The notes under the pieces: model-generated
The model's database searches: none
What the model was told of the DNA's origin: nothing
Seen by the model: the letters and a program-made list of their open reading frames with translations, nothing else
Part shown: positions 1 through 64,000 of the stretch, one piece after another
How the letters are laid out: every line of letters begins with the position of its first letter
How positions within the stretch are numbered: position 1 is the stretch's first letter
Program-made: the position numbers and the translations under genes
NCBI GenBank assembly: GCA_015523465.1
Contig: WAKF01000077.1
Location: 1-64,000, forward strand
Origin: Aeropyrum sp.
GTDB lineage: Archaea; Thermoproteota; Thermoprotei_A; Sulfolobales; Acidilobaceae
Direction of reading: 5' to 3'
Length of the DNA stretch: 64,000 nt

Positions 1-180
1 GAGAGTGAGCCGGACCGCGACAGCATAATAGAGGCGGTAAGGAGGGGTGAGGTGAAGCCCACCTACGGGCTACCCACACTACGGGGAGTCGTAGACAGCC
101 TAGTCTGGAGCCTAGAAAGGAGCATAACAGGGCTAAGGACCTACCTCCAAGGGAAACAAGATAAAAGGCGGTCTCGGTAA
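1..180 (+). CDS. C-terminal fragment of a protein truncated by the window edge (possibly PHP-domain phosphoesterase)
   Basis: Frame 1 is open from base 1 to TAA at 178-180: ESEPDRDSIIEAVRRGEVKPTYGLPTLRGVVDSLVWSLERSITGLRTYLQGKQDKRRSR. Family guess is weak. Confidence 0.6.
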   Translation, partial: ESEPDRDSIIEAVRRGEVKPTYGLPTLRGVVDSLVWSLERSITGLRTYLQGKQDKRRSR

Positions 181-281
181 TACCAGCGTCAACCTATTAA
201 CTAGGCGGCTTTCCATCTTGGTTTGAAGAGTAGAGCTTTTACAGTTATGACTTAGACTTAAACTATGTGATTCTAGATGGT

Positions 282-956
282 TTAGGACTGAGTTATCTTC
301 ATTACTAGCTTTCTGAAGTCGTTAAAGCTTATCACATAGATAAGCCGTTCCACATTAGGGCTTTTTATTATGTAACCTTCTCTCCTTACCTGGTCTAAGG
401 ACTTCCAGAGATCGCTATTTAACTCCGCCTCGGCCCGGATTATGTCAGTATCGTCGCTCACTATTATCATGGGCGACGCCATTAAGTATTCTGAGCCGCG
501 CGCCCTTACACGGTAGAATGAGTAGCGGGCATAAGCTATGGCTGCATACTTCAAGACCTCCTTATCCTCGGGGTCCACTACTCTCTCGCTCCAGCTAGTA
601 GCTAGGCTGCTATAGAGGGCTCTGTGAGGAGGGCTTAGAGCCCCTGCAATCCACTCGTATATAATGACCAGCCATCCCTCCTTCACAGTCGTTATTATCT
701 CTAGCAGTACGTTTAAGGAGGCTATTTTAGGGTCTAATCCGCTTCCACAGGACCTTAGGGTGCTATTAAGTATCAACTCTAGACTTCTTCGGTGCTGAGG
801 CTCTCCAGTACTTAGCTTAATCACCCCTCGGCTTAGGAGTACTCTGAGCCTGCTGTATCTGCCGTCTGGCAGCAGTCGGTGGCTCGTTATGCTGCAATAG
901 AGCCTGGCAAGGGCGTTCGTGTCTAGGAAGGCGTGGGGGTAGCTAGAGGTCTGCAA
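282..956 (-). CDS. PIN-like domain protein (candidate toxin)
   Basis: 224 aa; N-terminal FLDTNALARLY and C-terminal VSDDTDIIRAEAE resemble PIN acidic motifs; overlaps upstream gene by 14 nt. Confidence 0.5.
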   Translation of the reverse strand: MQTSSYPHAFLDTNALARLYCSITSHRLLPDGRYSRLRVLLSRGVIKLSTGEPQHRRSLELILNSTLRSCGSGLDPKIASLNVLLEIITTVKEGWLVIIYEWIAGALSPPHRALYSSLATSWSERVVDPEDKEVLKYAAIAYARYSFYRVRARGSEYLMASPMIIVSDDTDIIRAEAELNSDLWKSLDQVRREGYIIKSPNVERLIYVISFNDFRKLVMKITQS

Positions 957-1494
957 TTAGCCCTCTCTCCTCTAATTCCCTTATCTCCCTCTTAGCTGCT
1001 ATGAGTGCTGCCACTCGGGCCCCGTGGAGTAGGGCCTTCGCTCTCGGGTCGTCTATGCCTAGGAGCCTGTTAACCTCAATTTCAAGCTTCCTGGATGGGA
1101 GCCCGCCGTAAGCCTCTGCTACCTCGTCTAGGAGCCTTGCTAGGTCCTCCCTCAGGACCTCCCTGGCCAGGCGCTCAGCCGAGCGGCTCAGCCTGTAGTA
1201 CCTGGCTCTGCCGCCCGTGTGCTCTAGCTCCTCTAGGAGCCCCCTGAGGGTCATGAGGTCTATTAGGTCTAGGACCTGCCTGCTAAACACTCCCTTGAAG
1301 TATATCACGAAGTCTAGGCTCAGCCTGGGCTCCTCTAGGAGGCCTGTAGCCCTCCCGCCCTTAAGCCTCGCGTAGCTGGCTAGGAATAACAGTTTCATGA
1401 GCCTAAGTCTACCACCCCTATAGACTCCGTCCCGGTCTGCAAGCCTGTGCATGAGGTAGAGGATCGCGGCCTCCTCCCTGCTAAGCCCAGCCAC
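943..1494 (-). CDS. DUF4065/Panacea-like or helical DNA-binding-like protein (candidate antitoxin)
   Basis: 183 aa, GTG start; RLMKLLFLASYA and FVIYFKGVFSRQVLDLIDLMTLRGLLEE resemble the (L)QKLLYxA / yGPFS pattern of Panacea-type proteins. Confidence 0.45.
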   Translation of the reverse strand: MAGLSREEAAILYLMHRLADRDGVYRGGRLRLMKLLFLASYARLKGGRATGLLEEPRLSLDFVIYFKGVFSRQVLDLIDLMTLRGLLEELEHTGGRARYYRLSRSAERLAREVLREDLARLLDEVAEAYGGLPSRKLEIEVNRLLGIDDPRAKALLHGARVAALIAAKREIRELEERGLIADL

Positions 1495-1702
1495 CCCATC
1501 AACCCTTAAATACCGGTTAACCGGGGATTAACTTAAATTCATTTAAAGGCTACAACCCTTTAATACCAGGCCATACCACTTAAACAGTAATACCATCAGC
1601 ACTCTAAAGAACCAGCGTTAATCCCTTCCCTTCACCTTAGTGAAAGGCGAGTAGCCCTGGTAACTTATAAGCGAGGCGGCTCCCACAGCGTGTTTTAAGG
1701 GT

Positions 1703-2458
1703 TTGGTCGTGGCTGAGGTCTTGGTGCTTGTGCATAGGAGTTGCGCTTCTAGCTATAAGCTCTACAAGGAGTTACTTTCCCGGGGGCTCCTTGGGAGGGT
1801 CCGGCTGGTGCCTGTTAGGGGCCCTGAGTATGGGGGGAGGCTGGTGTGGAGTGTCCCCTGGCTACTCTATAATGGGGAGCCTGCCGGCTCAGACCCCCTA
1901 GACCCGGGGGTTGTTGAGGCCGCTGTGGAGGGGTCTGGGCTGGAGCCTCCAGCGGACCCTGTAGAGGCCTTCATGGAGGCGGTCCTCCATAGCAGTGCCG
2001 CTTCTAGCCTGGTGGCGTTGAACTATAGCCTCGAGCCGGTTCTCTCGGAGGACCTAGCCAAGGCGGCTCTACACACACCCCTGACGGGCGTTGACCCGAG
2101 GGAGGTCCTGGCTAGGGTTAGGGCTGAGGCTGGGGGGCTGGTGGAGGAGTGGAGTGTTAAGATTGGGAGGGCCCTAGCGATGGGGTTTGTGAGGGAGCTT
2201 TGGTGGTCTCGGGGCGGTAGCCTGGGCCCGGAGGATGTTGAGAGGGCTGTGGAGGGAGGCCTCTTCAGGCTATGGCTACTCGCCAAGGCTAGCCTCGGTA
2301 GGTCCGGGCTCCCAGGGGACCCCAGGTTCAAGCCTAACCCTATAGTTGAGGAGGCTGAGTCCTTCCTCTCGAGGGTGGGGTCTATACTTGCTGGGAGGGT
2401 TGAGAGGGAGCAGAGGGAGATTTTGGGGGATGAGGAGTGGGGAAAAATAGCGGGTTAG
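1703..2458 (+). CDS. Uncharacterised protein with thioredoxin-like N-terminal fold
   Basis: 251 aa; VLVLVHRSCASSYKLYKELLSRGLL...SVPWLLYNGEPAGSDPLDP resembles a thioredoxin-like core; fills the gap between neighbours. Confidence 0.6.
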   Translation: MVVAEVLVLVHRSCASSYKLYKELLSRGLLGRVRLVPVRGPEYGGRLVWSVPWLLYNGEPAGSDPLDPGVVEAAVEGSGLEPPADPVEAFMEAVLHSSAASSLVALNYSLEPVLSEDLAKAALHTPLTGVDPREVLARVRAEAGGLVEEWSVKIGRALAMGFVRELWWSRGGSLGPEDVERAVEGGLFRLWLLAKASLGRSGLPGDPRFKPNPIVEEAESFLSRVGSILAGRVEREQREILGDEEWGKIAG

Positions 2459-4203
2459 CCCTCGCCCTCCACCAGCACGTTGTAGTACTTGTCTCTTAGC
2501 GCCCTCTTATTGATCTTGCCCACGCTAGTCTTAGGCAGGTCGTCGACGAGTATTACCTTGTCTGGGAGCCACCACTTAGGTATCTCACCCTTCTCCACGT
2601 AGTTCTTGAGAAGGTACTCCCTAATCTCCTCCGTCGTAATCTTATCCTCCCAGCCCTGCCTGGGCACTATTAGGGCTACGGGCCTCTCACCCCACTTCTC
2701 ATGCTTAACCCCTATAACGGCGACCTGGGCTACCCCTGGGTGGGTGCTTATGGCGTCCTCAAGCCTCACACTACTAATCCACTCTCCCCCACTCTTAATC
2801 ACGTCCTTAAACCTATCAACGATCTGCACGTGCCCGTCTGGGTACCATACTGCTACGTCTCCCGTATGGAACCAGCCTCCCCTCCAGGCCTCCTCTGTCT
2901 TGCCTGGGTCTAGGTAGTACTCTGGGGTTATCCAGGGGGCCCTCACTACTATCTCGCCCATAGTCTTCCCGTCCTTGGGGACGGGCTCCAGGGTCTCCGG
3001 GTTTACTACCCGCAGCTCTACTAGTGGTATGGGCCAGCCCGTCGAGAGTAGTAGGTCCTCGGCTTTATCCCTGTGCCTTGGAGGCACGGTTGCTAGGGTT
3101 AGTATGGGCGCTGTCTCGGTCATGCCGTAGCCCATCATGACCTTGATGCCCTTTCTTCGGGCGGCCTCGGCGAGGCCTCGCGACATCGCTTGGCCTCCTC
3201 CCACGAAGAGGAGGCCGCTTAGATCTACGCCTGCTTCTTCGGCCGCTACTAGTAGCATGTAGAGTATGGTTGGCACTCCAGCCGTTACGGTCACCTTCTC
3301 CGACTTTATGAGCTGTAGGATCGCCTTGGGGTCGAACCTCCCGGGGAACACTTGCTTCGTGCCTAGTAGGGTTGCTATGTATGGGAGCCCCCAACTGTAT
3401 ACGTGGAACATGGGGACTATGTGGAGTATGACGTCCTCGCTCGTAACCTTATAAGGCCCTAGGGTGGCTAGCTGGAGTGCCCCGCTGAGGGCGTGTAGCA
3501 CGATCATCTTGTGAGAGTGGTAAGCCCCCTTAGGTAGCCCCGTAGTCCCGCTAGTGTATCCCATAGCGGCGGGCCTATCCTCATCGAGGTCGGGCCAGTC
3601 GAAGCCGCCCATGTTCTCTTCTATCAGGTCCTCGTAGTGGTGGACCCTAGCCTCCCCGATCCTCTCCGGGACGCTCTCGGCGTCAACTACTATTACGTGC
3701 TCGATCGTCTTTATCTTGGGGACTATGGCCTCGGCGAGCTTCATGAAGTCGTTGTGGACTATCACTACCTTATCCCCAGCATGGTTCATGATATATGCGA
3801 TCTCGCTGGGCGCAAGCCTAACGTTGACCGGGTGGAGCACAGCCCCCATCATGGGCACCGCAAAGTACGTCTCGTAGTGCCAGTGCGTGTTCCAGTCAAG
3901 GGTTGCAACCCTATCCAGCCCTCTAACGCCCAGACCGCTTAGAGCCCTAGCTAGGGCCTGCATCCTTCTAGCAGCATCCTTGAAGGTGTACCTAAACACA
4001 CCCCGGGAGGTCCTATAAGCTATCTCCATTTCGGGGAAGAGATCGAGAGCTCTATCGTATATAGTCTTGAGGGTCACGTCATAGCCAGGCCTCTTAGGAA
4101 GCCTCTCAGGGAGCACTATAGGAACACCCCTTAACAGGTATCGCCGGGAAACTATGGAGGCTTTAAGGCTTATAAGAATACTAAAGGAGCGCCTATCTAG
4201 CAT
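2455..4203 (-). CDS. AMP-forming acyl-CoA synthetase / fatty-acid-CoA ligase
   Basis: YTSGTTGLPKGAYHSH, GWFHTGDVAVWYPDGHVQIVDRFKDVIKSGGEWISS motifs of the ANL superfamily. Confidence 0.93.
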   Translation of the reverse strand: MLDRRSFSILISLKASIVSRRYLLRGVPIVLPERLPKRPGYDVTLKTIYDRALDLFPEMEIAYRTSRGVFRYTFKDAARRMQALARALSGLGVRGLDRVATLDWNTHWHYETYFAVPMMGAVLHPVNVRLAPSEIAYIMNHAGDKVVIVHNDFMKLAEAIVPKIKTIEHVIVVDAESVPERIGEARVHHYEDLIEENMGGFDWPDLDEDRPAAMGYTSGTTGLPKGAYHSHKMIVLHALSGALQLATLGPYKVTSEDVILHIVPMFHVYSWGLPYIATLLGTKQVFPGRFDPKAILQLIKSEKVTVTAGVPTILYMLLVAAEEAGVDLSGLLFVGGGQAMSRGLAEAARRKGIKVMMGYGMTETAPILTLATVPPRHRDKAEDLLLSTGWPIPLVELRVVNPETLEPVPKDGKTMGEIVVRAPWITPEYYLDPGKTEEAWRGGWFHTGDVAVWYPDGHVQIVDRFKDVIKSGGEWISSVRLEDAISTHPGVAQVAVIGVKHEKWGERPVALIVPRQGWEDKITTEEIREYLLKNYVEKGEIPKWWLPDKVILVDDLPKTSVGKINKRALRDKYYNVLVEGEG

Positions 4204-4244
4204 GTGACGGGGGTAGGACCTACGCTCAGAATAAAGGCTTACAC

Positions 4245-4982
4245 GTGAATGAAGGCATAGAGGGCGGCATAATGTCGTCGGGGGAGAGGGCCTGGAGGTA
4301 CATAGAATCTGCTAGGAGAGCCCTAGAGAGCTTACGCAAGACATTCGCCCATCCTAGCTGCGAGATAGACGTCTCTAAGCTAATAGACGCTGCTGAAAGG
4401 TACATCAGGGACGCAGAATACTACTATGCGCGTGGCGACTACGAGACCGCGCTTGCATCGGCAAGCTACGCAGAGGGCCTGATAGACTCCCTCAAGTACC
4501 TGGGGCTAGTCGAGCCTAGATGGCCTGGCAGGGGGGAGTTAGAGAGGAGGGTCCTCGTCGGGGGTACCTTCGAGATACTCCATCCCGGCCACATAGAGTT
4601 CCTTAGAAGAGCATCCAGCCTAGGAAAGCTCTACGTAGTAGTGGCTAGAGACTCTACTGTCGAGAAGCTGAAGGGTAGGAGGCCTATATTAGATGAGGAT
4701 TCAAGGCTTAAGGTAGTGTCCTCCGTGAGGCACGTTTACGAGGCATTCCTTGGGAGCGAGAGAGATATTATGGATAGCGTGGAGAGGGTGAAGCCTGACA
4801 TAATATTCCTAGGCCCCGACCAAGCCTTCGACGAGGAAGAGATAGCTTCGAGGGCTGAAGAGAGGCTGGGTTACAGGCCTCAGGTGGCTAGGATGGGTGG
4901 GGGTAAGATAGGCTTTTCAGGGGGTTTGAAGAGCGTCTCGGACGTCGTGGCTAGGATTTGCCGTGAGAGGTGTAGGACCTAA
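4245..4982 (+). CDS. DUF357-like helical domain fused to cytidylyltransferase-like domain (RibL-type FAD synthase candidate)
   Basis: N-terminal helical YIRDAEYYYARGDYETALASASYAEGLID; C-terminal VLVGGTFEILHPGHIEFLRRAS (HxGH nucleotidyltransferase). Real start may be the ATG at 4272. Confidence 0.8.
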   Translation: MNEGIEGGIMSSGERAWRYIESARRALESLRKTFAHPSCEIDVSKLIDAAERYIRDAEYYYARGDYETALASASYAEGLIDSLKYLGLVEPRWPGRGELERRVLVGGTFEILHPGHIEFLRRASSLGKLYVVVARDSTVEKLKGRRPILDEDSRLKVVSSVRHVYEAFLGSERDIMDSVERVKPDIIFLGPDQAFDEEEIASRAEERLGYRPQVARMGGGKIGFSGGLKSVSDVVARICRERCRT

Positions 4983-5059
4983 CTAGCGATATAGCCGGAC
5001 CCGGCATCAAAAACGCCATTTAACCTTTGAACCCTAGAAGATAAGGCGGGTAGTAGGTC

Positions 5060-5359
5060 TTGGCATCTAGTAAAAGCCAGGGTTACATTAGGGTTGAGGA
5101 CCTGCTCCAGAGGAACGTTTTCGACGTGGACGAGGACCCCCATATAATAGTCCCCTCAGGGAGGGACGAGCAGGAAGGCCTCCCTAAGAAGGCTCTAACA
5201 CTCCTATGCCCTGCTATGTGCTACGTTGAGGTGGGCGATAGGATAGTATTCAGCTATGAAGGATGCCTCGAATGCGGGCTCTGCAGGGTTCTCGGTTGGG
5301 GTAAGATTAAGTGGGGTTATCCTAGGAGCGGCAGGGGAATTCAATACAGGTTCACGTAG
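5060..5359 (+). CDS. fixX: FixX-type ferredoxin-like protein
   Basis: 99 aa; CPAMCYVEVGDRIVFSYEGCLECGLCRVL plus KWGYPRSGRGIQYRF, typical of FixX. Confidence 0.85.
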   Translation: MASSKSQGYIRVEDLLQRNVFDVDEDPHIIVPSGRDEQEGLPKKALTLLCPAMCYVEVGDRIVFSYEGCLECGLCRVLGWGKIKWGYPRSGRGIQYRFT

Positions 5360-5426
5360 AGAAGCTGGCTAGTTAGCCCGCTATTTCAAGCTTTACCCGC
5401 TGGAGGTCTAGCCCTACTATAGTGGA

Positions 5427-6224
5427 GTGGATGCTATGCAACTGGCTAGCTGGAGGCTGCTCGCAAGAACCGTGAAAAACGCTGACATAGTAGTGGAAGT
5501 GCTAGATATAAGGGACCCCATGAGCACTAGGAGCCAGCGGCTTGAAAGGATGGTAGAACTTCTAGACAAGAAGCTACTCCTAGTCCTCAACAAGTCCGAT
5601 CTAGTCCCGAGGGGCGTTGCCGAGAAGTGGAAGAGGATCCTAGAGGGTATGGGCTACGATGTAATGTACGTCTCAGCCCGGCACAGACTAGGCACAAGGA
5701 TGCTACGGGGGTGGATTAAGGCTTCAGCAGAGATAAAGCCGTTCACGGTAGCCGTAGTAGGCTTCCCCAAGACCGGGAAGTCGAGCATAATAAACGCCCT
5801 AAGGGGGAGAAAGGGGGCCTCTACGAGCCCCATACCAGGGAGCCCCGGCTACACTAAGAGCATACAGTTACTAAAGGTGGAGGAGGGGTTCTACATGATC
5901 GACACCCCCGGCGTGATCCCAGTCGAGGGAGGATGGCCCGAGGCGATCATAAGAGGCAAATCCCCCGAGGAGCTAAAAGACCCTGTAACACCCGCCCTAA
6001 GCCTTATAGAGAAGATACTGAGGTACAATCCAAGGGCTTTCATGCAGGCATACGGTATAGAGGAGAAGGAGCCCCTCAAGATACTGGAAGCACTGGCGGT
6101 GAAGAGGGGGTGGTTCTACAAGCTAACCAAGGAGCCCCTAATAGAAGAAGCTGCCAGGACTGTTATAAGGGACTACCACAAGGCTAAGATCCCATTCTAC
6201 GTCCCCCCGGAGGAGTACCTCTAG
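5427..6224 (+). CDS. Circularly permuted YlqF/RbgA-like ribosome-assembly GTPase
   Basis: Order NKSD (G4) then GFPKTGKSSIINAL (G1) then DTPGVIP (G3). Confidence 0.9.
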   Translation: MDAMQLASWRLLARTVKNADIVVEVLDIRDPMSTRSQRLERMVELLDKKLLLVLNKSDLVPRGVAEKWKRILEGMGYDVMYVSARHRLGTRMLRGWIKASAEIKPFTVAVVGFPKTGKSSIINALRGRKGASTSPIPGSPGYTKSIQLLKVEEGFYMIDTPGVIPVEGGWPEAIIRGKSPEELKDPVTPALSLIEKILRYNPRAFMQAYGIEEKEPLKILEALAVKRGWFYKLTKEPLIEEAARTVIRDYHKAKIPFYVPPEEYL

Positions 6225-6225
6225 C

Positions 6226-6300
6226 GGGATGAAGATCCATGCAGGCCCGGAGGCCCGGTCCCCGGCGGGCTGATGAAGACGAGGGACTACCCGCTGACCG
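6226..6300 (+). ncRNA. Candidate C/D-box sRNA with 16S rRNA-directed guide
   Basis: C-like box GGGATGA (6226-6232), C' CTGATGA (6270-6276), D box CTGA (6294-6297); guide GGGACTACCCG directly upstream of D is complementary to the conserved archaeal 16S CGGGUAGUCCC. Lies in the gap between convergent genes. Confidence 0.5.
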
Positions 6301-6301
6301 T

Positions 6302-6928
6302 TTAAAAACCTTGTAGGACCTCCCTTTCCCTTGCTGTCGTAGCTTTGATGCTCTTCGCAGCATTGCCGAGCCTTTCTATGGAGGTTTTGAGGAGTATTAG
6401 GAGCCCTAGGGTCTTTACAGCGTTGAAGGCTAGAGGCCCTAGAGCTGCTCTGGGCTCGAATATGGCTAGGGGTAGCGTTATGATGAAGAGGGCCATCCCC
6501 CCTATGAATAGCTTGGTGCCGGTGGCCGAGAGCGGCTCTAGGTCCCTGTAAAGCTTTACCCCAACGCCGAGCTCGGCGAGGTAGACTATAGCTATGAGGA
6601 AGGGGGCTGCCTGCCTGGTGGCATCACTGAGTGTTAGTAGGAATGCTATGCCAGCCCCCGCTATTCCCGGGGGGAGTAGCCTTGACGCGGCCCGCCTAGC
6701 GTTGACTGTGAAGGCTAGGAGCCTCCGGTATACTATGTAGGCTATGGCGATGAGGGGTATGAAGAGTAGTGATGCTGGGGGAGAGAAGACGTAGGAGACA
6801 CCCCTAAAGTAGACTAAGGCTAGTAGCAGCTCTATTATGACAGCCGCAGCTATGCTAGCTGCAAACACGTCCCTAGCAGCCCTAAGACCCTCAAGGTTAT
6901 CGTAGCTCAACTCGTACACCGCAGTCAA
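6302..6928 (-). CDS. Multi-pass membrane protein, uncharacterised
   Basis: 208 aa with several hydrophobic helices. Confidence 0.7.
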   Translation of the reverse strand: MTAVYELSYDNLEGLRAARDVFAASIAAAVIIELLLALVYFRGVSYVFSPPASLLFIPLIAIAYIVYRRLLAFTVNARRAASRLLPPGIAGAGIAFLLTLSDATRQAAPFLIAIVYLAELGVGVKLYRDLEPLSATGTKLFIGGMALFIITLPLAIFEPRAALGPLAFNAVKTLGLLILLKTSIERLGNAAKSIKATTAREREVLQGF

Positions 6929-8247
6929 AAATGCTTTACAAGCCTTTTTAGCCTGAAGCCAGAGTAAGCTGCTGAGGGGCCAAGGAGAGATTCTATCTCC
7001 AATAGCCGATTATACTTGGAGGTCCTTTCACTCCTAGCAGGGGCGCCAGTCTTTATCATTAGGGCTTCCACAGCGACCGAGAGATCGGCTATGAAGGGGT
7101 CCTCGCTGTCACCACTTCTATGACTCACTACCACCGCCATACCTCGGTCCCTAGCAGCGGTGACTGCGTCTAGAGCCTCTGTAAGGGTTCCAGCCTGGTT
7201 TACCTTTACTAGGAGCCCCGTAGCAGCCTTACCACCCCTCTCCTCAACCAGCGCCCTATTAGTGACTAGGAAGTCATCACCCACTATGATAGCCTTCTCC
7301 CTGAAAGCCTCCACAGCGGAGGCAAACCCCTCAACATCGTCCTCGTGGAAGGGGTCTTCAAAGTATACTATAGGGTAGTCACCCCTCAACCGTTCATAAT
7401 ATGATAGTAGGTCCTCCCTTGAGAGCCTCCTTCCACCGACAATATACACTCCCTCCCTGTAGAACTGGCTAGCAGCCGCATCTATGCCTAGAGCCACTTC
7501 CTCGCCAAGCTTGAAACCTGCGCTCTCGATCGCCTCTGTGAGGGCTTGTAAAGCCTCCTCGGCACTCTTCATTGGAGGCGCAAACCCTCCCTCGTCGCCC
7601 ACGTTAATCGAGAAGGAACCGTACTTCTCCTTTAAGGACTTCTTAAGCGTGTGATAGATCTCCACAGACCATCTAAGAGCTTCTTCGAAGTTGGGTGCAC
7701 CGTGAGGGACGATCAGGAATTCCTGGAAGTCTAGCTCGTTGCCAGCATGAACCCCCCCGTTTATCACGTTTAGAATCGGGATTGGTAGTAGCCGGGCTTG
7801 AGGGCCCCCAAGATACTGGAATAGCTCTACCCCCAACTCCATAGCCGCAGCCCTAGCGTTAGCTATGCTGACTGCGGTAGTCACATTACCTCCTAGCCTC
7901 GACTTCGTCGAGGTCCCATCTATCTCCCTTAGAAGCGTGTCCACATAGCTCTGGAGCCTCGAGTCAACTCCTACGAGCCTAGGTCCTACTAGCTCGTTTA
8001 GCCTAGCTACAGCTAGCTTAACCCCCTTGCCAGCCCATCTACGCCCTCCATCCCGCAACTCTACAGCCTCCCTGCCACCTTTGCTTGCCCCGCTGGGTGC
8101 TATAGCCCATCCAGTAGAGCCCCCCCTAGTGTATACGTAGGCCTTCACAGTAGGGTTGCCCCTACTATCCAGGACTTGCAGCCCCCTAACCCTCTCTATA
8201 AGGAACCTGTTGTCCACAGCCACTCTATCCCACCCTAAACCCTCCAA
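6925..8247 (-). CDS. eno: Enolase
   Basis: VLDSRGNPTVKAYV, INVGDEGGFAPP, YFEDPFHEDD, VVVSHRSGDSEDPFIADL. Confidence 0.97.
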   Translation of the reverse strand: MEGLGWDRVAVDNRFLIERVRGLQVLDSRGNPTVKAYVYTRGGSTGWAIAPSGASKGGREAVELRDGGRRWAGKGVKLAVARLNELVGPRLVGVDSRLQSYVDTLLREIDGTSTKSRLGGNVTTAVSIANARAAAMELGVELFQYLGGPQARLLPIPILNVINGGVHAGNELDFQEFLIVPHGAPNFEEALRWSVEIYHTLKKSLKEKYGSFSINVGDEGGFAPPMKSAEEALQALTEAIESAGFKLGEEVALGIDAAASQFYREGVYIVGGRRLSREDLLSYYERLRGDYPIVYFEDPFHEDDVEGFASAVEAFREKAIIVGDDFLVTNRALVEERGGKAATGLLVKVNQAGTLTEALDAVTAARDRGMAVVVSHRSGDSEDPFIADLSVAVEALMIKTGAPARSERTSKYNRLLEIESLLGPSAAYSGFRLKRLVKHF

Positions 8248-8312
8248 CGCAGCCTCCGGCTAACCCAAAATTAGGCGGCGAGAGTTTTATCAGTGTAGAC
8301 AGGGCGCTGGGG

Positions 8313-8978
8313 TTGAGGGTTCTGATTGTCGGTGCTGGCAGGGTGGGGAGTGAGCTGGCTAAGAGGCTTAGTGAGACCGGCCACTCGGTTACAGTGGTGG
8401 ATAAGGATGGCACTAAGATAGACCTCCTAAACGAGGAGGCTGACGTTGAGGGGATAGTGGGTGACATCACGGACCCCAGGTTCTACCATAGAGAGCTTGA
8501 TCTCGGTATATTTGATGCGGTGATAGCGGCCACCGATAAGGACGAGGTAAACATATTCGTGGCTGCTATAGCCAAGATCAGGGGTGTAAGGAGGATCTAC
8601 GTGAGAGTTAGGGCTAGCGAGGCCCTACCTATACTAAACAGCCTGGGCATCTACGACGCAGTAGTAGAGCCCCAGATAATAGCAAACCTGCTCTACTCCA
8701 TGATAGAGGGCCGCACAGCACCAGTAATAATAACCTCGAGCCTCTCGGGAGACTACCATCTTGTAGCGACAGTCGTTAAGAGGTATAGCGCAGTGAGGGG
8801 TAGGAGGCTCGAGGAAGCGTTAAAAGCTTATGACCTAGAGGATAAGGTTAAGGTGATAGCAGTCTACGACGGATACAGGATCCTAGAGCCTGACGAGGCA
8901 GGGGTTCTAGAGGACGGGTATATAGTGATAATGCTGGTTAAAGAGGAGGCCATGAAAGAGCTAAACGAGATATTCTAA
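8313..8978 (+). CDS. trkA: TrkA-type K+ uptake NAD-binding protein
   Basis: VLIVGAGRVGSELAKRLSETGHSVTVVDKD Rossmann motif plus C-terminal RCK_C-like domain. Confidence 0.9.
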   Translation: MRVLIVGAGRVGSELAKRLSETGHSVTVVDKDGTKIDLLNEEADVEGIVGDITDPRFYHRELDLGIFDAVIAATDKDEVNIFVAAIAKIRGVRRIYVRVRASEALPILNSLGIYDAVVEPQIIANLLYSMIEGRTAPVIITSSLSGDYHLVATVVKRYSAVRGRRLEEALKAYDLEDKVKVIAVYDGYRILEPDEAGVLEDGYIVIMLVKEEAMKELNEIF

Positions 8979-9058
8979 ACAACAAGGATACTCAAGTGGC
9001 ACGGGCGAAAGTAAAAAATCCTTGAAATAAAAATCTATTACTCGGGGGAGAAGCCCCT

Positions 9059-9244
9059 ATGGTGCTACCTTCAAGCGTAGGGCCCCTGGAACTAGCAATA
9101 ATATTCGTTATACTCCTAATTATATTCGGCCCTAGGAGGCTAGTAGACCTAGCCAGTAGCCTCGGAGAAGCAATTAGGGCGTTTCGGGAGGGTGTAGAGG
9201 GTAAGACTGAGGAAAGGAGGGAAAAGGAGAAGGAGGAAAAGTAG
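9059..9244 (+). CDS. tatA: Twin-arginine translocase subunit TatA
   Basis: GPLELAIIFVILLIIFGPRRLVDLASSLGEAIRAFREG. Confidence 0.93.
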   Translation: MVLPSSVGPLELAIIFVILLIIFGPRRLVDLASSLGEAIRAFREGVEGKTEERREKEKEEK

Positions 9245-9300
9245 CCTAATATTGAAGTCCTATGAAAGGATAGCCGAGAACGACGTAGTGTGATGGGAGA

Positions 9301-10128
9301 CTAGAATCCGGGCTGTCTCCTACTCCTACCTCCAAGCCAAGCCGCCACTCTCAATGATATGTATAGGGGTAGGGCTAAGATCAGCATGCCTAGCCCCGTC
9401 CCGTCAGGCGTCACTACAGCAGCGAGCACAAGTACTACAACGAATAGAAGCTTTCCTTTATCCCCTGACATGATGTCAGGACTCACGATCCCGTATCTAA
9501 CTAGCATGTATAGTAGTATGGGGCTTTCGTAGAGCAGTCCCAAGCCTACTACAGCTATCATGGTAGTCGTTATTATCCTATTTACGTCGGCGAAGGCTAC
9601 AAGCTTGTCACCGAACACTGCCGCTGAAGTGAGGAAAGCGAACTGGAAGCCCAGAGGGAGTACTACTTTAAGTGCTATAACTACACCCATAGCGAAAAAG
9701 ATTACAGAGGTTGCACCGAGAGCCTTGAGCATTAACCTTTCATGGGGGTATAGGGCTGGCTTTAGAAAAGCGTAGATCTCCCAGGCTATTACAGGGCTAG
9801 CTAGTATAAGGCCTAGTAGGAGGGACGACTTAACTAGCACTAGCAGGCCCGTGAAGGGGCTGCTCTGAATAAGAGAGACCTCGACAGTCACACCGAAAGC
9901 GCTAACCTTCTCGGGAACCACCTGGTCTAGAAGCCACCTAGTAAATGCGATGACGAAGGGCGTGTAGGGGTCTAGGCTAGCAGGCACTACGCTAGCCACC
10001 AGGGAAGCCGCTACAACGGCTATAGCAGCCTTTCTCATCCTCTCAAGGAGCTCTACAAGGTGATCCCAGAGGGGAGCCTCATATTCTTCAACGTACTCTT
10101 CAGCCCTAGCAGACCCCATCCCCCGCAC
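9301..10128 (-). CDS. tatC: Twin-arginine translocase subunit TatC
   Basis: LWDHLVELLERMRKAAI, multi-pass, YEIYAFLKPALYPHERLMLK-like motif. Confidence 0.93.
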   Translation of the reverse strand: MRGMGSARAEEYVEEYEAPLWDHLVELLERMRKAAIAVVAASLVASVVPASLDPYTPFVIAFTRWLLDQVVPEKVSAFGVTVEVSLIQSSPFTGLLVLVKSSLLLGLILASPVIAWEIYAFLKPALYPHERLMLKALGATSVIFFAMGVVIALKVVLPLGFQFAFLTSAAVFGDKLVAFADVNRIITTTMIAVVGLGLLYESPILLYMLVRYGIVSPDIMSGDKGKLLFVVVLVLAAVVTPDGTGLGMLILALPLYISLRVAAWLGGRSRRQPGF

Positions 10129-10341
10129 CCATATCCAGATTCCTTTCGAAACCTAACCCAGATACTATATCAAGTGTGAAACGGGTAATCCCTTTTCGCT
10201 CGGTGGTAATTAAAGCCGAGGCTTATGAGGGAGGGATTATGTGTGGGTTGACACTGGCTTGTTACTTTATAAAGAGTCTAGGAGTTGATATGAAGCCTTG
10301 GTTAATAGGCTACGTTGAATAGACTAGTTTTTAGAGGCTAA

Positions 10342-11184
10342 GTGCATTCTATATATGGGGTTAGGGGTAGAGGGCGCGTGCCTGTGGAGTTTATAGCTAT
10401 GCAGGTTGCTATACCCGCTGCAGTCGCACTACTTATTGTGTTGATACTCCTCTCAATGAGCATTAAGGTCGTTAAGGAGTATGAGAGGGCTGTAGTATTC
10501 AGGCTTGGCAGGCTCCTTGGAACTAAGGGCCCTGGGCTCTTCTTCATAATACCCTTTATAGACACGCTAGTGAAGGTAGACCTTAGGATAGTTACTGTTG
10601 ACATACCCGAGCAGCGTACTATAACGAGGGATAACGTTACCGTCGGAGTAGATGCTGTCGTCTACTACAAGGTATTCGACCCCGAGAAGGCTGTGACCAG
10701 GATCGAGAACTACCATTACGCCGTCGTCATGCTAGCTCAGACTACGCTGAGAGACATAATCGGCCAGGTAGACCTAGACGACCTGCTTACTAGGAGGGAC
10801 GAGATTAATAAGAGGCTTCAGGAAATTCTCGATGTGCTCACGGACCCCTGGGGCATTAAGATAACGGCTGTGACCATAAAGGAGGTTAAGCTCCCAGAGT
10901 CTATGCTCAGGGCTATGGCTAAGCAGGCAGAGGCCGAGAGGTGGAGGAGGGCTAGGGTTATCGAGGCCGAGGGTGAGAGGCAGGCTGCTAAGATAATGGC
11001 TGAGGCTGCAAGCTTCTACGAGCAGCACCCCGTAGCTCTGCGCCTCAGGGAGCTTCAGACCCTCATAGAGGTGGCTAAGGAGAAGAACCTTGTGGTAGTG
11101 ACCCCCGTGCAAATGGGCGACGCTAACCTAATGGGTATGATGGTAGGGATGCAGAGAGCAGGAGGGGTCGTTAGAGAGGAGTGA
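10342..11184 (+). CDS. SPFH/band 7 stomatin-like protein
   Basis: KEYERAVVFRLGRLLGTKGPGLFFIIPFIDT...; followed immediately by NfeD. True start may be downstream of 10342. Confidence 0.93.
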   Translation: MHSIYGVRGRGRVPVEFIAMQVAIPAAVALLIVLILLSMSIKVVKEYERAVVFRLGRLLGTKGPGLFFIIPFIDTLVKVDLRIVTVDIPEQRTITRDNVTVGVDAVVYYKVFDPEKAVTRIENYHYAVVMLAQTTLRDIIGQVDLDDLLTRRDEINKRLQEILDVLTDPWGIKITAVTIKEVKLPESMLRAMAKQAEAERWRRARVIEAEGERQAAKIMAEAASFYEQHPVALRLRELQTLIEVAKEKNLVVVTPVQMGDANLMGMMVGMQRAGGVVREE

Positions 11185-11201
11185 AGTGAGAGGATGAGAC
11201 T

Positions 11202-12653
11202 ATGGGTCTTAAGCGTACAACTCTTTTTCTGCTGGTAATCCTCGTTACAGCGGCTCTATACTCTATGGTATCGGTTGCTCAGGAAGACGCTGAAACCGCC
11301 ACGCAGGCCCAAAGGGAGGAGCCGGGGAAGCTTAATGTTGAGAGACTGATAGCAGAGTGTCGTAACGTAGCTTCCGAGGTTAGATATGGGCTAGTCGAAG
11401 GGGGCGGTTATGATAGGGTTGTAGGTCCTACCGTGATCGTCGTTAGAATTGAGGGTACCATAGGAGTGGCTATGAGAGACTACCTCCTAGACGCTATCAG
11501 ATACGCCGAGGAAAGAAACTCGCCCCTGATAGTAGAGCTTAACACTCCAGGCGGCCTGCTAGACCCCACCTTCGACATGGTCGTTGCTATCTCCGAGGCT
11601 AGGGTCCCGGTGATAGGCTACGTGGTGGATAAGTGGGCTGAGAGCGCTGGGACTATACTGTTGATGTCGACTCACGTAGCTGCTATGGAGCCCGGCACCA
11701 TAATAGGCTCTGTGCAACCCGTCATCTACGACCCGGCTAGCGGCTCCTACAGGCCCCAGCTTGAGCCTAAGATAATAAACCCTATAGTGAAGATGCTCTG
11801 CGAGCACGGAGCTACTCGGGGGAGGAACCCGGAGGCTCTGGTGCGCTTCGTCATATATAATGACAACTACACTGCCAGGGAGGCCCTGGAGAAGGGTGTC
11901 ATAGACCTCATAGCCGAGAGCAGGGAGGACCTTATAGCCCAGCTAAACGGCAAGATAGTGGCACTCCCCTCTGGAGGCAGGGTTAAGCTAGAGTTAAACG
12001 GCAGTATAGAAGAGTATTCTCCAAGCATCAGGATTAGGCTCCTCCACATCATATCAGACCCCATAGTCTCAGGGCTTCTACTAAGCCTCGGAGCCCTAGC
12101 GCTTCTCTTCAGCATCGCAAGCGGCAACTTCCCAGGGATAGCTGTAGGCGGGTTCCTACTCCTACTAGGCCTTCTAGGCTCGGGCTTTAACCCCAACATA
12201 ATAGCCCTCCTCCTACTACTTGGCGGGGCCGTGCTGGTATTCATAGAACTCTACACTCCAGGCTTCGGCCTTGTAGGGGGCACGGGCATCCTAATGCTAG
12301 TCTTGGGCCTAGCCTTAATGCCCATAAGGGGTGAGGGCCTAGCTGTTAGCGAAGAGTATGCAGATACCCTAGTGCTGCTAGTATACGCCATAGGCCTCTC
12401 GATAGGAGGGTTCACGGCCTTCAGCGTATATAAGGTTGTAAAGGCTAGGAGAGCACCGCCCAAGCTCTGGAAGCTCGAGGGCGCCGAGGGAGTGGCCCTA
12501 GACGATATACCGAAAGGAGGAGAAGGCTTCATAATACTCGAGGGAGAGTACTGGAAGGTAGTAGCAGTAGATGACGTAAAGAAAGGCGACAAGGTGGTAG
12601 TAATAGGCAAGGAAGGCCCCCTCCTAAAGGTTAAGAAGAAAGTGGAAGAGTAG
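11202..12653 (+). CDS. nfeD: NfeD-family membrane serine protease (ClpP-class)
   Basis: VELNTPGGLLDPTFDMV, KWAESAGTILLMSTHVAAMEPGTIIGS; C-terminal NfeD OB domain. Confidence 0.93.
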   Translation: MGLKRTTLFLLVILVTAALYSMVSVAQEDAETATQAQREEPGKLNVERLIAECRNVASEVRYGLVEGGGYDRVVGPTVIVVRIEGTIGVAMRDYLLDAIRYAEERNSPLIVELNTPGGLLDPTFDMVVAISEARVPVIGYVVDKWAESAGTILLMSTHVAAMEPGTIIGSVQPVIYDPASGSYRPQLEPKIINPIVKMLCEHGATRGRNPEALVRFVIYNDNYTAREALEKGVIDLIAESREDLIAQLNGKIVALPSGGRVKLELNGSIEEYSPSIRIRLLHIISDPIVSGLLLSLGALALLFSIASGNFPGIAVGGFLLLLGLLGSGFNPNIIALLLLLGGAVLVFIELYTPGFGLVGGTGILMLVLGLALMPIRGEGLAVSEEYADTLVLLVYAIGLSIGGFTAFSVYKVVKARRAPPKLWKLEGAEGVALDDIPKGGEGFIILEGEYWKVVAVDDVKKGDKVVVIGKEGPLLKVKKKVEE

Positions 12654-12721
12654 AAGACTTCTAACACGTTATAAATTCCACCCTACATTTTAATATAATT
12701 TTAGAGCATGAGGGTGTAAAC

Positions 12722-13654
12722 GTGGTGGGTAAAGGGTGTTCTTGTAAAGTAGCGCATCTAGTGCTCGTCGGTACCTCAACCCTAAGGAACTTTGCAGGCG
12801 CGCTCACCCGGTGCTTCGAGAGGGGGGACTGCTCAGCGTTGGGCCTATCCCCTATGGAGGCACGCGAGCTATACGAGGATGCTCGGGTTTGTCTCGAGGC
12901 TGCAGTTAAAGGGGGTGATAGCGAAGCCTGTAAGACTCTCATAACTTCAGGGAATCCTGTGTTCAAGGTGCTAGTAGACTTCATAGCTATCAATCCCCGG
13001 AGAGCGTCTGCAGAGTTAAATTCGATGTACAACGTCCTCGAGCGTGGATGTAGTGGCGTGGAGAAGGTAGTCTTGTACTCTACAGATACCCACGTAGGAG
13101 AGGCTTCAGCTAGGGCTGTGAAAAGCTATATCAAAAGCCGATGTGAGGGCTTAGAGGTAGAGGTGAAAAGGGTTGACGAGCTGGGAGTATCTCCGAGACT
13201 TCTGTGGAAGGGGCTTGCAAGGCTTGCTGTCGAGGTGAAGAGGACTGCGGAGGACCTACAGAGAAGGGGAGTTGCTGTTGCGTTAAACCTTACGGGCGGG
13301 TTCAAGCCCGAAGGGGGCTTCGCCCTCATAACCTCGTTCCCGTGGATCCACGCAGTCTACTACGTTCACGAGTCATTCCGCGAAGTGGTGGTTATTCCAG
13401 CTTTAACGGTCGAGGATGTAAAGCTTATTGTAGAGTCTGGAGCCTTAAGAGGTAATATTATCGATTTAGAAGGGGCTTCAAAGGCTATACCCAAGGCCTC
13501 AACAAGGCTATGCATGATAGCTAACGCAATAAAGAGCGTCGCACCAGAACTTGTAGAAGAGTGTGAATGCAGTTGCCTCACCGAGGATAAAAGGGGTGTA
13601 ATCAGGATTAGCCCTCACTTATCGGGGCTGCTCATAGATGTAGCTTCGGCTTGA
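12722..13654 (+). CDS. CARF-domain protein of the APE2256-like CRISPR-associated family (ring-nuclease/Crn1-like candidate)
   Basis: LVLVGTSTLRNFA, ASAELNSMYNVL, VVLYSTDTHVGEASARAV, VALNLTGGFKPEGGFALI, YYVHESFREVVVIPAL: the recalled motif set of this family. Confidence 0.8.
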   Translation: MVGKGCSCKVAHLVLVGTSTLRNFAGALTRCFERGDCSALGLSPMEARELYEDARVCLEAAVKGGDSEACKTLITSGNPVFKVLVDFIAINPRRASAELNSMYNVLERGCSGVEKVVLYSTDTHVGEASARAVKSYIKSRCEGLEVEVKRVDELGVSPRLLWKGLARLAVEVKRTAEDLQRRGVAVALNLTGGFKPEGGFALITSFPWIHAVYYVHESFREVVVIPALTVEDVKLIVESGALRGNIIDLEGASKAIPKASTRLCMIANAIKSVAPELVEECECSCLTEDKRGVIRISPHLSGLLIDVASA

Positions 13655-13737
13655 CACGTAATGTAATTGCGTTTTACCTTATAACGCTTAAATATGAATT
13701 CGGCTGTAGTTTAGCATTCGAGTTTGGTGGGATTTTG

Positions 13738-13938
13738 GTGGGTGAGAGGAAGAGCCTGGTAGTTACAGCAGCATTTATACTGCTCTACGCCGCCCTCTAC
13801 CTCTACTATATATTCCCGAGCGTCAACTCGCCTGACCCGGTATTTTTAGGGTTAAGTAAGGCGTTGACGTACTCGCTATTCATTTGGGTGCTTCTCATGG
13901 CTGTCATAGTCGCCGCCTACATCTACGTGTGGAGGTGA
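13738..13938 (+). CDS. Small membrane protein (DUF3311-like) accompanying the SSS transporter
   Basis: Within ORF 13651-13938; likely start GTG/TTG near 13738; two TM segments, directly upstream of the symporter. Confidence 0.65.
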   Translation: MGERKSLVVTAAFILLYAALYLYYIFPSVNSPDPVFLGLSKALTYSLFIWVLLMAVIVAAYIYVWR

Positions 13939-13946
13939 AGGGTGCT

Positions 13947-15482
13947 ATGGCTAATCCTACTATCGTTACTGCTATAGTGTTTATCTATGTTCTGGGTATG
14001 CTAGCCATCGGTTATATAGCATGGAAGAGGTTTAGAGGGACTATAGAGGACTTCTATCTAGCCAGTAGGACTGTGGGGGGCCTTGTCCTCTTCCTCACTC
14101 TCGCGGCCACGTATCATAGCGCCTTTGCATTCCTCACAAGTGTAGCGGTATTTTCATCCTCTGGAGTCTCGTTCTGGATAGCCAGCATGGCTTGGACTAC
14201 GCTTGCCGCAGTAGGCGGCTATGTCCTGGGGAAGAGGTTTTTCCTTCTAGGCAAGGCTAGGGGTTTCATAACCCCTGCAGACCTGCTAGCAGACTTCTAC
14301 AATAGCGAGGCTATAAGGGTAGTAACAGCTCTCCTTCAAGCGCTATTCGTGATAGGCTACATTGTAGTGCAAGCTATAGGCTTGGGGATTATATTGAGCA
14401 TTGCCTCGGGGGGAGCTATAAGCTATGAGCTAGCGAGCCTTATATTCGTCGCTATAACGGCTTTCTACCTAGTCCTGGGAGGCAACAGGGCTGCATTTTG
14501 GACTGACGCTCTCCAAGGCGTCTTGATGTACGTGGGGATATGGATAGTAGGGTTTTTCGTCCTATTCAAGTTCTTCGGGGGCCCCACAGGCCTCTTCGAC
14601 TCGGTACGGGAGGTCAACCCTGACTTACTGAAGCTTAACTGGGGGCCGGGGCTTTTCACTAGCTTTATACTAGCCTTCAGCTTCGGCATCATACTACTAC
14701 CTCACCTATGGCTTCGCTACTACAGCGCCATCGACGTGAGAGCCATTAAAATCGGGAGCGTCGGGATGGCACTCTACATCAGCAGCTACTACATACCAGC
14801 AATGATAGTAGGCCTCGCCGCTGCTGTATTCAACGTTACAGGCCTCTCCCTAGGCGGTGAGAAAGTTTTAGAGCCAGGCTTCATAAAGAGCCTATCGGAC
14901 GCCTATGGTAGCCGCGATGCGGTCATGGCTTACATGATCTACACGCTCACCCCCTCGATACTAGCTGGTATCCTGCTGGCGGGGGCTGCCTCAGCGGCTA
15001 TGTCAACCCTTGATAGCCTTCTAGCGGCTACAGCAATGGTCCTCACCCGCGACGTATACCAGAGGTACATTTCTCCGAGAGCTAACGAGTCACAGCTAGT
15101 AATAGTATCTAGGCTCCTAGTAGCGGCGTGGGCCGTCATAGGCTATATACTAGCTATTACCAAGCCGGGCTTGATATTCGATATTGTCGCTATAGCCGCT
15201 AGCGGGGGCCTCCAATTCCTAGTGCCAGCAGCCCAAGCGGTATTCCCCCGAAAAGTCTACGTAACCGGTACTGGAGCTCTGGCAGGAATAATAGTGGGTA
15301 CAATAGTAACAATACTCCTAACCAACAGGTTCCCCTTTGCAGAAGCCCTAGGGCTACCAGCACTACACCCAGCACAAGCGGGGGTAATCGGCCTGGTATT
15401 CAACGCTATCGTAGCTGTAATAGTGTCTCGGCTTATGCCGAAGCCTGTTAAGAGTGAGGAGTACTCGAAGATAGTAGGGTGA
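13947..15482 (+). CDS. Sodium:solute symporter (SSS family)
   Basis: In ORF 13884-15482; ATG at 13947; DFYLASRTVGG, AATYHSAFAFLTS, AGAASAAMSTLDSLLAATAMVLTRDVY. Confidence 0.93.
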   Translation: MANPTIVTAIVFIYVLGMLAIGYIAWKRFRGTIEDFYLASRTVGGLVLFLTLAATYHSAFAFLTSVAVFSSSGVSFWIASMAWTTLAAVGGYVLGKRFFLLGKARGFITPADLLADFYNSEAIRVVTALLQALFVIGYIVVQAIGLGIILSIASGGAISYELASLIFVAITAFYLVLGGNRAAFWTDALQGVLMYVGIWIVGFFVLFKFFGGPTGLFDSVREVNPDLLKLNWGPGLFTSFILAFSFGIILLPHLWLRYYSAIDVRAIKIGSVGMALYISSYYIPAMIVGLAAAVFNVTGLSLGGEKVLEPGFIKSLSDAYGSRDAVMAYMIYTLTPSILAGILLAGAASAAMSTLDSLLAATAMVLTRDVYQRYISPRANESQLVIVSRLLVAAWAVIGYILAITKPGLIFDIVAIAASGGLQFLVPAAQAVFPRKVYVTGTGALAGIIVGTIVTILLTNRFPFAEALGLPALHPAQAGVIGLVFNAIVAVIVSRLMPKPVKSEEYSKIVG

Positions 15483-15487
15483 AGCCT

Positions 15488-17194
15488 CTAATAACCTCTC
15501 CTTTCATCTAACCTATTTTTCTGGGAAGGCTTGTAGCCATAGTACTTTGAAGCTTGTTCTAGAGTTACCCTACCCTCCCGTAGGTCCTTCTCCACGAGGC
15601 TTTTAGGCCTTAGCCGGGGATCTCCCCAGCCGCCTCCCCCAGCCGTCTTGATTACTATCATGTCTCCGCTGTTTAATGACACTGTAGCCTTGCTAGGAAG
15701 CTTCTCCACCCTTCCATCACCCCTAACCACGAGGTACTCAGCAGGCTCCCCTGGAAGACCTCCTTGGAGACCCCAAGGCCTGAGCTTGACCCTCTCGCCC
15801 GTGATAGTGACCCTCACGTTATCCTCTAGCACAGCAAACGCCCTGATAACGCCCAGACCCCCCCTATACCTCCCAGGACCTCCACTACCATCCCTCAGCT
15901 TATACTGTATGAATAGTACTGGGTAGCTAGACTCAAGCACCTCTATAGGGGTATTCATGGTGTTTGTCATGTTAGTGTGCACGCCATCAACCCCGTCGCA
16001 GCACGGGCGCCCACCGCTGCCACAGGCTATAGTCTCATAGAAAGCCCAGCCCCTGCCACCTACAGCCACGTTATTCATGCTACCACATGACGCCGCTGGC
16101 ACCTTGGAGGGGAGTAGTTGAGCTAGGGCTTTGTACACTGCATCAACAATCCTCTGGCTAGTCTCCACGTTACCTGCAGAAACCGGAGCCGGCCTGACAG
16201 GATTTACTAGTGTACCCTTCGGAGCCCTTATCTCGATAACCCTCTCAAACCCCCCGTTCATGGGCATCTCGGGGTCTAGTATCGACTTGAGGGCGAATAA
16301 GGTTGCAGCTACTGTTACGCCAAACACAGCGTTTATGGGAGCATCCACCTGAGGACTAGTGCCCTCAAAGTCCACCTTGACGGAATCCCTCCTAAAAGAC
16401 ACCCTAGCCCTAATCCTGACAAGCCCATCTCCCAGCTCTAGGTAGTCCTCGCCGGTAGCGGAGCCCTCTATCCCCAGCTCCCTCACGGTATTCCTAGTAT
16501 AGGCTTCCACGTAGTCTAAGGCCCATGACCACGTATCTAAGAGGGTACTCACACCATACTTCTCAGCAAGCTTCCTAACCGCTACTTCCCCCACGTTGAG
16601 AGAGGCTAGCTGGGCTTTGAGATCACCTGAAACATATCTGGGGGTCCTCACGTTTGCCTGGAGAAGCCTTATCACGTCCCTTCTAAGCCGGCCCCTTTCA
16701 ACTAGCTTGGTGGGCGGGATAACGATCCCTTCTTGCACAAGTTCTACAACATTGCCTCCAATGCTACCTGGTACTTGCCCTCCAACGTCAACATGGTGGG
16801 CTTTATTAGCTACAAACGCTATTAGCCTGCCGAGGTAGTAGACGGGCTTTATCAACATAATGTCGTTGAGGTGGGTGCCGGCTATGTAGGGGTCGTTAAC
16901 TATTACAACGTCGCCTTCCTCCATACTCAATCCAAGCCTTTCCGCCTCCCTCATGACATTCTTAAGGCCTACAGCCATGCTACCCAGGTGTACCGGGATA
17001 TGCTCAGCCTGCGCGACAAGCTCCCCATCGGGGGTTAGGATCGCACAGCTAAAGTCTAGCCTATCCCTAATATTAGGGCTGTATGAGGTTCTCTTCAACA
17101 CAACACCCATTTCTTCTGCAGCAAAGATGGCGGCGTGGAGTATGACGTCCCTAATGCCGCCCTCAGACCTTAACCCTGATCTCTCCATAATCAC
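15488..17194 (-). CDS. hyuB: Hydantoinase B / 5-oxoprolinase-type subunit
   Basis: [45 protein letters not shown]-like N-terminus, [19 protein letters not shown]. Confidence 0.93.
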   Translation of the reverse strand: [568 protein letters not shown]

Positions 17195-19202
17195 CCACGC
17201 TCCCTTTAGACCCCGGGGGGAGGTAGAGGGTTGAGTCCTTAAAGACCACTAGCGCAGGGCCTTCAACAGAGTCCCCAGGACCGAGAGCCTCAGCTTTATA
17301 CAGTGTAGCATCAACCCACTCTCCCGAAAGGTATATCCTAATGGAGCGTGTAGGACCTCCTCCGCCCCCACTACCTTTCTTTTTGAGGAGGGAAAGAGGC
17401 TTCTCAGTAACTCCTATAGCCTCTACCCTAGCGGCTGCAATTTCCACGGGATCCTCGGGACTGTAGAAGCCATATCTGCTTTCGAAGAGGGTTTCGAATA
17501 AGCTCCTAGCTTCCCCGAGCCCTCTATAAGGAATCTCGATCGATTCTAGCTGCCCCTTATACCTCATTTCAAGGCTTCTTGCCAAGACAACCCTATCCTT
17601 TTCGACACCCATAGAGTCCATAGCCTCCAAGGCCTCAGCCTCTAGGCCCGCGAACACCTCGTCTAGATACTCTTCCGATACCTCATCCAACTCCATGTTT
17701 ATGGGGGCTACTAGAATCTTCTTGTAGTCGCTGAGCAATAGGCCTAGAGCGGAGAAAACCCCTGGATATGGAGGCACTATGACTTCTCTCACACCGACCT
17801 CCCTCGCTATATCGACAGCGTGTAGGGGGCCTGCACCGCCGAAGGCCACCATAGACATCTCTGAGGGGTCAAGCCCTCTCTCTACAGTGACGAGCCTTAC
17901 AGCCCTAGCCATGACTGTATTGGCAAGGTCTACTACGGCCTGCGCTGCCTCGAAGGGGGATGTGAAGCCGGCCTTCCTCGCAAGGGACTCTAGGGCCTTG
18001 ATAGCTAGCTCCCTAGAGATCTTTACAAGACCGCCTGCAAGCTCCTCAGGCAGCCTACCTAGGACTGCGTTGGCATCGGTTATAGTAGGCTCGCTCCCGC
18101 CCCTACCATAGCAGGCGGGGCCGGGATCTGCTCCGGCGCTAAGAGGACCTATCCTTAAGGCACCGCCCCTATCCACCCAGGCGATAGTCCCGCCGCCAGC
18201 ACTAACCTCAGCCAGGTCTATGAAAGGGTACCTCACAGGGTACCCGCTACCCCTAACAAGCCTCCCCATGTGAACCTTACCCCCGACCTCGTAGACCTCG
18301 GTATAGTATGGTCTCCCGTTAACCACGCTACCAGCCTTGGCAGTCGTACCTCCCATGTCGAAGGATACGACGTTTTCAACACCTAGGAGGCGGGAGTAGG
18401 TTGCAGAGGCTACTACCCCAGCGGCAGGCCCGCTCTCAATGAAGGCTGCTGGCACCCTCAACGCTTCTTCAGGGGTAGCTAAGCCTCCATCACTCTTCAT
18501 GACTAGTAGCTTACCGTGGAAACCCCTAGACTCCAGCGACCTCCTAAGAGCCTCTATATACTGTGATAGGAGGGGCTTGAGGACTGCGTTTACCACAGTA
18601 GTGCTAGTCCTCTCGTACTCTCCAGGCCTGGGATCAACATCGCTACTCAAAACTACCTGAGCCTGAGGACACTCATCTCGAATAGCCTCGGCAACCATTA
18701 TTTCATGCCGGGGATTAGCATAGCTGTGTAAGAGCGATACGGCGAATACCACGTTATCTCCACACTCCCTCCCAGCAACAGTTCTAACGTACCTTATGTC
18801 GAGGGCCTCGACCTCTTCACCCCTATAGTTGAGCCTCCCAGGTACTCCATACCTCAAGGTCCTCGGCACTAGAGGCTCAGGCTTATTAAAGTAGGGGTCG
18901 TATAGGCTAGGCCTATTCTGCCTCCCAATCTCTATCACATCCTCGAATCCCTGGTTAGTAAGGAGGACGACTTTAGGCTTCTCCAAATGAACTTGACCGA
19001 AGAGTAGGTTTGTGCCTAGCGTAGTGGCTGTAACAAGCTCCCTTAGCTGCCGTAAATCGGCGTTGACATTATCGAGCGCCTCCACTACACTCTTCCAAGG
19101 CTCCCTAGGCCTTGTTAGGACCTTAGAGATCCTAATCCCACCTCTATCAACATAGACTACGTCTGTGAACGTACCTCCAACGTCAACTCCAGCCCGAGGC
19201 AA
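17163..19202 (-). CDS. hyuA: Hydantoinase A / 5-oxoprolinase-type subunit
   Basis: [42 protein letters not shown]. Start appears to be TTG at 19202. Confidence 0.93.
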
Positions 19203-19290
19203 AACCCTGCTAACCCCGGGTTAAAATCCGTAGAACATTCTCTCTAATCAGCCTTTCCATAGCCCCCCAAAGGCCTTAAGCTCTATCCTG

Positions 19291-20022
19291 CTACCTCAGC
19301 TTCTTCTCGAGGAACAGCCTCATCCTCTCCTTAGCCTCACCCCCGAGGACAAGACTCTCTAGCGACCTGAGTAGCGTGAGGGCTTCCCCCACCCCCTGAA
19401 GGCTAGCAGCTTTAATTATACTCAGCGCCTGCTGCGGCACCCTCGAAAGCTCCCGAGCAACGTCCAAAGCTCGAGGAAGGGGATCGCCGTCAACCACCTC
19501 ATCCACTATACCCAGAGCCATAGCCTCCTCGGCGCTGAATAGCCTCCCGCTCAACGCTAGAGTCCTAGCCCTCTTACCTCCAAGCTGTAATAGGCCTACC
19601 GTGAGCAGCAGGGGCGGGACTAAGCCTATCCTAGACTCGGGGAAGCCTATCAAGGCGCCCTTATAGGCTACAACATAGTCCATAAGCAGTAGGACCTCGG
19701 CCCCGCCACCTACAGCCACTCCATTGACAGCAGCTACGACAGGCCTCCGGCAGGCGGCGAGAGCAGTAACAGCTTTCTCTAGAGAGTGGAAGAACCTTGA
19801 AGCCTCGATAGGGTCCTGTAGCCCGTGCATCTCACCTATGTCATCGCCCGAGCTGAAAGCCCTCCCAGCACCAGTAACGACTATTGCGGAAGCGCTCCTA
19901 CACGCTTTATTGAGGGCTTCAGCTAGGCTAAGCCACATGCCCGATGTCATGGCATTAAGCTTTTCAGGCCTGCTAAGCCGTAAGAGTGTGAGTCCGTCAA
20001 GCTCTTCATAGGCTACGCTCAA
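19291..20022 (-). CDS. Enoyl-CoA hydratase/isomerase family
   Basis: VVTGAGRAFSSGDDIGEM, VAAVNGVAVGGGAEVLLLMDYV. Confidence 0.9.
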   Translation of the reverse strand: MSVAYEELDGLTLLRLSRPEKLNAMTSGMWLSLAEALNKACRSASAIVVTGAGRAFSSGDDIGEMHGLQDPIEASRFFHSLEKAVTALAACRRPVVAAVNGVAVGGGAEVLLLMDYVVAYKGALIGFPESRIGLVPPLLLTVGLLQLGGKRARTLALSGRLFSAEEAMALGIVDEVVDGDPLPRALDVARELSRVPQQALSIIKAASLQGVGEALTLLRSLESLVLGGEAKERMRLFLEKKLR

Positions 20023-20077
20023 AGCTACCAGCCGGTTAGTGGGGGTGGAGAAGAGGGGATTTCTAGGGGTGAGGGGG

Positions 20078-21241
20078 CTAGAACTTTACAAGCTCGGGGA
20101 ACGGTATCTCTAGCTCTTCCAGCACGCCGGAGAACCTGCCTATACCTTCCATCACCAGGCTCACTATCTCCTCGTCCCTTAGCCCCCGACTCCTAAGGTA
20201 GAAGAGTATGTCCTCTCCGAGGCTAGCCACTGCAGCCGAGTGCCCGGCCTTAGTGACCTCTCCAGTATGGATCTCTAGGACCGGGACCGCGTATCCCTTG
20301 CCCTTCTCGCTGAGTAGGAAAACGTAGCTCTCAACCTCGGAGCTAGCCCACCTAGCACTCTCCCCTAGCATTGCAACGCCTCTCTGAGCCAGGTAGCCGT
20401 CCCCTATAACCACGCCCCTGCTCCTTACAACACCCTCGCTCTCCGGGCCGTAGTGGAGGGCGCTCAGTATAAAGTCTGTGGCTGTGGAGGGCCTGGCTAT
20501 GTTGCTAGCCCTGCTCTCTAGCTTAGCCAGTCTACCTTTAACGAGGTTGTCTTCTTGGAGCCTAGTCATCCTACCGCCGGACACTAGGAACCTCTGGTCG
20601 ACTTCGGCTTGCTCTCCTATCTCAGTAGCCTTGAGCAGGTAGACGGCGTGTTCACGCTTGTGGAGGGCTAGTGTTACTAGTTTAACCTTAGCCCTAGGTC
20701 CTACCCTCGTCTCCACAACTACAGTCTTCAAGGCCCGGGAGGACCCCGCGTAGTCAACGTATATGATCTCGCCGCTAGCACCCTCCCCAACATCGAATAG
20801 TATATGGTGCCCCGTGTAACCGTCGCCTCCAAGACTAACCACTACTAACCTACCAAACTCGGCTCCAGGGTCTACGGTAACCCTAACGCCCAGATTCCAC
20901 CTCCAAGCGTGGTATGCCTGCATCTTGTTAGCGACTTTAATGAGGCTCCAAGGCTGCAATCCGTCCCCCAGGTTTGCAGGATCTATAGCTTCAACCTCAA
21001 CTGAAGGAGGTATGTGTCCTTCCAGCCTAACACTAGTCCCAACATAGACTCTAGGCGCTTCAGGCAAACTTAGAAAGCCTGGTAGAGCGTCCTCCGTGCT
21101 TGAATACTCCAGGTCGAAGAGTTCCTGGTACACCTTCCAGTTCGTATAGTACCTTACTGTAGGCGTGTCCGCTATGGGCTGGAAGGGGAGGGTCTCGAGG
21201 AGCCTACGGTATTCCTCTCTAGCAGGCGCCACCGCCACCAC
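20078..21241 (-). CDS. sufD: Fe-S cluster assembly scaffold SufD
   Basis: SufB/D core; C-terminal GHSAAVASLGEDILFYLRSRGLRDEEI. Confidence 0.88.
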   Translation of the reverse strand: MVAVAPAREEYRRLLETLPFQPIADTPTVRYYTNWKVYQELFDLEYSSTEDALPGFLSLPEAPRVYVGTSVRLEGHIPPSVEVEAIDPANLGDGLQPWSLIKVANKMQAYHAWRWNLGVRVTVDPGAEFGRLVVVSLGGDGYTGHHILFDVGEGASGEIIYVDYAGSSRALKTVVVETRVGPRAKVKLVTLALHKREHAVYLLKATEIGEQAEVDQRFLVSGGRMTRLQEDNLVKGRLAKLESRASNIARPSTATDFILSALHYGPESEGVVRSRGVVIGDGYLAQRGVAMLGESARWASSEVESYVFLLSEKGKGYAVPVLEIHTGEVTKAGHSAAVASLGEDILFYLRSRGLRDEEIVSLVMEGIGRFSGVLEELEIPFPELVKF

Positions 21242-21270
21242 TACACACCTCCAAAAGAAGTTGTGAGGGG

Positions 21271-22710
21271 CTAGCCAAAGGCTCCATACTCGCTAAACTC
21301 TAGTTGTACCACCTTAGTGAGCACAGTGGCGTACTCGAATGGGAGCTCTCTCAGCACGTCCTCCAGGAATCCGAGCACTATCAGGCTCTTAGCCTCATCC
21401 TCGGTAAGCCCTCTGCTAGTTAGGTAGAAGAGCTGCTCCTCCGTTAGTCTGCCTGTGGTGGCCTCGTGGTTTACGCTGGCTGTAGGCTCGTCTACCTGGT
21501 TGTGTGGGTATGTGTGGGCCTTGCTCTTATCGTCTAGTATGAGCGACTCGCACTCCACGTTAGCGGTAGCGTTCCTAGCACCCCTCACTACCCTCACGAT
21601 CCCCCGGTAGACGTTTATGCCTCCGTCAGCGCTTATCGTCTTGTTAATGATCTGGCTCCTAGTGTTCCTGCCTACGTGTATAACCTTGCTCCCGCTATCC
21701 TTCAAGTAGGGTCCTTTAGCTATCGTGACGACAGCGCTCCTAGTAGCGCTGTTATCGCCTCTCAGCACAGTGCTGGGGTAGACGTAGGTTAGCTTGCTCC
21801 CAATACTACCCTCAACCCAGTCAACCCTAGCGCCCTCCTCTGCTATAGCCCTCTTATTGTTCAAGTTAATCACGTCCTTACTCCAGTTTTGCACTGTTAT
21901 TATCTTGACGGTAGCGTTTCTGTGAGCATATGCCTCGACCATGCCATCGTGGAAGCTAAACCTAGAGAGCCTCGGGGCACTGCAGCCCTCAATCCACTCC
22001 ACGTAGGCGCCCTCATCAGCTATGATAAGGCTATGCTCGAACTGGCCCTCACCGCTCCTACCTATCAGGAAAAAGCTCTCTATAGGCTCTCTAATCTTCA
22101 CGCCCGGCGGGACGTAGATGAAGGTGCCGCCACTCCACAGAGCCCCGTGTAGGGCTGCAAACTTGTGGTCGCTTGGCGGGAATATCCTCATAAAGTACCT
22201 CTTCACAAGGTCCGGGTACTTTTGCACAGCCTCCTCCATAGGCAGGACTATAACGCCCTTCTCCTCAAGGTACTTCTTGATCCTAGCGTAGACCGTCTCA
22301 CTGTCAAACACGCCCACCAGGCCCGCAAGGAACCTGGCCTCCAGCTCGGGCAAGCCTAGCCTCTCATAGTATTCTCTTATCTCCTTGGGTAGCTCATCCC
22401 AGCTAGCAGCCCTCTCAGTCTCAGGCTTAGCGTAGTATACCATCTCGTCTAGGTCTAGAACCTCGATCCCGGTAAGCCACTTAGGCCAAGGAAGCTTGTA
22501 GAACAGCTCCAGGCTCCTAAGCCTAAGCCTTCTCATCCAGTCAGGCTCCTTCTTAATCCTGCTTATCTCCTCAACCATGCTCCTCGTAATCTTACCCCTA
22601 ATCTCCACTTCAGTGCGTATAGGCCTCTCCCTCCCCAATAGCTGCTCTGCCAAGTCTACATCCTTGAGGAGTTCTTTCTTGAGTTCGGCCATGTCGCCCA
22701 TAAGCCCCAC
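21271..22710 (-). CDS. sufB: Fe-S cluster assembly scaffold SufB
   Basis: FIYVPPGVKIREPIESFF, EGCSAPRLSRFSFHDGMVE, NHEATTGRLTEEQLFYLTSRGLTEDEA. Confidence 0.95.
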   Translation of the reverse strand: MGLMGDMAELKKELLKDVDLAEQLLGRERPIRTEVEIRGKITRSMVEEISRIKKEPDWMRRLRLRSLELFYKLPWPKWLTGIEVLDLDEMVYYAKPETERAASWDELPKEIREYYERLGLPELEARFLAGLVGVFDSETVYARIKKYLEEKGVIVLPMEEAVQKYPDLVKRYFMRIFPPSDHKFAALHGALWSGGTFIYVPPGVKIREPIESFFLIGRSGEGQFEHSLIIADEGAYVEWIEGCSAPRLSRFSFHDGMVEAYAHRNATVKIITVQNWSKDVINLNNKRAIAEEGARVDWVEGSIGSKLTYVYPSTVLRGDNSATRSAVVTIAKGPYLKDSGSKVIHVGRNTRSQIINKTISADGGINVYRGIVRVVRGARNATANVECESLILDDKSKAHTYPHNQVDEPTASVNHEATTGRLTEEQLFYLTSRGLTEDEAKSLIVLGFLEDVLRELPFEYATVLTKVVQLEFSEYGAFG

Positions 22711-22717
22711 ACCTCCC

Positions 22718-22733
22718 TTTAACCCACGTTAAA
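22718..22733 (-). promoter_or_regulatory. Inverted repeat upstream of sufB (TTTAAC-N4-GTTAAA)
   Basis: TTTAACCCACGTTAAA, 8 nt upstream of the sufB GTG start, inside the sufC-sufB gap. Confidence 0.5.
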
Positions 22734-22751
22734 CATATGCGCTAGGGGGGC

Positions 22752-23528
22752 TTAAGCGCTAATACTACCTTTCTCCTTAGCCAGCTTAGCCTTCAAGTAG
22801 GCGTATCCCTTCTCCTCCACGAGCTGGGCTAGCTCTGGGCCGCCCGTAGCGGCTACCCTACCATCTAGTAGCACAGTAACCCTGTCAGGCTTGACGTAGC
22901 CTAGTAGCCTCGCGTAGTGAGTTATCAGTAGCACGCCCTTACCTGACTCCTTAAGGCTCCTTATATAGTCAGCTACAATCCTAAGCCCGTCTATATCTAA
23001 GCCCGAATCGGGCTCGTCGAATATCACTATCTTTGGCTCGAATAGGATGGCCTGCATTATCTCGCTCCTCTTCTTCTCTCCCCCGCTAAACCCAACGTTA
23101 ACCTCCCTCTGCAGTATCTCCTTGGGGAGCCCCAGCTTAGTGGCAACCTCGTACATGCGCTTGATAACCTTGGGGTCCTTAGGCCTAGTCAGGTCCTGGG
23201 CTCCCAGCCTCTTATTAGTATACGTTATTATGAGGCTACTCAGCCTCACTCCGGGAACCTGAGGGGGGTCCTGTTGGGCGAGGAAGAGCCCTTTAAGGGC
23301 CCTCTCCTCCGGTGGCAGGTCCTTAATGCTCTCTCCATCCAATAGTATATCTCCCTCTAGCACCTCGTAGATCTCCCTCCCCATTATCACATAAGCGAGG
23401 CTACTCTTACCGCTACCATTAGGCCCCATAATAACGTGGATCTCGCCATAGTCAACCTTCAAGTTGACATTCCTAAGTACGACCTTATCCCCGACCTTAG
23501 CCGTGAGATTAACAACCTCGAGGCCCAT
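22752..23528 (-). CDS. sufC: Fe-S cluster assembly ATPase SufC
   Basis: Within ORF 22752-23585; likely ATG at 23528 (MGLEVVNLTAKVG); GPNGSGKSSLAYVIMG, SGGEKKRSEIMQ. Confidence 0.95.
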   Translation of the reverse strand: MGLEVVNLTAKVGDKVVLRNVNLKVDYGEIHVIMGPNGSGKSSLAYVIMGREIYEVLEGDILLDGESIKDLPPEERALKGLFLAQQDPPQVPGVRLSSLIITYTNKRLGAQDLTRPKDPKVIKRMYEVATKLGLPKEILQREVNVGFSGGEKKRSEIMQAILFEPKIVIFDEPDSGLDIDGLRIVADYIRSLKESGKGVLLITHYARLLGYVKPDRVTVLLDGRVAATGGPELAQLVEEKGYAYLKAKLAKEKGSISA

Positions 23529-23540
23529 GAAAGATCCCCC

Positions 23541-23556
23541 TTTAACCCAGGTTAAA
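23541..23556 (-). promoter_or_regulatory. Inverted repeat upstream of sufC (TTTAAC-N4-GTTAAA)
   Basis: TTTAACCCAGGTTAAA, 7-bp perfect arms, 12 nt upstream of the sufC ATG. Confidence 0.5.
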
Positions 23557-23660
23557 GGTGGAGTGGCGAGGCTAATATACCTCACAGGCCCAACGAGATT
23601 TGAAGAATCAAAAAAATTTAATTGCTATCATATTACAGCGAGTTATACCAGCAAGACTCC

Positions 23661-26600
23661 CTAGCCTTCCCCGCTTCCCATCCTCTTCCTAGCCTCTTCG
23701 ATTAGGTCCTCTGCCTCCTCTATCAACTTCTTAGCCTCCTCCACTAGCTGTTTAGCCCTCTCAACATCACCGGCCTGAAGAGCTCCCTCAGCCTCTCCAA
23801 GCTTCTGCATGGCGTCAGCGAGCTTCTGCATAGCCTCTTCTAGGAGCTTCTGAGCCTCATGGTCACCCTTCCTCCTAGCATCCCTTAGCAGCTCTCTAGC
23901 CTCCTCCATCAGGCTCTCGGCTTTCTCTCTCAGCTCTTCTATAGTCTTCGTCAGCTCGTCTTCAACAGACTCCTCCAGCGCCTTCTCGGCCTCTTCTATG
24001 ATCTTCTCGGCCTCCTCCACCATAGCCTTAGCCTCCTCCAGCTTCTCCTTAGCCTTCTCGTAGTCACCATTCTCCAATGCGTCCTTAGCCTCTTTCAGAG
24101 CCTCCATAGCCTCCTTTAGAAGGTCCATAGCCTCTCTCAGCCGCTCCGCGATGTCGCTTCTCCCCTTCTCCTCGGCCTTCCTTAGTAGTTCTGCGGCCTT
24201 CTCCATCAACTCCCTAGCCTCTTCCATTAGCTCTTCTATAGCCTTCGCAAGATCCTTTACAGCCTCTTCCAGCCTCATTCTAGCCTCCTCTAAGAGCCTC
24301 TCAGCCTGGTCTAGTAGCTCGTCTGCAGCCTCCACTAGCTGTTTAGCCCTCTCAACATCGCCATCTTCTAGGGCGGCTCTCGCCTCTTCCAAGTTATCTT
24401 CAGCCTTGCCAATAAACTCTAGAGCCTTACTGGCTAGCTCTTCCGCGACGCTGTCGCCAGCGTCCCTCGCAGCCTGTAGGACATCTTCGGCTTCCTTCCT
24501 CAGATTCTCAGCCTTCCTCGACAGCTCCTCGATCTCCTTCTTAACATCCTCAACCCTCTCCCTATGCTCTCTTAAAGCCTCCTCAGCCCTCTCTAGCATG
24601 TCATCCGCCTTCGACACCATCTCCTCGGCAGCGCGGATCATACTCCAAGCCCCGTCATAATCCCCATTCTCAGCGGCTTCCAACGCATCCTCCAGCATCC
24701 CCTCGGCCTCATCGAGCATCTCAACAGCCTTCTCCACGAGCCTCAGAGCCTCCTCAGCACCAGCCTTCTCAGCCTCCTCCCTGATCTCCCCGGCCTTCTC
24801 CCTAAGCTCGCTTATCCTCTCCCTAACCTCCCGAACCTTCTCCTCAACCTCCCTAAGCTTCTCCGCCTCGCTTATCTTCTCTCTAGCCTCCTCAACCAGC
24901 TTCTCCGCCCTGTCTAGGAGCTTCTCCGCCTCTTCGAGAAGCTTCTCCGCCCTCCCCCTATCACCTTCATCAAGGGCCTTAAGAGCCTCCTCTACCAAGC
25001 CTTCTACCTCCTCTAGCGTAGACAGAGCCTCTTCAAGTAGGTCTACGGCCTCGCTAGCACCAGCATTCCTAGCCTCATCTAAGAGCCTCTCAGCCTCGAC
25101 CCGCAGCCTCTCAGCTTCACCCTTAATCTCGGCGGCTTTCCTCTTCAGCCTATCCTTCTCCTCCTCCACCGCCTCCTCAAGCAGATACTTGGCTTTAGCT
25201 AGCATCTTCTTAGCCTCAGCCAGCGCCTTCATAGCCTCCTCCAAGCTCTTAGCCGCAGAGTCTAGGTCGCCAGAGTCTAGGTAAGACGAGGCCTCTTCAG
25301 CCAGGCTAATAGCCTCCTCCGCGAGCCTTACAGCCTCCTCCGCAGCATCCACCGCATCGCTAGCTCCAATCTCCTCGGCCTCGGCCTTCACCTCGAGGGC
25401 TTCACTCCTCACTTCCTCAGCTTCCTCCATAACCTCCCTTATAGCCTCTCTCAGAGCCCCAGCCTTCTCCGCCCTCTCTTCTAACATCATCTCAGCTTCC
25501 TCCATCATCTTGGCAGCCTCCTCGACTAGACTCCTCGCCTCCTCGATGTACCCTCTAGCCACGTCTATAGAGCCCTCCTTCACTGCAGCCTCAGCATTAT
25601 CGAGAACCTCCTCAGCCCTATCCAGCAAGCCTAAGGCCTCTTCCACTAGCCTTTTAACATCGCCGTCAACTCCCTCCTCCTCCAGCTCCTTTAACAAGTC
25701 CTTTGCCTCCTCTCTCAGCTCTCTCACGGCCTCCCTTAGCTCCTCTATAGAGTTTAGGACCTCCTCGGCTTTCTCAGCTTTCACACCCTTAACCTCGATC
25801 TGGGCTGCCAGCACGGCCTCCCTTGCCTCGTCTATGAGGCGGAGAGCCTCTACGGCCTTCTCTAGAGCCTGACTCGTGTTACCATTATCAAGGGCTTGCC
25901 TAGCTTCGTCGAGCAACTGGTTAGCCTGGGACAATGCATCCCTAGCCTCCCGTAGGAGTTCCAGAACCCCCTCATCGCCTAGGTCTCTGGCAGCGGCTTC
26001 CAGCTCCTCTACCTCCTTCAATAGCCTCTCTAGAGCGGCCTCTGCAAACGCTATAACAGGCTCAGGGCTTCCAGCCTCCTCTATGAGACTATACACCTCC
26101 TCTCTAGCCTCCTCAACAAGCACCTCAGCCCTCTCAACTAAACCCTTAGCTTCGCCAACCTTACCCTGAGCTAGGACCTCCAGAGCCGTATCCATCATCT
26201 CAACAGCCTTCTCCAGCTTAGCTAGGGCACCCTGAAGCCTCCCCTTGACATCCTGAGGAGCGTCCTCTAACGCTGTGGAGGCTAGATTCGAGAGTTCTAG
26301 GGCGTAGGTCCTGAGGGCTGCAGCCTTCTCTGATACCTCTATAGCCTCCATTGCAGCGCCCATCCTAGCCTCACGATAGGCTTCTAGTGCAAGCTCGTAA
26401 GCGTCTCTAGCAATGCTATAAGCTTCCCTAGCAAGCTCTAAGGCCTCCCCGGGCCTACCCTCCTCGAGGGCCTTCACCGCCTCCTCTAGGATGGACTTAG
26501 CCCTCTCTAATAAGTTCCTAGCCTCCGTTATGGCCTCAGAAGCCTCCCCGCCCTCTATAACTTCCTCAGCCCTCTTTAACGCCTCGAGGGCCTTCTCAAG

Positions 26601-28052
26601 CATCCTTTGAGCGTCTTTCAGCGCCTTCTCAGCCTTCTTAGTAGAATCTTCGTGGACCTCGACCAGGGCTTTAGCAGACTCGATTAGGTCCTCAGCCAGG
26701 TCTAGAGCCTCCTCAGCATCCTCCACTAGATCCTCTGCATCGTCAATCCTCCCCTCTTCAAGGGCTTTACGTGCTTCCCCAAGCAGGTCTAACGCTTTAT
26801 TAACATATTCTCTAGCCCGCCCTAGAATCTCAACCGCCTCCTCAACGTTCATGTCAGAAGCTGTCCTCTCTAATTCACCTATGAGTTCTTGGAGCCTTGA
26901 AGCCTCAGCCTCCAGCCTGTCAATATCGTCCTGGAGATCTCTTTCTTTGCCTTTCGGGCTCAACATTTCATCTACAGCTTCAACGAGGCTTTCAGCAGCC
27001 CTCACAAGCCCCTGGGCACTACCTACAAGCTTTACAGCCTCCGCGTAACGACCTTCCTCCAGGGCTTCTTCAGCTCTAGCTACGAGCTCTTCAGCCTCGT
27101 TTACGTGTTTCTCAGCCCTCTCTAATAGAGTCTCGGCACCCTTACCCTGGGGCGGGTTCTTAACCAGGATCTCCCTCAAGGCTTCTATCCTCGCCTTTAC
27201 ATCGCTTATCCTAGCCTTAACCTCCTCTATAGCCTCCCTTATACTCGGCGGCAGTGCCTCCTCAGCCTTGCCTGCTGAGCCTCCTTTCACTGCGGTCTCA
27301 GCTACCAGGATGCTAGTCTTAGCAGTCTCCAGAACCGAGATTGCTGTCTCAACGCCTATCAAAGCCTCTTCGGCTCCCTCTTCCTTGAGCTTCTCTCTAA
27401 CCTTCCCTAATACCACTATAGCCTTCTCAACGCTCTCTCTAGCCTTTTCGAGGGCTTCTAGGGCATCGCCTTTAACAGCATGTTCGACTGCAGCCTCGGT
27501 GACGACCTCAGCCGCATCCATCCCCGCCTGAGAAGCTAGTAGGGCCTCTACGCGGGCAAGCTCCTCTAAAGCAGTTAGCGGGTCGCCTTCGGCAGCCTTC
27601 TTTAGAGCCTCAGCTATCCCCCTAAGCTCCGGGATTCCTCGAGACTCTGCAATGGCCTCGAGGACCTTGGCAGCCCTCTGTAGAACCTCGCTTGCTAGTC
27701 TAGTCTTCAGTTCCTCTCCCCTAGTGGACTCTGCAAGAACCTCCCGGACCTTGGCGAGCACCTCTTCTCCCCGGGAGGCTAGGTCTCTAGCTTTCTCGGG
27801 CGGAATTGTAGTGGGGTCGGCGCTTAAGATCTCGTCTACAACAGCCCTCTCGTCCTCGCTAAGGGTTTCTAGAACGTGTGGAGCAGTCTCTACAATGCTC
27901 TTAAACACTCTCTGTAGTACTGCCACCTTGAGAGCGTCAATCCCCACGCTTTCAGGCTCAGACTGTGCTAGGCTGTTCGTCACGGGTAAGGCTAGGTTTA
28001 GTATTAGCATAGCCAGCAGGGCTAAGGCCCAGGCGCTCCGCAGACCGCTCAC
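23661..28052 (-). CDS. Secreted giant alpha-helical/coiled-coil repeat protein (1463 aa)
   Basis: Signal peptide-like MSGLRSAWALALLAMLILNLALPVTNSLAQS; E/K/A/L-rich helical repeats with a recurrent '(A)LExGDxxxAxxLxxEAxxLLxxA' motif; no C-terminal TM. Confidence 0.88.
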   Translation of the reverse strand: MSGLRSAWALALLAMLILNLALPVTNSLAQSEPESVGIDALKVAVLQRVFKSIVETAPHVLETLSEDERAVVDEILSADPTTIPPEKARDLASRGEEVLAKVREVLAESTRGEELKTRLASEVLQRAAKVLEAIAESRGIPELRGIAEALKKAAEGDPLTALEELARVEALLASQAGMDAAEVVTEAAVEHAVKGDALEALEKARESVEKAIVVLGKVREKLKEEGAEEALIGVETAISVLETAKTSILVAETAVKGGSAGKAEEALPPSIREAIEEVKARISDVKARIEALREILVKNPPQGKGAETLLERAEKHVNEAEELVARAEEALEEGRYAEAVKLVGSAQGLVRAAESLVEAVDEMLSPKGKERDLQDDIDRLEAEASRLQELIGELERTASDMNVEEAVEILGRAREYVNKALDLLGEARKALEEGRIDDAEDLVEDAEEALDLAEDLIESAKALVEVHEDSTKKAEKALKDAQRMLEKALEALKRAEEVIEGGEASEAITEARNLLERAKSILEEAVKALEEGRPGEALELAREAYSIARDAYELALEAYREARMGAAMEAIEVSEKAAALRTYALELSNLASTALEDAPQDVKGRLQGALAKLEKAVEMMDTALEVLAQGKVGEAKGLVERAEVLVEEAREEVYSLIEEAGSPEPVIAFAEAALERLLKEVEELEAAARDLGDEGVLELLREARDALSQANQLLDEARQALDNGNTSQALEKAVEALRLIDEAREAVLAAQIEVKGVKAEKAEEVLNSIEELREAVRELREEAKDLLKELEEEGVDGDVKRLVEEALGLLDRAEEVLDNAEAAVKEGSIDVARGYIEEARSLVEEAAKMMEEAEMMLEERAEKAGALREAIREVMEEAEEVRSEALEVKAEAEEIGASDAVDAAEEAVRLAEEAISLAEEASSYLDSGDLDSAAKSLEEAMKALAEAKKMLAKAKYLLEEAVEEEKDRLKRKAAEIKGEAERLRVEAERLLDEARNAGASEAVDLLEEALSTLEEVEGLVEEALKALDEGDRGRAEKLLEEAEKLLDRAEKLVEEAREKISEAEKLREVEEKVREVRERISELREKAGEIREEAEKAGAEEALRLVEKAVEMLDEAEGMLEDALEAAENGDYDGAWSMIRAAEEMVSKADDMLERAEEALREHRERVEDVKKEIEELSRKAENLRKEAEDVLQAARDAGDSVAEELASKALEFIGKAEDNLEEARAALEDGDVERAKQLVEAADELLDQAERLLEEARMRLEEAVKDLAKAIEELMEEARELMEKAAELLRKAEEKGRSDIAERLREAMDLLKEAMEALKEAKDALENGDYEKAKEKLEEAKAMVEEAEKIIEEAEKALEESVEDELTKTIEELREKAESLMEEARELLRDARRKGDHEAQKLLEEAMQKLADAMQKLGEAEGALQAGDVERAKQLVEEAKKLIEEAEDLIEEARKRMGSGEG

Positions 28053-28118
28053 CCCGGCTCACCCTCCGGGGTGGTGTGAGGGGGTACCCTCCGCATTAAG
28101 AACCCCCTGGAATGTGGG

Positions 28119-28133
28119 GTGGAACCGTTCCAC
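28119..28133. promoter_or_regulatory. 15-bp inverted repeat in divergent intergenic region
   Basis: GTGGAACCGTTCCAC, 7-bp perfect arms with 1-nt spacer; extra GGAA/TTCC half-sites nearby. Confidence 0.5.
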
Positions 28134-28253
28134 AGGCCTGGAACGCAGAGTAGCCATGTATTCTAGGTGGTCTTCCACGTTATATAGCCATTGTGGTGGG
28201 ACCTCGCTTTTTAACCGGTATATTGGGGGGAGTGGTTTAAACGGGGATCCTCT

Positions 28254-29282
28254 GTGGACGGGTCCGCTTTGAGGTTTGCTGTGGCCGCGCTTGGACTCGC
28301 ATTACTAGCCCTTACTTGGAACGCTGTAGGCGCCTGGGGAGAGGCTATTGGTAGTGCCGAGATTAGTATAGCCTCTGACGGCGTTGTAGAGGTTAAGCTT
28401 GAAGCCTCCGTAACTCCGGGTCTAAACGAGATCCCGCTACCTGTAGAACCCGTGCCAACTACTATACTAGTAGAGATAGACGGTACCATAATACCGCCGC
28501 TCTATGTAGAAGGAGTGTTATACGTGCCTAGCGAGGGCGAGGGTGTGGCCAAGGTGTCTTACATAGCTAAGGTCGAAGTGACTGACGGCATTGTAAGCTT
28601 CAATGTGAACCCTAGCGGCGAGGTAACCCTTATTGTTGACCCCCAGGTGATACTGCTAAGCCTCCCCGAGGGTATCACTGGTTACGACATAGGCAGTAAC
28701 GGGAGCCTAGTGATAAAGTTTACAGGACCGTCAGTCATAAAGTTCACTCTATCACAGGCAGTAACAACACCCCCGCCACCAACGGGTGAAGTAACGACTA
28801 CAGAGGCCACCCAGCAGCAAACTACTATGACCGAAACAGCAACTCCAGGAAGTGAGGGTGAGGGAGAGGAGACAAAAACGCCGCCTCCAAGTCCTACTCC
28901 GCAGCCAGCTACGACACCCACCACGCAAGGTGAGGACGGGAATAGGGGGCTACTAGTCATAGCAGCCCTAGGTGCTCTCTCGCTCCTAGTAGCCGGGGGT
29001 GCTGTATACCTGCTATTAAGGTCTAGAGGTGGTCGCGGCGGTGGGGAGGTTGAAACGGCTATACTAGAGCCGGGGGAGCTCGACCAGACGGATAGAGAGA
29101 TAATAGAGGCTCTCAAGAAGGCTGGCGGCGAGGTCCTACAGTCTGAGTTACAGAGGATGCTAAACATGCCTAAGTCCACTCTCTGGAGGAGGCTTAGGAG
29201 GCTTAGGGAGATGGGGTATATTGACATTGTGAGGGAGGGGAAGACTAATAGGGTTAAGCTTCTCAGGGAGCCGGGGGACTAG
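28254..29282 (+). CDS. Membrane-spanning regulator: signal peptide, extracytoplasmic beta-rich domain, Thr/Pro linker, TM, C-terminal winged helix
   Basis: FAVAALGLALLALTWNAVGAWG; TTPPPPTGEVTTTEATQQQTT linker; LLVIAALGALSLLVAGGAVYLLLRS TM; LDQTDREIIEALKKAGGEVLQSELQRMLNMPKSTLWRRLRRLREMGYIDIVREGKTNRVKL wHTH. Confidence 0.85.
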   Translation: MDGSALRFAVAALGLALLALTWNAVGAWGEAIGSAEISIASDGVVEVKLEASVTPGLNEIPLPVEPVPTTILVEIDGTIIPPLYVEGVLYVPSEGEGVAKVSYIAKVEVTDGIVSFNVNPSGEVTLIVDPQVILLSLPEGITGYDIGSNGSLVIKFTGPSVIKFTLSQAVTTPPPPTGEVTTTEATQQQTTMTETATPGSEGEGEETKTPPPSPTPQPATTPTTQGEDGNRGLLVIAALGALSLLVAGGAVYLLLRSRGGRGGGEVETAILEPGELDQTDREIIEALKKAGGEVLQSELQRMLNMPKSTLWRRLRRLREMGYIDIVREGKTNRVKLLREPGD

Positions 29283-29393
29283 CACTTAACCTGCTCCTAC
29301 CACTGAGCCTTTAAACCCGCGTTAAGGCGGCGGGGCTTCAGTGTTTTGCCTGATAGATAAGATTCCTCCGCAATCCATATATGAAGTGGATGG

Positions 29394-30593
29394 GTGTGGT
29401 GGTCCTCCTTGGCGCAGCAGCCCGAGTGTAAGGTTGAGGGCAACTATATTGTCGTCCCCAAGGGCCTCGTTAACGTTATAGTGGATGAGACTAAGGTTAG
29501 CGGTGTGGACCCTAAGGGAGAAGCTACTATCTATAGAGGTTATACCATAGAGGATATAGGGGAGCACGCCACCTTCTACGAGGCAGCCCACCTTATACTC
29601 TACGGTCAACTGCCATGCGACGACGAGCTTAAAGAGATAAAAAGGAAGATCGACGCTTACAGGGGTCAAGTCCCGGAGAAGCTGTTCGACGCCCTGAAGC
29701 TGCTACCCCCCACCCACCCCATGTATTATGGCATTTTCGGTGCTAGCTTCCTAGGCCAATACTACGCTCCCGAGTGGAAGTTCGACCCTGACTTCCTCTA
29801 CGACCATGCGCTAAGGCTCATAGCACAGTTACCCGTGATCTTCGCTGCGGGCTGGCACCTAGCCCATAATGGGACCTTCTACAGGCCCGACCCTAGTAAG
29901 GATCATGCATGGGATGTGTTGAGGATGATCGTGGGGAGGGAGCCTAGCGACATTGAGGCTAGGGCGTTTGAGTCAACCCTAGTACTCTACATGGATCACG
30001 GGTTCAACGCTTCAACTTTCACGGTTAGGGTTATAGGCAGCACGCTAAGCGACCTCTACAGCGCCGTCGCAGGGGGGATAGCTGCTCTCAAGGGCCCCCT
30101 ACATGGCGGTGCTAATGAGAAGGCTATGGAGATGCTTCTTGAGGCTAGGAGGATTGCGGAGGAGAAGGGTGTGCCTCTCGAGGAGTACATTGAGGAGTAC
30201 ATTAAGGAGAAGCTTGCCAGGAAGGAGAAGATCATGGGGTTCGGCCATAGGATCTACAAGATCCACGATCCCAGGACGGACGTCGCAGCCAAGTACGTGG
30301 CTAAGCTGAAGGACGGGGAGTTCTGGCTCAAGGTGCTAAAGAAGGCTGAGGAGGTAATGTGGAAGGAGAAGAAGATACCCTCTAACATAGACCTCTACAC
30401 AGGCGTCCTTTACTACCAGCTAGGCATACCGATACCAATGTATACGCCCATATTCGCTATGGGTAGAGTTGTAGGGTGGAGTGCCCACTACATAGAGCAG
30501 GTGCTCAACAACAAGCTTATAAGGCCTACAGAGAAGTATACTGGGCCCGTAGGGCTAAAGTATCAGCCTATCGAGGTTAGGTGTAAGAGGTAA
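29394..30593 (+). CDS. Citrate synthase
   Basis: YRGYTIEDIGEHATFYEAAHLILYGQLP, DHGFNASTFTVRVIGSTLSDLYSAVAGGIAALKGPLHGGANE, GFGHRIYK. Confidence 0.96.
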   Translation: MWWSSLAQQPECKVEGNYIVVPKGLVNVIVDETKVSGVDPKGEATIYRGYTIEDIGEHATFYEAAHLILYGQLPCDDELKEIKRKIDAYRGQVPEKLFDALKLLPPTHPMYYGIFGASFLGQYYAPEWKFDPDFLYDHALRLIAQLPVIFAAGWHLAHNGTFYRPDPSKDHAWDVLRMIVGREPSDIEARAFESTLVLYMDHGFNASTFTVRVIGSTLSDLYSAVAGGIAALKGPLHGGANEKAMEMLLEARRIAEEKGVPLEEYIEEYIKEKLARKEKIMGFGHRIYKIHDPRTDVAAKYVAKLKDGEFWLKVLKKAEEVMWKEKKIPSNIDLYTGVLYYQLGIPIPMYTPIFAMGRVVGWSAHYIEQVLNNKLIRPTEKYTGPVGLKYQPIEVRCKR

Positions 30594-30603
30594 CAGCCCC
30601 CTA

Positions 30604-31709
30604 CTACCCCCCGACACTCTTTTTCCTCCAGGCCCTCGGATAAACCCCCCTCTCAATTATTATCCTCGATGGCTTAACGGCGATTCCCCTCTTAGCCTCA
30701 AGCATCTCATCCCAGCCTAACTCAGCTACTCCCAGCCCCACCAGCTCGCCCTTAAGGGTTAGCATAGCCACGAGGTCGCCCCGGGAAAAGCCTTCTTCCA
30801 CCGCTGCTACACCAGGGACTGCGAGCTGAGCACCGTGAGCCAGGCTATCTACAGCCGTATCCCTTACCACCACCTTCGGTATGTGGCACACGCTAAGCTC
30901 TCCAGGCACGACCACCCTCCTAAGCATGTCGTCACTCCCCTCCTCCCTCCACCTGTAAATGGCCTCTGCTAGGTCCTGCATACGAACTAGGAGGCCGCTA
31001 TCCTCGCTGAAGGGCCCGGTTCTAGTCCTCCTAAGCTCCCTCATATGCGCTCCAACTCCGAGCACGAGGCCGATGTCCCAGCACAGCTTCCTCATATACG
31101 TGCCAGCGTCGCAGTCAACCCTCAAAATCGCGAACCTCTCGCCATCATACTCAACCAACTCGATCTTATAGACCCTACGGGTCCTAAGCGCCCTCTTAAC
31201 ACTACTCCTCAACGGGGGCCTCTGGTATATCTCCCCTTCAAACTCCCTCAAAACACTCCTAAGCCTATCCTCAGGCACAGGCCTATGCAACTGCATAACA
31301 CACACATACTCCTTAGTGGAGTGCATGACAGTCCCTATAATCCTCGTCATCCTCTCCAGGGCCACGGGGAGTACTCCGGTAACCTTAGGATCACCCCGCC
31401 CCCCGCCCTTGAGGGGTAGGGGGGCTCTAGGGTCCCCCCGTGGCCCGCCCTCTTTAGCCCTAGCATCTTCTTGACCCACGCTACTACTTCGTGGCTGGTT
31501 GGGCCTGGAGGTTTATCTAGTACTATGAGGCCGTACTGGATGTACTTATCTAGGGGTCTCCTCCAGGGTATGTGGCCGTATTTTGGGTCTGTGGGCTCTT
31601 CTACTTTGAAGTGTATCTTCCTCTCGTTCCCGCATATACTCTTAATCTTCTCGATGAACTTGAGCCCCTCGGCCGTAGCATCATATTCCTCTGCCATACC
31701 CGCTCTCAC
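30604..31709 (-). CDS. cbf5: Cbf5 (H/ACA RNP pseudouridine synthase), split: join(30604..31391, 31427..31709) on the minus strand
   Basis: Exon 1 ends ...KRAGHGGTL and exon 2 begins [17 protein letters not shown]; removing 31392-31426 restores [15 protein letters not shown] in frame (1071 nt). Confidence 0.93.
31392..31426 (-). other. 35-nt archaeal bulge-helix-bulge intron in cbf5 pre-mRNA
   Basis: Sense: ...GGGACCCTAG^AGCCCCCCTACCCCTCAAGGGCGGGGGGCGGGGTG^ATCCTAAGG...; outer helix GGGA/UCCU, bulge AG^A, 4-bp helix CCCU/GGGG, bulge UG^A, inner helix GCCCCCC/GGGGGGC. Confidence 0.92.
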
Positions 31710-31823
31710 CCCCGGGACTCTAAGTTTTGTCGGGAGGCCTCAACTCTTAAGGCCCTCATGCATGGGTACCTGGTGGAGCTTATTTCCTGGGGTTGCTAGT
31801 GGTATTCTACTTGAGGGGGTTGG

Positions 31824-33182
31824 ATGGGGGAGTATCACGGTTATACTGGGATCGTGGCTGAGGTCCTTAGGAAGGCTGGAGTGAAGCCCGGCGACCTCGT
31901 GAGGATTAGGAGGGGCGATGGGGCTGAGTTCGAGGGCGTGCTCATGCCTCGCTATAGCCTCTCTCCGGGCCCCTACGTCGTCGTTAAACTTAGGAATGGC
32001 TACAACGTGGGGGTTAGGGTGGATCCTTCCACGTCTATAGAGAGGGTTGGGGAGGTGCCTCGAGGCAAGCCTGGGGAGCCTATGCCTCTCGTGGAGGGCC
32101 CCCTCAAGCCTCCCAGGGAGAGGGTTATGATTGTTGGCGCTGGGGGTACTGTTGCTAGTAGGATAGACTATGAGACGGGGGCTGTGAAGCCCTACCTATC
32201 CGTAGACGAGCTGTCACTGAGCGTCCCGGAGTTGTGGCGGTACGCTGACATCGATGCCATGCAGGTATTCCAGATCCTTAGTGAAGATATGAAGCCGAGC
32301 ATGTGGTCTAGGATCGTGGATGAGGTTGCGAGGGCTATAGAGAGGGGTTATGACGGGGTAGTTGTGACGCATGGGACAGACACTATGGCATACACGGCTG
32401 CAGCGCTAGCATTCGCATTCCACAAGGGCCTCCCAGTCCCGGTAGCCCTTACCGGGGCACAGAGGAGTAGTGATAGGCCTAGCAGCGATGCAGCCTTCAA
32501 TCTAACAGCCGCAGTACTAACCGCAGCCCGAGCCCCCTTCGCTGAAGTAGTGGTTGTAATGCACGGGGAGACCGGGGATAGCTATGCATTAGCGCATAGG
32601 GGCGTTAGGGTTAAGAAGATGCACTCTAGCAGGCGGGATGCATTCCAGAGCGTGAATGCCCCGCCCTTGGCGAAGGTCCTACCCTACGAGGGGAAGATAG
32701 AGATGATCGATCAAAGGTATAGGGAGCGTGGCAGGGAGGAGCTAGTCGTTGAAAACGGGTTCCACGAGAGGGTAGCTCTCATAAAGCATTTTCCGGGCGA
32801 CATAGCCTCCGTTATAGACGCCCTCGTTGACAAGGGGTTTAAGGGTATTGTGATCGAGGGGACGGGCTTCGGCCACGTGAGCAGCGACGCTATAAAGAGC
32901 CTTGAGAGGGCTAGGGAGGAGGGTGTCGCAGTGGCTATTGTAACCCAGACCATATTCGGTAGGGTTAACCTTAACGTATACAGTACGGGGAGGATGATGC
33001 TGGCTGCAGGGGTCATACCCCTGGAGGATATGACTGCTGAGGCGGCTTATGCAAAGCTATCATGGGCTCTAGCCAGGGCCGAGAGCCTTGAGGAAGTTAG
33101 GAGGATCATGCTGACAAACCTTGCCGGGGAGATGAGCGGGAGGCACCATCTCAGGCTCTATACCCACACAGGGAGGTGGTGA
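31824..33182 (+). CDS. gatD: Glu-tRNA(Gln) amidotransferase subunit D
   Basis: IVGAGGTVASRIDYETGAVKPYL, VVTHGTDTMAYTAAALAF (asparaginase-like). Confidence 0.95.
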   Translation: MGEYHGYTGIVAEVLRKAGVKPGDLVRIRRGDGAEFEGVLMPRYSLSPGPYVVVKLRNGYNVGVRVDPSTSIERVGEVPRGKPGEPMPLVEGPLKPPRERVMIVGAGGTVASRIDYETGAVKPYLSVDELSLSVPELWRYADIDAMQVFQILSEDMKPSMWSRIVDEVARAIERGYDGVVVTHGTDTMAYTAAALAFAFHKGLPVPVALTGAQRSSDRPSSDAAFNLTAAVLTAARAPFAEVVVVMHGETGDSYALAHRGVRVKKMHSSRRDAFQSVNAPPLAKVLPYEGKIEMIDQRYRERGREELVVENGFHERVALIKHFPGDIASVIDALVDKGFKGIVIEGTGFGHVSSDAIKSLERAREEGVAVAIVTQTIFGRVNLNVYSTGRMMLAAGVIPLEDMTAEAAYAKLSWALARAESLEEVRRIMLTNLAGEMSGRHHLRLYTHTGRW

Positions 33183-33186
33183 AGGC

Positions 33187-35109
33187 GTGCCTGGGCTAGA
33201 CTATAAGGCCCTGGGAGTCAAGGTAGGCCTCGAGATACACCAACAGCTTGACACAACGCATAAGCTGTTCTGCGAGTGCCCGGCAGAGCTTACCGATGAT
33301 GAGGGAGACGTGTTCCTTAGGATGCTCAGGCCTACTAGGAGCGAGCTGGGTGACGTGGACCCCGCAGCCCTCTTCGAGTGGAGAAGGGGAAGAATGTACC
33401 GCTACCACGCTCCCCCAAGCCATACATGCCTTGTGGAGGCCGACGAGGAACCCCCTCACCCTATTAATAGAGAGGCTGTTGCGATCGCCCTTGGAGTTGC
33501 TATGGCTTTGAGATCGACGATAGTAGACGAGATCCACGTTATGAGGAAGACTGTAATAGATGGGAGCAACACCAGCGGATTCCAGAGGACTGCAATAGTG
33601 GCCCTAGGGGGCGCCATAGAGGTTGGCGGGAAGACCGTGCCAATCGAGACTATCGTGGTGGAGGAGGATGCTGCGAGAAAGCTTGGCGAGCAGGGTAGGA
33701 TCGTGGACTACAAGCTAGACAGGCTAGGAATACCCTTGATAGAGATTGCTACGGCGCCCGTCATAGAGACTCCAGAGGAGGCTAAGAGGGTGGCTCTAGC
33801 CATTGGCAGGCTCCTAAGGCTCACGGGTAAGGTTAAGAGGGGCCTTGGGACTATAAGGCAGGACCTAAACGTGAGCATTAGGGGAGGGGCTAAGACGGAG
33901 ATCAAGGGGGTCCAAAGGCTAGAGCTTATTCCTAAGGTGGTGGAGAACGAGGTCCTAAGGCAGGTTAGGCTCCTTGAGATCAAGGATGAGCTGAGGAGGA
34001 GGGGGCTTACAGAGGAAGCACTAAGGGAGGTTAGGCCTGTAGATTTGACAGGCCTGCTTAGGGCGTCTAAGAGCCGGGTTATAAAGAGGGCCTTAAAGAG
34101 TGGAGGGAAGGTTCTAGGAGTAAAGCTACCGCTTATGCATGGTATACTGGGCCGCGAGGTAATGCCTGGAAGGAGGTTTGGGGGAGAGGTCGCAGACTAC
34201 GCTAGGTTCTGGGCGGGCGTAGCGGGAATCATACACAGCGACGAGCTCCCCGGCTACGGGATAACCGAAGAGGAGATAGAAAGGATAGCCGAGGTCCTGG
34301 GCGTCGTTAGAGGGCGTGACGCGTTCGTGCTGGTGGCAGATAGCGAGGAGAAGGCTAGAAAGGCCATTGACGTGGTGATCTGGAGGGTTAAGATGGCACT
34401 CGAGGGGGTACCGGAGGAGACTAGGGCCGCCCTGGAGGACGGTACTACAAGGTATATGAGGCCTAGGCCGGGGAGCGCTAGGATGTACCCGGAGACAGAC
34501 ATACCCCCGCAGCCCGTGACCCAGGACCTACTTGAAGAGGCTAAGAGGTACGTCCCCAAACCGCCAGACGCTGTAGTCAAGGAGCTAGTAGAGAGATACG
34601 GACTCTCGAAAGACCTAGCGGAGGCTGTAGTCGATGATGAGAGGTTTAGGGTTATAGTGGAGGCCCTAGAGAGGTTTAAGGGATCCCTAGAGCCCAGCTA
34701 TGTAGCCGGATTCTTCATAGTAACGCTTAGAGGGCTTAGGGGTGAGGGGCTAGACACCGATAGTATCCCCGATGAGAAGCTGGTAGAGGTTCTAGAGGCT
34801 GTTGCTAAGGGTGAGGTTGCCAGAGAGGCTGCAGAGAGCATCGCAGGCTATCTAGCGAAGAACCCTGAAGCTAGCGTAGACGAGGCCGTCGAGGCCCTAG
34901 GCCTGAGGAAGATGGGGAGGGAGGAGGTTGAGAAAGTGCTAGAGGAGATTGTAGCCCAGCTCAGGGATGAGATATTAAAGAGGGGTGAGAGGGCTATGGG
35001 GCTAGTCATGGGAAGGGCGATGGCCAAGCTTAGGGGAAGGGCTGATGGGAGGCTAGTGGCAGAGGTTGCCAGGGAGAAGATCAGGGAGGTCCTAGCTAGA
35101 AGAGGCTAA
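33187..35109 (+). CDS. gatE: Glu-tRNA(Gln) amidotransferase subunit E
   Basis: KVGLEIHQQLDTTHKLFCECPAEL, TIRQDLNVSI, RPGSARMYPETDIPP. Confidence 0.96.
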   Translation: MPGLDYKALGVKVGLEIHQQLDTTHKLFCECPAELTDDEGDVFLRMLRPTRSELGDVDPAALFEWRRGRMYRYHAPPSHTCLVEADEEPPHPINREAVAIALGVAMALRSTIVDEIHVMRKTVIDGSNTSGFQRTAIVALGGAIEVGGKTVPIETIVVEEDAARKLGEQGRIVDYKLDRLGIPLIEIATAPVIETPEEAKRVALAIGRLLRLTGKVKRGLGTIRQDLNVSIRGGAKTEIKGVQRLELIPKVVENEVLRQVRLLEIKDELRRRGLTEEALREVRPVDLTGLLRASKSRVIKRALKSGGKVLGVKLPLMHGILGREVMPGRRFGGEVADYARFWAGVAGIIHSDELPGYGITEEEIERIAEVLGVVRGRDAFVLVADSEEKARKAIDVVIWRVKMALEGVPEETRAALEDGTTRYMRPRPGSARMYPETDIPPQPVTQDLLEEAKRYVPKPPDAVVKELVERYGLSKDLAEAVVDDERFRVIVEALERFKGSLEPSYVAGFFIVTLRGLRGEGLDTDSIPDEKLVEVLEAVAKGEVAREAAESIAGYLAKNPEASVDEAVEALGLRKMGREEVEKVLEEIVAQLRDEILKRGERAMGLVMGRAMAKLRGRADGRLVAEVAREKIREVLARRG

Positions 35110-35136
35110 ATTCCCCGGGCTTTTATTGTGAGGGTA

Positions 35137-35207
35137 GGACCTCAGCAATCGCTCCCCCTATCACAGCCCTGCAAGGCTCTTCAAAGGCCAATTCACATCA
35201 TCGGCCC
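35137..35207 (-). ncRNA. Candidate C/D-box sRNA
   Basis: Sense strand: GGGCC-G-ATGATGT(C)-GAATTGGCCT-TTGA(D')-AGAGCCTTGCAGGGCT-GTGATAG(C')-GGGGAGCGATTG-CTGA(D)-GGTCC; 5-bp terminal stem, 60 nt C to D, in a convergent intergenic gap. Confidence 0.45.
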
Positions 35208-35221
35208 CGACATCAACGTCG

Positions 35222-37087
35222 TTATATTGGGAGGGTCTGGAGGGCTATTATGCCTACGAGGCTTGTTATCAGTAGGAGTAGTGATGCGTGTATGAAGCCA
35301 CTAGCCACAGTTCCATCCCTGATCTTCCCGGCTACGATGCCCATAAGCCATGAGTTGAATATTGAGCCTAGTAGCAGGAACAGCGCTATCTTAGCCAGCT
35401 CCTCCTTCTCGGTAATAACGCTCACGCTAGCAAAGCCCGCTCCTATTGTGCCCGCCCCCTCGGGCGTTATCGTCTGTAGCGTCTGAGTTATGAATGATAA
35501 GATTAGTATGCTCGAGGCAGTTACTAGTATAGCCCCTAGGTAAGGCATTAGGATGTACACCCTCAGCTTCCTCTTCAACTCTTCTTCCAGAAGTACGAGG
35601 CTATGTGTGAACCTTGCCAGAGTCTCAAGCACGTCAGGACTGCCACCGCCTAGCTCGATGGAGTCCACTAGAAACCTCATAGTGGAGAGTACAACCCAGT
35701 CTCTCACCCCCTTTACAGCACCCCTAACGGCCTCCTCGATGTTGAGGCCCAGCCTAACCCCGGTAGCCATCCTTCTGACTATCGGGTTTAAGGGTCCATA
35801 GTCCCTTATACTCACGTTCTCGATGCTTCTCTCAGGGCTCAGACCCGTCTTTCTAACCTCTGTAAGGTCTCTTAGGAAGTTGGCTAGCGCCAAGCCTAGG
35901 CCTCTGTGCCTGCGCGCTACTATTATGTAGGCGATTGCTGGGGGTATGCTGAAGGCTAGTAAATATGCGTCGAGGGTGATCACACTCTTAACTATAAAGG
36001 CCTTATCGTAGGTTACAGTGCCTGCAAAGATCGTTATAACGCCAGTTAGTATCATAGCGGCCGTGCCTACGGCTAGCGAGAGAGGTATGCTATAGTAGAT
36101 TATGGCTTTATAATAGGCTGTCACCTTTACAGGGCTCTTAGGCTGGGCCCTGTGGATTAGATACAACATGACGAGGGTGGTGAAGGGTAGGAAGACGAAG
36201 GAGAATAGTATCATCTGGGCAACGCCGCCAAAGACTCCCCCTTGCCCTCCTCCCAGCACACTACTTATAGTGAAGAACACGTAGAACGCTATCACGGCTA
36301 TAACTGCTACAGTAATATAGATTTCAGTGTAGAGGCTTACACGGTCGGCTATAGCCTTAATATCGCTAAGACGGGACTCGAATATATCGTTAGCCTTTAT
36401 CTCAAGGTAGTGTACAACGTCACCCCCAATCTTTACCGTCGTAGTATAGCCTAGCATGAGGTCCCTATACCTATGGCTGGGATGATAGATCGCGTTGTCT
36501 TCGACAGCGTCTAGAGGATCCCTCCCAAGGAGCTTAATGTTCCTCAGTATTAACTGGGCCTCTCTCCTCACAGCACTAAATATCTTAAGCTCTGCAACCC
36601 TTGAAAGCACCACACTAATAGGAACCCTAGCCCTAGACATTGTAGCCAGGTATACTGCAAAGAATGGTAGCTCAGTATCTACGCCCTCCTTTCTCTCGGA
36701 TATCTTGAGGGAGGGGTAGAGTAGGAAGAATGCTAGCACTATTACCGGGAGCATCATGAGGATGAAGATGAGTGATGCCTTTATGGGCAAGCTAACACCG
36801 CTCAGGGCTATCCAGATTGAGAAGTAGAATGCTAATAGGAAGGTAGTTACTGTTGCTAAAACCATTCTAGAGGCGTATAAGTGAGGATACGTGGTGATAC
36901 CAGCCCTCCTAATCGCCTCTTCCAGCTCAAAGTTCCTTACAACCCACCTACCTATCCCTCCAAAATAATTGACAGCAATATAGTCTACCACGTCCATAAG
37001 GCCGGGCCTGGGCCTCTCAACCCTATACCTACGCTCTTCAACTCGCCTACGCCTTCTAAGCCTTGCTAAGACGCCGGACAAAGCCAC
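35222..37087 (-). CDS. TadC/FlaJ-type pilus assembly membrane protein with two tandem core domains
   Basis: Multi-pass; two T2SSF-like blocks (e.g. ELPFFAVYLATMSRARVPISVVL and FLRDLTEVRKTGLSPERSIENV). Confidence 0.85.
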   Translation of the reverse strand: MALSGVLARLRRRRRVEERRYRVERPRPGLMDVVDYIAVNYFGGIGRWVVRNFELEEAIRRAGITTYPHLYASRMVLATVTTFLLAFYFSIWIALSGVSLPIKASLIFILMMLPVIVLAFFLLYPSLKISERKEGVDTELPFFAVYLATMSRARVPISVVLSRVAELKIFSAVRREAQLILRNIKLLGRDPLDAVEDNAIYHPSHRYRDLMLGYTTTVKIGGDVVHYLEIKANDIFESRLSDIKAIADRVSLYTEIYITVAVIAVIAFYVFFTISSVLGGGQGGVFGGVAQMILFSFVFLPFTTLVMLYLIHRAQPKSPVKVTAYYKAIIYYSIPLSLAVGTAAMILTGVITIFAGTVTYDKAFIVKSVITLDAYLLAFSIPPAIAYIIVARRHRGLGLALANFLRDLTEVRKTGLSPERSIENVSIRDYGPLNPIVRRMATGVRLGLNIEEAVRGAVKGVRDWVVLSTMRFLVDSIELGGGSPDVLETLARFTHSLVLLEEELKRKLRVYILMPYLGAILVTASSILILSFITQTLQTITPEGAGTIGAGFASVSVITEKEELAKIALFLLLGSIFNSWLMGIVAGKIRDGTVASGFIHASLLLLITSLVGIIALQTLPI

Positions 37088-37121
37088 CTTAAATCCCCCG
37101 GCCTTTCTAACCTCTAAACCC

Positions 37122-38816
37122 TTAGATCCTGTATGCCTCTAGCTCCTTAACGGCTCTCTCATACGTCTTCTCGGGGTTCATATAGTACCTGAATATGACT
37201 TCTGCCACTTTATCGTAGCTCCTTATACCTGCAATCCTCATCCACTCAAGTATGATCCTCCTCCTTTCTAAGTCATTTATCAGGTCCTCGAAGGTCACGC
37301 CTGCAAGCTTACTTACCTCGCTGAGTAGGTGGCTTCTCTCGAATTCGTGTTCGTGTTCTTTAGTGTATGGGTTCCATCTTGCAACCTCCCGGTAGACTCC
37401 ATAGTCCACGATCTCCCAAAGGTTCGTTATCCTCCTTGCGATCTGGTAGGAGCCGTCTGGGTTGAGGATCCTAACTCTCTTAATTGCTAGGGCGAATTTC
37501 AGCAAGGGTATGTAGCTCGGCGGTATATTCATCGGGGGGCTTGTCAACCTCTTAACCATAGCCTCTACGTCCTCAGAGTGGATCGTAGTTAGGCCTCCGT
37601 GACCTGTAGCCATAGCCTGGAAGAGAACGTAGGCCTCCTCACCCCTAACCTCACCCACTATTATCACGTCCGGCCTATACCTCAAGCTAACCTTGACTAG
37701 GTCGTAGAGTGTTACCTCACCTATCTTCTCTACCCCAAGCCCGTAGCTAGGCCTGGAGGCCAGTTGAACCCAGTTCTTGTGAGGTAGCTTAAGCTCAGGG
37801 GTATCCTCTATAGTCACTATCTTGATGTTGGGCCTGAATAGCGTGGCTATGGCGTTTAACGTCGTAGTCTTACCCGAGCCCGTCACACCCATTATTATCC
37901 CTGGCATCTTATAGTCCATAGCGATCCAGAGGTACGCTGCCATATAGGATGAAAGGGTGCCATAGTCTATAAGGTCTATTATGCTTAGGGGCTTCTCCTT
38001 GAACTTCCTTATAGTGAATGTAGAGCCGGAAGTGCTCACTTCGCGTTTGAAGGTCACCGCGAGCCTGTGACCCTCGGGGAGTATAGCGTCTACTATGGGG
38101 AACGCCACGCTCACGTGCCTCCCAGCCTTGTGAACCAGCCTGAGTACAAGCTTATCCAGCTCCTCGTCAGAGGAAAACACAATGTTGGTCGGGAGGCTCT
38201 CATACTTCTGGTGCCAAACGTAGATGGGCCTACCCACCCCGTCGCAGCTTATATCCTCAATATAGGAGTCCTTCATCAGCACGTGGATAGGCCCATATCC
38301 TATGGTATCCCTCGTTATATAGTAGAGTATCTTGCCCCAGCTCACCTGGGGGTAGATACCTCCAAACCTTATCCTGTATATGCTTACGATCCTCTTAATC
38401 TGCCCTATGAAGTAGTCGCGCTCCCACTCATACCTCTCAACCCCCTTAACTTCCTCAGTAGGGGTAGGAGGCAGGGGCTTGAGCTCCCAGTTCAAGATCT
38501 CCATTATCCTCTCGTAAGCCCTCCTCTCCTCAGGGGTCATCTCAAGCTCGTCTACAAAGTACACGTAGGAGCCCGAGTTCTTGTCCTCGAGGATCAGCAC
38601 TCTAGCCCAAGGATCCTCGATGACATAGTCTTCTATTATGTTGTACGAGGCTTCAAGCTTAAGCTCCTTACGGCTCCTAGCAGCCTCAATATCTTTCCTA
38701 CGCTCTTTGAGCTCTCTCTCAACAACGGTATCTATATCCTCAACTTCATCACTAACCTGCTTCTCGGCACCCCCCTTAAAGATCCTCGGCAGAAGCCTTC
38801 TCAGGGGCGGGGCCAT
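37122..38816 (-). CDS. TadA/FlaI-type secretion ATPase
   Basis: GIIMGVTGSGKTTTLNAIATLF, VTIEDTPELKLPHKNW, RYRPDVIIVGEVRGEEAY, ATGHGGLTTIHSE. Confidence 0.95.
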   Translation of the reverse strand: MAPPLRRLLPRIFKGGAEKQVSDEVEDIDTVVERELKERRKDIEAARSRKELKLEASYNIIEDYVIEDPWARVLILEDKNSGSYVYFVDELEMTPEERRAYERIMEILNWELKPLPPTPTEEVKGVERYEWERDYFIGQIKRIVSIYRIRFGGIYPQVSWGKILYYITRDTIGYGPIHVLMKDSYIEDISCDGVGRPIYVWHQKYESLPTNIVFSSDEELDKLVLRLVHKAGRHVSVAFPIVDAILPEGHRLAVTFKREVSTSGSTFTIRKFKEKPLSIIDLIDYGTLSSYMAAYLWIAMDYKMPGIIMGVTGSGKTTTLNAIATLFRPNIKIVTIEDTPELKLPHKNWVQLASRPSYGLGVEKIGEVTLYDLVKVSLRYRPDVIIVGEVRGEEAYVLFQAMATGHGGLTTIHSEDVEAMVKRLTSPPMNIPPSYIPLLKFALAIKRVRILNPDGSYQIARRITNLWEIVDYGVYREVARWNPYTKEHEHEFERSHLLSEVSKLAGVTFEDLINDLERRRIILEWMRIAGIRSYDKVAEVIFRYYMNPEKTYERAVKELEAYRI

Positions 38817-39043
38817 TCATTTCAACCCATCTATTTTAATGTGAGCCGAAATAGTAACTTAAGCGTTCCGTACCCCTTGTAAAAAGCGCATTTAACCTCT
38901 CGAGCGAAACCGTTTTTAAACCTCGTTTTATGTTGGAGCCCGATATGCATGGGTAGTGAGGAGGGTTAAAGCTTATAGGACTTGCAGGTTGACAGAACAA
39001 ATATCCCGAAGACAGGGGATGTGAGAGCCTATTATATTAGCGT

Positions 39044-39535
39044 GTGGAAGCCTGGTGGGAATTTATGAATGGGAGTCTATTACTGGAAAAGGCTGTGTGG
39101 CAGGAAGTCTTTGACGCAGCTAGGGAGATTTACATGAAAGTTTTCAGAGGGCCTGACGACTGGGATAGAGTTAAGGTCTTCCTGGCATATAAGATAGCCG
39201 GCATCCTTAGAAAATATTTCATGACAGTCAAGCGGATCGCCCTCCTCGACTTATCCGGAGGCGAGTGTGTTGAGGGCGAGAGAGGGAGTTTTGACATTGA
39301 TATTATTGTGGAGGTGGGTAGTGAGGCTGAAGCTTATGCTTTGGCTAGTCTGGAACCTATCATAGATAATGCTTTGAAGGAGGCGTTTGTCTTTACCGTT
39401 AGTGAGAGTGTCTACAGGGAGCTGCTTAAAAAGTATGGTAGAGGCCTTAACCATAATATAGTTGAGTTTCACATAAACGATAGCTACGTGTTGAAACTTG
39501 CAAACAGTAGCTCGTGCCCTCCTATAGAGCTGTGA
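39044..39535 (+). CDS. Hypothetical protein, possible nucleotidyltransferase-like fold
   Basis: 163 aa; RGSFDIDIIVEVGSEAEAYAL resembles DxD strand of minimal nucleotidyltransferases; no strong signature. Confidence 0.5.
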   Translation: MEAWWEFMNGSLLLEKAVWQEVFDAAREIYMKVFRGPDDWDRVKVFLAYKIAGILRKYFMTVKRIALLDLSGGECVEGERGSFDIDIIVEVGSEAEAYALASLEPIIDNALKEAFVFTVSESVYRELLKKYGRGLNHNIVEFHINDSYVLKLANSSSCPPIEL

Positions 39536-39632
39536 AGGCCTTTAAAGTGCATGCATAGCTTGGTGTAGACTCGATCTTCTATTGCTTCTTAATCCTCTTC
39601 CCGGAAGCACAAGTCTATTGGGGCTAGGCGGT

Positions 39633-40496
39633 TTGCCCCTTAGGATAGCCGTTGGGGTTAAATGGGTTCCCAACACGCAGGCAGTCAGGATTGACCCTAA
39701 GACGGGCACTCTCATTAGGCAGGGTGTACCGAGCATAATAAACCCTAACGACCTCTCAGCAGTAGAGCTGGCATTAAGGCTCAGAGACGCTTATGGGGGC
39801 GAGGTCCTAGCGGTCTCAATGGCTCCCCCACCAGCCGTTAAGGGCTTAGAGGCTCTCATAGGCATGGGGGTCGACTACGCCTACCTGTTCTCGGATAGGG
39901 TCTTCGCGGGTGCTGATACACTAGCTACAAGCTACGTACTAGCTCAGGGCATAAGGTTCATTGAAAAGGAGAGGGGCAGGGTAGACTTGCTAGTGTTTGG
40001 GCAGGAGACCATAGATTCTAGCACAGCCCACGTACCAGCTCAGACTGCAAGCTGGCTTGGATGGCCCTACATATACTATGTTAGGAGGGCCGAGCTGGTG
40101 GGCGACGGCGTGTTGAGGGTCGAGAGGTTTATTGAGGGTTATGTAGAGGTGTACGATCTACCTTTGCCGGCTGTAGTTTCTGTCGCTGCTAGGTCCTACA
40201 AGCCGCGTCATGTAACCCTTTCGGGGAAGGTTAGGGCTAAGGTTGAGAGGCCCATAAGGATCGTGTCTAATAAGGAGTTGGGGCTTGACCCTAGGTGCGT
40301 GGGGCTGAAGGGTAGCCCAACTATAGTGGCTAGGGTAACCTACCTACCCGAAGTTCCCAGGAAGAAGGAAGTCTACGTAGCTAAGGACCCAAGGGACGGT
40401 GCTAGGTGGCTTCTCAAAAAGCTGCTAACAGACCCTGAGACGAGGGACGTGATTCTCTCCTACCTCTGGGGTGGGAAAGGTGGCGGCAGGACTTGA
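39633..40496 (+). CDS. etfB: Electron transfer flavoprotein beta subunit (FixA/EtfB)
   Basis: Within ORF 39582-40496, likely TTG at 39633: MPLRIAVGVKWVPNTQAVRIDPKTGTL; ETIDSSTAHVPAQTASWLGWP. Confidence 0.92.
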   Translation: MPLRIAVGVKWVPNTQAVRIDPKTGTLIRQGVPSIINPNDLSAVELALRLRDAYGGEVLAVSMAPPPAVKGLEALIGMGVDYAYLFSDRVFAGADTLATSYVLAQGIRFIEKERGRVDLLVFGQETIDSSTAHVPAQTASWLGWPYIYYVRRAELVGDGVLRVERFIEGYVEVYDLPLPAVVSVAARSYKPRHVTLSGKVRAKVERPIRIVSNKELGLDPRCVGLKGSPTIVARVTYLPEVPRKKEVYVAKDPRDGARWLLKKLLTDPETRDVILSYLWGGKGGGRT

Positions 40497-41592
40497 CTGC
40501 TCCAAGCTTTGCCCCGAATGGCCTTGCGAGAGTCCCGGCGATTTTAAGGGGGTCTGGGTTGTAGCAGAGCTCGTCGACGGAGAAGTATCAGAGCCTAGCC
40601 TCCAAATGCTGACTCCGGCTAGGAAGATCGCGGAGAAGCTTGGAGACCCCGTTACTGGGGTCATCGTAGGACCTCCGGGAGCTGAGAAGGGGGCGGAGGA
40701 GCTTATTAAGAGGGGCGCGGATGAGGTCATAGTAGTCGAGCATGAAGGCTTGAGCGAGTACTACCCTGAGGTGTACGGTGAGGTTATAGCGAGGCTCGCA
40801 GCCGAGAGGAAGCCCTCAGTGATACTTCTAGCAGCTACTGCTAGGGGGAGGGAGATGGCCCCTTACATAGCCAACACCTTAAGGGCTGGGATCACTGCTG
40901 ATTGCACAGACTTCGAGGTAGACGAGAAGACTAGGGACGTTCTCATGATTAGGCCTCCATTCGCAGCCATAATGCTAGCCTACATTAGGACCCCCTTCCG
41001 GAGGCCTCAGATAGGTACTGCGAGGCCCAACGTATTCCCGGTACCCCCAAGGGACGAGTCTAGGAAGGGGAGGGTTGTCAGGGTTGAGGTCGAGCCCCCA
41101 AAGCCAAGGGCTAGGCTTGTTTCGAGGAAGCGTATAGGTAGGAGGGAGACACCCATAGAGAAGGCTGACGTGATAGTAGCTGGCGGTAGGGGGCTTGGGG
41201 GCCCTGAGGGCTTTAAGCTCCTCGAGGAGCTGGCTTCCCTAATAGGTGGTGTCGTAGCTGGAAGTAGGAAAGCTGTCGATGCTGGATGGATAGAGGCTGA
41301 CAGGCAGGTAGGCCTCACAGGGAAGACCGTGAAGCCCAGGCTATACATTGCAGTCGGGATAAGCGGGTCGGCCCAGCACATGGTGGGTGTGAGGGAGGCT
41401 AGGAGGATAGCTGCGATAAACATAGACCCTGAAGCGCCGATAGCCTCGCAGGCCGACTACACTGTGGTAGGGGATTATAGGGAGATCATCCCAGCCCTTA
41501 TAGATGAGCTTAAGAGGCTTAAGGAGGAGGGTGCAAAGTATCTCGAAGAACTCCTAGCAGGGGAGGTTGTAGTAGTAGAGCCTGAAAGGTAG
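40471..41592 (+). CDS. etfA: Electron transfer flavoprotein alpha subunit (FixB/EtfA)
   Basis: VIVAGGRGLGGPEGFKLLEELASLIGG, GLTGKTVKPRLYIAVGISGSAQHMVG. Confidence 0.94.
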   Translation: MGKVAAGLDCSKLCPEWPCESPGDFKGVWVVAELVDGEVSEPSLQMLTPARKIAEKLGDPVTGVIVGPPGAEKGAEELIKRGADEVIVVEHEGLSEYYPEVYGEVIARLAAERKPSVILLAATARGREMAPYIANTLRAGITADCTDFEVDEKTRDVLMIRPPFAAIMLAYIRTPFRRPQIGTARPNVFPVPPRDESRKGRVVRVEVEPPKPRARLVSRKRIGRRETPIEKADVIVAGGRGLGGPEGFKLLEELASLIGGVVAGSRKAVDAGWIEADRQVGLTGKTVKPRLYIAVGISGSAQHMVGVREARRIAAINIDPEAPIASQADYTVVGDYREIIPALIDELKRLKEEGAKYLEELLAGEVVVVEPER

Positions 41593-41605
41593 GAGGTGGA
41601 AGGCT

Positions 41606-42919
41606 GTGGGTGGAGTAGCCGGGGCCGGTGGCACGAGCTATGACGTAGCCGTAGTCGGCGGGGGGCCTGGAGGCCTTACTGCGGCTTACCTGCTAGCCAA
41701 GTCAGGGTTTAAGGTTATAGTGCTTGAGAGGGGTCGCGAGCCCGGGGCTAAGTCCCTCTTTGGAGGAAAGGTTTATGCAGCTCCTCTCAGGGAAGTGTGG
41801 CCTAGACTCGACAAAGAGGCTCCCGTTCATAGGTGGGTGGGTGTTGAGAGGTTTAGCGTGTCATGGCAGGGTAGGGTTGTGACGCTAGAATATAGGCTTG
41901 GTAGGAGGGTTGCCTTCACCACCCACCTACCAGAGCTTGTAAAGTGGATGGCTCGGAAGGCTGAAGAGTCTGGTGCTCTCGTGGTAGACGAGGTCGTGGT
42001 AGACGAGATCCTTGTTAAGGATGGGAAGGTGGTGGGGGTTAGGAGCGGAAGCGACGAAGTACATGCTAAGGTAGTAGTGGACGCTGAGGGAGTAAATAGG
42101 CTGCTCCTCGAGAAGCTGGGGCTAGCCGGTCCCCCCGACCCTCGTAGGCTCGCTCTGGGAGTTAAAGAGGTTCTTAGGATGAAGCCTGATGCTATAGAGG
42201 CATCTTTCGGGCTAGGTAAGGGTGAGGGCCTTGCCTGGCTTGTACTGGGGGACGTGACTCAGGGGCTCCCTGGAGGAGGCTTCATATATACCATGAAGGA
42301 TACTGTTAGCGTTGGGATCGTGCTGAGGGTTGCCAATGCGGCCGAGGCGGCTGAGAAGGGCTTGTTGAGGGAACATGTTTACAAGCTGGTCGAGTCATTC
42401 AGGCTACACCCCTACTTCTCAAGGCTATGGGGGGATGCTGATGTTGCCGAGTATGGTGCTAGGCTGGCGATCGAAGGTGGTCTGGGCTACATGCCTAGAA
42501 GGCTTGTAGCCGATGGACTGGTTGTAGTGGGTGATGCTGCAGGGCTTCTACTCAACACTGGTTACACGATCAGGGGTGTAGACTTCGCTGTGGCTAGCGG
42601 GAGGATGGCGGCTGAAGCCATAGCCAGAGCCCTCGAGCTGGGTGACACCTCCGCTGAGACGCTTAGAGACTATGAGGCTAGGCTTAAGTCTAGCTTCGTG
42701 TACAAGGAGCTTGTGAGGCACAAGTCCATAGAGGATGTGATGTCAGACCCCTGGTTCTTCTCTAAGCTTCCAGCCATCCTAGTCGACGCACTCTCACAGA
42801 TGTTCGAGGCTGACTATGAGGAGCCTACACCGCTAGAGGCTATTCTAGAGGCTGGTAGGAAGCATAAAGCCCCCCTGCTCCTACTACTAGCTAAGATGCT
42901 AAAGCTGGCAGAGGTCTAG
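41606..42919 (+). CDS. fixC: FixC / ETF-quinone oxidoreductase-like flavoprotein
   Basis: YDVAVVGGGPGGLTAAYLLAKSGFKVIVLERG; GDAAGLLLNTGYTIRGVDFAVASGRMAAEAI. Confidence 0.92.
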   Translation: MGGVAGAGGTSYDVAVVGGGPGGLTAAYLLAKSGFKVIVLERGREPGAKSLFGGKVYAAPLREVWPRLDKEAPVHRWVGVERFSVSWQGRVVTLEYRLGRRVAFTTHLPELVKWMARKAEESGALVVDEVVVDEILVKDGKVVGVRSGSDEVHAKVVVDAEGVNRLLLEKLGLAGPPDPRRLALGVKEVLRMKPDAIEASFGLGKGEGLAWLVLGDVTQGLPGGGFIYTMKDTVSVGIVLRVANAAEAAEKGLLREHVYKLVESFRLHPYFSRLWGDADVAEYGARLAIEGGLGYMPRRLVADGLVVVGDAAGLLLNTGYTIRGVDFAVASGRMAAEAIARALELGDTSAETLRDYEARLKSSFVYKELVRHKSIEDVMSDPWFFSKLPAILVDALSQMFEADYEEPTPLEAILEAGRKHKAPLLLLLAKMLKLAEV

Positions 42920-42980
42920 TCGCTCCAACGCAGCCAGAATAACAACCTTAACCACTAACCAATATTCTCGGTGGAGGATA

Positions 42981-44123
42981 GTGGCTAAGCTCCTAATGAT
43001 CCCAGGCCCTACACCAGTAGCCCCTGAGGTCCTACTCTCCTCCGCAGCTCCAGTAATCTCCCACACCTCACCCGAGTTCGACGAGATACACTCCGACGCC
43101 CTAAGGATGCTAGCGAAGGTGTTCGAGACCAAAGGGCCGATAGTCTTGCTACCCGGCAGTGGTAGCCTAGCTATGGAGTTCGCTTCTAGGAGTATAGTTG
43201 AAGAGAGGGGCGAGAAGGCCCTGGTATTAAAGGCCGGGTACTTTGGAGGCTACCTAGAGAAGGCTCTCAGGGCTGCGGGGGCCGAGGTTAAAGTGGTGGA
43301 GGCCCCCCTGGGTAGGGGGTTTAGGAGTGAGGACCTAGCGAGAGCTTTGGATGAGAGTGGCGCTAGTATAGTGGCTTTCCAGCACGTAGAGACTAGCACC
43401 TCCGTAGCCAATCCTGTAGGAGAGCTGGCAGGGGAAGCTAAGAGGAAGGGGGCTAAGGTCCTGGTTGACGGAGTTGCATCTATCGGAGGCATGGAGATGA
43501 GGATGGAGGAGTGGGGGGTGGACGTGTGCCTCACCGGAAGCCAGAAGGCCCTATCAACCCCCCCGGGCCTAGCGATCGTAGCCTACTCGTCGAAGGCTAA
43601 ACGCCTCCTAGAGAGGGATGGCGAGGGGCTATACTTCGACTTCAAGGCTGTGGCTAGGGAGATGGAGTCTACGAGGAACTACCACTTCACTCCAGCAGTT
43701 AACCTGGTTATTGCCCTCAGGGAGAGCCTTCGCAGGATCCTCTCGGAGGGGCTTGCCGAGAGGTATAGGAGGCATAAGGTCCTAGCGAGGGCTGTGCAAG
43801 CCGGCGTCGAGGCCCTGGGCCTCAAGATCGTGGCTGAAGAAGGGTTCCGGGCCGACACAGTAACAGCTATATGGCTCCCCGAGGGGATACAGTGGCCTAA
43901 GCTATACGCTGAAATGAAGGCTCGCGGAGTAGAGATAGCTGGAGGCTTAGGGGAGCTTAAGGGTAGGATCTTCAGGATAGGCCACATGGGCGAGGTCGAC
44001 GCAAACGACGTGACAGCCACCCTCGCAGCCCTCGAGCGGAGCCTGAGAAGGCAAGGGTACAAGGTCGAGCTTGGAGTCGGCGTTAAGGCAGCGCAGGAAG
44101 TACTCGCCGAGGAGGGTTTCTAG
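42981..44123 (+). CDS. Class V aminotransferase (alanine/serine-glyoxylate type)
   Basis: LLMIPGPTPVAPEVL, DGVASIGGMEMRMEEWGVDVCLTGSQKALSTPPGLAIV. Confidence 0.92.
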   Translation: MAKLLMIPGPTPVAPEVLLSSAAPVISHTSPEFDEIHSDALRMLAKVFETKGPIVLLPGSGSLAMEFASRSIVEERGEKALVLKAGYFGGYLEKALRAAGAEVKVVEAPLGRGFRSEDLARALDESGASIVAFQHVETSTSVANPVGELAGEAKRKGAKVLVDGVASIGGMEMRMEEWGVDVCLTGSQKALSTPPGLAIVAYSSKAKRLLERDGEGLYFDFKAVAREMESTRNYHFTPAVNLVIALRESLRRILSEGLAERYRRHKVLARAVQAGVEALGLKIVAEEGFRADTVTAIWLPEGIQWPKLYAEMKARGVEIAGGLGELKGRIFRIGHMGEVDANDVTATLAALERSLRRQGYKVELGVGVKAAQEVLAEEGF

Positions 44124-44761
44124 TCGCCTAATGCCCTATCACCGGCATCCCCTAACCCTGGTACTATGAAGAACTTTTTATTAAGCTCCGGGTCGACGGC
44201 GAGAGTGTAGACTGGCACGTCAGGGTGCACGGCCCAAAGCCTTTCAAGGCCCTGTCTAGCGGCTATCACAGAAGCCACTATAACCTTCCTAGCACCTCTA
44301 GCCTTGGCTATATCGACAGAAGCCACTGCGGTACCCCCCGTAGCCAGCATAGGGTCGGCTATGACCGTGAGCCCATCAAGCTTCTCGGGTAGACGGACAT
44401 AGTAGACCTCAACCCTGACATTCTCCCCCTCTTCAACCCTCCTAGCCGCTATCAAGCCTATCCTGGCGAAGGGGAGTGCCTCGACTATGCCTTCAACTAA
44501 GGGTATGCTAGCCCCCAGAACCCCCACTACGTGTAGGTCCTCCCCCGGCTCCAGCTCTACAGCCTTAGCTTCAAGGGGGGTTGTTACCTCAACATCACGC
44601 CACTCAAGCTCTCGGGATATGTAGGCTCCTAGGAGTAATCCGGCAGCCCTTAAAGAGCTACGAAACTCCACGTAGCCGGTACTCTTATCCCTTAACCGTC
44701 TGAGAATATACCTTGCAAGGGGTAGGGAGTCGCCTAGGACCTCCAGCTTGCCTCCCATCAC
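44120..44761 (-). CDS. upp: Uracil phosphoribosyltransferase
   Basis: VIADPMLATGGTAVASVDIAKARGARKV PRPP motif; AVDPELNKKFFIVPGLGDAGDRALGD C-terminus. Confidence 0.94.
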   Translation of the reverse strand: MMGGKLEVLGDSLPLARYILRRLRDKSTGYVEFRSSLRAAGLLLGAYISRELEWRDVEVTTPLEAKAVELEPGEDLHVVGVLGASIPLVEGIVEALPFARIGLIAARRVEEGENVRVEVYYVRLPEKLDGLTVIADPMLATGGTAVASVDIAKARGARKVIVASVIAARQGLERLWAVHPDVPVYTLAVDPELNKKFFIVPGLGDAGDRALGD

Positions 44762-44799
44762 GGAGCCTCAAAAAGGGTGTTATGGCTGGAGGGTTTAGC

Positions 44800-46071
44800 T
44801 TATTCGAACTCCTCCTCCGAGGCGAATATGAGGGCTGGGTTTTCGAGCATCCTCTTAACCTCTACGAGGAACCTAGCAGCGTATCCGCCCTCTATAACTC
44901 TATGGTCGAAGCTTAGCGATATGTAAGCAAGCCTCCTAGGCTTAAGCTCCCCCTCGACGAAGACCGGCTTCTCAACGGCCCTGTGTATCCCTAGTATGGC
45001 TACGTTTGGCGGGTAGATTACGGGGAAGCCTAGGACACTCCCTATGCTACCCACGTTAGTCACCGTGAACGTGGCCCCCGTCACGTCGTCTGTGGAGAGC
45101 TTCATCTCCCGAGCCTTACTCGCAAGTTCCTCAAGATCCCTAGCTATCCTGAAGAGCCCCTTCCTATCAACATCCTTAATGACGGGTACGACAAGCCCAT
45201 GAGGAGTGTCAACGGCTATTCCAAGGTTAACCCTCTTCTTAACAACAATCTCCATCCTCTCCTCGTCTAGCTCAGAGTTCATCAAGGGATACTTCTTCAA
45301 CGCCCGGGCCACAGCCTTCAGTATGAACGGTAGTATAGTTAGCCTTACACCCTTAGACTCAGCCTCCCTCCTAAGACTCTCCCTAAGCCTGAAAAGCTCT
45401 GTCAAGTCAACCTCCTCGGCTAGATAAGCGTGTGGTATCCTAGACTTAGACTCGCTCATCGTCTTAGCCATGATCCTCTTAATCCCCCTAAGAGGCACCC
45501 TCTCCTCCTCTACAGCCTCAACCTTAACAGCCGGAGGCTGAGGTTGCGGTGGTGGAGGCGCCTTCAGCTTCTCAGCAGCCCTCCTAACGTCCTCCTCAGT
45601 TATAGCCCCCCGGGGCCCGGTACCCTCTATCTCCTCTAGCTTAACGCCTAGCTGCCTGGCAAGCTTCCTCACTCTCGGGGGCGCCCTTATGAGTCTTCTC
45701 GGCCTCCTCACAGCTACTGCTTCTAGTCGGGCTTCAGCCCTAGCTGGAGCTTCCTTCGCCTCCGAAGGCTTAGCTTCAGGCTTCTCTTCTCTAGCGGGTA
45801 CGGGTGCTTCTTCTTCAACCTCGATCTCTACGAAGGGCTGCCCTACTTGGACTACGTCTCCGGGCTTCGCTAGGAGTTTCACTACCCTTCCCGTGTATGG
45901 CGAGGGGATCTCCATCGTGGCCTTGGCGGTTAAGACTTTAACCATAGGCTGGAACTGCTTTATCCTGTCGCCCTCCTTGACGAGCCACTCTACAATCTCA
46001 GCCTCGGCAAGCCCCTCCCCAAGGTCGGGTAGCTTGACCTGTATGACCCTACCCACACTAGTCACCCCCAC
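44800..46071 (-). CDS. 2-oxoacid dehydrogenase E2 (dihydrolipoyl acyltransferase)
   Basis: KLPDLGEGLAEAEIVEWLVKEGD...LTAKATMEIPSPYTGRV; SFDHRVIEGGYAARFL. Confidence 0.95.
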   Translation of the reverse strand: MGVTSVGRVIQVKLPDLGEGLAEAEIVEWLVKEGDRIKQFQPMVKVLTAKATMEIPSPYTGRVVKLLAKPGDVVQVGQPFVEIEVEEEAPVPAREEKPEAKPSEAKEAPARAEARLEAVAVRRPRRLIRAPPRVRKLARQLGVKLEEIEGTGPRGAITEEDVRRAAEKLKAPPPPQPQPPAVKVEAVEEERVPLRGIKRIMAKTMSESKSRIPHAYLAEEVDLTELFRLRESLRREAESKGVRLTILPFILKAVARALKKYPLMNSELDEERMEIVVKKRVNLGIAVDTPHGLVVPVIKDVDRKGLFRIARDLEELASKAREMKLSTDDVTGATFTVTNVGSIGSVLGFPVIYPPNVAILGIHRAVEKPVFVEGELKPRRLAYISLSFDHRVIEGGYAARFLVEVKRMLENPALIFASEEEFE

Positions 46072-46077
46072 AAGCTG

Positions 46078-47064
46078 CTACCACTCCATAACCTCCATGA
46101 GGGCCCTGTAGATCCTGGCTACGTTGGGCATATAGAGCTTCTCGTGTACCAAGGGGAATGGAGTGTCGTAGCTTGCAACCCTCTTCACAGGCCCCCTCAG
46201 AAGGTCTATATGGTTCTCCGCTATGTAAGCTGAGATCTCGGCTCCGGGCCCGAGGGTCTTCCAGGCCTCATGCACTATAACTAACCTTCCGGTCTTCTCT
46301 AGGCTCGAGACCACTAGGTCCTTATCCCAGGGAAAGAGGGTCCTGAGGTCTATTATCTCGACACTCCATCCACGCCTCTTCTCGGCTAGCTCTGCGGCCT
46401 TCTCAGCAACATAGACCATCGCACCCCAAGTCACCAGGGTCACGTCGTCGCCCTCCCTCACGACCCTACCCTTGCCTAGAGGTATTGTGTAGTCGTCCTC
46501 AGGCACTTCCTCCCTCACGGTCCTATAGACGCTCTTCGGCTCGAGAAATATGACTGCGTCGTCAACCCTAATAGACTCCTTAAGCAGCCCCTTAGCGTCG
46601 TAGGGCCTGGAGGGCATGACCACATAGAGCCCCGGAGTGTGTATGAAGTACGCCTCGTTGCTCTGGCTATGATGCATCCCGCCCCTAATGCCGCCGCAGC
46701 ATGGCCCCCTTATCACTAGGGGCACCTTATACATGCCAGCGCTCCTAAACCGCATCCACGCGGCATTGTTCACTATCTGGTCGAAGGCCTCGTATATGAA
46801 GTCTATGAACTGTATTTCTGCTACAGGCCTCAACCCGTACATGGCCATGCCTATAGCCACGCCAACTATACCCATCTCGGTGAGCGGTGTATCTATAACC
46901 CTCTCTTCCCCGAACTCCTCTATAAGCCCCTCAGTTACAAGGAAAACCCCGCCCATCCTTCCCACATCCTCCCCTAGCACCACTACCCTAGGATCCCTCC
47001 GCATCTCCTCCCGCAGAGCCATGTTTAAGGCTTGAACCATGTTGACCCTAGGCAACACCCCCAC
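46078..47064 (-). CDS. 2-oxoacid dehydrogenase E1 beta
   Basis: VVLGEDVGRMGGVFLVTEGL...VIDTPLTEMGIVGVAIGMA. Confidence 0.95.
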   Translation of the reverse strand: MGVLPRVNMVQALNMALREEMRRDPRVVVLGEDVGRMGGVFLVTEGLIEEFGEERVIDTPLTEMGIVGVAIGMAMYGLRPVAEIQFIDFIYEAFDQIVNNAAWMRFRSAGMYKVPLVIRGPCCGGIRGGMHHSQSNEAYFIHTPGLYVVMPSRPYDAKGLLKESIRVDDAVIFLEPKSVYRTVREEVPEDDYTIPLGKGRVVREGDDVTLVTWGAMVYVAEKAAELAEKRRGWSVEIIDLRTLFPWDKDLVVSSLEKTGRLVIVHEAWKTLGPGAEISAYIAENHIDLLRGPVKRVASYDTPFPLVHEKLYMPNVARIYRALMEVMEW

Positions 47065-47073
47065 CCCCAGGGT

Positions 47074-48264
47074 TTACTCTTCAAGCTCTATGCCAAGCTC
47101 CTCAGCTATCTTCAAGCTCTCCTCGAACTCCTTCTTCTCCTCCTCGAGGACCCAAGGAGGCCTCTCATATACGTTCTCGAAGAATACGTCCTTAGGGAGG
47201 CCGGGCTTCTGTAGGACCTTCCTCACTATCTCCTCCACTCTAGAGTCCCACTCCTCCTCAAGCTGTAACGCCTCCTTTTCGGTTAAGACGCCTTGGCTCT
47301 CCAGGAACTTCCTATATCTCCTTAGAGGCTCGTACCTCTCAGCAATCTTAACCTCTTCCTCCCTCCTATACCTCGAGGGGTCGTCTGCCGTCGTGTGGGC
47401 TCCTAGCCTGTAGGTTACTGCTTCTACGAGGGTAGGTCCTTCCCGCCTCCTAGCCCTCTCGATGGCTCTAGAAACTATGCTATATACTGCTAGGACGTCG
47501 TTACCGTCAACCCTGATCCCGGGTACCCCGTAGGCTAGCGCCTTGACGGCGAATGATGGAGCCGCTGTCTGCCTCTTCGTAGGAACGCTTATCGCCCACT
47601 GGTTGTTTTGCAGCACATACACTACTGGAGCCTTAAAGACGCCGGCGAAATTTAGGCCCGTATGGAAGTCTCCCCGGCTGCTAGCTCCGTCGCCGAACAT
47701 GGCGACGACTACAGTGTCATGACCTAGTATCTTAGCGGCTATAGCGGCCCCCGTTGCCAGGGGGATCTGGTTGCCTACGGGCACGGGGGCAGGGACTATA
47801 TTGTACTTCCTGTTACCGTATATAGCGAAGTCGCTACCCTTTAGAGGGTCGTCTATAGTATTCATAGCCCTATCAAGGATCTCCTCTTCACTCATGCCTC
47901 TAACAATGTAGGCGCCAAGCTCCCTATAGCTCGGGAAGAGCCAGTCGTGGGGCTTCATAGGCTTCGCTGTGCCTACAGCCGTCGCTTCTTGCCCCCTATT
48001 TGGTGCATGAAGGGCCACTTTACCCATCCTCTGTAGCTTAAGGAGCCAGCCGTCTAGAACCCGGGCTCTCACCATGTACTCGTATATCTCAGCCAACTCC
48101 CTGTTAGTAAGCTTGGGTAATAGGGACTCGTCTACGACCCGCCCCTCCTCGTCTATAGCCCTCTTAAACCCCAGAGCCTCCCTTAGCATGCCGCTATACT
48201 CTTCCAAGACCCTGGGGGGGAGAGGCTTGAATGGGAGGTCTACATCGCCTAGAAGCGAGGTCAC
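47074..48264 (-). CDS. 2-oxoacid dehydrogenase E1 alpha
   Basis: VVAMFGDGASSRGDFHTGLNFAGVFKAPVVYVLQNNQWAISVP (ThDP motif). Confidence 0.95.
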   Translation of the reverse strand: MTSLLGDVDLPFKPLPPRVLEEYSGMLREALGFKRAIDEEGRVVDESLLPKLTNRELAEIYEYMVRARVLDGWLLKLQRMGKVALHAPNRGQEATAVGTAKPMKPHDWLFPSYRELGAYIVRGMSEEEILDRAMNTIDDPLKGSDFAIYGNRKYNIVPAPVPVGNQIPLATGAAIAAKILGHDTVVVAMFGDGASSRGDFHTGLNFAGVFKAPVVYVLQNNQWAISVPTKRQTAAPSFAVKALAYGVPGIRVDGNDVLAVYSIVSRAIERARRREGPTLVEAVTYRLGAHTTADDPSRYRREEEVKIAERYEPLRRYRKFLESQGVLTEKEALQLEEEWDSRVEEIVRKVLQKPGLPKDVFFENVYERPPWVLEEEKKEFEESLKIAEELGIELEE

Positions 48265-48310
48265 AGGGCCCCCTCAATATCTGCTATAAGGGAGGGTCTA
48301 TAAATGGGGC

Positions 48311-49018
48311 GTGATCGCCCCCTATAAATTCCCGGTGTCCATGATGGGCCTAGAGGAAGTTAAGCCTGCATTCAACCGGGACCTACTTAGGAGGGTTATC
48401 CGGGAGGCCGACGCCTGGCTCTCCGAGAGAGATAAGGTTAGGGAGGAAGCTATCAGGATCGCCAGGGACGTTAACAGGTACTCCGGCTGGGCTGTTACAG
48501 CGGTGCATAAGGGAGACTTTGACGAGGCACTCTCACACCTCTCCAAGGCCTCGGAGGCGGCTAAGAGACTCTTAGAACTCGTCTCTCCCTACCCGGAGCT
48601 AGCTAATGCGGGCTTTGCAGCCTCAGCACTAGCTGAATACGCTGAAGCTTCTATCTTTGTCGGTGTTGTGCTAGGCCGGGGACTACCCACGCCGGAGGAC
48701 CTAGGAGTAGGCTACGTAGCCTACCTCCAGGGGCTCGGCGACGCTGTGGGCGAGTTTAGGAGGCTTGCTCTGGAGTTTGCCAGGCGTGGCGAGATAGAGG
48801 TTGCTTGGAGGCTGTTAGAGGCTATGGAAGCCATATACCTAGAGTTAAGGGCCCTAGACTACCCCGAGGCCCTGGCGCCGGGTATAAGGCATAAGGCCGA
48901 CGTAGCTCGGAGGCTGGTAGACGATACCAAAGCCCTCCTCATAGATGTCGAATACGTCTCGAGGCTCCAGGCAGCCCTGAGGGAAGCTGAAAAGAGGGGC
49001 TCGGCTGAAAAAACCTAG
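48311..49018 (+). CDS. Translin-family protein
   Basis: DKVREEAIRIARDVNRYSGWAVTAVHKGDFDEALSHL, EYAEASIFVGVVLGRGLPTPEDLGV, YLQGLGDAVGEFRRLALEFARRGE. Confidence 0.88.
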   Translation: MIAPYKFPVSMMGLEEVKPAFNRDLLRRVIREADAWLSERDKVREEAIRIARDVNRYSGWAVTAVHKGDFDEALSHLSKASEAAKRLLELVSPYPELANAGFAASALAEYAEASIFVGVVLGRGLPTPEDLGVGYVAYLQGLGDAVGEFRRLALEFARRGEIEVAWRLLEAMEAIYLELRALDYPEALAPGIRHKADVARRLVDDTKALLIDVEYVSRLQAALREAEKRGSAEKT

Positions 49019-50472
49019 CTTCCCCTGGTGAACGTGATGGCTACAACCTTCACCTCGGTCATCTCCAGCATTGAATCCCTGACTCCCTCCCTCCCGATAC
49101 CGCTCTTCTTAACTCCGCCGAACGGGAGAGAGTCCCACCTTAGCCTTGTAGAGTCGTTGATAATCACGCCTCCAGCCCTAATCTCCCGGGCTAGCTGGAG
49201 CGCTCTCTCCAGGTCCCTAGTGAATATGGCTGCCTGGAGCCCGTACTCAGTGGAGTTAGCCAGCTTTACAGCCTCCTCGTCGCTTGAGACTACAGCTATG
49301 GGGGCTATAGGGCCGAAGACCTCCCTCCTCATAACCTCCATCTCAGGCCCAGCATCTTCCACGACGGTTATCGGGTAGAAGCTCCCCGGAAGCCCAGGCT
49401 TCTCAACGAGCACCCTAACCCTGCCACCCTTCCCCCGGGCATCCTCAACGAACTCGTCAAGCCTCCTCACTGCGTCACCGCTGATCACGGGCCCCACATC
49501 AGTATCCTCGCTTAGGGGGTCGCCTAGCCTCAGCTTGGAGGCTAGCTCCTCGAACAGCCTGACAAACTTATCTGCCACCTTCTCGTGGACTATTATCCTC
49601 TTAGCAGCGTTGCAGTTTTGACCGGCGTACTCGTAGCGGGCCCTTACAGCTATTCTGGCAGCCCTCTCCACGTCTGCATCGTCTAGCACTATCATGGGGT
49701 CTGAGCCCCCCAGCTCCATTATAACCCTCTTCCCCCGGGCTACCGCTGTAGAAGCTATCTTCAAGCCCACCTCGGTGGAGCCCGTGAAGGTTATGAGCCC
49801 TATATCCTCGTTCTCCACAAGCTCACTCCCGATCTCCCCACTAAACCCCGTGACGACTCTGACAGCGTTCTCAGGCAAACCAGCCTCTATGAGAGCCTCC
49901 CTAAGCTTGAGAGCGCTTAGTGGCGTTGCAGCGCTCGGCTTGACCACTACGCTGTTACCAGCAGCTATAGCCGGGGCCACCTTATGGGCCATACTGTTAA
50001 CGGGGAAGTTGAAGGGGAGTATAGCTGCCACCACGCCGATAGGCTCTCTAACAGTCATTACAAGCCTGTTCTCGTTCCCCGGAGGGTACTCGTAGGCGTC
50101 GACCCTGTGAACTCTACCCTCAAGCACTATTGGAGCCTCCTCGGCCGCCTGCCTAAAGACCCTGGAGGCTCGTAGGACCTCCACCCTAGCATCCCTAATA
50201 GGCTTCCCAGCCTCGAGGGCGAGGAGTCTCGCGAACTCCTCCCTCCTCTCGTCAAGTATCTCGGAGACCCTCCTAAGCACCGCAGCCCTCTTATACAGGG
50301 GCATCTTGGAGACTTCCTCAAACCCCTCGACAGCCCTAGAGATCTCCTCCCTCACCTCACCCACAGTCATGGCGGGAACCTTGCCTACGAGCTCGCCCGT
50401 AGCGGGGCTCCTAACCTCTATTACCCTCTCCAAACCGGCGCACCCCAAGATAGGACCTAACCCAGCCCGCAC
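49015..50472 (-). CDS. NAD(P)-dependent aldehyde dehydrogenase (possibly GAPN type)
   Basis: AAILPFNFPVNSMAHKVAPAIAAGNSVVVKPS, FTGSTEVGLKI, YAGQNCNAAKRI. Confidence 0.93.
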   Translation of the reverse strand: MRAGLGPILGCAGLERVIEVRSPATGELVGKVPAMTVGEVREEISRAVEGFEEVSKMPLYKRAAVLRRVSEILDERREEFARLLALEAGKPIRDARVEVLRASRVFRQAAEEAPIVLEGRVHRVDAYEYPPGNENRLVMTVREPIGVVAAILPFNFPVNSMAHKVAPAIAAGNSVVVKPSAATPLSALKLREALIEAGLPENAVRVVTGFSGEIGSELVENEDIGLITFTGSTEVGLKIASTAVARGKRVIMELGGSDPMIVLDDADVERAARIAVRARYEYAGQNCNAAKRIIVHEKVADKFVRLFEELASKLRLGDPLSEDTDVGPVISGDAVRRLDEFVEDARGKGGRVRVLVEKPGLPGSFYPITVVEDAGPEMEVMRREVFGPIAPIAVVSSDEEAVKLANSTEYGLQAAIFTRDLERALQLAREIRAGGVIINDSTRLRWDSLPFGGVKKSGIGREGVRDSMLEMTEVKVVAITFTRGS

Positions 50473-50527
50473 TACCCACTAGATCTAGCTATCCTAGCCT
50501 GCTTTAACACTAGATCAAGGCCCACGT

Positions 50528-50983
50528 TCACTCGGACACGTCAGCCACTATAGACTCAACAGTCTCTAGCAGCTCGCCTGGCTTGAACTCGAGCAGCGTC
50601 ATCTCGTCGCCGCCCCCTCCATAAGCTACACTCATAGAAGCTACACGGCTATCAACGATCACCCTAACACCCTCGGGGAGAGCGACTGGAGGCACTCCTC
50701 CAGCCGGGTAGCCTGTGAGCCCCACCACCTCTCCCCTCCTAGCGAGCCTACACTCCCCCGCAATCCTGGCAACCTTGTCGAGGCTGAGCCTCCGGTCTCC
50801 AGGGATTATGGCAGCGTACACTCCACCCTCACACACTAGGACGAGAGTCTTAACGATAAGTGACGCATCCACGTCTAGCTGGCTCGCAGCTTCAGCTACA
50901 GTCCTAGTAGGCCCCGGCATAGTTATGAGCCTCCACCCCAACCCCTTCTCCCTAATCCACGCCTCAACCCTCTCCCTACCCAA
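50528..50983 (-). CDS. YbaK/ProX-type aminoacyl-tRNA deacylase domain protein
   Basis: TVAEAASQLDVDASLIVKTLVLVCEGGVYAAIIPGDRRLSLDKVA...GYPAGGVPPVAL. Confidence 0.9.
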   Translation of the reverse strand: MGRERVEAWIREKGLGWRLITMPGPTRTVAEAASQLDVDASLIVKTLVLVCEGGVYAAIIPGDRRLSLDKVARIAGECRLARRGEVVGLTGYPAGGVPPVALPEGVRVIVDSRVASMSVAYGGGGDEMTLLEFKPGELLETVESIVADVSE

Positions 50984-51087
50984 CGCTTATGCACCAGTCC
51001 CACCCCATTGTAGCGTCATACAAAATATAATGCTAGATGCTAGCGTAGGTCCTACCATGCCCGCCTGAGCACACGTGTATTGCCGGG

Positions 51088-51897
51088 TTATAGTAGGCGT
51101 ATAGTGCTCGTGTCAGCCTTGACCCTCACCTTAACCCTAACCCTGGGCTCGCCCTCAGCCCTCCTCTCTACCAGCAGCCTAGTACGCCTCAGGTTCTCCT
51201 CCTCCACCTCATAAACCTTGTCGCCCTCAAACTCCGCCCTGAAGCTGGAGGCGTCGGCCTCCAGGTCCACCCAGTACTCGCCCTCCTCTACAGGCGTAAC
51301 ATAGACTTTAGCAGATGATACGTCAAGGCTTGCATATACTCCGCCACCCGGTAGCAGAGGGGCTTCCACCTTAATGCCGCTAGCGTCGGATTTAATGCTA
51401 AGGTACTCGAGGGGCCTAGCCCTCGCCTCCACCCTAACGTTACTTGCATCCGCAACTATCCCTACAGCCTTCATTGGAGCCTCAACCTCGATGTCGGCTG
51501 CCTCGGCAATGAGCCTAGCCAGCCTCTTACCCTCATACTCCTCCAACATTAGCTTGACCTCACCCGTCTCTACCTTAAACCCTGAAATCTTAACCCTCCC
51601 CGGAGGGCTCTCCCTAACCCTAACATTGCTAGCCCCAGCCTCGACTAGGAGTACTACAGGCTCCTCCACTTCTACCTGGGACTCCACCTTAACCCTACCC
51701 CTCTTCCAGAAGCCCGTAGTAGCCTTCACAGCCTCTGATATCCCCTCCCAGACAGCCGATGTGACCTCAGCCACCACATCGCCTATGACGCTAGTTATCT
51801 CGTCGTAACGCTCTCCCAGCCAGTAGATCCTAACGTCAAACCCCCTACGACGCCTACCCCTCAACCCCCACCACCTCCCTTGAATACACGCCTCCAA
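51088..51897 (-). CDS. Beta-solenoid 'toastrack'/DUF4097-like protein
   Basis: Repeating strands: AGASNVRVRESPPGRVKI, ADASNVRVEARARPLEYLSIKSDASGIKVEAPL, LDVSSAKVYV, ADTSTIRLL. Confidence 0.7.
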   Translation of the reverse strand: MEACIQGRWWGLRGRRRRGFDVRIYWLGERYDEITSVIGDVVAEVTSAVWEGISEAVKATTGFWKRGRVKVESQVEVEEPVVLLVEAGASNVRVRESPPGRVKISGFKVETGEVKLMLEEYEGKRLARLIAEAADIEVEAPMKAVGIVADASNVRVEARARPLEYLSIKSDASGIKVEAPLLPGGGVYASLDVSSAKVYVTPVEEGEYWVDLEADASSFRAEFEGDKVYEVEEENLRRTRLLVERRAEGEPRVRVKVRVKADTSTIRLL

Positions 51898-52169
51898 GAC
51901 CTTCTGGAGGCTAGGCGGCCCGCTCCTAGAGGGCTTGGAAGCCCTAGCTTAGAGAGGGCTCCGTCATACTCTCTGATAAGATCCTCCGCGAGGCCTTGGG
52001 GGAGACTCCTAACCTTGACCCGGAACCTAAGCCTGCTCGATATCCTCCACGACTTCAAGGCGAAGTATAGTCTTAAGTATAGTGCTATGAACCTCGCCGC
52101 CAAGGCTAACACCCTACACCCCAGAGCCAGGGCCCCTAGAATCTCTGCCGCCCTCCTCATCGCCCGCAA
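51861..52169 (-). CDS. Small basic protein with hydrophobic N-terminus
   Basis: 102 aa; fills the gap between wHTH and toastrack genes in the same direction. Confidence 0.5.
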   Translation of the reverse strand: MRAMRRAAEILGALALGCRVLALAARFIALYLRLYFALKSWRISSRLRFRVKVRSLPQGLAEDLIREYDGALSKLGLPSPLGAGRLASRRSWRRVFKGGGGG

Positions 52170-52575
52170 GCCTTATCACCATCCTCCTACCCCTCCTCTC
52201 AACTTCAACAACGCCGAGCTCCTCAAGCCTTCTAACCCTCTCCCTTATAACACTCCTAGAAGCAGTCCCCCTCAACCTCCTAACCTCCCTTTCCAACCCC
52301 CTAAGCGTCATGGGCCCGTTAACAGCTAGAGCCTCTACTATAGCCCTCGCTATCCCATCGTCGGCAACCTCGCCCTCAACACTAGATAGGACCTTTGCTA
52401 TCCTCTTAGCGGCCGCAACAGCTTCCTGAGCTGGGATGGCAAATGCAGTTGCAACCTCCATAGCTAGCCTAGCCTCGTCACCCGCCATACCAACGATCCT
52501 CTCAAGCCGTTCAAGCTTCTCCAATACCCTCGAGAGCATTCTCTCTAGCCTCTCAAGTCTATCTTCAAGGCTCAC
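52114..52575 (-). CDS. Coiled-coil plus winged-helix putative regulator
   Basis: N-terminal heptad helix LEDRLERLERMLSRVLEKLERLERIV; C-terminal GPMTLRGLEREVRRLRGTASRSVIRERVRRLEELGVVEVERRGRRMVIRL. Confidence 0.75.
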   Translation of the reverse strand: MSLEDRLERLERMLSRVLEKLERLERIVGMAGDEARLAMEVATAFAIPAQEAVAAAKRIAKVLSSVEGEVADDGIARAIVEALAVNGPMTLRGLEREVRRLRGTASRSVIRERVRRLEELGVVEVERRGRRMVIRLAGDEEGGRDSRGPGSGV

Positions 52576-52602
52576 ATTATAGGCGCCCCCTAGGGCTTAA
52601 TC

Positions 52603-53007
52603 CTACTTCTCCTCCTTCTTCCCAGCCTCCTTGAATATGGTGGTGATCAGGTTTGCTGGGTTGAACGATTGAACCCTAGCCTTAAAGTACTCCCTTGTCA
52701 TCTCAGAAGCCATCTCCTCCGGCATTCCACTCTCCTTCAGCTTCCTGTAGAAGGCGGCTACCTCCTCGCCCAGCTTCGAACCATCCATAGCCGAGAGCAT
52801 GGTCTTCATGATCCTGTCTATAGGCTCAGTCAGATCCTTAAGGAACTTCGACACCACATCCAAGACCTCCTTCAACTCCTCAACCTCGCTCCTAGACCTC
52901 CTATCCTTTTCCTCGCCAACCTCGACCTCAACCTCTCTAGCCTCCCCCGAGGAGCGGGTAAACCTTTCCACGAGCCTCCTAGCCTCCTCCCTCCTCTCTC
53001 CACTCAA
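52603..53007 (-). CDS. Conserved-looking small helical protein, unknown
   Basis: 134 aa, first gene of the same operon; acidic/helical. Confidence 0.65.
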   Translation of the reverse strand: MSGERREEARRLVERFTRSSGEAREVEVEVGEEKDRRSRSEVEELKEVLDVVSKFLKDLTEPIDRIMKTMLSAMDGSKLGEEVAAFYRKLKESGMPEEMASEMTREYFKARVQSFNPANLITTIFKEAGKKEEK

Positions 53008-53090
53008 CGCATATCAGCCTCCACTACACTAGCTATTAGTGGTTCAAAGTATTCACGCTTAACACTTGAGGGTGGGCCACTGCAGGTCGC

Positions 53091-55904
53091 ATGGGCGTGG
53101 CGGAAAGCTTCTCTTTAAGCACCCCTCAGAGCATTATAGTGGGGGTGTGTGGGTTGGTCCAAGTAGACCCTTCAGAGTATAGGCTGGAGTTCTTCAGGGA
53201 GATGGGGTTTGAGAGGAGGGTTGGTAAGAAGTGTAGGGAGGCCTATTGGACGCTAAACCCCGAGTTCACTGAGCCCCAGGACGCTCCGTGCGTCGAATAC
53301 TGGTTTAAGGACATACCATCAACAAGCCCTATGACCGTTGGGGAGGCTAGGGAGGCGTTTCTCAGGTTCTTCGAGGAGAGGGGTCACGCTAGGGTTGAGC
53401 CCCGGCCTGTAGTGGCTAGGTGGAGGGAGGACCTCTACCTGACGATAGCCAGTATAGTAGTGTTCCAGCCACACGTGACTAGCGGCCTAGTACCTCCACC
53501 CGCGAACCCCCTGGTGATCAGCCAGCCTAGCATAAGGCTCGAGGACATTGATAACGTGGGTCTCACCATAGGAAGGCACCTAACCAGCTTCGAGATGGCG
53601 GCCCACCACGCATTCAACTACCCCGACAAGCAAGTCTACTGGAAGGAGGAGACTGTGAGGTACGCATTCGAATTCTTCACAAAGACCTTGGGGATACCTG
53701 AGGATATGATCGTGTTCAAGGAGTCCTGGTGGGAGGGCGGGGGTAACGCGGGCCCGAGCTTCGAGGTAGCTGTGGGCGGCTTAGAGCTAGCTACCCTAGT
53801 CTTCATGAAGTTCCGAGTAGTGAATGGAGGGTACGAGGAGATACCCCTAAAGATAGTGGATACGGGCTATGGGGTTGAGAGGCTAGCGTGGTTCACCCAG
53901 AAGACCCCCACAGCCTTCCACGCTGTCTACGGGGACCTCGTAGACAGGTTTAGGAGGAAGCTAGGTGTCCCCGAGCCTGACGAGGCCCTGCTATGGGCTG
54001 CCCATAAGGCTGCGGGCTCCCTAGACCCCGAGGACCCTGAGAGCGTTAGGTCCTACTACGCTAGGGTAGCCAGCGCGGCTGGCATGGCATTCGAGGAGGT
54101 TAAGTCTGCGCTTGAGAGGGAGGCCCGGCTCTACAGCATACTAGACCATACTAGGACCCTAGCCCTCATGCTCGCTGACGGCATAGTGCCCAGCAACTCC
54201 GGGGAGGGCTACCTGGCTAGGCTCGTAGCTAGGAGGACTATGAGGCAGATGGCTGCTCTCGGGGCTGAGGATGCAAGCCTCGTCGACCTCGTCGAGATGC
54301 AGGTTGAGGCTTGGAAGAGGGACTTCCCCAGGCTAGCGGCCAATAGGGACTACGTGCTAGACGCTACCCAGCTTGAGGAGGAGAGGTTCCGCGAAGCACT
54401 TAGGAGGGGGCTTCAGGTGGTAGCTAGGGAGCTTAGGAGGAAGGGAAGCCTAGGCCTCCAGGACCTGGTTAGATTCTACGACACCTATGGAGTGCCCCCG
54501 GAGATGGTTGCCGAGGCAGCTTCACAATTCAACGTCAAAGTCGAAGTGCCCCACAACTTCTACTCTATAGTAGCCTCCATGCACAGAGGGCCCGAGAGGA
54601 TTAGGGGCTATGGGTTCGAGAAGGTAGAGCTCCCAAGGGAGGTGGTGGAGTGGGCTTCAAGGTTCTCTGAGACCCGGAGGGTATTCCACGAGGACCCCTA
54701 CGCCAAAAGCCTCAAAGCTAGGCTCCTAGGCTCTATGGGAAGGTACCTGGTCTTCGACGCCACCATATTCTACCCTACAGGGGGAGGCCAAATACACGAT
54801 ACAGGCTACATAGTGGTGGGGGGTCGTAGGTATAGGATCGTTGATGTGCAAAAGGTTGGCGAGGTTATAGTGCACGTGGCTGACAGGGATGTAGCGGCTG
54901 AGCCTGGGGAGGAGGTTTACATGGAGCTAGACTGGGAGAGGAGGTACGCTATAATGAGGCATCACACAGCCACCCACGTACTAATAGCGGCTGCCAGGAA
55001 GGTCCTGGGGAGCCACGTGTGGCAGGCTGGTGCTGAAAAGACTGAGGAGAAAGGTAGGCTAGACATAACCCACCACAGGCCCCTTACGAAGGAGCAGGTT
55101 CGGAGGATTGAGGGGGAGGTTAACAGGGTTATCAGGGAGAGGAGGAGGGTTTGGGAGGAGATGGTTGAGAAGAACGTTGCCGAGGAGAAATACGGGTTCA
55201 CGATATACCAGGGCGGCGTGCCGATGGAGAGGAGGCTGAGGCTAGTATTCGTTGAGGGCTGGGACGTGGAGGCGTGCTTCGGGACTCATGTCAGGAACAC
55301 CGGTGAGATCGGCGGGTTTAAGATAATAAGCGCCCAGAGGATCCAGGATGGAGTTGTTAGGCTAGAGTACGTTGCGGGAGATAGGGTGGCTGAATACGCT
55401 GCAACCCTCGAGGAAAGGCTAGCCAGGGTGGGCGAAGCCTTAGGAGCACCCAGGGGCATGGAAGTTGAGAGGGCTGAGAGCATGAAGGAGATGGTAAAGA
55501 CAATGCAGGAAGCGTTAAAGAGCTATAGGGAGGCCTGGGTAAAAGCCCTGGCAGAGAAGGCGTTGAAAACCGAGCCGATGGCTGGCGCTAGGCTGCTAGT
55601 GGAAGAGTCTCCGGAAAAGGATAGGAGAGCCGTGCAAGACGTCCTAAGGACTCTCACAGAGAGGGTGGAGGACCTGGTTGCAGCTATCATTGTGAGAGCA
55701 GGCGACAGCACTATAGTTGAGATGGCTGCGGGAAGAAAAGCTGCAGGCAGAATTAATGTGCCGGAGCTTGCTAGGAGGCTTGCTGAGGCTCTGGGCGGTA
55801 GGGGCGGCGGGCGTGGCAGCTATGCCTCAGTTAGACTACCCGGTAGTCCTCCTAGGGAGAGGGTGGCTGAGGTCCTACAGGCAGCCCTCCAGGCTGGAAG
55901 CTGA
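53091..55904 (+). CDS. alaS: Alanyl-tRNA synthetase (archaeal type)
   Basis: MGFERRVGKKCREAYWTLNP, NPLVISQPSIRLEDIDNVG, RHHTATHVLIAAARKVLG, FGTHVRNTGEIGGFKI. True start probably near 53154. Confidence 0.97.
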   Translation: MGVAESFSLSTPQSIIVGVCGLVQVDPSEYRLEFFREMGFERRVGKKCREAYWTLNPEFTEPQDAPCVEYWFKDIPSTSPMTVGEAREAFLRFFEERGHARVEPRPVVARWREDLYLTIASIVVFQPHVTSGLVPPPANPLVISQPSIRLEDIDNVGLTIGRHLTSFEMAAHHAFNYPDKQVYWKEETVRYAFEFFTKTLGIPEDMIVFKESWWEGGGNAGPSFEVAVGGLELATLVFMKFRVVNGGYEEIPLKIVDTGYGVERLAWFTQKTPTAFHAVYGDLVDRFRRKLGVPEPDEALLWAAHKAAGSLDPEDPESVRSYYARVASAAGMAFEEVKSALEREARLYSILDHTRTLALMLADGIVPSNSGEGYLARLVARRTMRQMAALGAEDASLVDLVEMQVEAWKRDFPRLAANRDYVLDATQLEEERFREALRRGLQVVARELRRKGSLGLQDLVRFYDTYGVPPEMVAEAASQFNVKVEVPHNFYSIVASMHRGPERIRGYGFEKVELPREVVEWASRFSETRRVFHEDPYAKSLKARLLGSMGRYLVFDATIFYPTGGGQIHDTGYIVVGGRRYRIVDVQKVGEVIVHVADRDVAAEPGEEVYMELDWERRYAIMRHHTATHVLIAAARKVLGSHVWQAGAEKTEEKGRLDITHHRPLTKEQVRRIEGEVNRVIRERRRVWEEMVEKNVAEEKYGFTIYQGGVPMERRLRLVFVEGWDVEACFGTHVRNTGEIGGFKIISAQRIQDGVVRLEYVAGDRVAEYAATLEERLARVGEALGAPRGMEVERAESMKEMVKTMQEALKSYREAWVKALAEKALKTEPMAGARLLVEESPEKDRRAVQDVLRTLTERVEDLVAAIIVRAGDSTIVEMAAGRKAAGRINVPELARRLAEALGGRGGGRGSYASVRLPGSPPRERVAEVLQAALQAGS

Positions 55905-56015
55905 AGGGAGGCAATTGCAGTTGATATAAGTTTAAGCCCATAACCAACCCTAGTTTCAAGCACCTGTGCTGGTGAATAGTGCTAACCCCTCATTTACGCT
56001 TTTGGGTGGAACGTC

Positions 56016-57215
56016 GTGGTCTTCCCCTTCTCCAGCATCACAGACTTTAGCATAAAGCTCGATGAGGAGCACGAACTCTTCAGGAAGGCTGTAAGAGAGT
56101 TCGTTGAGAGCAAGGTGATGCCCCGGTGGCAGGAAATAGAGCGGGAGAATAGGATACCCGAGGATATAATAGAGGCAATGAAGGAGCAGGGCTTCTTCGG
56201 CGTGGGGATACCAGAAGAGTATGGCGGGCAAGGCGGGGGGCAACTCACCACAGCCATACTGGTAGAGGAGGTCTCGAGGGCTGTGCCAGCCCTCGGGGTA
56301 ACCCTAGGCGTCAACCACCTCTTCGTAGTCCCCATACTCCTCTTCGGCAGTGAGGAGCAGAAGAAGAGGTACGTCACGCCTATAGCCCAGGGAGAGGCTA
56401 GGGGGGCCCACGCCAACACCGAGCCCACTGGGGGTAGCGATGTTGCTGGCATCCAGACTAGGGCTCGGAGGGTTAACGACCACTATGTGATCACCGGGAG
56501 GAAGGTATTCATAAGCGGGGCTGGGGATGCAGACTACCTCGTCGTATCCGCTAGGACCTCTCCTCCCAGGGAGGATAAGAGGTGGTGGGGTATCAGCGTC
56601 TTCATAGTAGAGAAGGGCTACCCAGGGCTCAAGATCGGGCAGCAGTTCAAGGTTATGGGGATGAGGGGGGAGCAGCCATACGAGGTTATACTAGACGAGG
56701 TTAAAGTGCCGGCTGAGAACCTAGTGGGGCCTGAGAACGAGGGATTCAAGGTTATAGTGACGACTTACGACCACACGAGGATAGGGATAGCAGCGCAGGC
56801 GGTAGGGATAGCGCAGGCGGCCTTCGAGAAGGCGCTAAACTATGCACTGCAGAGAGAGACCTTCGGGCAACTGCTTATACAGCACCAGATGATAATACAG
56901 AAGCTCGCGGACATGTACATGAGGCTCGAGGCGGCCCGGCTGCTGACGTACTGGGCCGCAAGCCTAGCTGATCAGGGTAAGAAGGAGTTCATAGTGGCTG
57001 CCAGCCTCGCTAAGGCTTTCGCAACAGAGGCTGCAGAGTGGATTGCAAGGCAAGCTATACAGATCCACGGAGGCTATGGGGTCGACGTGGAGACGGGGGT
57101 TGAAAGGTACCTGAGGGATGCCATCATAACCACGATCTACGAGGGGACCAATGAGATACAGAGGTTGACGATAGTAAGGCAGCTAGTTAGGCAAGCATTC
57201 GGCCTGAAGATATAA
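56016..57215 (+). CDS. Acyl-CoA dehydrogenase
   Basis: TEPTGGSDVAGIQTRARR, QAIQIHGGYGVDVETGVERYLRDAIITTIYEGTNEIQRLTIVRQL. Confidence 0.96.
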   Translation: MVFPFSSITDFSIKLDEEHELFRKAVREFVESKVMPRWQEIERENRIPEDIIEAMKEQGFFGVGIPEEYGGQGGGQLTTAILVEEVSRAVPALGVTLGVNHLFVVPILLFGSEEQKKRYVTPIAQGEARGAHANTEPTGGSDVAGIQTRARRVNDHYVITGRKVFISGAGDADYLVVSARTSPPREDKRWWGISVFIVEKGYPGLKIGQQFKVMGMRGEQPYEVILDEVKVPAENLVGPENEGFKVIVTTYDHTRIGIAAQAVGIAQAAFEKALNYALQRETFGQLLIQHQMIIQKLADMYMRLEAARLLTYWAASLADQGKKEFIVAASLAKAFATEAAEWIARQAIQIHGGYGVDVETGVERYLRDAIITTIYEGTNEIQRLTIVRQLVRQAFGLKI

Positions 57216-57239
57216 GGGTTTTAAATGCTGCTTACCCCT

Positions 57240-57950
57240 TCAACCCCCCGCTATAAGCTTGCCCAGGCCTAGAGGGTCCGATAGGACCTCGGCGTCCTCG
57301 CTGGGCCTCCATGAAGGCATGTTGGTGAGAGCGTAGGCCTCGCTGGGCGATAGGAGTAGAGGCTCCAGCCCCGGGGGTAGCTTTGGAGACTCCCTCTCAA
57401 TCCTCTCCAGGGGCTCCAGGTCCTCGTACTCGGCGTCAATGACTATGAGTGTAGAGGAGAGCCTTACTATAGTGGCCTCCCCGCCCCTCTCCCCCACATA
57501 TTTCCTCAACCTAGCAGCAGCAGCCCCAGCCATGTTATAGGCTTTGGGGGCGCCCTTCTCAATACAAGCCCCAGCCCCCTCTACTAGGGCTAGCGACGCC
57601 TCCAAGGCTCTCATAGCCTCGGCCTTGCTAGGCCCCCCGCTACCATAGTATAGGATGAGGTAGAGGTTAAGGTCGGAGACTAGCCTGTTAAGGTAGTCTA
57701 ACGTGTAGGCATGACCTTCCACGCCCTCAAGGCACCCTGGAGCGCTTATAGCCATCAAGCTCAGCGGCCACGACCCTGGAGCACTAATGCCGCCAGCTTC
57801 TAGGAGAGCCTCTAAAGCCTCCCTCGCGGCCTTCCACGACTTTATGATAGCCCACCGGAAGTTATCAAAGTACACGTCACTCCAAGCAGACTTCAAAGTG
57901 TCCCTCGCAACATTCATCCTAGCAGAGGCAAAGCCTCTACCAGACAACAC
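57240..57950 (-). CDS. Hypothetical protein with HEPN-like N-terminal helices
   Basis: 236 aa; NVARDTLKSAWSDVYFDNFRWAIIKSWKAAREALEALLEA. Confidence 0.55.
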   Translation of the reverse strand: MLSGRGFASARMNVARDTLKSAWSDVYFDNFRWAIIKSWKAAREALEALLEAGGISAPGSWPLSLMAISAPGCLEGVEGHAYTLDYLNRLVSDLNLYLILYYGSGGPSKAEAMRALEASLALVEGAGACIEKGAPKAYNMAGAAAARLRKYVGERGGEATIVRLSSTLIVIDAEYEDLEPLERIERESPKLPPGLEPLLLSPSEAYALTNMPSWRPSEDAEVLSDPLGLGKLIAGG

Positions 57951-57974
57951 CCCTCCACCCCCTCATAGTGGGTT

Positions 57975-58967
57975 ATGGACGGGCTACTACGTATAGTGTT
58001 TCAGGGTTCCACGCAACCCTCTCCCGAGAGGTGGCCTTATATGGGGAGGCTAGAGGTTAAGGTCCTAGACGGGACGCCACCACCGTTCACAAGAATGATA
58101 TCCCCCTACCTCCTAATCTGCGGCGACGAGGCCATCATGATCGACTCTGGCTCTAGGACCTCGGCCGAAGCGTTGGTGGAGCAAGTTAAGGGCGAAGGTG
58201 TCAGGCTGAAGGCTATAGTGCTCACTCATATACACCTAGATCATGGGGGAGGTGCTGGAAGCCTATACAGGCTCCTTGGCAGCGTGGAGAAGGTCCTAGT
58301 CCACCCCCGGGGGCTACGCCACCTAGTAGACCCTTCCAGGCTGTGGGAGGCCTCTAGGTCCTATCTAGGCCCCTACGCCGACTACTTCGGAAAGCCGGAA
58401 TCCCTGCCTGAAGGTGTCGTTGAAGCTCCAGATGATGGAGCTTCAATTGCCTTCTGCGGCGACAGGCTACGGATAATCTATACCCCCGGCCATGCGAGCC
58501 ATCACATGAGCATGCTGCTCGAAGGCGAGGGCATACTATTCACCGGCGACTCGGCGGGCGTCTCAGTAGTGGACGACTCTGTGAGGGTTGAAGTCCCCAC
58601 TAACCCTCCGCCCTTCAAGCCCCTCCTATACTATGAGAGCCTCCTCAAGATGATCAGGCTGGGGCGGGGTGTAGTGGAGAAGGTAGCCTTGGGCCACTAC
58701 GGCTTCAGAGACGATGGGCTAGGGTACCTTGAAAGGCACGCCAGGGACATTATAAGGTGGTTCAAGATGGCATACGAAGCAGTATCTCGGGGCGCCTCAG
58801 ACCCTGGGGCGCTAGCTGAGGTCCTGGCAAGGGAGTTGGAAGAGGCTTCACGAGGGTACAAGTCTAGCAACCCGATAGTTAGAGAGTTCTTCTACATGGG
58901 GGCGGTGAACGGCCTGCTAGACGCAGCCCTTAGAAAGGAGCCCCTACCTCAGGTGGCGTACACTTGA
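57975..58967 (+). CDS. Metallo-beta-lactamase fold hydrolase
   Basis: IVLTHIHLDHGGGAGSL, IIYTPGHASHHMSML, GILFTGDSAG. Confidence 0.92.
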   Translation: MDGLLRIVFQGSTQPSPERWPYMGRLEVKVLDGTPPPFTRMISPYLLICGDEAIMIDSGSRTSAEALVEQVKGEGVRLKAIVLTHIHLDHGGGAGSLYRLLGSVEKVLVHPRGLRHLVDPSRLWEASRSYLGPYADYFGKPESLPEGVVEAPDDGASIAFCGDRLRIIYTPGHASHHMSMLLEGEGILFTGDSAGVSVVDDSVRVEVPTNPPPFKPLLYYESLLKMIRLGRGVVEKVALGHYGFRDDGLGYLERHARDIIRWFKMAYEAVSRGASDPGALAEVLARELEEASRGYKSSNPIVREFFYMGAVNGLLDAALRKEPLPQVAYT

Positions 58968-59584
58968 GGGTTGCACTGCTGTCAGGCGGCAAGGACTCGC
59001 TCTACGCTGCAATGCACTATTGGCCTCCCGACGTGGGCCTAGTCCTCCTCTACAAGTTCCCAGAGCCTAATCCTCACCTGGAGAACCTTGGTAAGACTGT
59101 GGAGACCATAACCCTCACAGGCGCCCCAGTAGTCGTAGCCAGGCTACCCAAAGGGAGGGAGTTCGAGGCTACCGTCACGGTACTCGAGAAGCTGGGAGCT
59201 AAGGAGATTGTGGCTGGGGATGTCTACATAGAGGACCACCTAAGGTATATGGAGAAGCTTGCCGGGACCGTCGGAGCTAGGCTCAGAGAGCCCCTCTGGG
59301 GTCTAGACCCCGGAGAACTTCTCTACAAGATAGTCGAGGCGGGCATTAAGGCTCTAATCATAGGGGCTCGGGGCGGGGCTAGGAGACTCATTGGCATGGA
59401 GCTTAGCTTAGCTACTGTGGACTCACTTGTAAGTGAGGCTAGGAGGGGCGGCTGGGACCCGCTGGGGGAGAGGGAGGAATATCATACTATAGTCTTAGAG
59501 TCCCCGGTCCACGCGGAGAGGCTGAGGTTCGAGGTCCTTGGAAGGGTTAATATAGGGAGTGTAGGGTACTTGAAGCTGGGTTAG
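58964..59584 (+). CDS. Diphthamide synthase (Dph6)-like ATP pyrophosphatase
   Basis: VALLSGGKDSLYAAMHY PP-loop; EIVAGDVYIEDHLRYMEKLAGTVGARLREPLWG. Confidence 0.88.
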   Translation: MRVALLSGGKDSLYAAMHYWPPDVGLVLLYKFPEPNPHLENLGKTVETITLTGAPVVVARLPKGREFEATVTVLEKLGAKEIVAGDVYIEDHLRYMEKLAGTVGARLREPLWGLDPGELLYKIVEAGIKALIIGARGGARRLIGMELSLATVDSLVSEARRGGWDPLGEREEYHTIVLESPVHAERLRFEVLGRVNIGSVGYLKLG

Positions 59585-59624
59585 GGTCTTAAAGCTTAAA
59601 ACTCCGCAGTCATACTAATCCGTC

Positions 59625-60260
59625 TTGAACGGTCCTGAAGGCGTAGGTGGCGCCGTCATGGCTAGCAGGTTGGCTACAGCCACCATAATCCTGGGCCTGG
59701 CAGCCATCGTAGTCCTAGTAGGCATCGCATCCATAAAGGTGAGCCAGGCCCAGCTAAGCGAGGAAGAAGCCCGGAGCCTGTTCGAGAAGCTAGGGTGCAC
59801 GGCATGCCACGTAGGAAACCAGCCCCTAGCTCCGGCTCTTAAGTGGGAGTTGATCCTCCAGGAACTCCAGAAAGTGCAGACAGAGTACGGCGGCGACCTA
59901 GACAAGTTCGCCCAGAGCATAGAATACTATGGAGGCAGGAAGTTCCAGAGCTGGCAGGAGCTCATCCAGCAGATGGCAGCCAACGTAGGGAGGAGCCCCG
60001 ATGACCCCGAGATAAAGCAGATATTCGAGTTCTTCGCCTCCTATACTGGAGCAGCCCCAGCAGAGCCTCAGGAAACCCAGACCCCGGCCGAGACTCCGGC
60101 CGAGACAGCCACTCCCGCCCCAGCCCCACCAGCCGAAGAGACTCCTAAGGAAGCCCCCAAGGAAGAGGCTAAGGGCATACCCTTCGGCCTAGCCCTAGCC
60201 ATAACAATAGTCATAGTAGCAGTTGTAGTGGGAGCAATATACATGGCAACCCGCAGGTAG
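59625..60260 (+). CDS. Membrane-anchored c-type cytochrome-like protein
   Basis: N-terminal TM/signal, single CTACH haem motif, Pro/Ala/Thr linker, C-terminal TM. Confidence 0.82.
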   Translation: MNGPEGVGGAVMASRLATATIILGLAAIVVLVGIASIKVSQAQLSEEEARSLFEKLGCTACHVGNQPLAPALKWELILQELQKVQTEYGGDLDKFAQSIEYYGGRKFQSWQELIQQMAANVGRSPDDPEIKQIFEFFASYTGAAPAEPQETQTPAETPAETATPAPAPPAEETPKEAPKEEAKGIPFGLALAITIVIVAVVVGAIYMATRR

Positions 60261-60340
60261 CCCCTTTAACGCTTAAAGCCTACCTTTTTTAGAGCCCGAC
60301 ACCAGGAAACATTATACTTCATAACCTAGTAATTGGAGCC

Positions 60341-60760
60341 TTAAATCCTTAAAGACCGAGTATTAGGCTCGAGTCTAAGCCTCCCAACGACCGTATCAAA
60401 CCTCAGACTACCCAGAGGGGGGGAGAGGCGGAGCACCCCAGCGAGCCCGTCGGGCCTCGTCACGACCAGCCTGCCGTACAAGCTATCACGTGAAGCCAAC
60501 AGCCCGTAAGCCCTCTCGGTAATGTAGCTCTCGCCCTCGACAAGGCTAACACTATCACCCACATCGTACACGCCCACAGGATAATACCTACTATACACCT
60601 CCACCAGAGGCCTATCACCCTCAACCACAAGCAACCCCAGCTTACGCAGGAAACCAGGCCCCTCAAGCCTCAACAATACTAGATGCACTACCCTACTATC
60701 CACCAAGCTCTGACGCCGCAGAAGAACCCCACGCTCTAATGCACTTATCACAATGGACAC
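60341..60760 (-). CDS. Hypothetical protein
   Basis: 139 aa; overlaps the upstream zinc-ribbon gene by 13 nt in the same operon. Confidence 0.6.
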   Translation of the reverse strand: MSIVISALERGVLLRRQSLVDSRVVHLVLLRLEGPGFLRKLGLLVVEGDRPLVEVYSRYYPVGVYDVGDSVSLVEGESYITERAYGLLASRDSLYGRLVVTRPDGLAGVLRLSPPLGSLRFDTVVGRLRLEPNTRSLRI

Positions 60761-61059
60761 CTATTACCCGCGTATATTTCTCTTCCACAGCCTAAACATA
60801 GCACGTAGATCTCACCGGAATGACAGTAGACAGCCCATAGAGTTTCCCTCCCGCAGGTCTTACATGTAAGATTCTCGAATGCTAAGATCCCCCTATTACC
60901 AGCATATAAGTCACTTTTGCATCCCGGGCATACAACGTATAAGCTTCCGGAGTGGTTGTAGATTATTTGATCCATAACGGTCTTACACTTGTTGCAATAC
61001 GCTCTTACGACCCGGGGGACTTTGAGCTTTGCTGGCGTTATTGGTAGCTCGGCCGTCAC
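60748..61059 (-). CDS. Tandem zinc-ribbon protein
   Basis: Two copies of CxxC-x(18-19)-CxxC followed by (D/E)(L/I)YAGNR. Confidence 0.75.
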   Translation of the reverse strand: MTAELPITPAKLKVPRVVRAYCNKCKTVMDQIIYNHSGSLYVVCPGCKSDLYAGNRGILAFENLTCKTCGRETLWAVYCHSGEIYVLCLGCGREIYAGNRCPL

Positions 61060-61061
61060 GG

Positions 61062-61343
61062 CTAGTACTCCCTCCTCCTCATGAACCTATCTAGGACCTC
61101 CAGCGCCTCCCACACGTTATCGGACGTGTAGGAGATGCAGCCGACTCTGGCAAGCACCTGGCCAATCCTTGCCACGTCAAGATGGCCCACAGCTTTGAAG
61201 AGTGGTAGTAGCTGGGAGTTCCTCCTTATACACTCTATGACTATCCGCTCGAAAGCCTCGATTACCCTTTCTCCGAGGCCGGCTGATATGAGGGCTCTCC
61301 TAATATCATGCCTTAGCCTTTCTAACTCGTACTCACTACTAAT
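61062..61343 (-). CDS. 93-aa ORF missing from the ORF track, likely ATT start
   Basis: ISSEYELERLRHDIRRALISAGLGERVIEAFERIVIECIRRNSQLLPLFKAVGHLDVARIGQVLARVGCISYTSDNVWEALEVLDRFMRRREY*; GGAGGTGA SD 6 nt upstream of ATT; next operon gene starts 2 nt after its stop. Confidence 0.65.
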   Translation of the reverse strand: MSSEYELERLRHDIRRALISAGLGERVIEAFERIVIECIRRNSQLLPLFKAVGHLDVARIGQVLARVGCISYTSDNVWEALEVLDRFMRRREY

Positions 61344-61569
61344 CTCGCCTCACCTCCGTAATTATTATAATTGTACCGGGTGGATGTTTAAAAGTTTTAC
61401 GGTTATGTTACTTTAGAGTAGTGTTTATGATAGTCCTTACATATATCTACCTGTGTTGTTTAGGGTTTAAAGGGTTTCTATATGGTTATCCTGTTTTAGG
61501 CAAGATTGAGATCAGGATCAGACTTATAAGCTGTTATACACTATTAAATCCATATCCGAGGGGGTCTTC

Positions 61570-61713
61570 ATGGGCTCCGGGGAGAAGGAAGGGGAAGCTG
61601 AAGCTGGTAGGGGCGCCCTCTTCATAATGGTCCTCTGGGCCTTCCTCCTCGTCATAATGTGGGTTAGCATATTCCTCATAATGGTGTCGAGGGGGTTATA
61701 CAGTGGTGCGTGA
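61570..61713 (+). CDS. 47-aa single-TM protein (oxidase subunit IIa/CbaD-like candidate)
   Basis: MGSGEKEGEAEAGRGALFIMVLWAFLLVIMWVSIFLIMVSRGLYSGA*; overlaps the start of coxII at 61703. Confidence 0.65.
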   Translation: MGSGEKEGEAEAGRGALFIMVLWAFLLVIMWVSIFLIMVSRGLYSGA

Positions 61714-62296
61714 AGCAGGCATAATATACGAGTACATCTGGGTTGGCATCATTATAGCGGTCCTGGCGGGCTTCGCGGCCAGCCTAGGCTACTACAGCTT
61801 CGCTATGAACGTGAACCCCGCGTGTAAGGCGTATAAGGCTACCGAGGACCTACTCTCCCTCATAAGGGAGAACGCTCAGAAGGGCGGCGTGGTGGAGGAG
61901 GCGCCCGGCATCTATAAGGTCTACATTATAGGCAGGCAGTTCGTCTGGATACCCTCTGAGATCGTGCTAAAAGACCCAAGACAGGTCACATTCTACATAG
62001 TTTCAGAGGACGTCATACACGGCTTCGAGATCGCCGGGACTAACGTGAACTTCATGGTGTTCCCAGGCTACGTGGCAGAGTTCACATGGTACCCTCCCAG
62101 CGACATGAAGGGGGAGTTCCTCATAGTTTGTAACGAGTACTGCGGGGTGGGTCACCAGTTCATGAAGGGCAAGCTAGTGATCGAGAGGAGCGCCCAAGCA
62201 CTCTCAGAAGAAGAGGAAGGTTATGGCTTCATAGAAGAACTCTTAAGGGACATTATTACGCTAACCACGTCTCTAGGAGCCATATCTAGCAGGTAA
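61703..62296 (+). CDS. Haem-copper oxidase subunit II (CuA-containing, ba3-like)
   Basis: DVIHGFEIAGTNVNFMVFPGYVAEFTWYPPSDMKGEFLIVCNEYCGVGHQFMKGKLVIE: complete CuA ligand set. Confidence 0.93.
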   Translation: MVREAGIIYEYIWVGIIIAVLAGFAASLGYYSFAMNVNPACKAYKATEDLLSLIRENAQKGGVVEEAPGIYKVYIIGRQFVWIPSEIVLKDPRQVTFYIVSEDVIHGFEIAGTNVNFMVFPGYVAEFTWYPPSDMKGEFLIVCNEYCGVGHQFMKGKLVIERSAQALSEEEEGYGFIEELLRDIITLTTSLGAISSR

Positions 62297-62389
62297 GCTA
62301 CATGACCGAGTACACCTTTACCGATTCTAACCGTTATTTTAAACTTTAAAAAGCCATTTCCTTGGATAGTTAGGAGGGATGTAAAGGAG

Positions 62390-63139
62390 ATGCGAGCAAA
62401 GTATCTTTTGGTAGCGGTAGCCGCTCTAGTCCTCGGCTTCGTAGTTAGCGCTGCTGTAGGCTTTCTTCTCTCTGACTATGTATTCAGGCATGCAGACGTC
62501 CCCGAGGCTAACGAATATGCGGGTGTGGTGGAACTCAACGTTCCTGTAGCCGAGATACAAGCCCGTTCTACAGCAGGGGAGGTTGTGGTACCTATTAAAG
62601 GCAAGGTGAATATCGTCTTGCCCCAGTATGTCCATTGCCCCGATATCTGTCATTGGGAGACTAGCATACTAGCCTATGTCCTCGAGAAACTCATAGAGGA
62701 GGGGCTCCAGGACGAAGTTGTTATAGTGACTCTCGGTGTAAACCCCTACTATGAGACCCTAGAGGACGCTCAGAACTACCTTCAAGCACGGGTCGGCAAG
62801 ATGATGGAGAAGGGCGTGACTTGGATCTGGGTTCAAGACGACTTGGAGGTCATGAAGAAGCTCTGGAAGGAGTATAGATTTGCTGTGAAGCCCTACTGCG
62901 TGAAAGAAGATGGGAATGTGGTGGACCTCCCGGTGGATTTAACTAAGGAGGAAGTTGAGAAGTACCGGCGAGAATGCGAGTTTCTAGGGATAACGCATAC
63001 GGGAGGCTTTGCCATAATAGATAAGAAGGGGATCTACCGGTACTTTATAGCGCCTACAAGCGAAGGTTGGGTTGAGGGGCAACAGGGGGTAGCCGAGGTG
63101 ATATATTCTAAGGTTAAGGCCTTGATAGAGGAGGGGTGA
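62390..63139 (+). CDS. SCO1/SenC-type copper chaperone
   Basis: HCPDICHWETSILAYVLEKL (CxxxC) and distal THTGGFAIIDKKGIYRYF. Confidence 0.9.
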   Translation: MRAKYLLVAVAALVLGFVVSAAVGFLLSDYVFRHADVPEANEYAGVVELNVPVAEIQARSTAGEVVVPIKGKVNIVLPQYVHCPDICHWETSILAYVLEKLIEEGLQDEVVIVTLGVNPYYETLEDAQNYLQARVGKMMEKGVTWIWVQDDLEVMKKLWKEYRFAVKPYCVKEDGNVVDLPVDLTKEEVEKYRRECEFLGITHTGGFAIIDKKGIYRYFIAPTSEGWVEGQQGVAEVIYSKVKALIEEG

Positions 63140-63146
63140 AGCTAGA

Positions 63147-64000
63147 ATGGGAGGTAGCTCGAGGCTTAGACTCGATAAAGCTCGGCCTGCCTCCGACAAG
63201 TCCATGCTATTGAAGCTTACCCTCTCAATATTCACTCTAATGGTCTTTGCAAGCCTCGTCCTAAGCTCCACGCCATCTGCAGACCTCCCCAGGATAACGT
63301 CGCCAGACGAGTACTGGCGGGCTGTAGGTAGCGGCGGCAAGGTGCTGATGTATTTTAGCCAGGCAGCATGCCCTGGCTGTAAGAAGATAGAGCCCTCCAT
63401 AGCTAGGTTCGCCTCAGAGCAGAGCGAGGTTAAGGTGTATAAGGTTGACTTGGACGCCATAGCGGAGAAGTACGGTTATAGGGGGCTTATAGACTTTGTC
63501 AGCGAGATGGGCGTGAGGGGCACTCCAACCCTTATACTATATGTTAATGGGAGGGAGGTTGCAAGGCACGAAGGCACCTTCGGCTTCGGAGACCAGTACG
63601 AGCCTCTTAAGAGGTTCGTTGAGTCCTCTCTTCAAGGCGACACTGAGAATCTCTCAACAGGGACTGTCACTACAGGGCTGGAGGTCCTTGCAAGGACGAC
63701 TACGCCAGCCCAAGTAACCCTAACCCTGCTAGCAAGCCTAGCCTTCGGCCTTATAGCTGCAGTCTCTCCATGCAGCCTCCCAATGGTAGCAGCTTTCGCA
63801 ACCCTCAGTGACGAGTCACGGAGGTTTAGGGGGTTCGTCGCGACGCTAGCCTCTGTAGCTGCGGTGGCCTTTGCAGGCGGCTCCATATTCGCCCTTATAT
63901 ACGTAGTAGGAGACGCCCTAGTACCCTTTATAAGCCCAGGTGTCCTCCTAATCTTCGCGGCCTCAGCCTTCATAATAGCATGGGGCCTTATGAGCCTGGC
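63147..64000 (+). CDS. Thioredoxin-domain/CcdA-DsbD fusion, truncated by window end
   Basis: ATG at 63147, open to base 64000; LMYFSQAACPGCKKIEPS thioredoxin motif, AAVSPCSLPMVAAF CcdA motif. Absent from the ORF track because its stop lies outside. Confidence 0.85.
   Translation, partial: MGGSSRLRLDKARPASDKSMLLKLTLSIFTLMVFASLVLSSTPSADLPRITSPDEYWRAVGSGGKVLMYFSQAACPGCKKIEPSIARFASEQSEVKVYKVDLDAIAEKYGYRGLIDFVSEMGVRGTPTLILYVNGREVARHEGTFGFGDQYEPLKRFVESSLQGDTENLSTGTVTTGLEVLARTTTPAQVTLTLLASLAFGLIAAVSPCSLPMVAAFATLSDESRRFRGFVATLASVAAVAFAGGSIFALIYVVGDALVPFISPGVLLIFAASAFIIAWGLMSL

Follow-up and report, generated by a model that had tools for sequence, protein, structure and literature searches.

The described systems closest to the gene studied here are the Crn1 proteins Sso1393/Sis0811 (PDB 3QYF, 7PQ2), Sso2081/Sis0455, the CARF-RelE protein Cami1 (PDB 8PHB) and, from another family, the orphan Csx15 of P. 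fluorescens. Motif I of Sso2081 reads Gly-Thr-Ser, with Ser11 positioning the scissile phosphate, and its motif II reads Gly-Arg-Lys (PMC10018336); the gene for this protein is 81 kb away from a cas cluster (PMC8699464). Orphan Csx15 is a stand-alone CARF-like protein that binds cyclic oligoadenylates and is encoded outside type III loci; it sequesters cyclic tetra-adenylate (cA4) and cleaves it hardly or not at all (PMC13148439). Csa3a binds cA4 without ring-nuclease activity, and the ligand of Csa3 in Cas10-less genomes has been stated to be unknown (PMC8699464).

We analyzed a CARF7/APE2256 gene on contig C77 of an Aeropyrum sp. metagenome-assembled genome (MAG) of 1.80 Mb, 96.6% complete and in 92 contigs (G000). 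The window, that is, the whole stretch of DNA analyzed, comprises 64,000 nucleotides. This kind of enzyme is already known; what is mildly interesting is the absent type III partner. With a probability of roughly 0.55, the gene encodes a stand-alone Crn1 ring nuclease that is an orphan because this partner was lost, varies among strains or was not assembled.

Family assignment and catalytic motifs

The features of the gene referred to below are as follows.

12722..13654, +: CARF7/APE2256 (Crn1-type ring nuclease) gene; PF09651, TIGR02619, PADLOC CARF7, PDB and Foldseek matches
12770..12778, +: motif I, G17-T18-S19, positioning the scissile phosphate in Crn1; 25-protein alignment, role from PMC10018336
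13007..13021, +: SAELN motif, residues 96-100, A97 and E98 invariant; alignment
13295..13312, +: motif II, GGFKPE, residues 192-197; alignment, PDB and Foldseek matches, PMC10018336
13358..13372, +: YYVHE motif, residues 213-217, Y214 and E217 invariant in relatives; alignment
13409..13651, +: C-terminal 80 residues behind the CARF core, poorly conserved; alignment and model

The open reading frame begins with GTG and its 310-aa product matched PF09651 (Cas_APE2256) with 113.2 bits (E=1.1e-32; curated cut-off 24.8), TIGR02619 with 103.5 bits (curated cut-off 37.45) and the PADLOC CARF7 profile at 5.6e-46. These matches are far above chance, and the protein is a member of the CARF7/APE2256 family, the only PF09651 gene in its genome. 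The preliminary description had proposed this family from a set of motifs, all of which are present, and had named the lack of a CARF profile match or the loss of conserved residues as grounds against it; the profiles match and the catalytic motifs are kept. The full-length equivalog NF040951 gave a score of 47, far below its cut-off of 600. Cas_APE2256 was the sole Pfam domain, the HEPN RNase domain of Csm6/Csx1 effectors being absent. Cami1 shares the CARF7-type CARF domain, but the match is limited to that region: the PADLOC CARF_RelE profile covers the CARF part alone (profile positions 5-177 of 294), and the C-terminal RelE effector domain is absent here.

The nearest solved relatives in a PDB sequence search with phmmer were the Crn1 structures 3qyf and 7pq2 (Sso1393/Sis0811), followed by Cami1. 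An AlphaFold2 model built from 25 relatives (pLDDT 85, pTM 0.86) had Sso1393/Sis0811 as its top ten Foldseek matches in the PDB (E about 1e-11, prob 1.00). The candidate shares with these proteins the CARF7 fold, the GTS of motif I and the GxKPE lysine motif II, whereas identity in the fold alignment is about 20% and YYVHE replaces YYKYQ. The C-terminal region (residues 240-310), which may or may not form a winged helix-turn-helix (wHTH) as in Sso1393, is partly of low confidence in the model. Sso2081/Sis0455 likewise have the GTS of motif I and the motif-II lysine, but they are longer, match the fold weakly (E about 0.001-0.01) and carry a motif-II arginine that is absent here.

In the alignment of 25 CARF7 proteins, 12 residues in addition to the start Met were invariant (G17, T18, N23, A97, E98, T191, G193, K195, E197, Y214, E217 and P226), and S19 was nearly so; all 13 are present in the window protein. 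K195 is the conserved ring-nuclease lysine, corresponding by motif position to K169 in Sis0811 and K106 in Sso2081. R105 of Sso2081, the motif-II arginine essential for cA4 binding, is replaced by F194, as it is by Phe in most relatives; Can2 and Card1, which are other CARF nucleases, likewise have only Lys and no Arg in motif II (PMC10018336).

Nothing points to a dead enzyme, and the Crn1 fold matches together with the kept motif I and motif-II lysine make the ring-nuclease-like nature put forward earlier likely, judging from the sequence. The protein would dimerise and bind cA4, whereupon in-line attack by a ribose 2'-OH, with G17-T18-S19 and K195 providing the positioning, would cut cA4 without metal and yield A2>P. 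Such linearisation would reset type III CRISPR signalling, acting as an off-switch. Could the protein instead have lost catalysis and now bind or soak up cA4, or regulate defence through its C-terminal region? Orphan Csx15, also stand-alone and outside type III loci, sets a precedent for sequestration, and the C-terminus is divergent and of uncertain fold in the model. However, S12 and K169, the two positions altered in the Sis0811 mutant PDB structures, are both kept here as S19 and K195, and we regard either of these roles as very improbable beside an active Crn1 enzyme.

The protein also contains 12 cysteines, among them C281-C283-C285, several of which have counterparts at comparable positions in G003 and G001; they are possibly disulfides of a hyperthermophile.

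Genomic neighbourhood

Upstream of the gene, the following features were recognized.

10342..11184, +: slipin/stomatin (Band_7), conserved neighbour; domain match, synteny
11202..12653, +: NfeD, conserved neighbour; domain match, synteny
12688..12699, +: TATA-like stretch TTTTAATATAAT, ~28 nt ahead of the GTG start; read by eye
12710-12716, +: GAGGGTG, possible SD; read by eye

The TATA-like stretch, as read by eye, suggests that the CARF7 gene has its own promoter. Downstream lie a small unannotated ORF, an SSF-family symporter and hydantoinase A/B, and the neighbours named in the preliminary description, NfeD and an SSS transporter, were correctly recognized. The sister species G003 (JALUAM01, an Acidilobaceae MAG) has the same gene order, TatC-slipin-nfeD-CARF7, and the synteny check proposed for relatives accordingly revealed a slot behind slipin-nfeD, 68 bp downstream of nfeD, common to both genomes. 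This shared position could be taken to tie the function of the protein to slipin and NfeD, in membrane quality control. However, in G001, G002, G004, G005 and G013 the slipin-nfeD pair is not followed by CARF7, and in G001 and G004 the CARF7 gene is located elsewhere. Because the pair stands without CARF7 in these five genomes, only the G000/G003 branch gained or retained CARF7 at this slot; slipin and NfeD are not functional partners of the ring nuclease, and a membrane role is barely credible.

Between G000 and G003, identity is 45% for CARF7 compared to 92% for slipin and 84% for nfeD. The type I-A cas genes of the two genomes are similarly divergent (27-47%), as expected for defence genes. 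The GC and GC3 values of the CARF7 gene (0.517/0.527) are at the low end relative to the window mean (0.547/0.615) and not foreign. A mobile-element or viral origin was considered and rejected: phage records and IMG/VR gave no match, and bacterial plasmids gave only weak matches of 25-30% in the CARF part. Elsewhere in the window, at 23661-28052 (-), lies the gene for a protein of 1463 aa whose weak matches (DUF1771, EzrA) are of the coiled-coil type; it has 47% identity to its syntenic G003 relative, compared to 61-96% for most neighbours.

CRISPR content of the genome and its relatives

A k-mer scan, which covered the fetched stretches of the genome, found no CRISPR array in the window, and contig C77 had no match to the Cas1, Cas7/DevR, RAMP, Cas10, Csx1 and mCpol profiles, which agrees with the lack of cas genes and arrays described for the window. 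The broader wording "without CRISPR context" holds for the window but not for the genome. Profile searches of G000 located Cas1 on contig C82 and Cas7/Csa2 on contig C44, and the gene order at contig ends adds a Csa3-like protein and Csa5/Cas11a at the end of C46, then Cas7, Cas5, Cas8a, Cas3', Cas3'' and Cas6 in order on C44, and Cas1-Cas2-Cas4 on C82, with Cas2 and Cas4 labelled from position and size. Read in this way, a split type I-A system in G000 is plausible. Its regions are broken at contig ends: C44 begins with Cas7, C46 stops after Csa5, and C82 begins with Cas1. The genome encodes three Csa3-like CARF-HTH regulators.

The genome-wide search for type III genes that had been suggested gave no RAMP, Cas10 palm2, Csx1 HEPN or mCpol profile match in G000, and the Cas10 of G003 used as a query had none either. 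The orphan label thus stands for the window and, as regards type III, for the assembled genome, which is nevertheless not CRISPR-free. As another cyclic-nucleotide source, a CD-NTase was rejected: the SMODS profile had no match in G000 or G004, and in relatives its matches were weak and mostly within frames of about 470 aa, which we take to be CCA-adding enzymes.

Among 119 related genomes, 43 have a CARF7 match. A type III marker (RAMP or Cas10) was found in 37 of these 43, compared to 29 of the 76 genomes that lack a CARF7 match (Fisher p=3e-7, with no correction for relatedness). Although its co-occurrence with type III is strong, CARF7 is often at a distance: it lies at least about 60 kb from type III genes in the closed genomes G062, G065, G052, G118 and G090, and in G003 it is on a different contig from the type III-A genes Csm3/Cas10 (C65). 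Since many CARF7 genes are far from type III genes, a position outside the cas locus is ordinary, and ring nucleases are only loosely tied to their own CRISPR loci. Type III missing from a whole genome is less ordinary.

Intact CARF7 genes without a type III marker occur in G000, G004, G034 and G041. The closed same-genus genome G004 combines an intact CARF7 with a type I-A Cas7, one Csa3 and an array, and profile searches of it gave no RAMP, Cas10 or Csx1 match. G041 is a weak case because this genome is 86% complete, its CARF7 adjoins Cas1 at a contig end, and G018 has an almost identical copy that is linked to type III. In G059 (L135:2297-3125), whose genome has no type III markers, a frameshift followed by stops disrupts CARF7; orphaned copies can therefore decay. 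In the tree, the orphan copies do not group together: three changes were counted, which is no improvement over shuffling. G012 was discarded as a further orphan: its weak match (E=5e-4) contains a stop, and a tblastn search that used 25 CARF7 proteins as queries did not recover it.

The mirror image of this distribution was found for Csx1, which occurs without type III markers in six genomes. One of them is the closed same-genus genome G002, with Csx1 HEPN matches at C1:282008-282208 and 743822-743956 and without RAMP, Cas10 or CARF7; here the effector is present, but no source of its signal was detected.

Origin of the orphan state

The off-switch module to which such ring nucleases belong changes place in crenarchaeal genomes and often lies distant from the cas locus. 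As neither the signal source Cas10 nor the effector Csx1 was found in G000, the gene is an orphan. Probably its type III partner disappeared from the lineage, varies between strains or escaped the 96.6%-complete assembly. Loss or strain variation is favoured for three reasons: type III-A is present in the sister G003, the closed G004 is in the same state, and the orphan copy of G059 decays. The intact copies in G000, G004, G034 and G041 could reflect retained function rather than recent loss.

Assembly loss of type III in G000 is possible. If the organism has a type III locus that is absent from the MAG, the gene would act in trans on cA4, presumably as in the sister, where the action on a distant type III locus anticipated in the preliminary description is plausible; in G000 and G004 no such locus was found. 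The incompleteness of the assembly and its broken CRISPR regions agree with such a gap, as does the unlinked type III-A of G003. On the other hand, a type III locus spans several kb and is nonrepetitive, and yet three type III/effector profiles and the sister Cas10 were unmatched. The closed G004 has the same combination, and therefore incomplete assembly cannot explain both cases. We consider a locus hidden by the assembly rather unlikely as the explanation for G000.

A further reading is that the cyclic-oligonucleotide signal served by the enzyme is independent of Cas10; the enzyme could, for instance, degrade the ligand of the type I-A-associated Csa3 transcription factors. The three Csa3-like proteins of G000 and the one of G004 coexist with CARF7 where no Cas10 was found, and the published statement on the Csa3 ligand leaves room for such a signal. 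However, searches for another synthase found no mCpol and, in G000 and G004, no SMODS; Csa3 is present without CARF7 in G002 and G005; and the orphan copies are neither a single clade nor uniformly intact, that of G059 having decayed. These points make the reading clearly unlikely for this gene, and its extension, that Crn1-type nucleases of type I-A-only crenarchaea generally act in a Cas10-independent pathway with Csa3 CARF factors as receptors, appears quite improbable. A Csa3-read signal would be exciting if true; all that speaks for it is the coexistence of ring nuclease and Csa3 without Cas10, together with the ligand statement (PMC8699464).

An orphaned Crn1 enzyme remains our preferred reading. 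With an intact predicted cA4 off-switch enzyme beside Csa3 regulators and no cA4 producer detected, G000 offers a clean case, which a closed same-genus genome backs. It makes testable, in one organism, the question of what Csa3 responds to where Cas10 is lacking.

As a separate observation, a Cas6 gene on contig C61 of G000 (L123:10455-12994), apart from the type I-A operon, lies between two genes for Csa3-like CARF regulators, and this arrangement of Cas6 and its two flanking genes is kept in G003 (L129:9118-11554).
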